A stretch of DNA of 38,975 nucleotides from an uncultured Caryophanales bacterium. GTDB lineage: Bacteria > Bacillota_I > Bacilli_A > RF39 > UBA660. A model generated the notes under the pieces. That model worked only from the letters and a program-made list of their open reading frames with translations. It had not been told where the DNA came from and made no database searches. Positions 1 through 38,975 of the stretch are shown here, piece by piece (the stretch's first letter is position 1; each line of letters begins with the position of its first letter). The stretch is from positions 1-38,975 of the forward strand of contig CAMOID010000006.1 of the NCBI GenBank assembly GCA_946615975.1, read 5' to 3'. Both the position numbers and the translations under genes were made by a program.

Positions 1-116
1 TTAGAATTATATAAAGTATAGAACTTAAAATTTCTTAAATCTTCTAATATATTATAACTAGACCAAATAGCAATACTAGTAATAATTGATAATATAAATG
101 TTTTCAATTTATTCAT
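1..116 (-). CDS. Membrane protein, N-terminal end only (partial)
   Basis: A reading frame starts at an ATG at 116 (minus strand), right after the stop of the GtrA-like gene, with the strong ribosome binding site GGGAG six bases upstream. It runs off the left edge of the window. The 38 visible residues begin MNKLKTFILS and form one hydrophobic segment (about residues 6-19) followed by a polar stretch with two aromatic clusters. This looks like the first helix of a membrane protein or an uncleaved signal anchor. The gap of one base to the upstream gene suggests translation coupled to the GtrA-like gene, so a role in cell-wall or teichoic-acid glycosylation is plausible, but nothing in the visible part identifies the family. 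Confidence 0.7.
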   Translation of the reverse strand, partial: MNKLKTFILSIITSIAIWSSYNILEDLRNFKFYTLYNS

Positions 117-117
117 A

Positions 118-639
118 TTATTCTCCCTTTTTAAATACAAATAATTTACTAATAATATAATTTAATACAATTTGCATTACTTGACAAATTAAAGTAAAAA
201 TTAATACCCAAGTATCACTATTTAATGTTAATAAAGTAACAAATATAAACATTATTAACATTTGAATTAATTGAGTAAATACTCTTCCACTAGTGAAATT
301 AATTAATTCTTTAATAATATTTTTAGATTTAGATTTAAATACAAAGATTCTATTAGTAACATATGCAAATAATACTGCAATTATCCATGAAATTATTTCT
401 GCTAATTGTAGTTGTAATCCATCTGTTTGATCAAATACAGTTTTTAATAGTAATAACTTAACTGCTATAGATAATACAGTAGTTAATCCACCTACTATTA
501 AATAATTCCAAACTTCAGGATTATCATAATAAATATTCCATCCCCAATTCCAAAATAAAAGAATTGGATTCTTAGTTTTCTTTTTATATACTAATTTTCT
601 ATTATTTGGTTCAACATAACTATTTGACTTATTTGCCAT
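118..639 (-). CDS. GtrA-like membrane protein
   Basis: A protein of about 173 aa with four predicted membrane helices after a polar N-terminus of about 45 residues. The pattern matches the GtrA family (PF04138): YLIVGGLTT in helix 1, a middle AYVTNRIFVFK segment closing helix 2, and a C-terminal NYIISKLFVFK ending. GtrA proteins help move lipid-linked sugars across the membrane for glycosylation of wall polymers. The start was placed at ATG 639, five bases after AGGTGA (645-650). ATG 642 and GTG 648 are upstream in frame but too close to, or inside, the ribosome binding site. The gene lies downstream of a terminator that separates it from the PrsA-like gene and is followed at once by another membrane-protein gene. 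Family assignment is fairly firm; the substrate is unknown. Confidence 0.85.
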   Translation of the reverse strand: MANKSNSYVEPNNRKLVYKKKTKNPILLFWNWGWNIYYDNPEVWNYLIVGGLTTVLSIAVKLLLLKTVFDQTDGLQLQLAEIISWIIAVLFAYVTNRIFVFKSKSKNIIKELINFTSGRVFTQLIQMLIMFIFVTLLTLNSDTWVLIFTLICQVMQIVLNYIISKLFVFKKGE

Positions 640-663
640 CATAATCACCTAATTAAATTATAA

Positions 664-690
664 CAAAAAAAAGAGTATAATTATACTCTT
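664..690 (-). terminator. Intrinsic terminator after the PrsA-like gene
   Basis: On the minus strand a perfect stem (AAAGAGTA/TACTCTTT, extended by A-T pairs) is followed by eight T residues (complement of 665-672). It starts at the stop codon of the PrsA-like gene and ends the sulfatase-PrsA transcript; readthrough would reach the GtrA-like gene 25 bases further on. Confidence 0.8.
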
Positions 691-1644
691 TTATTGACCT
701 GCATATTGTTTATTAAAGTTACTATAATACTTTTCATATGATGCATCATAGAATTTAATACCATAATCATTTCTTAATGCAATCATAGCTTTATAGTATA
801 AAGTTTGATCTTCAGTTTGTTTATTTTGTGCAAGACTTTTTCTTATATTATCTTTAGCTTCTTCATATGAAGGTTTATCTTTAGAAGAAGAAACATATAC
901 TGTTAAATTTCCATATGTACTATCATTAATAACATCACTTACTTGTTTTGCTTTCATATTCTTAACAATCTTAACAACATCTTCTGGATAACTAGATGCA
1001 ACATCATATGTCATAGTTACATCATTATAAACTAAACCAGTATATTTACTTTTTACTTTATCAAGTGATGTTCCATTTTTTAATTCTTTTTGAGCTTTCT
1101 TAACATCAGTATCACTTGTAGATGAAGAAATAATTGTTATTGTCTTTTCTCCAAATACATCTGAATCATAATAAGATTTTAATTCATCTTCTGAAATACC
1201 ATTTCCAATATATTCATTAACATAATGATTTAATTTATAATTAATCATTAAATTTTGAATAAAATCTTCTCTATCTTTAAATCCATTTTGACTTAAAAAA
1301 GTATTTTCATCCATATTGTAATATAACTTATATTGATTAAAATAACTTTCCGCTTCACTTGTAGCTGATTCTCTTGCTTCTTCATCTAATGAAGTACCAT
1401 ATTTATCATTTATAATATCTCTATCTAATTGAGTTAGTAATGCTGTTAATCCATTTTTTTCTTTTAATTCTTCATATAACATTTCAGCAGTATATTTACC
1501 TACTCTTGTTTCAACAGCAACTGCTTTACCATCTTGTAATCTTGCTTCATTTTTAGGCCATGCAATACCTGCAATTAAACCTACAATAATTGCACCAACA
1601 AGCATTCCTTTATAATTTTCTTTTAACCAATTTAATACTACCAT
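691..1644 (-). CDS. PrsA/SurA-like membrane-anchored foldase
   Basis: A 317-aa protein with a short cytoplasmic N-terminus, one membrane helix (about residues 14-29, ending AGIAWP) and an extracytoplasmic body. The start of the body (VGKYTAEMLYEELKEKNG followed by helices around residues 65-155) looks like the SurA/PrsA N-terminal chaperone domain. Residues 160-265 have the strand and helix pattern of a degenerate parvulin domain. No lipobox cysteine is present, so it is held by the uncleaved helix, unlike typical PrsA lipoproteins. It would help fold exported proteins at the outer face of the membrane. The start ATG 1644 has AGGTGAT upstream. It follows the sulfatase by nine bases. Next to a large surface-protein region, a secretion-folding role is sensible. 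Prolyl-isomerase activity is not assured. Confidence 0.7.
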   Translation of the reverse strand: MVVLNWLKENYKGMLVGAIIVGLIAGIAWPKNEARLQDGKAVAVETRVGKYTAEMLYEELKEKNGLTALLTQLDRDIINDKYGTSLDEEARESATSEAESYFNQYKLYYNMDENTFLSQNGFKDREDFIQNLMINYKLNHYVNEYIGNGISEDELKSYYDSDVFGEKTITIISSSTSDTDVKKAQKELKNGTSLDKVKSKYTGLVYNDVTMTYDVASSYPEDVVKIVKNMKAKQVSDVINDSTYGNLTVYVSSSKDKPSYEEAKDNIRKSLAQNKQTEDQTLYYKAMIALRNDYGIKFYDASYEKYYSNFNKQYAGQ

Positions 1645-1653
1645 TTATATCAC

Positions 1654-3729
1654 CTATTCTGTTTTATTGTTATTAGCAACATATTTGCTTATATCACTAT
1701 TTAAACACATTATTTCACTTAATTCATCATATACTTCTTTTTTACTTGTTAATTTATTATTTAAATCATTAAAATAATCATTTTTAACAATCTTATTACT
1801 ATAATTTATCTTAGCTTGAACTTTTTTATTTATTTCAGCTATTTCATCAGAAGTATATTCTTTATCTGTATAGTATTTAATATCATTCTTAGAAGCATTG
1901 TAATAAGCAATTTCATTCTTCCATGATCCATCTGCAAACACTACTATAGATTGATAATCTTTACTAAATAAATCTTCACCTACATAATATCTTGGATCAT
2001 ATTCTAATCCAAACATATTAGCAAGTGTAGGTAATACATTTACATATGTTGTATATTCTTGTTTCTTAACACCTTCTATAGAAGGGTTATATATAAAGAA
2101 TGGAACTTGTTCAGCATTCATATCATCTTTAGTATTATAACTTAAAACTTTATTTAAATTATCTTTACTTATACCATATGGATAATGATCTCCATAGAAT
2201 ACTATAACTGTATCATTTAATATTCCACGTTCTTCTAATCCATCTAATAATAAACCTAAAGCATTATCTACAATTTTTAACTTAGACATATATCTTCTAA
2301 CATCACTTGGGAATCCAGTTCCATTTGTCATGCTATAGTATCTATCACCTTGAATAGATTCTTGACTATATGGTTGATGTGATGAAACAGTAGTTAACCA
2401 TGTCATGAAATGTTCATCACCAGTTACTTTTTTATCAATTATCTTTAATACACTTTCAAAGAACTCATCATCATTAGCCCAATTTCTATATTCATTAGAA
2501 TAACTAATTCCTAACTTTTGAACATTGTAGTATTCTCCACTTCCCATATTCTTATGAATTGTTGGTCTTGGATAATATGCTTCTGTATAATCATGAGCAC
2601 TGAAAGTAACATATCCAGCATTATTAAATATATTAAATATAGAATATGGATATACATTTTCTTTATAAGTAGATGCAGTACATGTATTAACTATACTATA
2701 TAAAGAAGTCATACCTGAGAATTCATTATTTAAAGTAGCACATGAATTTCTTGGAGAATAATTATTCTCATAGAAATATGAATGTTCTAGTATCTTAGCA
2801 AAATTAGGATAATAATCAGGATATTCATACATAATATCATTGACAGATTCTCCTAAAATGAATATTACATTTTTATCTTTAAAGATTCCAGTCATATCAT
2901 TCTTTTCAGTTATTTCTTGATTAATTAAATATGTATCTATTTCTTTTAAAGCTTGATTATCTTCTTCTTCAATTACTTGTTTCCAGAAAGTATCATCAAT
3001 TACTCTACTATTATCAGTAATTTCTTCATTACTTCTATCAATTACTTCATCAACTACGTTATTATCCATTTCAACTGGGAATAAATATGCTTTTAAATCT
3101 AAGAATAAAAATCCAAATGTTCCATATTGATCAATTGTTATAGATGGATTACTAGCAGTAACAAATAATTCTTTATTTGATATTAATTGTAATTTGTTTT
3201 GTAATCCAGGAGCTAATATAGAAGCAGCATATAATGAAATACATATTGCTTCAATAGCAAATGTCGCAACTGCAGTCTTCCATACTTTAGATCTTTCTAA
3301 TTTCTTTTTTCTAAATATAATTAAACCAATTATATATAATACAAAAGGAATAACAGTTAAAAAGTATTCAGGTCTAAATGAAGCAAAAAAATCCTTAATA
3401 TAATCTTTTACTTCATCTAATTGACTAGATGCATTTAATGATGCAAATACACCAATAAAACTATTAAATCCTAATTGAAAACAAGTATAAAAAGCTCCAG
3501 CTAATATAACAATACCCATTAATATTTTTTTAGCAATTGAGTGTTTACAAAGATTAATCAAAAAAGATAATAAACCAGATATAATAACAACTTCAACAAA
3601 TATTCTTAATGAACCAAATGTAAATACATGTGAATCACCTATAATTCTGAAAATTATTTCTTCAGTAAATAAAGAAAAAGTTAATATTAAAAATATTTTT
3701 AAATATGAATTATTTAATATCTTTTTCAT
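1654..3729 (-). CDS. LTA-synthase-like membrane sulfatase / phosphoglycerol transferase
   Basis: A 691-aa protein with about five N-terminal membrane helices (first 180 residues) and a large extracellular alkaline-phosphatase/sulfatase domain (PF00884). Family active-site elements are visible: the metal-ligand motif ILGES (Glu about 294), the nucleophile region SCATLNNEF (Thr about 332) and FYGDHY (Asp and His about 514-515), matching Glu, Thr, Asp and His of LtaS. NVLPTLANMFGLE is also typical. Such enzymes transfer glycerol phosphate from phosphatidylglycerol to lipoteichoic acid or other glycolipids outside the cell. The start was set at ATG 3729, seven bases after AGGAAGTG; a longer frame to 3765 lacks a ribosome binding site. 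The chain is slightly longer than LtaS, with an extra acidic segment around residues 215-285. The exact acceptor cannot be told from sequence. Confidence 0.85.
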   Translation of the reverse strand: MKKILNNSYLKIFLILTFSLFTEEIIFRIIGDSHVFTFGSLRIFVEVVIISGLLSFLINLCKHSIAKKILMGIVILAGAFYTCFQLGFNSFIGVFASLNASSQLDEVKDYIKDFFASFRPEYFLTVIPFVLYIIGLIIFRKKKLERSKVWKTAVATFAIEAICISLYAASILAPGLQNKLQLISNKELFVTASNPSITIDQYGTFGFLFLDLKAYLFPVEMDNNVVDEVIDRSNEEITDNSRVIDDTFWKQVIEEEDNQALKEIDTYLINQEITEKNDMTGIFKDKNVIFILGESVNDIMYEYPDYYPNFAKILEHSYFYENNYSPRNSCATLNNEFSGMTSLYSIVNTCTASTYKENVYPYSIFNIFNNAGYVTFSAHDYTEAYYPRPTIHKNMGSGEYYNVQKLGISYSNEYRNWANDDEFFESVLKIIDKKVTGDEHFMTWLTTVSSHQPYSQESIQGDRYYSMTNGTGFPSDVRRYMSKLKIVDNALGLLLDGLEERGILNDTVIVFYGDHYPYGISKDNLNKVLSYNTKDDMNAEQVPFFIYNPSIEGVKKQEYTTYVNVLPTLANMFGLEYDPRYYVGEDLFSKDYQSIVVFADGSWKNEIAYYNASKNDIKYYTDKEYTSDEIAEINKKVQAKINYSNKIVKNDYFNDLNNKLTSKKEVYDELSEIMCLNSDISKYVANNNKTE

Positions 3730-3755
3730 CTTCTTACACTTCCTAACAAAAAAAT

Positions 3756-3764
3756 ATAATATCA
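3756..3764 (-). promoter_or_regulatory. Extended -10 promoter of the sulfatase operon
   Basis: The minus strand reads TGATATTAT about 27 bases upstream of the sulfatase start, an extended -10 (TGn plus TATTAT). No good -35 is visible. It resembles other promoters in this window (7546, 11008, 17410, 28616). Confidence 0.5.
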
Positions 3765-3815
3765 TAAATTAAAAAGTGATTAAAGCAAAAATTAAAAATT
3801 TCATTAAAATTTCAT

Positions 3816-3843
3816 AAAAAAATAGACATATAAATGTCTACTT
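3816..3843 (-). terminator. Intrinsic terminator after the first signal peptidase gene
   Basis: The minus strand has TAGACAT, a short loop, ATGTCTA and then seven T residues. The stem overlaps the stop codon of the signal peptidase gene and ends the transcription unit that begins at 7546. Confidence 0.85.
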
Positions 3844-4458
3844 CTTCTTTTTATTATCTTTATTGTTACTATTCTTTTTTTTCTTCTTCTCTTCCTCTTC
3901 TTGTTGTTTTAATTCAGCATTTTCAACTAAATCTTTAACAAGATCTACAAATTCACTTATAAATAAAATTGCAAGAGGAAGAATAACTAATACTAAAAAT
4001 ACATATTTATTAGAAATAAATGTTAAAAAGTATCCTAATAAAGGTATCTTACTATTAGCATAAACTGCTACAACATCATCTCTTGTAATAGTATTAGCAT
4101 CAGATACCTCATTGTTATCACCTTTAGTAGATATAACAACAGTATTATCTTCTAATGTAGTAATATCTTCTATTCTATGAGTAACAATTACATTCTTACC
4201 TTGAATAGTAGTTTTAAATGAAATTATATCACCTTTTTTTAACTCAGTATTCGAATCAATCTTTTTACATATTGCTATATCTCCTACATTTAGTACAGGT
4301 TTCATTGAAGGAGTAATTATAGAAAAAGGACTGTATCCAAATATATTAGGAATACCGTCCTTTTTTGATGTAAATGTTATCAGTGCATAAATTCCAGCAC
4401 TTATAATTACGAATACTAAGAAAATATCAATTAATGATTTAAATATTTTCTTAATCAT
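3838..4458 (-). CDS. SipW/ER-type signal peptidase I, copy 1 (intact)
   Basis: A 206-aa membrane protein with helices at about residues 8-28 and 148-168 and a Lys/Glu-rich cytoplasmic tail (last 35 residues, nearly all charged). Catalytic elements of the archaeal/ER subgroup are all present: ITPSMKP (Ser51), VTHRI (His94 instead of the Lys of ordinary bacterial SPase I), and KGDNNEVSD (Asp114 and Asp120). Enzymes of this kind, such as SipW of Bacillus, remove signal peptides from TasA-type fibre subunits. It lies 12 bases downstream of a SipW-signal protein gene and is last in its operon, so that protein (4471-5676) and the anchored one before it are its probable substrates. Catalytic competence is inferred from the intact residues. 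Confidence 0.9.
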   Translation of the reverse strand: MIKKIFKSLIDIFLVFVIISAGIYALITFTSKKDGIPNIFGYSPFSIITPSMKPVLNVGDIAICKKIDSNTELKKGDIISFKTTIQGKNVIVTHRIEDITTLEDNTVVISTKGDNNEVSDANTITRDDVVAVYANSKIPLLGYFLTFISNKYVFLVLVILPLAILFISEFVDLVKDLVENAELKQQEEEEKKKKKNSNNKDNKKKK

Positions 4459-4470
4459 ATTTATTACCTA

Positions 4471-5676
4471 TTAAGCTCTAGTCTTGAAACCGAAGTTAAT
4501 CTTTACACCACTTGAGAATGAAATTTCATCAACAGTATCTTTATCTTGTCCTTCAAGCCATATATAACATCTAAATTTAGTAATACCAGAATTTACTTCT
4601 AAAATGTTTGAACCTGTAGACATATTTGAAATACTAGTAGCTTGTGCATAGTGTGCAAAGTCTCCATCAATCTTAGTAAAGATTGGATTTGTTCCACCTT
4701 TATAAGGAGTACTTTCACCATTAATTGTATTTAATGTAAATGGAATATATGTACCATTTGGATCAGCATTACCTTTTTTATCGAATCTTGCTAATGTATC
4801 ATGATCGAAGTCAGGTGCTCTATTAACTGCATAGTAACCATTTGTTCTTTCATCATCACCATATGCATCAGTTAAAGAAGCTGAATGATATTTATCTGGA
4901 TATGGGTTATAAATAATCCAGTTATTATCATTTACTGTATTTAAGTTCTTAGCAACTAATTGTCTATCAGCTGAAGAAGTATCAGTAGTATATCCCATTT
5001 CGACAAACATTAATCTCAAACCTGATTCTAAATCAGCAGTACCAGCACTATCAACTAAAGCAGTGATTTGTGTAGTAGCAGGATCGATGTCTAAGTGTAC
5101 GTTATCAGCACCTGATCTAATCCAGAAATCAAATGCTAAATAGTCACCACTTGTTAATGTATTACCAGCTGTAGTATTAGTAACATAGTTTTCACTTGCA
5201 GCTCTTGGAGTGATTTCAGCTACATAACTCTTAGTAGCTGATTTTTTATCAGCGATTGCTCCTAAGTACCATTTTGGTAAAGCACCACCAACAGGGCCAA
5301 CAGTTGAAACTGGGTTTAACTTTTCAGGATATTGTAGTGAAGATTTACATTTCTTAGCAGCATCTGCTACTGTACTATCATCACCTTGTGTAGAACATCC
5401 TTCTTTAGCAAATCCAATAACATCGTTCATTGAAATTGTTTTACCAAAGTTTAATGCGTCCGCAGAAATAGAAATACCTGTTGCAGCTGTAACCTTTAAG
5501 TCGATATCTGTTGTATCAACACTATCGTTAGCAGAGAACCATGCATATGTTGCAGTAGTTAGTGCTACACCTGTTAAGATTAACATTAATAATGCTACTA
5601 ACAGTCTTTTCTTTCTATTATTTTCGTCTTGATTTTTTCTAGATCTGATTACAGTTCTTTTTCTTCTAGTACTCAT
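4471..5676 (-). CDS. SipW-dependent secreted protein (TasA/camelysin-like), TYAWF class
   Basis: A 401-aa exported protein. A very basic N-terminus (many Arg and Lys, residues 1-27) leads into one hydrophobic segment ending TATYAWFSAND, which corresponds to the GTWAAFND cleavage region of TasA and marks a SipW substrate. The secreted part shares blocks with the proteins at 9951 and 5682: PVSTVG about residue 120, LAFDFWIRS, and a C-terminal CYIWLEGQDKD stretch followed by a final beta strand. The overall make-up (many Thr, Asn, Asp; strand-rich) fits a beta-sandwich fibre subunit. The start was placed at ATG 5676, after AGGTGATT; the upstream GTG at 5685 overlaps that site. The RBS overlaps the stop of the preceding gene. 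Fibre formation is an inference from the family. Confidence 0.8.
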   Translation of the reverse strand: MSTRRKRTVIRSRKNQDENNRKKRLLVALLMLILTGVALTTATYAWFSANDSVDTTDIDLKVTAATGISISADALNFGKTISMNDVIGFAKEGCSTQGDDSTVADAAKKCKSSLQYPEKLNPVSTVGPVGGALPKWYLGAIADKKSATKSYVAEITPRAASENYVTNTTAGNTLTSGDYLAFDFWIRSGADNVHLDIDPATTQITALVDSAGTADLESGLRLMFVEMGYTTDTSSADRQLVAKNLNTVNDNNWIIYNPYPDKYHSASLTDAYGDDERTNGYYAVNRAPDFDHDTLARFDKKGNADPNGTYIPFTLNTINGESTPYKGGTNPIFTKIDGDFAHYAQATSISNMSTGSNILEVNSGITKFRCYIWLEGQDKDTVDEISFSSGVKINFGFKTRA

Positions 5677-5681
5677 AATAA

Positions 5682-6389
5682 TCACCTTTCATATGACTTA
5701 GTATTTTCACCTAAGTTCATTTGCATTTTTAATTCACCACCGATTATATCATTGATACACTCAGGGTCACTACCTTCTAACCATATTACAACAGTATATT
5801 TATCAACTTCGCCAGGTTGGAAATTTTCTCTTAATTCACTCATAACTAACTTATCACTGACAAATGGTGTAGTACCAGGTTCAGGTTCATTAGTATCTGG
5901 AGTTCTTTTAGCATATACTATTGACTCGCCATTCAAATATACCTTAACTCTTACGGCATCATCTACATTCTTAACCTTAGCAAGTATTTCAATTGCTCTT
6001 GAGTAAGAAAGAACATCATTACTCTTATTTCTTACGTAGAATGTATAAGCCATATAGTTGTTACCGTTATGTGGACCATCTTTTTCAGTATCTACATTAG
6101 CAGGTATCCAAGATTCAGTTATATTATCAATATAATCTAAATTCTCAACAACTAACTTATGAGTAGTAAATTCGAAATCTTTTCTCGGACTAACTTCCAA
6201 TTTTTCTTCTTCGTAGGCATTCTTATCAAGCGTGATTGTGAAGTTACCATTAGTATTTACTATATAAAGGATACCATAAGTTATACTAATTAGCAATAAC
6301 AAGAACAATAATATGACAATTATTGCTTTAAAAAATACTCTATTTCTCTTGACATCCTTTGCAGTAACTTTTACTTCTAAGTTAGGCAT
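5682..6389 (-). CDS. Membrane-anchored TasA-like domain protein
   Basis: A 235-aa protein with a basic cytoplasmic N-terminus of about 20 residues, one long hydrophobic helix (about 21-43) and an extracytoplasmic domain. It shares blocks with the SipW substrates: MAYTFYVRN mid-chain and VIWLEGSDPECIND near the end. Its signal region (ITYGILYIVNTNG) has no A-x-A-like site, so it may stay anchored in the membrane instead of being released. It starts at ATG 6389 after AGGTGAT and lies five bases downstream of the 373-aa gene. A reasonable guess is an anchoring or minor subunit that holds the secreted partner encoded next to it, but this rests only on the shared motif and position. Confidence 0.65.
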   Translation of the reverse strand: MPNLEVKVTAKDVKRNRVFFKAIIVILLFLLLLISITYGILYIVNTNGNFTITLDKNAYEEEKLEVSPRKDFEFTTHKLVVENLDYIDNITESWIPANVDTEKDGPHNGNNYMAYTFYVRNKSNDVLSYSRAIEILAKVKNVDDAVRVKVYLNGESIVYAKRTPDTNEPEPGTTPFVSDKLVMSELRENFQPGEVDKYTVVIWLEGSDPECINDIIGGELKMQMNLGENTKSYER

Positions 6390-6394
6390 TTATA

Positions 6395-7516
6395 TCACCT
6401 ACCTTTAACGAAGTACTTAATACCTTCTTTTAATAGTACAAGTGCATCTCTCTTTGGAATCTCATTAACAATAACAACATCCGAAGTAGTTTGTGCTCTT
6501 TTTACTATATTCTTAAATTCTTCATTTTCTCCTTCGAATTCAAGTAGTAAGTATTTAGCTTCAAATAGATTGAAGTTTGAAGGCAACTTACTATCTTTAT
6601 ATATACCAACTTCATATTCAGCATTTGCAAATTGATCAACTATATCATCATTCTTAATTGTATAAGAATAATTGATTATTGGAATCAAATTACTTGATAC
6701 ACAGAATATTCCAGTAGTATCCAAAAAATTATTTAAATATGTCTTTTTATCTAGAACAAATTCAGGAACTCTATAAAGTATCTTTATAGCTCCACCTGCT
6801 AGATTTCTTTCAATCATATCTAGAGTAATTAATTCAGTACCAGCTAAGAATAAATCAATATTATATGCTTTCTTAACATGTTCTATTTCATTATTCTCAA
6901 ATTTATTTAAATCTTCATTTTGATAAACAACTTCTCCGATATATAAGTTATCTCCTACTGATTTATAATCAATCTTAAATGAAGGATCAAATAATTGATT
7001 ATTAAAATCATCATTTGCTTTTAAATCTTCCATTAAGATAACTCTTATATCTTCTTCGCTTCTCTTAATTGCTTTTCTTAAATTTGGAGAATCATTTAAA
7101 TAAACATCTCTTAGAACTTCTCTTTCGATATCATCGAAATTAACATATCCTTCTACTCTAGTATTTGCTCTACCACAAACACAAGTATAGAAGATAACAG
7201 CATCAATTATAAACTTATAAATTTCAAATAAACTAGCATTCGATTTTAATTCAGCTCTTGATACTGCTCCATACTCAACAAAGATTCTTAAAAGTGAGTT
7301 TGAATTTTGATCTAACTTAACACCTGTAATATCTTTAAGAGCATTTCTAGTTAAATAGTCAGCGCTTAAGCATGTTTCATTAAGATAGTCATATATAACA
7401 TCTTGTAAATTACTTGTTAATTTGAAATCTGGGTATCTTTTATTAACTAGCATTTCTACTATATCAGCAACTGTTCTAGCTTTAAATGCTAAGTAAAAGT
7501 CTACTAGATTATTCAT
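6395..7516 (-). CDS. Cytoplasmic protein of unknown family (373 aa)
   Basis: I do not recognise this protein. It has no signal peptide or membrane helix and is rich in Asp, Glu, Asn and Lys. The first 140 residues look helical, with a Cys-x-Cys (TCVCGR) near residue 112. The second half (from about 205) alternates short strands and helices (DLFLAGTELITLD, GGAIKILYRVPEF, KYLLLEFEGENEE, DVVIVNEIPKRDAL), suggesting a small alpha/beta domain. It is the first gene of the unit that continues with the anchored subunit, the secreted subunit and signal peptidase 1. The start ATG 7516 has a strong GGGAGG site, and a good promoter lies at 7546. Its position argues for a cytoplasmic accessory of the surface system. 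Confidence 0.75.
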   Translation of the reverse strand: MNNLVDFYLAFKARTVADIVEMLVNKRYPDFKLTSNLQDVIYDYLNETCLSADYLTRNALKDITGVKLDQNSNSLLRIFVEYGAVSRAELKSNASLFEIYKFIIDAVIFYTCVCGRANTRVEGYVNFDDIEREVLRDVYLNDSPNLRKAIKRSEEDIRVILMEDLKANDDFNNQLFDPSFKIDYKSVGDNLYIGEVVYQNEDLNKFENNEIEHVKKAYNIDLFLAGTELITLDMIERNLAGGAIKILYRVPEFVLDKKTYLNNFLDTTGIFCVSSNLIPIINYSYTIKNDDIVDQFANAEYEVGIYKDSKLPSNFNLFEAKYLLLEFEGENEEFKNIVKRAQTTSDVVIVNEIPKRDALVLLKEGIKYFVKGR

Positions 7517-7545
7517 CTTGCGCCTCCCTACCTACTATCTATATA

Positions 7546-7574
7546 ATTGTATCAAAAATACATGTTATTTACAA
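7546..7574 (-). promoter_or_regulatory. Consensus-like promoter for the 7516-3838 unit
   Basis: The minus strand shows TTGTAA (7569-7574), a 17-base spacer and TACAAT (7546-7551), with the extended TGA just before the -10. It sits about 30 bases upstream of the start at 7516. No terminator is evident between this point and the gene ending at 7598, so it may be an internal promoter of a longer unit. Confidence 0.7.
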
Positions 7575-7597
7575 CACTTTTTAACACAATAAATCTA

Positions 7598-9262
7598 CTA
7601 AATTTCTTCAGTGTTTTGTAAGTTTTCTCTTATTCTTTTTATCTTTAATTCCTCATAATCTTTAAATTTTAAAATCATATCACAAGTTTCAATATCTAAT
7701 ACACTTTCTTCTAATGCACCATATTTAACTAATGTATCTAGATTATCAAGAAATTTAGCAAAATCAGCATCATCTATAGAAGCTAATTCAAATTTCATAT
7801 TATATAAACTATATTTCTTTTCAATTAATGCTTTTACTGCTTTAGTATCAGTAAATGGAATTGATTTCATAATTGTAGATCTAGCCATATATTGAATATG
7901 TCTAAATTCATCTACTCTTGGCTCAATCTCATCTCTTTCAATCATATTATCAGCAGATACTTGATTGTATAGTATTCCATAGAATTTTGAGAAGAATTCT
8001 GCTGCTTCAAATAATGATGTAGATTGATTAAATGTTTTACATAATGTATTTTGGAAGAATTCGAAATTTAAATCATCATGATTTTTCTTGATTTCACCAA
8101 TCTTAATTTCTAATTGACCATCAATTTCTTTAATCTTATCATTAATATCATTAATTCTATCTTTAGCATTAATAATACTTAAAGCATTTCTCTTTCTAAC
8201 TAGAGAATGAATTTTTCTATCTAAACCAGCTTTTTCCTTTTCTAATTTAGATATTTCCTTTTGTTTTTCTTTTAAATTATCTTTGATATTATCTCTATTT
8301 TCATATATATCAGCTAAGAATTTAAATAATTTTTTAAACTTCTCAACTTTTTGATACTCTAATACATCATAGTAAAGTTCTTTAATACTCTTAAGCATAA
8401 ATCTCTTATCATCTCTAGATGCATGAATATATTCATTAGCATCAGCAACTGTATTTAATACAGCTTTAAAATCATCAGAGTCTGTATAGAACTTTCTTGT
8501 TTCTTGTCTATTATTATCAAAATAATCTAAAAGATTATATGGATCATATAATCTCATATCTTCATATTCAATTCTTGTTTTAGTATATAAATCATGAATA
8601 TCTTCTCTTGTAGAATCAACTTCTTTTAAGTTTTGATCTAATAATGTATTAATATGTCTAATAATTACCTTCTTATTATTAGTAATTAAGTTTTTAACAC
8701 ATAATTCAAGATGTGTTAATAAAAGTGGGCATTCCCAATAAATAGAATTAAATACGTTTTTCATAATTAAAAGATATCTAGAATTATTCATATTTTCAAA
8801 GAATGCATCCATATATCTTTGAGTAAATGTAGAATAATTAAAATTGCTACCTACTAGTTTAATTCCTATATGTTCCATATCAATAATGAAATCTTTTAAT
8901 ACTTCATTAACTCTATCAACATCTTTAGCATGTCCTATTTCATATACAGTTCTATCAAATCCAAATCTTTCTTCAAAGTCTTCATCTTTTCCTGTTAATT
9001 TAATGATTGCTCTATATTTTTCAGATTCTTCATATTTTTCTGCAACAGCTGGATTTTCATCAAAAGGTGTTACAGCAGCAAGTTTTTGTTTAACAATTTC
9101 ATATATTTCTTGTTCATATTCTCTTAATTCAGTTAAGTAATCTTCCATTTTTTGATTATTAACTACTTGTTCAGAAGCTACATCACTTCTTAATTTAGGA
9201 AGTTCTTTAACAATTTTATCTAAATATTTACTTAGTTTATCAACAGTATTAATAGTTGTCAT
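7598..9262 (-). CDS. Cytoplasmic coiled-coil protein of unknown family (554 aa)
   Basis: I do not recognise this protein. It is soluble, highly charged and mostly helical, without signal or membrane segments. A clear coiled coil lies at about residues 325-395 (NLKEKQKEISKLEKEKAGLD, then LVRKRNALSIINAKDRINDI). The flanking helical domains hold many aromatic residues. The chain starts at ATG 9262 inside the stop codon of the 59-aa gene (ATGA overlap), with GAGAGGAAG 13 bases upstream, so translation is coupled. It shares an operon with a SipW substrate and an inactive signal-peptidase-like protein, and its position parallels that of the 373-aa protein in the next unit. A scaffold or adaptor on the cytoplasmic side of the surface apparatus is possible but unproven. 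Confidence 0.75.
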   Translation of the reverse strand: MTTINTVDKLSKYLDKIVKELPKLRSDVASEQVVNNQKMEDYLTELREYEQEIYEIVKQKLAAVTPFDENPAVAEKYEESEKYRAIIKLTGKDEDFEERFGFDRTVYEIGHAKDVDRVNEVLKDFIIDMEHIGIKLVGSNFNYSTFTQRYMDAFFENMNNSRYLLIMKNVFNSIYWECPLLLTHLELCVKNLITNNKKVIIRHINTLLDQNLKEVDSTREDIHDLYTKTRIEYEDMRLYDPYNLLDYFDNNRQETRKFYTDSDDFKAVLNTVADANEYIHASRDDKRFMLKSIKELYYDVLEYQKVEKFKKLFKFLADIYENRDNIKDNLKEKQKEISKLEKEKAGLDRKIHSLVRKRNALSIINAKDRINDINDKIKEIDGQLEIKIGEIKKNHDDLNFEFFQNTLCKTFNQSTSLFEAAEFFSKFYGILYNQVSADNMIERDEIEPRVDEFRHIQYMARSTIMKSIPFTDTKAVKALIEKKYSLYNMKFELASIDDADFAKFLDNLDTLVKYGALEESVLDIETCDMILKFKDYEELKIKRIRENLQNTEEI

Positions 9263-9438
9263 TTCTTGTTTTTACTTCCTCTCTTTGTTCTTTTTGGTTT
9301 TAAATCTTCTGGATTAACTTCTACTATATTAGATTCAGTTGATTTAATAGTTTCAAATAATTTACTATAAATATCAAAAGCTTCTTTGTTAGATAATCCT
9401 TTAATTTCTTCTAATAAACTTGCACTAACCTTACCCAT
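9259..9438 (-). CDS. Small basic-tailed protein (59 aa)
   Basis: This short gene begins at ATG 9438 with AAGGAG eight bases upstream, overlaps the end of the signal-peptidase-like gene by eight bases, and ends at TGA overlapping the ATG of the 554-aa gene. The 59-residue product begins MGKVSASLLEEIKGLSNKEA. It has an amphipathic helical first half and a very basic end (KPKRTKRGSKNKK). No family is recognised. The tight overlaps on both sides, the strong ribosome binding site and ordinary codon use for the region argue that it is real. It may be a small adaptor that binds nucleic acid, acidic proteins or phospholipid head groups through its tail; that is speculation. Confidence 0.7.
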   Translation of the reverse strand: MGKVSASLLEEIKGLSNKEAFDIYSKLFETIKSTESNIVEVNPEDLKPKRTKRGSKNKK

Positions 9439-9940
9439 TTCTTCTACTCCTTGCTTCTACAATAAAATTAATCAATTCATATACAAATAATAAGAATGCT
9501 GGTAATACTACTAAGAATAAGTTTCCATATTTAGATTCTAATACAGATAAAATATTACCCCATCCTTTATATTCTTTAGTATCGTTTGCTCTACCAATTA
9601 TATTAGATTCATCAATTATTAAATCATTATTAACAGTGAATGAATATTGTCCAAAGTCAACATCGTAAATATCATTTACTAAACCTAGAACTGTTTTAGT
9701 CTTATTATTAATATCATAATAGAATATATAATCACCAGGTTGAATATTAGAAGCTTCTTTCTTAGTTACCACTAATAAAGAACCACTCTTATAATCAAGC
9801 ATATCTTCATCAACAATTAATAATGTTTTATTACCAAATTGTGATACTTGATGATCATTATGGCTTAATAATAATACACTCATAAATATAATTATAATTA
9901 CCAAAATAACAGTTATAATATTTCCTATAATTCTTTTCAT
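9431..9940 (-). CDS. Signal-peptidase-like membrane protein lacking the catalytic residues
   Basis: A 169-aa protein with the layout of the SipW-type peptidases in this locus: a helix at about 7-25, an extracytoplasmic beta domain and a closing helix at about 137-157 (NLFLVVLPAFLLFVYELI, as in copy 1). The active site is gone. Where copy 1 has SMKPVLNVGD this protein has DMLDYKSGS, so the serine is Asp46; where copy 1 has VTHRI it has VLGLV, so the histidine is Gly86. Later landmarks (ANDTKEYKGWGNILSVLE) still align with the family. The start ATG 9940 follows AGGAG. It lies directly after a SipW-signal protein gene, the place where an active peptidase is expected. It may bind signal peptides or hold subunits at the membrane without cutting. 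Confidence 0.75.
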   Translation of the reverse strand: MKRIIGNIITVILVIIIIFMSVLLLSHNDHQVSQFGNKTLLIVDEDMLDYKSGSLLVVTKKEASNIQPGDYIFYYDINNKTKTVLGLVNDIYDVDFGQYSFTVNNDLIIDESNIIGRANDTKEYKGWGNILSVLESKYGNLFLVVLPAFLLFVYELINFIVEARSRRNG

Positions 9941-9950
9941 AAATAATCTC

Positions 9951-10976
9951 CTAACTATCTCTAGCAGTGAAGTTTAATTTAACTTCAAACGAAGTGCCAG
10001 ATACTTCATTTTCACAGTCAACATCTTGTCCTTCAATCCACATATATATTCTTAATTTTGTAATACCACTTGATAAGGTAAATAAATCTGCTGTTCCAGA
10101 TCCATCTCTATTAGTTCTAATTAATCTAGTACCTAAAGATTCAAAATATAAATTATTAGTAGAACCTAAAGGTATTTTTAAATTTTCAGGTATAGCTGCT
10201 TTAATACCTTCATAATCAACTACTTGATTAGCATTAATAGTTAAATCATAAAATTCTTTTGCAGCATCAATACCATTTTGATAATGGTGATTTGCATTTG
10301 GTTCCCAAATTTTAATATTATTAATATTTGATGTATTTAATCCTTGAATATCATCTATATCAGCATAAACATTTGGTTCTAAACCTTCATATACAAATCC
10401 TAATCTAATAGAATCTTCTATACCTTCTGTTACATTTTTGTCTGCATCTTGTTTTTTATAAATAACTGATGAATTACTTATATTAATTTGTAATACTTGT
10501 TCTTTAGCAGTCTTGATATATAAATCGTATGCCATAAGAACTCCATCAGAACCATCAATTTCATTAACTTTATCAGCAGAAATAATATAACCACCTAATA
10601 TATTCTTTGAAATATGTCCTAAAAAGAAATCAGTATAACCGTTTACTGTATTACCTATTGTAGAAACAGGTTTATACATTGTAGGATAACTATTCTTTCT
10701 AGTAACTCCATAAGAATAATCAGCTGTTTTAATATCATCTAATACTATATTCTTTTTCCAACTGTTTGGTGTTGCATCTACAGATAGTTCCAAAGAATTA
10801 CTAGGTGTTACTCCTATTTCAATTCCTTCATTATTAACTGAATCATTCATTGAGAACCATGCATATGTTCCACCAGTTAATGCAACAATTGATAAAATTA
10901 GTAAAAATACGGAGAATAGTCTCTTTTTACGAGCACTATTGTTTTGTCTACCACGTATATTTCTGCGATTACGCAT
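9951..10976 (-). CDS. SipW-dependent secreted protein (TasA/camelysin-like), TYAWF class
   Basis: A 341-aa exported protein and a paralogue of the one at 4471. An Arg-rich N-terminus and a hydrophobic stretch ending GGTYAWFSMND form the SipW-type signal. Shared blocks include PVSTIG, LMAYDLYIKT and the C-terminal IYMWIEGQDVDCENEV. The start is ATG 10976 after AAGGAGG; an upstream frame to 10997 would begin before that site. It is the first gene of the unit transcribed from 11008 and is followed by the inactive signal-peptidase-like protein, so an intact peptidase encoded elsewhere in the locus would have to process it. Probably a subunit of an extracellular fibre or coat; the polymer itself is inferred. 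Confidence 0.8.
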   Translation of the reverse strand: MRNRRNIRGRQNNSARKKRLFSVFLLILSIVALTGGTYAWFSMNDSVNNEGIEIGVTPSNSLELSVDATPNSWKKNIVLDDIKTADYSYGVTRKNSYPTMYKPVSTIGNTVNGYTDFFLGHISKNILGGYIISADKVNEIDGSDGVLMAYDLYIKTAKEQVLQINISNSSVIYKKQDADKNVTEGIEDSIRLGFVYEGLEPNVYADIDDIQGLNTSNINNIKIWEPNANHHYQNGIDAAKEFYDLTINANQVVDYEGIKAAIPENLKIPLGSTNNLYFESLGTRLIRTNRDGSGTADLFTLSSGITKLRIYMWIEGQDVDCENEVSGTSFEVKLNFTARDS

Positions 10977-11007
10977 AACAATCCTCCTTATTATCACTAT
11001 TATAATA

Positions 11008-11016
11008 AGTATATCA
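11008..11016 (-). promoter_or_regulatory. Extended -10 promoter for the 10976-7598 unit
   Basis: The minus strand reads TGATATACT about 32 bases before the start at 10976. No clear -35 is visible. The same nine-base module (one base different or identical) precedes the units starting at 17383 and 28588. The intergenic stretch 10977-11152 is divergent; plus-strand TATAAT sequences lie at 11107-11112 and 11117-11122, without a convincing -35. Confidence 0.55.
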
Positions 11017-11152
11017 TAAGACTATTTATAAAGCATTATTTTTATTGTAAAAAACTACGTTGTTATGTGTAAACATTACACTTTAGACCTTGTAAATACT
11101 TGATATTATAATTTATTATAATAATAGGATATTATGGAAAGGTATGTTTAGC

Positions 11153-11815
11153 ATGAGTAAAAAGAAATTTTGTATTTTGATACTAGCTTTTATATCATTA
11201 GTGTTCTCATTTAACATGGTAAAATCTACTTATGCTAAATATGTAACATCTAATGATAAAACAACAGATGTTAACCTAGCCAAATGGGATATATTAGTAA
11301 ATGGTGAATATATAAAATCATCAAAAACACTATCAGCAACATTAACACCAAACTTTGTTGCAAGTAGTTATACAACTGATGGTTATTTAGCTCCAGGAAC
11401 TCAAGCATATTTTGATGTTATAGTTGATAATACATATGTAGATGTTGATTATAATTATATTGCATCAGTTGCTCCAGTAGCTGAATCAAGATTAAGTGAT
11501 TTAAGAATTACTAAAGTTGGTATATATGAAGTAGATGATCATGAAAATCCAATAGTAGATACAACAAAAGATCAAACTACTACAGGTAATCAAGCAAATA
11601 TAAATGGTTATTGGTACAATGGTATAACACCAACTAAGTATTGTATTAGAGTATATGTTGAATGGTTTGATGGTGAAGGTGAAACAATGAATGATGATGA
11701 CGATACAGTAATTGGTCATAATGCTGCAAACCTTGGAGCAAATGAAGTCAATAATGATGGTAGATTAACAATCAAACTTAGATTCGTACAAGTTACAAAT
11801 CATACAGGTGCATAA
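11153..11815 (+). CDS. SipW-dependent secreted protein, TYAKY class
   Basis: A 220-aa exported protein with a short Lys-rich N-terminus, one hydrophobic segment (about residues 6-22) and the signal end STYAKYVTSND. It differs from the TYAWF class and is most like the protein at 16712. The secreted domain contains a KWDILVNG strand, GYLAPGTQAYFDV, an EWFDGEGE segment and a closing KLRFVQVTNHTGA, and aligns in outline with its paralogue (IADWLVKVNG, GYIAPGKMGSFSI, IIWEFGDSD, VNVRQKIGA). The start ATG 11153 is ten bases after GGAAAGG; ATG 11144 is too close to that site. It is the only gene of the block on the plus strand and converges on the 17383-11842 unit, sharing its terminator. Confidence 0.8.
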   Translation: MSKKKFCILILAFISLVFSFNMVKSTYAKYVTSNDKTTDVNLAKWDILVNGEYIKSSKTLSATLTPNFVASSYTTDGYLAPGTQAYFDVIVDNTYVDVDYNYIASVAPVAESRLSDLRITKVGIYEVDDHENPIVDTTKDQTTTGNQANINGYWYNGITPTKYCIRVYVEWFDGEGETMNDDDDTVIGHNAANLGANEVNNDGRLTIKLRFVQVTNHTGA

Positions 11816-11843
11816 AAAAAGGACTTAATTAAAAGTCCTTTTT
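11816..11843. terminator. Bidirectional intrinsic terminator
   Basis: An 11-bp stem (AAAAAGGACTT with AAGTCCTTTTT) flanked by A and T runs lies between the convergent ends of the 11153 gene and the thioredoxin-fold gene, and can serve both strands. Confidence 0.85.
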
Positions 11844-12447
11844 ATTTGTCTAAATATTCTTTAATATCAGTATATCCATCATAATAAGCATCATCAATCA
11901 TTTTCTTAAATTTATCTGCTTGTTCTTTTTTATCTTCATCTGATAAATATAAAGGATTACTAAAACCTATCTTATAAGTATCACCTATTACACAAAATGG
12001 AACACCAACATTTCCAACATTTAAATCAAAATATTCAGCTGCTTTATTCATCTTATGTTTATTATCACGATTATTTCTAACTTCATATTCTATAAGATTA
12101 AACTTATATTTATATGCTGAATCTTCTTTTAATTCAGTAAAGAAATCTAATAAATCTTCACAGTGAGGACAACCATCACCTCTAAATAAATAAATATTAA
12201 CTACAGCATCTTCACTTACTGATTCAGGAGTACAAGCAATATCTTCAGTAATGCCTTCCCTATCTTTATAAGCACATAATTTCTTACCAAAGAATGTACC
12301 TGAACATCCATATGAATGTTTACATTTATATTCTAAATTATCTGTTTTTTTGAATGTTAATACCTTAGGTAATACTACTGCTAAAACAGCAAATAAACCA
12401 ATTAATATAACCGCTAATAATATCAATAATTCTTTTTTATTTTTCAT
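11842..12447 (-). CDS. Membrane-anchored thioredoxin-fold protein with CPHC motif
   Basis: A 201-aa protein with a hydrophobic helix at about residues 7-28 and a domain outside the membrane. The second part is a thioredoxin fold: strand NIYLFRGDG, active site CPHC at 93-96, a following helix, and GVPFCVIGD giving the cis-proline loop. A CPHC motif is typical of DsbA-like oxidases. Four further cysteines lie before the fold (about 42, 48, 58 and 72). It is the last gene of a seven-gene unit of SipW substrates and signal peptidases, starting three bases after the previous stop. It probably forms or repairs disulfides in exported proteins of the locus, though only some substrates have cysteines. 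It could instead be a reductase. Confidence 0.8.
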   Translation of the reverse strand: MKNKKELLILLAVILIGLFAVLAVVLPKVLTFKKTDNLEYKCKHSYGCSGTFFGKKLCAYKDREGITEDIACTPESVSEDAVVNIYLFRGDGCPHCEDLLDFFTELKEDSAYKYKFNLIEYEVRNNRDNKHKMNKAAEYFDLNVGNVGVPFCVIGDTYKIGFSNPLYLSDEDKKEQADKFKKMIDDAYYDGYTDIKEYLDK

Positions 12448-12449
12448 GA

Positions 12450-13412
12450 TTAACTACCTAAATATTCTTCTGCATGAACTACAACAGTAAGTTTAACACT
12501 TATTATATCTTCTGCAGCATAATGTCCACTTTGTTCTTGATAATATTCAGCTGCTTTGTTACCCCAATAAGTATCTTCTATATCATTTGCATAGTATAAA
12601 GTACTCTTTAAAGTATCAAAGTTTGATGCAGTTACATTAGCTTTAGTATATGTACTACCTGACTTTGTATAATAGTCTAAATAATCGTTGAAAACATCTG
12701 AGTTTTCAACCTTAATATATGTTTCATAAGGCCAACTAATATTTGCTCTAAAATTAGTAGCATTACCAGTTTCTCCAAACTTAGCAATTATTACATTTGG
12801 TTCAGCAGGTGTTGTTGTATCATCAGCAGCACTTACAAAACCAAAGTTAAATTTAAATGGATATTTAGATGATAATATATCAGACATATTAGTCGCATCT
12901 AAAATAGAATAATACTTAGTAGATGGATTATATGTTGCAGATGAACTAACAGCAACATATTCATCAGCTAATTCATTATAAGTAAATAAATCACCAACTA
13001 AAGTATTATAAGTAGTAGCTGTTACAGGTGTTTCAATATAATCACCTAAATTATATGTTTCTCCTAATATTTCAATTGATTTAATATAATAAGTTACTTT
13101 TGCACTTGTTTCACCTTGATTTTCAATTGATAAGAATTTATTTAATGTTTCAGCAGTTTCTTTTTCATTCATTCCTGGATATATCTTATTAAATTCCATA
13201 GTTGTTTCAGTTACATTTGAATCATTATCAAAGTTTATTTTCCAACTTACTACGTGACCAGTTAAATTAACATCAACATCACTGAAATAAGTGAACCATG
13301 CATATGTACCTGTTACTAAAAATATAATTGAAAATATAAGTGGAATAATAGTTAATTTTCTAGAATGATTTACTACATTTTCTCTAGTTCTTAAACTCTT
13401 TCTTCTACCCAT
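12450..13412 (-). CDS. SipW-dependent secreted protein with YY-type inserts, TYAWF class
   Basis: A 320-aa exported protein with a basic start, a hydrophobic segment and the signal end GTYAWFTYFSD. The following VNLTGHVVSWKINFD and later IYPGMNE and SIENQGETSAKVTYYIKS are typical of TasA/camelysin-like beta domains, in which the subunit begins with a strand after cleavage. Two inserts rich in Tyr and Thr are visible, at about residues 141-168 (ATYNPSTKYYSI) and 243-275 (DYYTKSGSTYTKANV to STLYY). It ends with a strand, VKLTVVVHAEEYLGS. The start ATG 13412 follows AAAGGAGT. It lies directly downstream of signal peptidase copy 2, which is its likely processing enzyme. Confidence 0.8.
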   Translation of the reverse strand: MGRRKSLRTRENVVNHSRKLTIIPLIFSIIFLVTGTYAWFTYFSDVDVNLTGHVVSWKINFDNDSNVTETTMEFNKIYPGMNEKETAETLNKFLSIENQGETSAKVTYYIKSIEILGETYNLGDYIETPVTATTYNTLVGDLFTYNELADEYVAVSSSATYNPSTKYYSILDATNMSDILSSKYPFKFNFGFVSAADDTTTPAEPNVIIAKFGETGNATNFRANISWPYETYIKVENSDVFNDYLDYYTKSGSTYTKANVTASNFDTLKSTLYYANDIEDTYWGNKAAEYYQEQSGHYAAEDIISVKLTVVVHAEEYLGS

Positions 13413-13431
13413 AATAACTACTCCTTTCTAT

Positions 13432-14013
13432 TTATCTATATCTTCTATTATCATGCTTTTCTATTACTATATTTATCATTTCTATTGCTATATATAATGC
13501 TAATGGAATAAATACAAATAATACAAATACTACAGTATTTCTACTAGCTTTACTAAAAGCACTTAATAAAAATGTTTTATATACTACTTTACCAAATATT
13601 TGATCCTCAGATATTTCAGCATCTTGACCAACATTATTTATACCTTGAGTAATAAATTTATATTTTTGAGTTTCTTGATCATAATTAATTACTTCTACCC
13701 TGTGGGTTACTATTTTACCTTTAACATCGCCTTCTAAACCTTTATAAGTAACATCATCACCTATTTTAATTTTAGCAGGTTCTACTTTATTAACTACAAC
13801 AATATCCCAAACATTATAAACTGGGACCATTGATTCAGATAATACAGTAAATAATCTAACTCCACCTATAGACATTCTATTATTACTAAATCTTTGCATT
13901 AATACAGTTAATAGAAATAATGCCATAAAAGCAAATAATACTATTTCTACAAATACAAATGCTTTATTCTTTTTTCTTTCAAGTCTTACTCTTTCACGTC
14001 TATTAGTTCTCAT
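13432..14013 (-). CDS. SipW/ER-type signal peptidase I, copy 2
   Basis: A 193-aa membrane protein with a basic N-terminus, helix at about 19-40 and C-terminal helix at about 161-182. Catalytic elements: LSESMVP (Ser61) and VTHRVE (His104). In the third box, copy 1 reads KGDNNEVSD, whereas here it is QGINNVGQD, so the first Asp is Ile and only the later Asp131 remains. Ser and His are intact, so it is probably active, perhaps with changed efficiency. It lies between two substrate genes (14028 and 12450), each within 20 bases. The start ATG 14013 follows AAGGGATG. Confidence 0.85.
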   Translation of the reverse strand: MRTNRRERVRLERKKNKAFVFVEIVLFAFMALFLLTVLMQRFSNNRMSIGGVRLFTVLSESMVPVYNVWDIVVVNKVEPAKIKIGDDVTYKGLEGDVKGKIVTHRVEVINYDQETQKYKFITQGINNVGQDAEISEDQIFGKVVYKTFLLSAFSKASRNTVVFVLFVFIPLALYIAIEMINIVIEKHDNRRYR

Positions 14014-14027
14014 GCCTACATCCCTTT

Positions 14028-15164
14028 TTAACTATTAATAAATTCTACATGTATAGGTAAACTACTATCATCACCTAAACCATTATATGTATAATTAGCT
14101 CTAACATCATCCTTATAGAAAGTAATTGATACACTATAAAGAGGTTCAATATTAACACTAAAACCTTTAACATAATTATATAAAGTACATTTATTAGTAT
14201 CTATACCATATGTTGATAAATCTTCAGCAGTAAATACTGACTCTTTTTTATAAGTAATATCACCTACTGTTACATCTTCATTTAATTTATAATAATCTCC
14301 ATATATAACATTACATGAAGAATTGTTAAGACAATCTAAATAATATTGATTAGACATATCTAGTCTTACATATCTAGGATCAAATGTTATATTAGCTTTT
14401 TCACTATCACCACTGTCACGTGAATTTGATAATCTTAATGTTGCATATAAATCATATTCTTTATCACTTATTTCATATGATACATCAATTTTTTTAATAA
14501 TATATGTTATATAACCAGCTAACTTTTCAACATATGGAGAAGTACTTTGTGCCCATACTCGTATAGTTATTCTATCACCATCATTAAATACAATTGGTGA
14601 AGATTGTTTCTTAGCAATATGGATTTTAAAACTATCACTATTATTAGCTTTAGCAATTGTTCTAGAATAACTTGCAGAAGTAATAACATCTGTAGGATTA
14701 TCTTTAACAAGTGATACTACTATTGAATCAGTTTCTTTTCCATCATTTGTAGTAATACATTTATAATTATCATCAACAATACAAAAATCAAAATTATAAT
14801 CAATATCTGTATCAGATGTTTTTAATGAGTTTCCTTGTTTAGTAGAATATAAAATAATTGTATTATCTACTCCACTTGAAGAACCATCCCAACTGTATGA
14901 GAAATTATTTTTTATACTATTATGATTAACATTATCTAAGTTACCAGTATAAGACGATAATAATTCACTATTAAAATAGAAATTTTGTGATAAATAATAT
15001 CTATCTTTAATAATATTATAAATATATCTAGATAATGTTATTGTAGGAAATAATAATATTAATACCATTAAGGCAATATATACTACTTTAGTTTTATTAT
15101 CTAATTTTTTTATTCTTTTAATTAAATATTTTATAAAATTACTTACAGCCTTAATAGCTTTCAT
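14028..15164 (-). CDS. Exported surface protein, TLSRY class (378 aa)
   Basis: A basic cytoplasmic stretch of about 26 residues leads into a hydrophobic helix ending TITLSRYIYN, a relative of the TLAKY/TYAKY signal ends in this locus. Just after it comes an aromatic-rich YYLSQNFYFNSELLSS segment. The body is strand-rich with conserved-looking turns (NDGDRITIRVWAQS) and five cysteines. It ends with a strand, LPIHVEFINS. No enzymatic motif is visible. It lies 14 bases upstream of signal peptidase copy 2 and is probably processed by it or by copy 3. The family resembles surface proteins that accompany SipW clusters in gut Firmicutes, but I cannot name a domain with certainty. Confidence 0.7.
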   Translation of the reverse strand: MKAIKAVSNFIKYLIKRIKKLDNKTKVVYIALMVLILLFPTITLSRYIYNIIKDRYYLSQNFYFNSELLSSYTGNLDNVNHNSIKNNFSYSWDGSSSGVDNTIILYSTKQGNSLKTSDTDIDYNFDFCIVDDNYKCITTNDGKETDSIVVSLVKDNPTDVITSASYSRTIAKANNSDSFKIHIAKKQSSPIVFNDGDRITIRVWAQSTSPYVEKLAGYITYIIKKIDVSYEISDKEYDLYATLRLSNSRDSGDSEKANITFDPRYVRLDMSNQYYLDCLNNSSCNVIYGDYYKLNEDVTVGDITYKKESVFTAEDLSTYGIDTNKCTLYNYVKGFSVNIEPLYSVSITFYKDDVRANYTYNGLGDDSSLPIHVEFINS

Positions 15165-15181
15165 AATATCATTCCTTTCTT

Positions 15182-15958
15182 TTATTTTGGTTGAGCATAT
15201 TGTTGAGCATAAATCTTAATACTTAATAACTCAATAATATCTTGATATTGAACAGTATTAGCTGAACTTGCTAAACTATAATGAATAGTATATCTATCAG
15301 CTTGATCTGATCCATAATACATTGTTAATAAATTGTTTGTAGTTGGATAACTAAACTTATAGAAATAAGTATTATCACTATCACAATATAAACCTTCTTT
15401 AATTGAATCACCTGCAGTATCACTACAAGTACCATGATTTGTAATTAAATAAGGTTGTACTCTATTAGATGTATAACTTTGTCCATCATGAGTATCTACA
15501 TCAATATAATATGTAATTGGTAAATTTGTTGTTACTGTAATTTCAACATTATATTGCATTCTAACATTAATTCTTTTTCGAGTTGTTTTATTAGTTGCAT
15601 CAACTATATCTTTATAATTTCTAACTTCAAATATATAATTTTGATATTCACCATTAGGTTCAATATTTGTAAGCGCAACATTATCTGCAATTGTTTCACC
15701 TTCAATATTAACAACATCAAGTAATGAATATGCAACATTAATACTTGTATTTGAATTACCACTACTAGCATATCTTGATAATGTATTTGGAAAAATAACA
15801 AGTATTACAATTATTAATAATATACCTATTGCTAATGGTAATTTTCTTTGTAACTTTTCCTTATTTATTTTATATTTTTTTATCTTTGGAGTGTCATTTT
15901 TATGTAACTTAATTTTTGGTAATTTAATTTTTGGTAATTTAAGTTTCTTTAATTTCAT
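15182..15958 (-). CDS. Exported surface protein, TLSRY class, with Lys-rich N-terminal repeats (258 aa)
   Basis: The cytoplasmic N-terminus consists of short repeats (KLKKLKLPKIKLPKIKL, then more Lys-rich sequence to about residue 39). A hydrophobic helix (about 41-57) ends PNTLSRYASSGN, a SipW-type signal end. The exported part is a single strand-rich domain with two cysteine pairs in spacing (GTCSD, LYCDSD) and a closing IKIYAQQY strand. The ATG at 15958 overlaps the TGA of the signal peptidase gene before it, with GGAGG ten bases upstream inside that gene. The long positive tail before the signal would interact with membrane phospholipids or with the charged tail of the adjacent signal peptidase. 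Function beyond export is unknown. Confidence 0.75.
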   Translation of the reverse strand: MKLKKLKLPKIKLPKIKLHKNDTPKIKKYKINKEKLQRKLPLAIGILLIIVILVIFPNTLSRYASSGNSNTSINVAYSLLDVVNIEGETIADNVALTNIEPNGEYQNYIFEVRNYKDIVDATNKTTRKRINVRMQYNVEITVTTNLPITYYIDVDTHDGQSYTSNRVQPYLITNHGTCSDTAGDSIKEGLYCDSDNTYFYKFSYPTTNNLLTMYYGSDQADRYTIHYSLASSANTVQYQDIIELLSIKIYAQQYAQPK

Positions 15959-16707
15959 TTCTTCAACGCCTCCAAATTAGCTTTTATTTTCTTAGCGTTT
16001 TTAGTAGTAGTAACTTTAGGTTGATTATTTTCTTCATCTATTTTTAATGATTTTCTAGCATTTCTTACTGAATCTTGTATTTTACTTTTTTCTTCTATTT
16101 CAGCTTGTTTCTTAAATAAGAATCCTATCTTCATTGGTATAGAAACTTTTTGTTTAGTCTTTTTAGATTTCTTTAAGTAATCTAAATCACCTTTATATGT
16201 TGTTGTTTTATATTTTCTTTCTTCAGTACTAAATACTAAAGTGAATAATAATAATGTAACAAATATTGTAACTAATACTTTAGGTTCAGATATAACATTT
16301 TTCCATATACCTGCTTTAGGTAAAACTAATACTACTTTACCAACAATATCTTTTTGAGAAATTGAATAGTCATCTGCAGTATTTGCATCACCTCTAGTGA
16401 TATATGTATCACCATATTTCATTACTAATCTATGTGTAATTAATTCTCCATCACTCATAAATGTAATAATATCTTTTGTTTCAACATTTTGTGTATTCTT
16501 AACTACTACATAATCATTTATCTCAATAGTACCTGACATTGAACCAGTTACTACATTGAAAACTGAATATCCAAATAAAGATGCATAATTCTTTTTAAAG
16601 ATATTAACTTGCATCCATGCATCTAGAGATAATAATAAGATGATACCAACAATAACTGATAATATTCTAAATATAATTTTAAACACTCTACTTATTTTAT
16701 TCATCAT
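15955..16707 (-). CDS. SipW/ER-type signal peptidase I, copy 3 (intact, long tail)
   Basis: A 250-aa membrane protein. Helices lie at about 11-29 and 141-159. All catalytic elements are present: TGSMSG (Ser56), ITHRLV (His92) and RGDANTADD (Asp107 and Asp112-113). The last 85 residues form a long, basic cytoplasmic tail (rich in Lys, with KKSKKTKQK and AKKIKANLEALKK), much longer than in SipW. The start ATG 16707 is nine bases after AGGAG, which itself overlaps the previous stop. It is second in the unit starting at 17383 and is flanked by SipW substrates on both sides. The tail could contact cytoplasmic partners of the system. Confidence 0.9.
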   Translation of the reverse strand: MMNKISRVFKIIFRILSVIVGIILLLSLDAWMQVNIFKKNYASLFGYSVFNVVTGSMSGTIEINDYVVVKNTQNVETKDIITFMSDGELITHRLVMKYGDTYITRGDANTADDYSISQKDIVGKVVLVLPKAGIWKNVISEPKVLVTIFVTLLLFTLVFSTEERKYKTTTYKGDLDYLKKSKKTKQKVSIPMKIGFLFKKQAEIEEKSKIQDSVRNARKSLKIDEENNQPKVTTTKNAKKIKANLEALKK

Positions 16708-16711
16708 ATTA

Positions 16712-17383
16712 TTATGCTCCTATCTTTTGTCTAACATTAACAGTAACTGGAACACTTAATTTATTATTTTCTCCAGATCCAAGTAGCGAATCAAAAACAC
16801 TACTAACTGAATTAGGATCACTATCACCAAATTCCCATATAATATCAGCTCTTAATTGAACCGGTTTATCTAACTCATTTAATAATATAGATCCACTGAA
16901 GACTCCATCATTTGATGTTAATAAAGTACTATTTCCATCTACAACTTTATAAACACCAACTAATCTTAAATTAGAAGAACTACCTTCAAAATCTAAACCA
17001 GTAATATCATGAATATATTCTTTAATACTATCAAAGTTCATAAACACTTCATAATCAACAGCAGTCTTACATTCACTTGCATCAAGTGTTATAGAAAAAG
17101 AACCCATTTTACCAGGAGCAATATATCCTTCTTCAACATCTACATAATAATCAGAATCTGCTATATCTATCCAATGAATATCATTAATTGTATACTCTTT
17201 AACATTATTAGATTCATCTTTTGTTGTAATATCTGTTCCATTAACTTTAACTAACCAATCTGCAATTTTTAATTCAGGATTAATATTTGCTTCACTAGTA
17301 TATTTTGCTAATGTTTGTTGAATAGTAATGCATACTACGAAAGCTAAAAAAACTGCGCATAATATCAAGATATTTTTTCTCAT
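16712..17383 (-). CDS. SipW-dependent secreted protein, TLAKY class
   Basis: A 223-aa exported protein. A short basic start and one hydrophobic helix end with QQTLAKYTSEAN, the SipW-type signal. The secreted domain begins with the strand LKIADWLVKVNG and contains GYIAPGKMGSFSI, LRLVGVYKV and IIWEFGDSDPNSV, ending VNVRQKIGA. It is a paralogue of the plus-strand gene at 11153. The start was placed at ATG 17383, eight bases after AGGTGG; the frame upstream to 17395 uses GTG codons that overlap that site. It is the first gene of the seven-gene unit transcribed from 17410 and is followed five bases later by signal peptidase copy 3. Confidence 0.8.
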   Translation of the reverse strand: MRKNILILCAVFLAFVVCITIQQTLAKYTSEANINPELKIADWLVKVNGTDITTKDESNNVKEYTINDIHWIDIADSDYYVDVEEGYIAPGKMGSFSITLDASECKTAVDYEVFMNFDSIKEYIHDITGLDFEGSSSNLRLVGVYKVVDGNSTLLTSNDGVFSGSILLNELDKPVQLRADIIWEFGDSDPNSVSSVFDSLLGSGENNKLSVPVTVNVRQKIGA

Positions 17384-17409
17384 AGCAAACACCACCTATT
17401 CTATGTTTA

Positions 17410-17418
17410 ATTATATCA
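17410..17418 (-). promoter_or_regulatory. Extended -10 promoter for the 17383-11842 unit
   Basis: The minus strand reads TGATATAAT, a perfect -10 with the TGn extension, about 27 bases upstream of the start at 17383. The -35 is not evident. Confidence 0.65.
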
Positions 17419-17450
17419 TAGATATATATAAAATAATAGAAAAATGACAA

Positions 17451-17475
17451 AGAAAAAGACACATTTCTGTGTCTT
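17451..17475 (-). terminator. Intrinsic terminator after the giant surface protein gene
   Basis: On the minus strand AAGACACA and TGTGTCTT form a stem with a four-base loop, followed by TTTTTCTTT. It overlaps the stop codon of the giant gene. Confidence 0.8.
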
Positions 17476-20400
17476 AATTCTTAACAATTATATACGTATA
17501 TACATCTCCAACTTCATGAGTTCCATTATATAAAGTGAATTTGATTTTATACGTACCTGTAGTTAATTCTACATCATTTCTTAGTTTCAATGAAAGATGA
17601 TAATTACCCATACTAGCACTATCTGGATGATCAGTAAGTGCAGATTTCTTTATGGTCATTGTACTTACATCAAAGATGTCAGTAGCAGTTACATCACTTA
17701 AATCAGTAAATGTTGTATTATTTAAATCAAATAATGTATTAATATTTACTTCATTATAATCATAACTATTAATTTCATCATATTCTCTTCTCATTAATGA
17801 AACTTTAATTGAAGGATTAGCATATGATCCAAAATAATATAAATCAAGATCAACAACATCTTCACCACCAGTAGTTTTACCGTTCTTATATACGATAGTA
17901 TCTGATTGTTCAGAAATAACACTATTTAATCCATATTTTTCATTAACAAGATTTACTCTAAATGTATCAGTAGAATTTGTAATTGTATCACCTTGTTTAG
18001 CATATAAACCATCAGATGACGCAAATGCTGTTACTCTAAATTCATATAATCCAGATCTAATATTACTATTACTTAAATCAACTGTAATAGTCTTATTAAC
18101 TTTAACAACATAGTCAGCTAATTTTAATCTTATTAAACCATTTGAAGCAGGTGCATAACCAACATCTCCAACATAGAATATTGCACCAGCAAGTTCATCA
18201 CCTACTACTTGAGTAGCAATTTCATTACCATTTTGATCTTCAGAAATATAATATAATCCGATTCTCAAACCTAATCTATCTTGGAAATAACTTGTATTTC
18301 TAACAGTTAATGTACCATATACATCATCATAAATTGGTTTTTCTTGTACTTCTACTTTAGTTTTAAAATTAAATATATCATCAACATATATACTTTCAGA
18401 TCCAGTTGGATAATCAGTTACATCTAAGTCAAATGATGCATCACTTGCATCAAACAAGTTGAAGTTCATCCTACTCATAGTTTCTGAAATAGGTGTTGAG
18501 AATACATATTGATTCTCGCCTTCAGTAGCTCTCAACGCTAAGTAGAATTCTTCATTAGTAATTGGAAGTGTACCACTATGAGTAGTAACATCTCTAAAAT
18601 CTACCATAAATATGAATGATTCTACAGTAGATGTAGCTGGATTACCATCCAAGTCAACATCATCAATTAAGTATCTACTTCTATTTTCTGCTTCATTAAA
18701 TAAGTTTCCTTCACTAGTTGAATCCATTTGTCTAAACCAAGAAAGTGGATAACTATAGAATGTTGCAGAATCACCATTATATTTATTATCTGATATAGGT
18801 TTTAATAATTCACCTTCAGTACCAGTTACATCATAATAATAGTATTTTGGATCTCTATTATCAGATATATCTAACATAGTTATTCTAGTACCAGCAGGTA
18901 AAACATATGAAGTATATAATACGTGATCTATTGTAGCACCAGGATATGTTTGTTCTGCTTTTGCATATATATCATTACCAGTAGCATACATATTAAAGTA
19001 TGTCGAGAATGTTGAATTTGGAGTAATATTTGTTCTAGATGATAAGAATGACTTATAGAACTTACCTGGAGCCATAGCTGATTCATAATCATCAGTGTCA
19101 TAATAAGCTGTATCTAAGTTAACATATACTTTAATTGTAGTTGTTGTTGATTCAACTAAATTTTCCATATATGCATGAGCTTTTATTGTAATAACTACAG
19201 TACCTAATTCTTTATCATGCTTAATATTTCTAGAATTTTCAAAATTAATTACAAATTTAGGAATCTTTTCAGAACCAGAACTATCATATTTAATAGTTCC
19301 ATCAACACGTTCACTTGAATCTACATTTGCAGTTTTCTTAAATCCAGTAAATCCTTCATTTACCCAACCTGAATCACTTGTTTCAACTGATAAACCAAAT
19401 ACAGATTCAGCTACATCAGATGAAGATGCAATTGTTGGAATTGAAGAAGAATCTATTAAAGATACCTCATCATTTAAAGTTGATGCATCAAAATCAACAA
19501 TATCAAATGATACTTTTAATGCATCACTAAATTGGTACATTGAAATTGACTTCATACCACTTAATGAATATTTAGAAGCAGTTAAGTTAACTTCCATCGC
19601 AATTGAAGGACTACCAATATTCCAGTAATAATATTCTTGTTTTTCTGGTGTAGGATTTATGATTGTTGAATATACTCTTCTAGTATTTCCATCTTCATAA
19701 TAAGTATTAGTATAGAAGCCATGAACTGTATAATCTTGTACATCTCCAGTATCAGGTCTATTAGCACCTAATACATAACCACTAAATTCAGTATTATTAA
19801 CAGCAACATTTGTACCTCTTGCATTAAAGTCGTATGCCTTATCAAAATAGTATCTTGAAATAGTAGAACCATCGTCTTCATAAACACCAACGAATGTCAT
19901 ACCATAAACATTACCGAAACCTTCACCAATTTCTTCTGCAGTAAGAATATTTAATCCTCTACCATTTAATAAATAAATTCTATTACCACCAGTAGTTGAT
20001 GAAATTACTTGTTTAACATCATCATCAACAGTAATTGTATTACCTGCTTTAGTAACAGTTTGAAGAACACCATTTGTTGTTGTTCCATCACTTGCAGTAT
20101 TTTGGCAATTACCTTGATATGAATATACATTTTGTAACATATTAGCTTGTGCACTTGTATAAATAGTTGAACTATTTCCAAGTTTTAAGTTACCTATATT
20201 ATTAAATGAATATCTAACTTTATCGAATTTATTAGTACTATCTGTAGCACCACTTAAAAGAACTGATGAATTACTTACAATAACATTTGTAGCTCTTTGA
20301 ATTGACGCCATACGTTTAGGATTATTTCTTGTTCCATAGTCAGTTAAATAAATATAACTATCACCTTTTGAACTTGAATAATTACCTGAACCAAATATAG

Positions 20401-23400
20401 ACTTACCAATATTTACCGTAACTTTATTATTAACATCAGTAACATAAATATCAATACCATTCATAACTGAGAAAGTCTTATAATCGTATGATTCAGCTTC
20501 TTTATTACCTGTTTCAGATCCGCCAAATACTGTTCCATTTATATTAACAGTAGCGCGACTATTGTTACCAGCTATCGTTGTTTTACCAAAAACAGAATTT
20601 GCATCATTTAATTCAAATATATTTTTTACTTCATTACTAACATTATTTGTTAAACCAACATATACATGTGATGAACCATAGATGATATCACCATATCCAC
20701 CACCATATACATTATTACCAATTGTACCAGAATCAATATAAACATATGTTGATGTAGGAACACTTGAATCACCTACATTAGCATCCTTAGCATATCCACC
20801 ACCGAATACACTTCCATCAATAGTCGGATTACCCGTTATAAGAACATACGGTGTTGAATACATAGTAGCAGGTGTTTCCATCGTAGTATCATCAATATCA
20901 CCAAATGATGATCCAAATACACTACCCGTTATATGTCCACCATAGATGACTGTTCGAGTCTTAGTACTAGAAGATGTACCCGTTGATGTTTTAGAACCAC
21001 CACCGTATACATTTCCAATTGTTACATCTGCTCCATTATTACCATTTACCATGATATTAACAGAATCGGTTCTACCACCTACATTGTTACCACCGAATAC
21101 ATTACCAATTGAGATATTAGATAATTCATCATTTAATCTTGGTAATTCGAATATACTATAATCAACAGTAACTTTTTGTTGTACTTGTGATGTATTTGCA
21201 GCAGTTGTCTTGTTTCCGTTTGTCATTCTCCAATTCCAAGTACCATAGTTAACATCATAAACTGTTGGCTTACAATTATTTAAACGATATTCATTACCAT
21301 AATGGTCAAATGCAACAATACTTTGTTCATCATAATGCCAATAATAATCTAAGTTAGAACCTTGTCTCGATGAATCATAATCAACACCATAAGGCCATGA
21401 AATAATTAATTTATAAGTTAATACTTGACCAGGTCCTAATGGATTTGATTTTTGTAAATCGTCTCTTTGTCTTTCATCAATAATGATTGTATGATCTACA
21501 ACTTGAACATTACCACCCGAATCGTTAAATATTAAATTACCAATAATTGGAGCTTTTAATTTTAATGTATATCTATCAAATGTAACATTTGATGTATTAT
21601 TATAAATTTTTAATGTATAGTTATATTCCCAGTTGTTTGGATTAGCTCTATTAATCCAAATATCGAAGGATAGTCCACCTTCAAGTTGACACATATCAGC
21701 TATTTGGTCTTTATATGTAGCTAATGTACCAATTGGATTTAATTCTCCAATATGAACATTAGATGTACCTACTTCACCATTTGTATTAGAACCACCATAA
21801 ATGTTTGTAATGTCTCCACCTTCAATATATGCATTAGTAGTATTTACCGATGAATTATTACCACCACCAAATAAGTTAGTTATTTTTGGATGGCCATTAA
21901 TAGTAACTACCGCATTACCACTAACACTACCATTATTTGAAGATGCATATACAGAATTAATTGTAGTTTGTTGAGTAGAATTATTAACAATTCTTAAATC
22001 TGTATTACCATTAACTGTGGATTCATTACCACCACCAAATACAGAACCTCCAATTGTAACACCATCATTAATTAATAAATTTAATGTACCATTACCATTA
22101 TCAAGATTAACCGATGCAAAATTTCCACCACCAAATACATTGTGTGTAACTGAAGTACCACTACCTTTTAATTCAATATTAACAGCTTTACTTTGAACTT
22201 CACCAAAACCTTGATAAGCTTCAGCTATTGCAGTACCATTTGCAAAATCAACTAAGTTATAATTTCTCCATGCTTCACCATCAGCAAATGGTATCCAAGT
22301 TAATGTAGTGAAATTAGGATAATCAGCTTTATTATCAATCGCATAAGATATAAATTCTGGATCATGATATCCATTAACAGTTTGGAATACTTTTACTGTT
22401 TCTTTAGTACTAGAATATCCTCCACCATAAACAGAACCACCAACTTTAGTATTATTTAAAACTAAAGTAATATCTCCAGTAACTTTTCCTTTATTTCCAC
22501 CACCATAAACATCTCCAACAACTTCTGAATCATTGATAAATAATTTAACATTATCAACAGTTGCTGCAGAAAGAACTGCATAATATTTAGTGTAATAAGA
22601 AATAGCACATCCATTTTTAGAAATTATTTCAGCTGTGAAATACGAATCAATAAATACACGTGAAGGTATAGTATTTGAAATCCACAATTGATGTGAAGAT
22701 CCAGGGCTATAATCACCAGTTCCTAAAGTATAATTTGTTGTAGTACATGTTTCATTCTTTTGAATCGAATTAAATGGTAAATATAGTGTTCCACCGAATC
22801 CGGCACCATATACTTGATTAATTTTAGAATTATTAATTGTATTTTTTGTTCCACCTTCAATAGAGCCAAATTCAGGACCACCATAGTAATATCCAATACG
22901 TGAATCATCAACAGTAACTTCAACACCTTGCTCCATATCTGCTGACTCGTAGTGTCCACCTGCATAGAATGTATTAATATAAGAACCATCAATATCAATA
23001 TATACTGGTTTTCTTGCACCAGATGCATACACAGCATGGAATGTATCTATATATCCACCATCTGTATTAATATAAGTATTAATACCATTTGTAGAACCTG
23101 ATACATAATTTGAAGCTAATTCCTTAACTCTACCACCTAAAACATTAATAGTTGCAACATGTTTCCAACCACCTGCTGTTTCAATATAACCAGATGTTAA
23201 TAAATCAGCATAAGCTTTTCCACCAAATAAGATATATCTAATATTAACTGAGTTATCACTTGAATTACCTGCTCCAGCAAAAATATTATAATATCCACCA
23301 TTAACTCTAACAGAATTAGCAATACCAACATTTAAATCAATTAAATCAGTAGCAACTGATTCTGTTACTTCAAAGTCTGATTGATTAGCTAAATGGAATT

Positions 23401-25780
23401 GATTTAATTTACCATTTGTTATACCAACTTGTGGAATTCCTAATAAATTAATAAAATCAAATCTGATACTCGGAATAGTCATATTATGAAGATTTCTCAT
23501 ATACAATGAGTAATCCGGTTTATTATCATTATCCTCATCTAAACTTCTAATAGTAACTTTTACATCCGTTCTAGTAGTAGCAAAATCACCCTCTAAATCA
23601 GTAGGACTATCTTGAACTGGAGAATAATGTAAATTATCAACAAGAACAATAACTGTACTATATAAGTCATCATGTTTAGGAGTTTTTGCAGCTTCCTCAT
23701 ATGCTTTAGCTAATGTTTCTACAGCTTTTGCTTTAGTTTTGCCATCTCTTGTTTCGTTATTATTAACTACTTCACTATCTAAATTACCAGTTAATCCAAA
23801 ACTATCGATTGATCCCCATGCATCTAATGTATAATTAGTATTTCCAGTTAAAGGTTTAAATAATTCATCATGGAATGGATCTCCAACATAAATTGTATAA
23901 GCAAACACTGGTTCAAATACTACTTCTTTAACACCATCTGGAACTAAGTAATAACCACCTTCTGCATATACCATACCAATATCTTTAGATATATAACCAT
24001 ATCCATTTCTTAATGCGTAATTATAAGATAAGTTTTTAGCATCAATACCAGTTGCAATTTCACCATCATTTGCATCTTTAACATAAACTAATTTCCAACC
24101 AACAAATGTCATTTCATATCCATCTTGATTAGCTTTAGTAGCATGTATTTCTGAATTATATGGAAGAATAATTTTTCTATTAGTAAAGTCATTTTCTTCT
24201 GGATTCATATCATAAATTGGTAAATCTCTTGTTGCAAATATATTCTTATTAATTTGTTCTCTATATCTTAAACATTTACTACCAGAATAAGCAGCACACA
24301 CTTGCGTAGTAGTTATAGATCCAAAATTAACTTTTAATGTACCATTACTAGTAGTATCTTCTGTACTAGTTGCTATTGTACGTCTTCTTAAAATTGGATA
24401 TGGAGAAATAGTAACATCTATATACCATTCACCAATATCTGTATATCCTGTTGTTTGACTATCTCTTGGATTATTATCATATCCTAAGTAGTAATAATCC
24501 ATATATCTATAATTATTTAAGTGAGCAATAAATCCTTCTGAAACAAAATCATCAGAGTTTTTAGCAATTGAATATGTTTCATATGCTGGATTTGTTGGCA
24601 TATCTTTTGTATCACCACTCCACATATAATATGTATATGTAGGAGTAATTGATGTTGATACATTTTGAGGCGCATTATAAACGAATCTATAGTCATTATT
24701 CTTATCAGCCATTGTAATAGTTCCATAATAAACTAAACTATATACAACACTCTTCTTACCTCTCATATTCGAAGTATTAGCATCTCTATAACCAACAACT
24801 CCACCAATTTTTGTGTTAGTTCCTAAAGTATTATCACTAGTTATATCAACATATGAATAGCAATTTATAACGCCATTATTATTATCTTTATCAGCAATAA
24901 ATCCAACTAATGAACCAATGTAATTCTTTTTAGAAGTATTCATTTGTCCAATAGTAATTGTTCCTGATAATACACCAGAGTTATAAACTACTGCTTTACT
25001 TCCAACATATGATACTAATGAACCTACATAATAATTTGCAGTACCAGATGTAGATATACTAACATCATCAATTATAAAGTTTTTAACAACTGGTTTAGTA
25101 CCATCACCAATTCTACCTAATAAAGAAATATCTCCTCTACCAGATTCATCAGTATTAATAGTTAAACCTTTAATATGTTGATAGTTACCATCAATTTCAC
25201 CAGAGAATAATTTATCAGAAGCACTTCCAATATTAATTCCTGCAAAATCTATATTTTGAGTTATTTTATAATAACGTCTATTATTTTTATCAAATGTAGT
25301 ATAGTTTTCTTCAGATCTAAAATTTAATAATGCTCTAGGAGAAGCAATAATATATGGATCAGTTTGGCTACCAGTACCACCATCAAAGTTAGCATCTAAA
25401 TTTGTTGCATCCCATGTTGGGAATGTACCATCCCATACAACATAATCTAATTCAACTTTTTGATTATAATTTGGATTATCTTGCATGAATAATTTATACC
25501 AGAATGGAGTTTCAACTTCAGAAACTTCTCCATTCATAAAGTTTTGGTTAACACCTAATTTAGAAAATGTTTCAATTACATGTGATACAACTATAATAGC
25601 TAAGAATATAACAACTATAATTGTTACATTTCTAACTTTAGGACGTTGTTTAAAGAAAATGATAGATGATTTAAAGAAATGTTTAATTGATAAAAAAATA
25701 GGTTTTATTTTTAATTGAAAAAATCTTTTAATTGAACGTTTATAATCTTTAGCTTCATTACGACGTTTAAACAATTTCAT
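17474..25780 (-). CDS. Giant N-anchored beta-repeat surface protein (2768 aa)
   Basis: A type II membrane protein: basic cytoplasmic segment (residues 1-50), one helix (about 51-67), then some 2,700 residues outside. Residues 136-185 (GSQTDPYIIASPRALLNF, YYKITQNIDF) and 245-335 (VGSLVSYV, IGSLVGFIAD with INCYSY, IGGVVGYRD) look like GLUG-type beta repeats. A region near 540-620 has a GYEMTFVGWK strand as in InlB-like B repeats. Residues about 850-1800 hold some sixteen copies of a V(Y/F)GGGN/Y-type turn, each followed by a strand, suggesting a long parallel beta-helix, interrupted at about 1355-1493 by a separate beta domain. The last 800 residues look like Ig-like modules. There is no LPXTG sorting signal. 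The start has AAGGAG eight bases upstream. It is transcribed alone between the other units of the surface locus. Adhesion or stalk function is inferred. Confidence 0.85.
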   Translation of the reverse strand: MKLFKRRNEAKDYKRSIKRFFQLKIKPIFLSIKHFFKSSIIFFKQRPKVRNVTIIVVIFLAIIVVSHVIETFSKLGVNQNFMNGEVSEVETPFWYKLFMQDNPNYNQKVELDYVVWDGTFPTWDATNLDANFDGGTGSQTDPYIIASPRALLNFRSEENYTTFDKNNRRYYKITQNIDFAGINIGSASDKLFSGEIDGNYQHIKGLTINTDESGRGDISLLGRIGDGTKPVVKNFIIDDVSISTSGTANYYVGSLVSYVGSKAVVYNSGVLSGTITIGQMNTSKKNYIGSLVGFIADKDNNNGVINCYSYVDITSDNTLGTNTKIGGVVGYRDANTSNMRGKKSVVYSLVYYGTITMADKNNDYRFVYNAPQNVSTSITPTYTYYMWSGDTKDMPTNPAYETYSIAKNSDDFVSEGFIAHLNNYRYMDYYYLGYDNNPRDSQTTGYTDIGEWYIDVTISPYPILRRRTIATSTEDTTSNGTLKVNFGSITTTQVCAAYSGSKCLRYREQINKNIFATRDLPIYDMNPEENDFTNRKIILPYNSEIHATKANQDGYEMTFVGWKLVYVKDANDGEIATGIDAKNLSYNYALRNGYGYISKDIGMVYAEGGYYLVPDGVKEVVFEPVFAYTIYVGDPFHDELFKPLTGNTNYTLDAWGSIDSFGLTGNLDSEVVNNNETRDGKTKAKAVETLAKAYEEAAKTPKHDDLYSTVIVLVDNLHYSPVQDSPTDLEGDFATTRTDVKVTIRSLDEDNDNKPDYSLYMRNLHNMTIPSIRFDFINLLGIPQVGITNGKLNQFHLANQSDFEVTESVATDLIDLNVGIANSVRVNGGYYNIFAGAGNSSDNSVNIRYILFGGKAYADLLTSGYIETAGGWKHVATINVLGGRVKELASNYVSGSTNGINTYINTDGGYIDTFHAVYASGARKPVYIDIDGSYINTFYAGGHYESADMEQGVEVTVDDSRIGYYYGGPEFGSIEGGTKNTINNSKINQVYGAGFGGTLYLPFNSIQKNETCTTTNYTLGTGDYSPGSSHQLWISNTIPSRVFIDSYFTAEIISKNGCAISYYTKYYAVLSAATVDNVKLFINDSEVVGDVYGGGNKGKVTGDITLVLNNTKVGGSVYGGGYSSTKETVKVFQTVNGYHDPEFISYAIDNKADYPNFTTLTWIPFADGEAWRNYNLVDFANGTAIAEAYQGFGEVQSKAVNIELKGSGTSVTHNVFGGGNFASVNLDNGNGTLNLLINDGVTIGGSVFGGGNESTVNGNTDLRIVNNSTQQTTINSVYASSNNGSVSGNAVVTINGHPKITNLFGGGNNSSVNTTNAYIEGGDITNIYGGSNTNGEVGTSNVHIGELNPIGTLATYKDQIADMCQLEGGLSFDIWINRANPNNWEYNYTLKIYNNTSNVTFDRYTLKLKAPIIGNLIFNDSGGNVQVVDHTIIIDERQRDDLQKSNPLGPGQVLTYKLIISWPYGVDYDSSRQGSNLDYYWHYDEQSIVAFDHYGNEYRLNNCKPTVYDVNYGTWNWRMTNGNKTTAANTSQVQQKVTVDYSIFELPRLNDELSNISIGNVFGGNNVGGRTDSVNIMVNGNNGADVTIGNVYGGGSKTSTGTSSSTKTRTVIYGGHITGSVFGSSFGDIDDTTMETPATMYSTPYVLITGNPTIDGSVFGGGYAKDANVGDSSVPTSTYVYIDSGTIGNNVYGGGYGDIIYGSSHVYVGLTNNVSNEVKNIFELNDANSVFGKTTIAGNNSRATVNINGTVFGGSETGNKEAESYDYKTFSVMNGIDIYVTDVNNKVTVNIGKSIFGSGNYSSSKGDSYIYLTDYGTRNNPKRMASIQRATNVIVSNSSVLLSGATDSTNKFDKVRYSFNNIGNLKLGNSSTIYTSAQANMLQNVYSYQGNCQNTASDGTTTNGVLQTVTKAGNTITVDDDVKQVISSTTGGNRIYLLNGRGLNILTAEEIGEGFGNVYGMTFVGVYEDDGSTISRYYFDKAYDFNARGTNVAVNNTEFSGYVLGANRPDTGDVQDYTVHGFYTNTYYEDGNTRRVYSTIINPTPEKQEYYYWNIGSPSIAMEVNLTASKYSLSGMKSISMYQFSDALKVSFDIVDFDASTLNDEVSLIDSSSIPTIASSSDVAESVFGLSVETSDSGWVNEGFTGFKKTANVDSSERVDGTIKYDSSGSEKIPKFVINFENSRNIKHDKELGTVVITIKAHAYMENLVESTTTTIKVYVNLDTAYYDTDDYESAMAPGKFYKSFLSSRTNITPNSTFSTYFNMYATGNDIYAKAEQTYPGATIDHVLYTSYVLPAGTRITMLDISDNRDPKYYYYDVTGTEGELLKPISDNKYNGDSATFYSYPLSWFRQMDSTSEGNLFNEAENRSRYLIDDVDLDGNPATSTVESFIFMVDFRDVTTHSGTLPITNEEFYLALRATEGENQYVFSTPISETMSRMNFNLFDASDASFDLDVTDYPTGSESIYVDDIFNFKTKVEVQEKPIYDDVYGTLTVRNTSYFQDRLGLRIGLYYISEDQNGNEIATQVVGDELAGAIFYVGDVGYAPASNGLIRLKLADYVVKVNKTITVDLSNSNIRSGLYEFRVTAFASSDGLYAKQGDTITNSTDTFRVNLVNEKYGLNSVISEQSDTIVYKNGKTTGGEDVVDLDLYYFGSYANPSIKVSLMRREYDEINSYDYNEVNINTLFDLNNTTFTDLSDVTATDIFDVSTMTIKKSALTDHPDSASMGNYHLSLKLRNDVELTTGTYKIKFTLYNGTHEVGDVYTYIIVKN

Positions 25781-25814
25781 TCTATCATCTCCTTACTATT
25801 ATTATTCATAATAT

Positions 25815-25820
25815 ATTATA
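25815..25820 (-). promoter_or_regulatory. Probable -10 of the giant gene
   Basis: The minus strand has TATAAT about 35 bases upstream of the start at 25780, between the terminator of the preceding unit and the ribosome binding site. The -35 is poor, so only the -10 is proposed. Confidence 0.4.
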
Positions 25821-25853
25821 CTATAAAAGCAAGTAAATTCATAGTTTTTAAGC

Positions 25854-25885
25854 ATAAAAAAATAACCTTTTTTGAAGGTTATTTT
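25854..25885 (-). terminator. Intrinsic terminator after the DUF2357-like gene
   Basis: On the minus strand AAAATAACCTT and AAGGTTATTTT form a stem followed by a T run. It begins at the stop codon of the DUF2357-like gene and separates it from the giant gene. Confidence 0.85.
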
Positions 25886-27006
25886 ATTATATTTAAAGCT
25901 CTTTGTTTATTCTTATCAAAAGTATCTAAATTTTTAGTAATAATAGCTTTAATTGCATTGAATCTTTGAGTTTGTTCATGTTTAACATTTTTAAACTCAT
26001 TTTTAACAATATTCAAAAATTTAGCATCTCTTAAATTAGGATCAAAATCAATGAAATTCTTAATAGCTCTCTTTAATGCAGCTAAGTTAACATCATTCCA
26101 ATCGATTTCTTCTCTTTTATTAGAAGACAATCTATTTAATAATGCATAATCAACTAAGAAACCAACATCTAATCCTCTAGTTAATTCAGGATTATCTGTA
26201 TAATTTCTAGAATATCTAGTTTCTTTCTTAGCATCATCACGATATCTTTCCATAAAATCCCATAAAGCTTCGCATCTTTGGAAGTTAGGGTTATGTAAGA
26301 TAAGGTTTGTCTTTTTAATAGGACTCTTAACAGGAGTAGCATGTTCTTGTGTAAGAGTTTTATATAATTCACTGCTTGTGAAAGATGCAACATCTTTCTT
26401 AAGTTTTTGTATACGTTCTTGTACTGTCATACCATCTTTTTTCTTATCAAGATTAGTGATATCAGTAGCATCTAAAGATACATTAATATTAATTTTTTCA
26501 GTACCTGTTCTTGTAGATCCTTTATATTCTAATGTTCTAACAGAATTAATACTATTACCTTTTAGCGCATTAGGTCCATACATATTAATAAATGTTTGCA
26601 TATTATTAATTAATGTATATAAGAATCTATTTTCATATGTATTTAATGTTTCTTCTTTTAATACATTTAAAACTTTTTTAGGTCTAACTTCCCCTGCATC
26701 AAGATTAATATCATCAATCAAATTAGAATGTTGACTTAAATGAATAACTGATTCTACAGTTACTTTTTTAGACTTTTCAACTTGTAATATTTCTTCATTA
26801 TTAATGATGGCTCTCTTAGGTTCCATTAAAATATTATTAATGTAACGAGTAGTATCTTCCATCATTTCTAACCAAGTTAAATCAACTTCACTTTTATGGA
26901 AGTTGGCTTTAACTTGAGAAGTAGATTTAGTATTTGAAGATAGTTCAGTTTTAATTACATCATTCATATCATTATAAGCAGATATGTAATTCATATCATT
27001 ATTCAT
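25879..27006 (-). CDS. DUF2357-like partner of the McrB-type ATPase
   Basis: A soluble, charged protein of about 375 aa. The stretch LNVLKEETLNTYENRFLYTLINNM (about residues 112-135) matches the 'ENRFL' core seen in DUF2357 proteins, which are McrC-type partners of McrB AAA+ ATPases. The rest is helical, with a second block, NLILHNPNFQRCEALWDFMERY, near residue 240. I cannot see the PD-(D/E)XK nuclease that many longer DUF2357/McrC proteins carry; the C-terminal 100 residues look purely helical. The start was placed at ATG 27006, six bases after AGGTGA. It begins ten bases after the ATPase gene, so the two form an operon, which supports the pairing. The likely role is to couple or stimulate the ATPase. 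The family call rests on a short motif and context. Confidence 0.6.
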   Translation of the reverse strand: MNNDMNYISAYNDMNDVIKTELSSNTKSTSQVKANFHKSEVDLTWLEMMEDTTRYINNILMEPKRAIINNEEILQVEKSKKVTVESVIHLSQHSNLIDDINLDAGEVRPKKVLNVLKEETLNTYENRFLYTLINNMQTFINMYGPNALKGNSINSVRTLEYKGSTRTGTEKININVSLDATDITNLDKKKDGMTVQERIQKLKKDVASFTSSELYKTLTQEHATPVKSPIKKTNLILHNPNFQRCEALWDFMERYRDDAKKETRYSRNYTDNPELTRGLDVGFLVDYALLNRLSSNKREEIDWNDVNLAALKRAIKNFIDFDPNLRDAKFLNIVKNEFKNVKHEQTQRFNAIKAIITKNLDTFDKNKQRALNIIK

Positions 27007-27016
27007 TATCACTCAC

Positions 27017-28588
27017 CTATCCCATCTTCTTTAATCTTTCAAGATATTCTTTACATTCTAAGAATTCTGTCTTACCAAATAATTTATTTAAGAAATTAAT
27101 AAATCCATCAATTTCATCTCTAATATAAGTTAAGTTTAATTGTTCAAATTTTCTCAAAATCTTACGAGCAATAAAATAATCAACAGCATCAATTTCCTTA
27201 CCACCACATGCAACATATACTGGTACGAAGTCTCTCATATGTTTAACGATACGATTACCGAAAGCGATACGGAAATGTTCAATAACATAGTCATCCATTT
27301 GTTCAACTTTAGCATACATTTCATCTGTTAAAGGATGTTCTTCTTTAGCTTGTTTAAATAATTTTAATAAGTATGAAGCATTAATTTTTTCAGCTTCAGT
27401 TGGAATCGGTTCAAATGGTGTACCTTTTTCATTTATATCAATAGGCATAGCACGGTCGTATACCTTATCTGTAACCATGAATGTCGAATCATCGTTGTTG
27501 ATTGTTCCGATATACCACATATTACCTGGTATATGTAATTGACCTTTAGTTAAACGTTTAGGGTCATTTGGCCAAGCTGATGGAACGATATCAATAATCC
27601 ATTCATCAACTGATGGCATTTCTAGAATAGATAACATTTCAGCGAAGTAGTACTCAACTCTCGCGATGTTCATTTCATCTAGAACCATTGTATAAACATC
27701 ATCAGTAAATCCAGCTTTATACATTTCAGCAAGAACTCCTGATTCATTAAACTTTTTAGTAAATTCGTTAAAGTATCCAAATAATTCTGTTCTATCTCTC
27801 CATGATGGTTGTACAGAAGCAATATATGAATCGTTCTTAACAAATTTACCCCAAGCATATGCTAAGGAAGTTTTACCTGTACCAGAAATACCTTGTAAGA
27901 TTACTAATCTTGTTGAAGCTATTGCTGATAAGAAAATATCCATCATTTTCTTAGAATAATATAAGCCTAATTTAGAAGCGGCAAAGTTTCTAAAATTAGT
28001 TGATAATTCTTCAAGTGTGAAGTTGTTACCATAATCTTGAATTTTATAGTTAGCATATTCTAAGTCTAAAGTACATAACTTAACGAATCTAGCATTTGGA
28101 TCAATCTTATTAGATAGATCTCCTTCTTCAGTTTCTTCTTCAGGTGTAGAATCATTTGTAGTAGAAAGAGCATTATTCTTCTTATCTGTAGCTTTATCAT
28201 TAGGTCCTAAACCTAATTGAGAAACCTTCATAGCCATAATATCGTCTTTTTCTTGTTGTAACTTTTTAACACTTTCTTGTAAGTCAGCAACTTCATTTAA
28301 TAATTCTTCTTGTTCAACTACTCTTTTTCTTAGTTTAACAATTTTTCTTATTATAAATACTAATAAAGCAATTATTAATATTAAAATTACTAATACTAAA
28401 ACAACTGATAAAACAACTAATATCCACATACCACCACTGAATTCAGATGAATAATCTCTTACTATTCTGATATATTCAGGGATATTAAAAATAGAAACAA
28501 AACCGTTTACTATTCCTTCGAATATTAGTTTAAATCCATTAAAGAATTGACTTAAAAAATCAAATAAAAATCTAAAGAATTCATCCAT
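27017..28588 (-). CDS. Membrane-anchored McrB-type AAA+ ATPase
   Basis: A 523-aa protein with three parts. Residues 1-50 form an amphipathic/aromatic start, 54-80 a membrane helix and 85-118 a coiled coil. A low-complexity acidic linker runs to about 165. The AAA+ module follows: Walker A GISGTGKTS (233-241), Walker B MVLDEMN (301-307) with the McrB-like DEMNIAR continuation, sensor region GTINNDDSTF (361-370) and the arginine-finger-like VYDRAMP (Arg379). McrB enzymes act with an McrC partner, here the DUF2357-like gene ten bases downstream. Membrane tethering is unusual for McrB, which is cytosolic in restriction systems. Together with the surface-protein neighbours it suggests a role in assembling or controlling membrane complexes. 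The start ATG 28588 has AGGAAG ten bases upstream. Confidence 0.85.
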   Translation of the reverse strand: MDEFFRFLFDFLSQFFNGFKLIFEGIVNGFVSIFNIPEYIRIVRDYSSEFSGGMWILVVLSVVLVLVILILIIALLVFIIRKIVKLRKRVVEQEELLNEVADLQESVKKLQQEKDDIMAMKVSQLGLGPNDKATDKKNNALSTTNDSTPEEETEEGDLSNKIDPNARFVKLCTLDLEYANYKIQDYGNNFTLEELSTNFRNFAASKLGLYYSKKMMDIFLSAIASTRLVILQGISGTGKTSLAYAWGKFVKNDSYIASVQPSWRDRTELFGYFNEFTKKFNESGVLAEMYKAGFTDDVYTMVLDEMNIARVEYYFAEMLSILEMPSVDEWIIDIVPSAWPNDPKRLTKGQLHIPGNMWYIGTINNDDSTFMVTDKVYDRAMPIDINEKGTPFEPIPTEAEKINASYLLKLFKQAKEEHPLTDEMYAKVEQMDDYVIEHFRIAFGNRIVKHMRDFVPVYVACGGKEIDAVDYFIARKILRKFEQLNLTYIRDEIDGFINFLNKLFGKTEFLECKEYLERLKKMG

Positions 28589-28615
28589 TTAAGACCATCT
28601 TCCTATTCTTACATA

Positions 28616-28624
28616 AGTATATCA
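28616..28624 (-). promoter_or_regulatory. Extended -10 promoter for the ATPase-DUF2357 unit
   Basis: The minus strand reads TGATATACT, identical to the module at 11008, about 28 bases upstream of the ATPase start. The -35 is weak. Confidence 0.55.
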
Positions 28625-28687
28625 AATAAAAAATATAATTAAAAGATTAAATTTATATGAAATACTAGAAAATAAATAGAAAATTTG

Positions 28688-28710
28688 TTATTCTATATTA
28701 TATAGAATAA
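28688..28710. promoter_or_regulatory. Perfect 10-bp palindrome before the HerA-like gene
   Basis: TTATTCTATA and TATAGAATAA are exact inverted repeats around a three-base centre. The repeat ends one base before the ribosome binding site (AGGGTGA) of the HerA-like ATPase. It is either a repressor operator within the divergent 28589-28722 region or an RNA hairpin that would affect translation. There is no T run after it, so it is not a terminator. Confidence 0.6.
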
Positions 28711-28722
28711 AGGGTGATAGAA

Positions 28723-30486
28723 ATGTTTGGTAAAATACTAGGATTTGATCAATCAAAAATTATTCTTGAAAATAACAATGGTGTTGCTGATACAAACTAT
28801 ATAGGATACCATGTAGTATTTCCTGAACAAGATCATAAAATTGTTGGAGAAATAGTAGGAATTGATTCAACTAAGATAATTGTATTATTAATTGGTGAAA
28901 TAATTAATAACAGATTCTCATCTGGTGTATTAAAGAAACCATCAATGAATACAACATGTAGAATTATTTTTAAATCAGAACTAGAATCAATCTTAGGTAG
29001 TCAAAACTATTTAGATAAAAACAATTTATTATTTGGTACATCACCTATTTATAAAGATTATGTAGTAACTTCTAATTTAAATAATTTCTTTGCTAATCAC
29101 TTTGCTATCATTGGTAATACTGGATCAGGAAAATCATGTGGCTTAGCTAGATTAATACAAAATGTATTCTTTACTTCATCTAATGAAATACCAAGAAATG
29201 CACATATGTGTTTATTCGATGTATATGGTGAATATTACAATACATTTGATGAAATGGAAAAATTCCCAGGATTACATTTTAAAAAATATACAACACAATT
29301 AGACTTTGGTAATGCATCATTATTTGCAATACCTGCAAATTTCTTAGGTGTTGATGATTTAGCAATTTTATTAGGTGCAACTGATGCAACACAATTACCA
29401 GTATTAGCTAAAGCATTGGATTTAGTAAAAATATTTAAATCTAACGATCCAAAAGCTGATGATTATAAAAATGATATTATAGCAAGAACAATTCTTGATA
29501 TGTTATCAAGTGGTAAAACAAGTAATCAAATGCGTGATCAAATAGTTTCATTACTATCAAGTTATAATACAAATTCATTAAACTTAAATTCAGTTATTAA
29601 ACAACCTGGATATGATAGAACATTAAGACAATGTTTAAACATTGATGATCAAGGTAAAATTAATGCAATGAACTTAGTTGTTGAATTTATTCAATCATAT
29701 GTAAAAGTTGATAATGAAGATATTGATTTAGATCAAAATATAGTTTATTCACTTCAAGATATTTACTATGCATTAGAGTTTGCTCTTATAAATGAAGGTT
29801 CATATACAAATGAATTAGTATATGATAGAAATAATGTATTAAAATCTAGATTACAATCTATTATAAATTCAGATCAAGTTAATTACTTTACTTCAGATAA
29901 ATATTGGACTAAAGAAGATTTCATTAAAGATTTCTTTAGTACAGCTGATGGTACTACACCATGTCAATTAGTAGATGTTAACTTATCTTTTATTGATGAT
30001 AGATTTGCAAAAAATCTAGTAAAAATATTCTCTAAATTATTCTTTGAATTTACTACTACAAATGAACCAAGAGGAGATTATTCAATACATATTTTACTAG
30101 AAGAAGCACATAGATATGTTACTGCTGATACTGATACTGAAGTATTAGGATATAACATTTTTGATAGAATCACTAAAGAAGGTAGAAAATATGGTACTAT
30201 CTTAGGATTCATAACTCAAAGACCTAAAGAGTTATCTAAGACAGCTATATCTCAATGTTCTAACTTCATAGTATTTAGATTGTTCTATCCAGAAGATCTA
30301 GAAATAGTTAGAAGTATTTCATCAAATGTTACTGATGAAAATATTGAAAAGATAAAGACATTACATCCAGGTATGGGATTAGTATTTGGTACTGCATTTA
30401 AAGTTCCACTTCTAGTTAACTTCCCATTACCAAATCCAATGCCAGTATCAACTTCATTAAGAATTGTAGATTCATGGTATAAATAA
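28723..30486 (+). CDS. HerA/VirB4-like ATPase (DUF87 family)
   Basis: A 587-aa soluble protein. The first 110 residues form a small beta domain (HAS-barrel-like). The ATPase core follows: Walker A GNTGSGKS (131-138), CLFDVYGEYY as seen in HerA proteins, a helical insert at about 215-370, Walker B IHILLEEAHRY (about 455-465), and the TQRPKELSK motif typical of HerA/FtsK-type hexameric ATPases. HerA works with the nuclease NurA in DNA-end processing, and HerA-like ATPases also occur in defence systems and in conjugation-like pumps. No NurA or other effector is encoded next to it. The start was set at ATG 28723 after AGGGTGA, in preference to GTG 28714 which overlaps that site. It has its own terminator. 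Confidence 0.85.
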   Translation: MFGKILGFDQSKIILENNNGVADTNYIGYHVVFPEQDHKIVGEIVGIDSTKIIVLLIGEIINNRFSSGVLKKPSMNTTCRIIFKSELESILGSQNYLDKNNLLFGTSPIYKDYVVTSNLNNFFANHFAIIGNTGSGKSCGLARLIQNVFFTSSNEIPRNAHMCLFDVYGEYYNTFDEMEKFPGLHFKKYTTQLDFGNASLFAIPANFLGVDDLAILLGATDATQLPVLAKALDLVKIFKSNDPKADDYKNDIIARTILDMLSSGKTSNQMRDQIVSLLSSYNTNSLNLNSVIKQPGYDRTLRQCLNIDDQGKINAMNLVVEFIQSYVKVDNEDIDLDQNIVYSLQDIYYALEFALINEGSYTNELVYDRNNVLKSRLQSIINSDQVNYFTSDKYWTKEDFIKDFFSTADGTTPCQLVDVNLSFIDDRFAKNLVKIFSKLFFEFTTTNEPRGDYSIHILLEEAHRYVTADTDTEVLGYNIFDRITKEGRKYGTILGFITQRPKELSKTAISQCSNFIVFRLFYPEDLEIVRSISSNVTDENIEKIKTLHPGMGLVFGTAFKVPLLVNFPLPNPMPVSTSLRIVDSWYK

Positions 30487-30510
30487 AAGAAGATATAATC
30501 TTCTTTTTTT
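30485..30510 (+). terminator. Intrinsic terminator after the HerA-like gene
   Basis: AAAAGAAGAT and ATCTTCTTTT form a ten-base-pair stem with a three-base loop and a T run. It overlaps the stop codon. Confidence 0.85.
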
Positions 30511-30511
30511 A

Positions 30512-30520
30512 TGCTATAAT
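30512..30520 (+). promoter_or_regulatory. Extended -10 promoter of the small membrane protein gene
   Basis: TGCTATAAT starts two bases after the T run of the preceding terminator and 17 bases before the start codon at 30537. The same TGCTATAAT precedes the ABC transporter genes (36007). Confidence 0.6.
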
Positions 30521-30536
30521 TTACTTAGGTGATAAT

Positions 30537-30971
30537 ATGAAAAAATTATTAAAAGAAAATAGTATATATTTAGTAGTATTAACAATAGCAGAAATAATTA
30601 TTAGTTCAATATGTACTTTAGCATTTGTATATACTGATACATTAAACTATGATGATTCAATGATATTTAATGCATTAGGAATTCAAAAACTATTACAAAC
30701 AATCTATTCTTCAAGTTGGTGGGCATTAATACTTACTATATTAGCTTTAATAGCAATACTATCAGTTACAACATTAGTATTTAAAAAGTTAGAATATTTA
30801 TTCATTGGTATTTGTCTATGGGTAGAAATGTTTATATTAACATTAGACTTTAATAAATCACCAAAAGATTTATTCTTCTCTACTCTATTAATATTACCTA
30901 TAATAATTATTAATATAATAGTTTATAATAAAGAAAAAGAAGTATTAAATAAAAAGACATCTAAAAAATAG
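30537..30971 (+). CDS. Small four-helix membrane protein, unknown family
   Basis: A 144-aa protein with predicted membrane helices at about 10-31, 58-81, 85-103 and 111-128 and a Lys-rich cytoplasmic end (KEKEVLNKKTSKK). The loop between helices 1 and 2 (about residues 32-57) carries a DTLNYDDS stretch. No family is recognised. It has its own promoter and terminator, with AGGTGA six bases before the ATG, so it is a single-gene unit. Its order after the HerA-like gene is not evidence of a joint role because a terminator separates them. Confidence 0.75.
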   Translation: MKKLLKENSIYLVVLTIAEIIISSICTLAFVYTDTLNYDDSMIFNALGIQKLLQTIYSSSWWALILTILALIAILSVTTLVFKKLEYLFIGICLWVEMFILTLDFNKSPKDLFFSTLLILPIIIINIIVYNKEKEVLNKKTSKK

Positions 30972-30982
30972 ATGTCTTTTTT
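30951..30982. terminator. Bidirectional intrinsic terminator
   Basis: A 13-bp stem (AAAAAGACATCTA with TAGATGTCTTTTT) lies between the convergent genes ending at 30971 and 30981, with A and T runs usable on both strands. Confidence 0.85.
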
Positions 30983-31322
30983 AATGCTTTAATCTTTGTA
31001 CTTTAGCTTCATCATTTTGTTTAAATTTTTGTACAGTTTCAAATTGTCTTCTAGCACGTTGTAATTCTAATAATTGTAATTGTCTAGGTGACAATATTTG
31101 TTCTTCACTTTCACCATAAGTATCATCAATTATTTTATTAACAGTATCATTAAATGAACTACCTTCTTGTATTAAACTATCAATAGATTCATCTAACATA
31201 ACTTGAAAATCTTCATTATTAGGTTGTTGATTTTCTTTATTATTTTCAGATACAAATGGTTTTCTTAAAAATATATTAACATCTGGTTTTGCTTCTACTT
31301 TTTCTATTTTTTTTACTTCCAT
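30981..31322 (-). CDS. Small acidic cytoplasmic protein, unknown family (113 aa)
   Basis: A hydrophilic protein with no signal or membrane helix. The first 45 residues look disordered (Glu, Lys, Asn, Gln, Pro), then acidic helical sequence with DESIDSLIQEG and KIIDDTYGES, and a final amphipathic helix SPRQLQLLELQRARRQFETV that could form a coiled coil. The start was placed at ATG 31322, six bases after AGGTG. It overlaps the end of the nuclease-like gene by 47 bases, indicating coupled translation with it. No function is proposed. Confidence 0.65.
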   Translation of the reverse strand: MEVKKIEKVEAKPDVNIFLRKPFVSENNKENQQPNNEDFQVMLDESIDSLIQEGSSFNDTVNKIIDDTYGESEEQILSPRQLQLLELQRARRQFETVQKFKQNDEAKVQRLKH

Positions 31323-31917
31323 GACTAACACCTACTACAATAATTATAAATAAACAAAATAATAATATCAATATTAGAATGTATATCATATTGTTAACAA
31401 TAAAATTATAATCAAATTCATCATTAAAGATATTTTTATGATTTCTACAATAACCTATTTGTCTTTTATCATTAGACCATATACCTATTTTATTGTTATA
31501 TGTCTTTTCTTGTATAGAACATAAATCATTTATATATAAATAATCATCATAAACATATGCAACTTCTGCATATCCATTTTCCACTAATTCCTTTTGTAAT
31601 AAACTATTATCTACATATACCCATGCTAATACTCTATCATATTTATCTTTTAAATCTGATTTAGGATCATATTCTAATTCTATTATATTAGCATTAGTTA
31701 ATTTATTACATGTATATTCACTTGCTTCTTTACCAAATTGTTCTATCTTTGATGTATATTCAGGAGCATTAATAGCAATAAATCTAACTTTTTGAACATT
31801 ACCATTAATAGAAAAAGATGCAGTATCTCCATCTATACATTTATCTAAAGTTACTACATCTTTTGCAAATACATTTAAAGGAATTAGTAATAATATAAAT
31901 AATACTAATCTCTTCAT
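31276..31917 (-). CDS. Staphylococcal-nuclease-like protein with C-terminal membrane anchor
   Basis: A 213-aa exported protein: signal peptide (residues 1-18, ending NVFAKD), a nuclease-like domain (PF00565) at about 20-155, a membrane helix near 175-197 and a short basic tail. Thermonuclease landmarks: DGDT (first metal ligand), VRFIAINAPE (Arg and Glu of the active site), FGKEAS, and KYDRVLAWVYVD (second catalytic Arg). The Ca-binding Asp that normally precedes x-P-E (ID-x-PE) is Asn here (IN-A-PE), which may lower metal-dependent activity. Two extra cysteines, CSIQEK and YCRNH, lie near the end of the domain. It starts two bases after the previous stop with only a weak ribosome binding site, so it is probably coupled to the polytopic protein gene upstream. 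Confidence 0.85.
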   Translation of the reverse strand: MKRLVLFILLLIPLNVFAKDVVTLDKCIDGDTASFSINGNVQKVRFIAINAPEYTSKIEQFGKEASEYTCNKLTNANIIELEYDPKSDLKDKYDRVLAWVYVDNSLLQKELVENGYAEVAYVYDDYLYINDLCSIQEKTYNNKIGIWSNDKRQIGYCRNHKNIFNDEFDYNFIVNNMIYILILILLFCLFIIIVVGVSHGSKKNRKSRSKTRC

Positions 31918-31919
31918 AA

Positions 31920-34037
31920 TTACTTTTTAACTTTATCTCCACATTCAGGGCAGAATGTATCATTCTTACCTAATTTTGTACCACAATTACCACAGAATTT
32001 AACTTCTTCACGAATTGTATTAAAACATGATGGACATGTAGTATCATTTATTGATACTGGAGATCCACAATGACCACAATAAGGTCCTTTTTTAATTTGT
32101 TTATTGATATTAGTAATTCTATCTTGTTCTGCTTTTTCAGCTTTAATATCTTTTTCTTGTTCTTTCTTAATATAGTTTTTAATCATAACTAATAATACAA
32201 CTATAATTATAATACCAGTTAAAGTAATAACAACAGCAGTTGGGATACCTTGAATAGTAAATAATAATCTACAAATTATAAATGCAGTTGCAACCATTGA
32301 AACATTAAAGATATTCTTTTCATTAATAATATTTGAATATATTAATAATGTTACACATTCAGTTAAATATACTACAGCAAAAGATAATTCTATAATTGAG
32401 AAATATATACTTGCAAATCCACTTAATATTACAAATATAATAGTAGCATTTGCCATAAATGAATTTCTTGCTTTACTATCATCAAATATAGAATAACCAA
32501 ATGCAAATATACCACCAAATATAATCATACTATATAAAGATAATTGATATCCTGAAATAGAATAAGAATATAGTAATAAAGATCCAACTATAAATCCTAA
32601 ACTAAATCCAGCTAGTAATTTATCTTTATAAGAGAATATAAATAATATTGTATATGCAGTAGCACATATTAAATATTTATAATAATTAAAGTCTACTCTA
32701 ATTACTAAGAATAAAATATAGAATAACATTAATATAAAGAATGTTCTTCTATTTGAATCAGTATTATATCTTCTAGTTAAGAAGAACATAGATATGTAAT
32801 CAAATACTATAATAGTCATACCTATAACAAAGAATAAAATACTACCATCATTAAATGCAAATCTTAATAATGTTATAAACACTAATGATAATAATTCACC
32901 AATAAGATATTTATCTTTACTAAATATTAAAATAGAAACACATACTAAATTACATATAATATGTCCTAATGCAAAATCAATTCCAATATAATCAGATAAA
33001 TGCATTGATAATAGTTGTATAACCATAAATGATTTATATGGTAATAAATGTCTTTCACAAGTATCTGATTTAATAACAAATGTAGATACTAATGAAGAAG
33101 CAATAATAAATATATAGATAAATAATCCTGTTAATAAATCACTAGTTGTAAACATACATGCTATAAATAAGAAGAATGTTACAACTATCTTAGTAAACAC
33201 ATTATATCCTGTAATCTTTGATCCACCTAATTGAATAAATAATAAATCATATACAACTACTATAAAGGAAATAATTACAGATGCCATCTTTAAATCAAGA
33301 AAATATGATAAAGCACTATAAGTAAATAATGTATTTATACCAAATGCTAATATTGGTAATATTAATAACTCTTTATCTTTATATTTTCTAGTTATTATTA
33401 AAATAGACACTAAATTAATTAAAGTAAATATTAATCCATAACATGTATCTTTTTCACCAAGATATGATAAATACATAAATGATGAAACGAATGTAATAAC
33501 TGAGAAGGCTGAAAAACCTTTACCAAATAAAGAAATAATATTAGCAACTAATAACATACTAGGTATTACTAACATAGAAATACTGTAATTATCAGTAAAG
33601 AACATTACTACATTATATATTAATGCTGTAAAACAAGCATAAGCAAGTTCATAGAATACAAATGCTTTTGTTTTAATTTTCATTAATAAACATAATATAG
33701 CCATTAGAATACATATACTAGCTAAGAATATATATAATCCATCACCATGGAAAGAGAACCACTTTCCAAATAGTTCATATTCGCCAATAGATACATATCC
33801 ACATACTAATGTAAAAAATCCAGTAGCTAATATATAACTATCAAACTTATCTAAACCAAATGATTTCTTTGCAACGAAACTTAATACTATTAAGAATAAT
33901 GCTAAAAAAGAAATTAGAATAGTTTTCCAAATAGCAGCCATCTCTGGTCCAGAATTATAAATACCAATACTTCCAAGGAATACAAGTGTTGTACCAACAC
34001 ATAGTATATATCCCATCTTTTTTAATTTACTAGTCAT
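31920..34037 (-). CDS. Polytopic membrane protein with two C-terminal zinc ribbons
   Basis: A 705-aa protein in which roughly 20 hydrophobic helices cover residues 10-625, with short loops and no enzymatic motif that I can recognise. A Lys/Glu-rich linker (about 627-645) leads to two four-cysteine modules in the cytoplasm: CGHCGS with CPSC, and CGNCGT with CPEC, each a typical zinc ribbon. Long multi-helix proteins of this kind resemble DUF2157/DUF2339-like families, but that match is only in layout. The start ATG 34037 has a perfect AAGGAGG nine bases upstream. It follows two small membrane proteins in the same direction. A transport or lipid role is possible; nothing in sequence settles it. 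Confidence 0.7.
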   Translation of the reverse strand: MTSKLKKMGYILCVGTTLVFLGSIGIYNSGPEMAAIWKTILISFLALFLIVLSFVAKKSFGLDKFDSYILATGFFTLVCGYVSIGEYELFGKWFSFHGDGLYIFLASICILMAILCLLMKIKTKAFVFYELAYACFTALIYNVVMFFTDNYSISMLVIPSMLLVANIISLFGKGFSAFSVITFVSSFMYLSYLGEKDTCYGLIFTLINLVSILIITRKYKDKELLILPILAFGINTLFTYSALSYFLDLKMASVIISFIVVVYDLLFIQLGGSKITGYNVFTKIVVTFFLFIACMFTTSDLLTGLFIYIFIIASSLVSTFVIKSDTCERHLLPYKSFMVIQLLSMHLSDYIGIDFALGHIICNLVCVSILIFSKDKYLIGELLSLVFITLLRFAFNDGSILFFVIGMTIIVFDYISMFFLTRRYNTDSNRRTFFILMLFYILFLVIRVDFNYYKYLICATAYTILFIFSYKDKLLAGFSLGFIVGSLLLYSYSISGYQLSLYSMIIFGGIFAFGYSIFDDSKARNSFMANATIIFVILSGFASIYFSIIELSFAVVYLTECVTLLIYSNIINEKNIFNVSMVATAFIICRLLFTIQGIPTAVVITLTGIIIIVVLLVMIKNYIKKEQEKDIKAEKAEQDRITNINKQIKKGPYCGHCGSPVSINDTTCPSCFNTIREEVKFCGNCGTKLGKNDTFCPECGDKVKK

Positions 34038-34041
34038 AGTT

Positions 34042-34569
34042 TTAAACCTCCTTAGTTTCCCCTTCAGTCTTAACTTCTTTTATTTGACCTCTATCATCAA
34101 AATATGTAATAGTTGATATTTCATAATTATCATCTATTACTTTTTTTGAAATACTAAAATTAGCTTGTTTAGATTTTAAATAAGTAGAATATATTTTATA
34201 GTAATATGTTTCTTCATTAATCTTTTTAACAACATATTGTTCTCCATTATATGTTTCTACTTCTTCATTACCTAAATAAGTTTTTATTATCAAATTATTA
34301 CTATATGCCGTAGCACCAAAGAATATAACTAATAATGTTAAGCATATAGCTAATTTAATATTATTATTTTTATTTTTAATAATAATATTTTGAAATATAG
34401 AAAATCCTATCATTATTAATAAGATAATACTAATATTAATATTTGCACTATTACGTAGCATCATATTATTATTAAACAAATATAATACTAAACCAACATA
34501 TATAAGCATTCCAATGATAGTATAAAAACTTAACTTAAGATAAAATTTTGTACTACCATTTGACTCCAT
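34042..34569 (-). CDS. Small membrane protein with exported C-terminal domain, unknown family
   Basis: About 175 aa. Three hydrophobic helices are visible (about residues 12-31, 42-60 and 70-88, numbered from ATG 34569), followed by an exported polar domain of about 85 residues with TYNGEQYVVKK, YYYKIYSTYLKSK and STITYFDDRG. No family is recognised. Two starts are possible: ATG 34581 (weak AAAGG 11 bases away) or ATG 34569 (GGTGA five bases away, like other genes here); the second is chosen. Either way the gene overlaps the end of the preceding one, so the two are translationally coupled and are probably partners. Confidence 0.65.
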   Translation of the reverse strand: MESNGSTKFYLKLSFYTIIGMLIYVGLVLYLFNNNMMLRNSANINISIILLIMIGFSIFQNIIIKNKNNNIKLAICLTLLVIFFGATAYSNNLIIKTYLGNEEVETYNGEQYVVKKINEETYYYKIYSTYLKSKQANFSISKKVIDDNYEISTITYFDDRGQIKEVKTEGETKEV

Positions 34570-35104
34570 AACCGTCACCATCTATTACATAACCTTTATC
34601 AGTCTTTTTAATATGAATATATGATTTTTTATTTTTTACCCATTCATCTTCATATATTCCATTACTATTATTCCAAATAGATTTACCATATGATCCATTA
34701 GGTTTAACAGAATATGTAATAACCGCAAATATAGAATCTTCAGTTACATTTGAATAATGACCTGCATATTCTCCACCATCCATAAATAATGAAGTATCTT
34801 CAAAATAAATATCATCTATTTTATATTCAATAATAGTTTCTTCTTTATTTAATTTATTACTAAATAAAGTAATAACTAAATCTTTATCTCTTAGATAAAC
34901 TGGAACTGAATTATTAGGGCATTCTTTTTCTTCTTCTTGTACTTTTGATTTTAATTCTCTTATTTCTAAATTATTATTCTTTAAATGATTCATTAATAAA
35001 GCAATAATACCACATGCACATACTAAGAAAATACACATTAATATAAAATATCCTCTATATCCTAATTCAACAATTTCAACATCTTTAACTTCTTTTTTCT
35101 CCAT
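34553..35104 (-). CDS. Bitopic membrane protein with exported domain, unknown family
   Basis: A 183-aa protein with an acidic cytoplasmic start, one helix (about residues 19-38, FILMCIFLVCACGIIALL), a short coiled-coil-like stretch (NNNLEIRELKSKVQEEEKE) and an exported domain of about 120 residues. The domain is strand-rich, with VPVYLRDKDLVITLFSN, a GGEYAGHYSN loop and IHIKKTDKGYVIDGDGYG at the end. No family is recognised. The start ATG 35104 has AGGAG eight bases upstream. It is the first gene after the HdeD-like terminator and its end overlaps the next membrane-protein gene. Confidence 0.7.
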   Translation of the reverse strand: MEKKEVKDVEIVELGYRGYFILMCIFLVCACGIIALLMNHLKNNNLEIRELKSKVQEEEKECPNNSVPVYLRDKDLVITLFSNKLNKEETIIEYKIDDIYFEDTSLFMDGGEYAGHYSNVTEDSIFAVITYSVKPNGSYGKSIWNNSNGIYEDEWVKNKKSYIHIKKTDKGYVIDGDGYGVKW

Positions 35105-35141
35105 ATTCCATTCTCCTATAATAATTATATATCAATATAAA

Positions 35142-35172
35142 TAAAAAAGAAAGATTACTTATCTTTCTTTTT
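35142..35172 (-). terminator. Intrinsic terminator after the HdeD-like gene
   Basis: On the minus strand AAAAAGAAAGAT and ATCTTTCTTTTT form a 12-bp stem with a five-base loop, followed by T residues. It overlaps the stop codon. Confidence 0.85.
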
Positions 35173-35835
35173 GCTTTTCTTTTCTTCAATTATAACAGCA
35201 TCAACTGCTGGAGATTCATCAGGTATTTCTTCTTCCTCACTTGTATCAAGAATACTTATATCTGTTCTCTTTTTATCTATAAAATCAGCATCATGTACTT
35301 TATCTAAATCTCTTAAAATCCAAATAGATTCTGCTAAATCAGCAAATGATCCAATTATAATAAAAATACCTACTACTCTTAAGAATGTTTCAGCACTCTT
35401 ACCAGGATTTAAAACTAATATTAATCCAATAGTTAATGTTAAAACACCAACAATTAAATTATATTTCCATGAATCTAAAACTCCTCTTACATTTAATGCT
35501 AATTGTACTTTGCATAAACCTTTAATTAAGAATATTATTCCAATTATGATCATTATAAAACTTAATAGTTTAGCATGAGCAACAATAAAGAATAAACCAA
35601 TACTAACAAATATTATTCCTAATACAAAAGATATAGATGTTATTTTTTCTAATCTTGTACCTTTAACATAATCAATAATAAATGCTCCACCCATTATCAT
35701 TAATGAAATACCAATTACATATGCAAGTATTTTTAAAGATAATCCTGGGAATATTGTTAATAATAATCCTAATACTAAAGTAACAACAGTACTAAATATC
35801 ATACTCTTTTCTATTTTCTTTAATTTATCTATCAT
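35155..35835 (-). CDS. HdeD-like (DUF308) membrane protein
   Basis: A 226-aa protein with six membrane helices in three pairs (about 12-55, 66-107 and 124-170). The pairs repeat a similar pattern: GLLLTIFPGLSLKILAYVIG, GIIFVSIGLFFIVAHA and GLILVLNPGKSAETFLRVVG. This matches the DUF308 repeat of HdeD/YhiM-type acid-resistance membrane proteins (PF03729). The C-terminal 55 residues are charged and cytoplasmic (EEEEIPDESP, then KKSKKKDK), an extension that most HdeD proteins lack. The start ATG 35835 follows AGGTGAG. Two terminator-like hairpins lie upstream in its leader, so expression may be controlled there. The biochemical role of the family in Firmicutes is not known. Confidence 0.8.
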   Translation of the reverse strand: MIDKLKKIEKSMIFSTVVTLVLGLLLTIFPGLSLKILAYVIGISLMIMGGAFIIDYVKGTRLEKITSISFVLGIIFVSIGLFFIVAHAKLLSFIMIIIGIIFLIKGLCKVQLALNVRGVLDSWKYNLIVGVLTLTIGLILVLNPGKSAETFLRVVGIFIIIGSFADLAESIWILRDLDKVHDADFIDKKRTDISILDTSEEEEIPDESPAVDAVIIEEKKSKKKDK

Positions 35836-35876
35836 ATATTCTCACCTTCTATCTAAATTATAAAATTATATAAATA

Positions 35877-35899
35877 AAAAAACAAGAACATAATCTTGC
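35877..35899 (-). terminator. Terminator-like hairpin in the HdeD-like leader
   Basis: On the minus strand CAAGA and TCTTG pair around a six-base loop and are followed by seven T residues. It lies about 40 bases upstream of the HdeD-like start. A promoter-like TTGTTT, 17 bases, TATAAT overlaps its T run. Confidence 0.6.
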
Positions 35900-35916
35900 T
35901 TTTGTGTTTATAAAAT

Positions 35917-35940
35917 AAAAAAAATGCAGTAGGCACTGCA
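35917..35940 (-). terminator. Strong terminator-like hairpin with no gene before it
   Basis: On the minus strand TGCAGT and ACTGCA pair around GCCT and are followed by eight T residues, a textbook intrinsic terminator. No minus-strand gene lies upstream of it within the 100 bases before the divergent ABC gene. The extended -10 TGTTATAAT (35946-35954) is just upstream, so it may terminate a very short transcript or guard against antisense transcription from the ABC genes. Confidence 0.7.
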
Positions 35941-36006
35941 ATTAAATTATAACACATTTTTAATGTAAGTACATAGTAAAATGAACTTTTTTATGTTTTT
36001 TGTATA

Positions 36007-36015
36007 TGCTATAAT
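36007..36015 (+). promoter_or_regulatory. Extended -10 promoter of the ABC transporter genes
   Basis: TGCTATAAT lies 26 bases upstream of the ATG at 36042, followed by the perfect Shine-Dalgarno AGGAGG at 36032-36037. No -35 is obvious. It is identical to the module at 30512. Confidence 0.65.
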
Positions 36016-36041
36016 CTATTTATAAATATACAGGAGGATAT

Positions 36042-36893
36042 ATGAACAATTTAGAAGTTAATAAACTAAATAAAACATTTAAAGAATTTTCTCTTAAAGA
36101 TGTTAATATCAAAGTTCCAGCTGGTAAAATTGTTGGTCTAATTGGAGAAAATGGTGCTGGTAAAACAACAATTATTAAATGTGTATTAGATGCAATGGCT
36201 AAAGACTCAGGCGAAGTTAAGTTATTTGGTCAAGATTATAATTATAAATTAAAAGATGATATTGGTATTGTATATGATGATTCATTTATAAACGAATCAT
36301 TTACTATAAGAGATTTAAATCTTATCATGAAAAATACATATTCTAAATGGGATCAAAAATTATTTTATAAATATATAAAAGAATTTAATATTCCATATAA
36401 GAAAGAAATAAAAAAATTATCTACAGGTATGAGAAAGAAAGTTGAAATTGCTGCATGCATTTCACATCATCCAAGATTATTAATCTTAGATGAACCTACT
36501 TCTGGATTAGATCCTGTAATAAGAAGTGAAATATTAGATATGTTCCAAGAATTTGTTGAAGATAAAAATAATTCTATATTATTATCAACTCATATAACAT
36601 CAGACTTAGAGCATATTGCAGATGATGTAATATTTATATCTAAAGGTACTATAGTATTTGATGAACCACTTAAAAAGGTTAAAGAAGATTATATAGTAAT
36701 TGAATTAGATAAAGATGAATTTAAGAAATTTAATAAAAAAGATATTACAAGATATAAAGAAAATAGAAATGATTATCAAGTACTTATAGAAAAGAAAAAC
36801 ATGAAGAAAGAATATAATAAGTATATTAAAAATATCACAACATTAGATGACATTATGCTTTTATATATAAGAGGTGCAATATGCGAGGATTAA
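36042..36893 (+). CDS. ABC transporter ATP-binding protein (YtrB/PmtA-like)
   Basis: A 283-aa ATPase. Walker A GENGAGKTT lies at 35-43, the signature LSTGMRKKVEIA about 127-138, Walker B LLILDEPTSGLDP about 147-159 and the switch histidine in LLSTHITSD about 184-190. The first 210 residues are the ATPase domain; the last 70 form a charged extension as in ATPases paired with small ABC-2 permeases of the YtrBC and phenol-soluble-modulin exporter (Pmt) type. The permease gene overlaps its 3' end by 13 bases, so the two form one exporter. Export of peptides or response to antibiotics is the usual role of such pairs; the substrate is unknown. The usual GntR-type regulator gene is not adjacent. Confidence 0.9.
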   Translation: MNNLEVNKLNKTFKEFSLKDVNIKVPAGKIVGLIGENGAGKTTIIKCVLDAMAKDSGEVKLFGQDYNYKLKDDIGIVYDDSFINESFTIRDLNLIMKNTYSKWDQKLFYKYIKEFNIPYKKEIKKLSTGMRKKVEIAACISHHPRLLILDEPTSGLDPVIRSEILDMFQEFVEDKNNSILLSTHITSDLEHIADDVIFISKGTIVFDEPLKKVKEDYIVIELDKDEFKKFNKKDITRYKENRNDYQVLIEKKNMKKEYNKYIKNITTLDDIMLLYIRGAICED

Positions 36894-37540
36894 TAATTAA
36901 AGATGCACTAACATTAAAAAGTACTTGGAAAAATCTAGTAGTAATGTTCATTGGATCAATGTTATTAAGTTATGCATTAGCTAACTATACATTAGCAATC
37001 ATAACTGTACCAATGGCATTATTAACATCTGGAATGAATACATTCCAAACAGATGAATTCTATAACACATTATCTTATACATTATCTGGTCCATATTCTA
37101 GAGTTAAAATGATATCAGCAAGATATTTATATACTCTATTAATGGCAGTAATATCATTCTTTGTTGGAGCAATTATATTTACTATAATTAATTTCACATT
37201 AAATCCAATAATAGATGCATTAAATATAGATATGTTAAGATTCTTATTAATGTTAGAATTAGCTGGATTATTAGTAGATGCTGTATTCTATCCAATTATT
37301 TATAAATATGGATGTGAAAAAGCAAGATTTGTTCTATTAAGTATAGTAATGTTATTACTTGGAATTGCTGCAGTAGTATCTGTATCATTCAATGTATTTG
37401 ATATGGCTCAACTTGATTGGGAAGCAATTATTAAATGGATGGAATCAAATGGTGTATTAGTATTATCAAGTATTACTTTAATACTATTTACTATATCATA
37501 TGGTTTATCTATATTATTCTTTAAGAAAAGAGACTTCTAA
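36881..37540 (+). CDS. ABC-2 type permease (PmtB/DUF-like, six helices)
   Basis: A 219-aa permease. The start MRGLIIKDALTLKSTWK and the segment SGPYSRVKMISARYLYTL (about 66-84) match ABC2_membrane_5-type permeases (PF13346), which carry a short cytoplasmic coupling segment after helix 2. Six hydrophobic segments are visible (about 18-36, 38-52, 86-107, 118-140, 147-168 and 190-212). The ATG at 36881 lies inside the ATPase gene and has AGAGGTG four bases upstream. It would dimerise or pair with a copy of itself and be driven by the ATPase encoded before it. The substrate is not known. Confidence 0.85.
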   Translation: MRGLIIKDALTLKSTWKNLVVMFIGSMLLSYALANYTLAIITVPMALLTSGMNTFQTDEFYNTLSYTLSGPYSRVKMISARYLYTLLMAVISFFVGAIIFTIINFTLNPIIDALNIDMLRFLLMLELAGLLVDAVFYPIIYKYGCEKARFVLLSIVMLLLGIAAVVSVSFNVFDMAQLDWEAIIKWMESNGVLVLSSITLILFTISYGLSILFFKKRDF

Positions 37541-37550
37541 GTCTCTTTTT
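37526..37550. terminator. Intrinsic terminator after the ABC permease gene
   Basis: AAAAGAGACTT and AAGTCTCTTTT form an 11-bp stem with a two-base centre and a T run; it overlaps the stop codon. The symmetrical A and T runs allow use on both strands. Confidence 0.8.
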
Positions 37551-37598
37551 ATTTACAATATTATTATGTAAAATTTAATGTCTAATAAATAAAAGTTA

Positions 37599-37627
37599 TT
37601 GTAAATTTAACAAATTAAAAATTATAT
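37599..37627 (+). promoter_or_regulatory. Candidate promoter of the structured RNA
   Basis: TTGTAA (37599-37604), a 17-base spacer and TTATAT (37622-37627) fit a vegetative promoter. Transcription would start near 37634-37641, just before the base-paired 5' end of the proposed RNA. The call is tentative because the region is AT-rich. Confidence 0.45.
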
Positions 37628-37640
37628 GTTGTATTATTAT

Positions 37641-38147
37641 TATAGGTGGTTACCAAAAATACAATTTTTTAACATTAATTAATAGTTTTCATGATGGAAT
37701 CTTAAAAATGCTCTCGCAGGCGGATGTATGAATTACTTTCTATGTGATTGTTTGGAATTATATCACGATTAATGTGTTTGGACCCGTATTTCAGATACAG
37801 CATCTAGACTTCAACAACTTTGATAACTAACCAAAAAGAGGTACTCTTGAAGTACTTACCTAATTAATATGTAAAAAGACGTATTAATTAATAATGATAT
37901 CTTGAAGGAGTTTAATTTATCATTATATCTACTAGTAACACATTCTTAAATCTTCGGATTGTAGAACTAGACTTAAATATTTAAAAGGTATTATTTAAGG
38001 AAATGTGTATTATATTTACAATTAATATTTTTATTTAATAAAATAAATAAGAAACCCTTATTTATGAACAACTTATGCTTATGAGTCGAAAAGTATTTAA
38101 AGAATACTAGAGTAAGAAATATCTTTTTTTACATTTCTTCCCCTATA
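37641..38147 (+). ncRNA. Candidate large structured non-coding RNA (about 507 nt)
   Basis: No reading frame of note lies between 37541 and 38229, yet the plus strand is full of exact hairpins. The ends pair: TATAGG (37641-37646) with CCTATA (38142-38147). Inside are: GTAT/ATAC (37786-37798); a 7-bp stem around CTTGA (37839-37857); an 11-bp stem 37861-37871 with 37880-37890 containing one G-U pair; a 9-bp stem 37891-37899 with 37918-37926; a stem 37938-37944 with 38002-38008 enclosing a C(UUCG)G tetraloop hairpin (37949-37960) and an 8-bp stem (37972-37979 with 37992-37999); a 9-bp stem 38043-38051 with 38057-38065; and AGTATT/AATACT (38092-38108). The UUCG loop and the G-U pair favour the plus strand. 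Size and host type recall the ROOL-class ornate RNAs, but I cannot confirm the family from memory of its sequence. It is not recognisable as tmRNA, RNase P or 6S RNA. Confidence 0.7.
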
Positions 38148-38201
38148 AAAAAAACTACTTCGAACTCTTAAAAAAAGTATTTTTTAAATAAAAATAGACT
38201 G

Positions 38202-38231
38202 AAAAAAAGAACTAGAAATAGTTCTTTTTTT
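38202..38231. terminator. Bidirectional intrinsic terminator
   Basis: AGAACTA, GAAA loop, TAGTTCT, flanked by seven A and seven T residues. It overlaps the stop of the lipoprotein gene on the minus strand and would end the plus-strand structured RNA 60 bases after its closing stem. The stretch 38148-38201 between them is A/T-rich and shows nothing else. Confidence 0.85.
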
Positions 38232-38733
38232 ATTTGCATTCATAACCACTTAAAGAATACTTATTAAATTCTTCATAGCTAAATGGAAGTTTCTTTGCTT
38301 TCTTAATTATATTATCATCATCAATAATAGAACCTAATTTCTTCTTAGCTAAATCTAAATCCATATCCAAATAATTATATTTAATTGTTATTATTAATTT
38401 ATCATCTACTGTATCAGTAAAAGCATCTATACCATCAATATCTTTATAAACACTTAGTAATTGATTTGTTAGTTCAATAGTTGCTTTATCAAATACAGTA
38501 CTTTTACTTATATTTTGAAATATTGCACTTTCAACATTTTCATTATCATCTAAATAAACATAAATATTACTTATAAAGTCTTCTGGAGTACCATCTTCAA
38601 GATCATATGTTTGTCCTGTTTTAACACATTTAATATCTGAATCATAATCAGGAATTGTTTTAACTTCTTCCTTTTTACTACATCCACATATTACTAAAGG
38701 AATTAATAATAATATAAGATATTTTAATTTCAT
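38230..38733 (-). CDS. DUF1307/YehR-like lipoprotein
   Basis: A 167-aa lipoprotein. The signal peptide MKLKYLILLLIPLVICGCSKK has a lipobox ending at Cys18 (ICG-C). The body has a first strand with Cys36 and a second cysteine near the end (GYECK), which could pair. The pattern of acidic strands, DDNENVESAIFQN, TNQLLSVYKDIDG and LIITIKYNYLDMD, resembles small YehR-type lipoproteins (DUF1307). The ATG overlaps the TGA of the U32 peptidase gene and no ribosome binding site is visible, so it depends on coupled translation. It is anchored on the outer face of the membrane. Function is not known. Confidence 0.7.
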   Translation of the reverse strand: MKLKYLILLLIPLVICGCSKKEEVKTIPDYDSDIKCVKTGQTYDLEDGTPEDFISNIYVYLDDNENVESAIFQNISKSTVFDKATIELTNQLLSVYKDIDGIDAFTDTVDDKLIITIKYNYLDMDLDLAKKKLGSIIDDDNIIKKAKKLPFSYEEFNKYSLSGYECK

Positions 38734-38975
38734 AGACTATCTTTAACCCTTCTAATAATATTAAGTGTTTCATTATAATTTTCATCTAATAATTCAATTC
38801 TAAAATTATTTATACCCATATTTTTATAAGCATTTATATCTTCTATCTTATCAATAGCTTGATAATTTAATATATGTGTTAAATGTATTTCATAATCAGT
38901 TAATATTCTATATTTACAATTATTTCTATCCATTAAATAATATTTATAATTATCCATACATACATGACACTTTTC
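38730..38975 (-). CDS. Peptidase U32 family protein, C-terminal end (partial)
   Basis: The frame is open to the right edge of the window, with the readable sequence beginning EKCHVCMDNYKYYLMDRNN. The order C-x-x-C, then YxLMDR, then a TDYE-x-H loop, THILNY, DKIEDI and MGINNFRIELLDEN, matches the C-terminal region of U32 (PrtC/YhbU/YegQ-like) proteins, where the cysteines bind an iron-sulfur cluster and the LMDR-type strand leads into the 'ns.pl.lid.l..l...gi...Ri' end. The ATG at 38957 is internal to the gene, not its start. The members studied act in tRNA hydroxylation or ubiquinone synthesis; others are annotated as collagenase-like. The lipoprotein gene begins at its stop (ATGA). Confidence 0.75.
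   Translation of the reverse strand, partial: EKCHVCMDNYKYYLMDRNNCKYRILTDYEIHLTHILNYQAIDKIEDINAYKNMGINNFRIELLDENYNETLNIIRRVKDSL

Follow-up and report, generated by a model that had tools for sequence, protein, structure and literature searches.

A ~590-nt structured RNA gene of a rumen genus: probably a new class of large bacterial RNA that acts in trans

What occupies the roughly 690 bases that lie between two protein genes near the end of this contig of an uncultured Caryophanales bacterium? In the window, by which is meant the whole 38,975-nt stretch of DNA that was analysed, positions 37541-38229 hold no gene, as the original prediction had stated; they are bounded by a permease gene ending at 37540 and by a convergent lipoprotein gene on the minus strand. 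The prediction had placed a large structured RNA on the plus strand of this interval, at 37641-38147, and had allowed that it could be a new class. Both suggestions are borne out, as the strand folds better than its shuffles and covaries across 18 species, and Rfam 15 is blank in the window and at 17 homologous loci. The region was well placed, while its 3' side was drawn too short to take in the second strand of P13 and the terminator (Table 1). Judged from comparison of sequences, 37643-38235 almost certainly encodes a genuine structured RNA whose class is new to the record, its 5' end being placed from the -10 box and its 3' end from the terminator. It is likely that this is a stand-alone gene for a structured RNA of ~590 nt without an Rfam family, which would have its own promoter, act in trans and present a C-rich loop. 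A literature search of incomplete coverage found no publication describing the RNA; the most fitting reading is that it represents a new class of large bacterial RNAs acting in trans, with a conserved C-rich loop that is probably exposed.

Table 1. Coordinates of the RNA, its predicted helices and signals, and its two flanking genes in the window
Feature	Position	Strand	Basis or remark
ABC-2 permease, conserved upstream neighbour	36881..37540	+	PF13346, 75 bits; synteny
-10 box TATTAT, putative own promoter of the RNA	37632..37637	+	5 nt 5' of conserved UAGG/UAGA start; comparison
Large structured RNA, ~590 nt	37643..38235	+	18 homologues, covariation, synteny
5' domain closed by P1	37645..37832	+	P1 37645-37652 with 37824-37832, one bulged A
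P2	37657-37662/37786-37791	+	inside 5' domain
P3	37673-37679/37768-37774	+	inside 5' domain
P6 hairpin, then UUACCU	37841..37855	+	comparison
P7 hairpin	37864..37887	+	variable, missing from some relatives
P8 hairpin, AGGA/AGGU in loop	37890..37926	+	both-side changes in 12/13 modelled pairs
P9	37932..37970	+	CUAG(U)/(A)CUAG outer stem; inner stem 37943-37952/37957-37966, UUCG cap in window
H-type pseudoknot	37938..38008	+	ACACAU 37938-37943 with AUGUGU 38003-38008
P10 hairpin inside pseudoknot	37972..37999	+	both-side changes in 7/7 pairs
P11	38043-38051/38057-38065	+	part of 38043..38085
P12	38072-38076/38081-38085	+	paired in 18/18
P13 terminal stem, large apical loop	38094..38190	+	strands 38094-38108/38176-38190
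Intrinsic terminator, AT-rich	38202..38231	+	shared with convergent lipoprotein gene; comparison
DUF1307-like lipoprotein, convergent neighbour	38230..38733	-	24.5 bits, below Pfam cut-off 28.3; synteny

Against dinucleotide shuffles, the plus strand has a folding z of -3.9 when the terminator is included (601 nt) and of -2.35 for the RNA without it, and some relatives have weak folding energies (G419 z +1.35, G415 -1.0, G031 -1.2). The GC content of the region is nothing unusual, contrary to the earlier claim of a local composition less AT-skewed than the flanks. The alignment of 18 sequences was fitted to the model structure, which inflates pair counts, and in it 33 of the 38 modelled pairs show both-side changes; 107 cells carry such changes compared to 32 +/- 5 in shuffles (0/500 as high) and 14-32 in slid controls, and 91% of cells are paired compared to 36-46% once the partners are slid. 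A first six-sequence MAFFT alignment, made without model fitting, has both-side changes in 12/38 pairs vs 5.2 when shuffled. The search for compensatory changes in homologues, which had been proposed as a check on the RNA, was thus run and strongly passed. AT-rich intergenic DNA is rich in hairpins by chance, and the single-sequence energies are only moderately low; however, the probability that nothing else is present here is negligible, since covariation stands far above the shuffled and slid controls and one copy is found in 11/11 genomes. The homologues have no reading frame in common, and a conserved covarying multi-domain fold with no conserved ORF is the pattern of a large structured bacterial noncoding RNA.

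The 5' domain contains two GUUUGG motifs and is closed by P1, which with hand-defined strands is paired in 18/18 sequences through exchanges of GUGGU/ACCAC, GAUGGU/ACCAUC, GACGA/UCGUC and GUGAU/AUCAC. A closing stem joining nucleotides 500 bases apart had also been proposed, and its complementary letters are indeed present in the window (UAUAGG at 37641-37646 and CCUAUA at 38142-38147), but the pairing is unsupported by the relatives: the 5' side reads UAGA in G193, G415, G005 and G419 with the 3' side unmatched, CCUU replaces CCUA in four relatives, and the 5' strand is taken by P1, whose partner lies ~170 nt downstream. In the central part of the molecule, the P6 region of the relatives has the form (G)UGA..stem..UGAUNACC, whose resemblance to a kink turn is put forward as an idea only. 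P9 was recovered in relatives by pattern and model; its CUAG/CUAG stem has no true variation and therefore yields no covariation, and the predicted C(UUCG)G tetraloop is present at 37952-37957. The pseudoknot is paired in 100% of cells over the 18 species and has both-side changes in 3/6 pairs, with UCACAU/AUGUGA, UUACAU/AUGUAA and UCAUAU/AUAUGA among its variants, and P12 occurs as CUUAU/AUGAG, CUCAU/AUGAG, CUUAU/AUAAG and CCUAU/AUAGG in the same species.

Transcription would start from the RNA's own promoter. Nearly all of the 18 relatives have a TANNNT-type hexamer 5 nt 5' of UAGG/UAGA, irrespective of the upstream context, and several carry TGACA 17 nt 5' of the hexamer, with the -35 box being weak in the window member. 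The terminator, a hairpin with a T run, is found in the same place in most relatives, and its stem sequences differ. A consensus promoter scan of the AT-rich window alone gives 9 sites vs 8.0 in shuffles, which is chance level, and the same single-sequence scan did not detect the terminator; the -10 box and terminator therefore rest on comparison, as neither signal rises above chance in the window alone. The promoter-like sequence and terminator that had been predicted on either side of the RNA thus hold as conserved positions in relatives and fail as an above-chance promoter signal in the window alone.

The ancestral gene order at the locus appears to be DUF308 - LSm - DUF1294 - ABC ATPase - ABC permease - RNA - XTPase - lipoprotein - U32 peptidase - glycosyltransferase, with losses. 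The RNA is 3' of the permease and on the same strand in 15/18 loci, an arrangement that would also suit an extended 3' UTR, or a regulatory RNA released by processing of the ABC transporter mRNA and working only with the transporter. This origin is improbable, however, as the RNA persists where the ABC pair is gone from the locus: in G002 and G008 it lies between DUF1294 and the lipoprotein gene and is divergent to the upstream gene, and in G001, on a short contig, it adjoins the lipoprotein gene. The RNA is therefore neither the tail of the ABC operon nor tied to the transporter, and further evidence against a processed transcript is its own conserved -10 box and the terminator-like hairpin in which the window permease itself ends (37526-37550). 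Nor is the RNA likely to be a leader, since the gene that follows it is convergent in most loci; in G003 and G007, where that gene shares the strand of the RNA, a terminator-like hairpin precedes it.

A 65-aa LSm-domain protein is encoded at L048:2148-2345 and L049:752-949 and also near the RNA in L133, L135, L136 and L137; the L048 copy scores 25.2 bits with the Pfam LSM model, above the cut-off, and in six genomes (G002, G008, G031, G415, G418 and G419) the protein lies within ~2.3 kb of the RNA. As a required partner it was rejected, for it is found in only 2/11 genus genomes and is thus not required for the RNA. Elsewhere in the window, which contains no tRNA, a large minus-strand block at 1654-26000 encodes anchored or exported proteins whose signal regions are of TYAWF type, along with several signal peptidase I-like genes scattered among them and a 2768-aa protein (17474-25780), and from its translations it looks like a surface-structure operon. 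At 27017-30486, the translations read as a McrB-type AAA ATPase-like gene beside a divergent HerA-like ATPase gene.

Searching with the DNA brought up two congeners, one with a copy of 85% identity and one with a partial match; in each, the sequence directly follows the same ABC-2 permease. Reading guided by the permease gave homologous regions in 8/11 genus genomes. A covariance model of the P8-P10 part, built from six sequences, then extended the RNA to another genus, and to two congeners that the permease guide had missed. With fuller scoring this model matched 7/9 sister-genus genomes; its search over 291 genomes was insensitive, missing the window itself, and is excluded from prevalence. 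A second covariance model, from 18 sequences, gives exactly one match per genome in 11/11 genus genomes (E 2e-13 to 2e-5) and zero matches among 29 other genomes. By these results the RNA belongs, as a single copy, to the core of one genus and of most of its sister genus, and its presence as one copy in each searched genus genome, in genomes of ~1-1.5 Mb, points to selection for a housekeeping or adaptive function and away from a selfish element.

When one genome per species was scanned with an exact pattern, over 84,980 species, eight stretches matched; their labels are 'Bacilli bacterium' or 'uncultured bacterium', and the sources that are named are ruminant gut. A pattern scan of 386 family genomes matched 18 and confirmed the RNA nowhere outside the two genera, where the matches are chance: their letters are unrelated, and a reversed control also gives a few. 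No phage or plasmid matches were found for the RNA, and 34 viral contigs fitting a loose pattern gave 0 confirmed by model. As read from the compared sequences, then, the locus is homologous in 18 species, folds into several covarying domains with a pseudoknot, occurs once per genome, keeps a fixed chromosomal place that is also evident as synteny over the 18 species, and has conserved positions of the -10 box and terminator.

P13 encloses a C-rich motif throughout the relatives even as its stem sequences are mostly unrelated (UAUUUAAAGAAUACU/AGUAUUUUUUAAAUA, UUUAAUACAA/UUGUAUUAAA, AUACUUAUGUGU/ACACAUAAGUAU). Its apical loop holds the conserved AUUUCUU(U)CCCC(C)UA, with the window copy at ~38133-38147, and is nearly invariant and unpaired, AUUUCUUUCCCCCUAA being found in most of the 18 species. 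A rigid core formed by the 5' domain, the P8-P10 pseudoknot, P12 and P13 would hold out the AUUUCUUUCCCCCUAA loop for binding by a protein or by a G-rich RNA. It is a credible suggestion, though one slightly on the doubtful side, that this C-rich loop makes the working contact; conservation is not peculiar to it, as the pseudoknot and the loop of P8 are likewise conserved. The AGG of the P8 loop and the CCU of the P13 loop are kept in most relatives, and a loop-loop contact between them may be possible; covariation is absent for this pair, and the pairing is broken in G418.

One use of such a loop would be that of a trans-acting antisense regulator, in which the UUUCUUUCCCCC loop would base-pair with target mRNAs at their G-rich ribosome-binding sites while the remainder serves as scaffold. 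The near identity of the loop over 18 species within unrelated stems is consistent with this, and a parallel is offered by the C-rich loops of staphylococcal regulatory RNAs, which pair with G-rich ribosome-binding sites; a pseudoknotted body of 590 nt, however, exceeds the usual need of such regulators, leaving antisense action possible but doubtful. If it were true, complements of UUUCUUUCCCCCUAA would be shared upstream of orthologous genes. In the favoured reading, the RNA would work in trans, either folded by itself or as a particle with protein, the mode of action proposed for OLE and ROOL. OLE, ROOL and GOLLD, solved as RNA alone, form RNA-only assemblies, and it is a tentative and rather unlikely proposal, taken as a whole, that this ornate RNA class, carried throughout the rumen genus and passed on by vertical descent, builds an assembly, of RNA and protein or of RNA only, in which the C-rich P13 loop is the contact. 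The contact partner would perhaps be the P8 loop with its AGG, in the same molecule or in another one. If the assembly proposal were true, the RNA would be a core-chromosomal counterpart of phage-borne RNA cages.

To our knowledge, only few bacterial RNA classes of such size are known, and as a new class this one is ready for experiment, its sequence being aligned over 18 species, its fold mapped and its place in the core genome fixed. The original prediction had named ROOL as the closest known class and proposed a check with the Rfam models of ROOL, GOLLD, OLE, HEARO and raiA, which was run with 0 matches. With Rfam 15 at gathering thresholds, the RNA is unmatched in the window; at E<=10, the 801-nt stretch 37500-38300 gives chance-level matches only, none of them to these five classes, and at E<=5 and E<=2 the 17 homologous loci have no match above chance. 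The ROOL model (RF03087, gathering score 99.1 bits) finds the true ROOL of plasmid pMP118, a positive control, at 130.4 bits and is silent across ten RNA-bearing genomes, so that, as far as the Rfam model reaches, kinship to ROOL is ruled out. ROOL is phage- or prophage-borne, often near tRNA islands, and the RNA is in neither setting. A highly divergent ROOL, OLE or GOLLD beyond the reach of Rfam models would agree with the comparable size (ROOL ~570-660 nt, OLE ~600), with the rumen origin shared with ROOL and with the pseudoknots (PMC12286853, PMC9723947), but it is very improbable given models that are blank on the 801-nt stretch and the 17 loci, a working ROOL model that is silent, and a core chromosomal setting that is neither prophage nor tRNA island.

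The new class is best placed beside OLE, ROOL and GOLLD, the large ornate RNA classes (PMC12286853), rather than within one of them. GOLLD is likewise a large ornate RNA with pseudoknots, but many of its members exceed 800 nt and are prophage-borne (PMC12286853), whereas this RNA is ~590 nt, chromosomal and without a match to the model. With ROOL (RF03087) it shares a length near 600 nt, pseudoknots, a rumen source and the lack of a coding frame (PMC12286853), and it differs in being unmatched by the model and in being a core chromosomal gene. OLE RNA (RF01071), whose model is unmatched here and whose neighbours differ, binds known proteins, OapC at a kink turn among them (PMC9723947); like this RNA, it is ~600 nt, chromosomal, stand-alone and found in Gram-positive anaerobes, and the kink-turn-like hairpin may, as an idea, be a further likeness.
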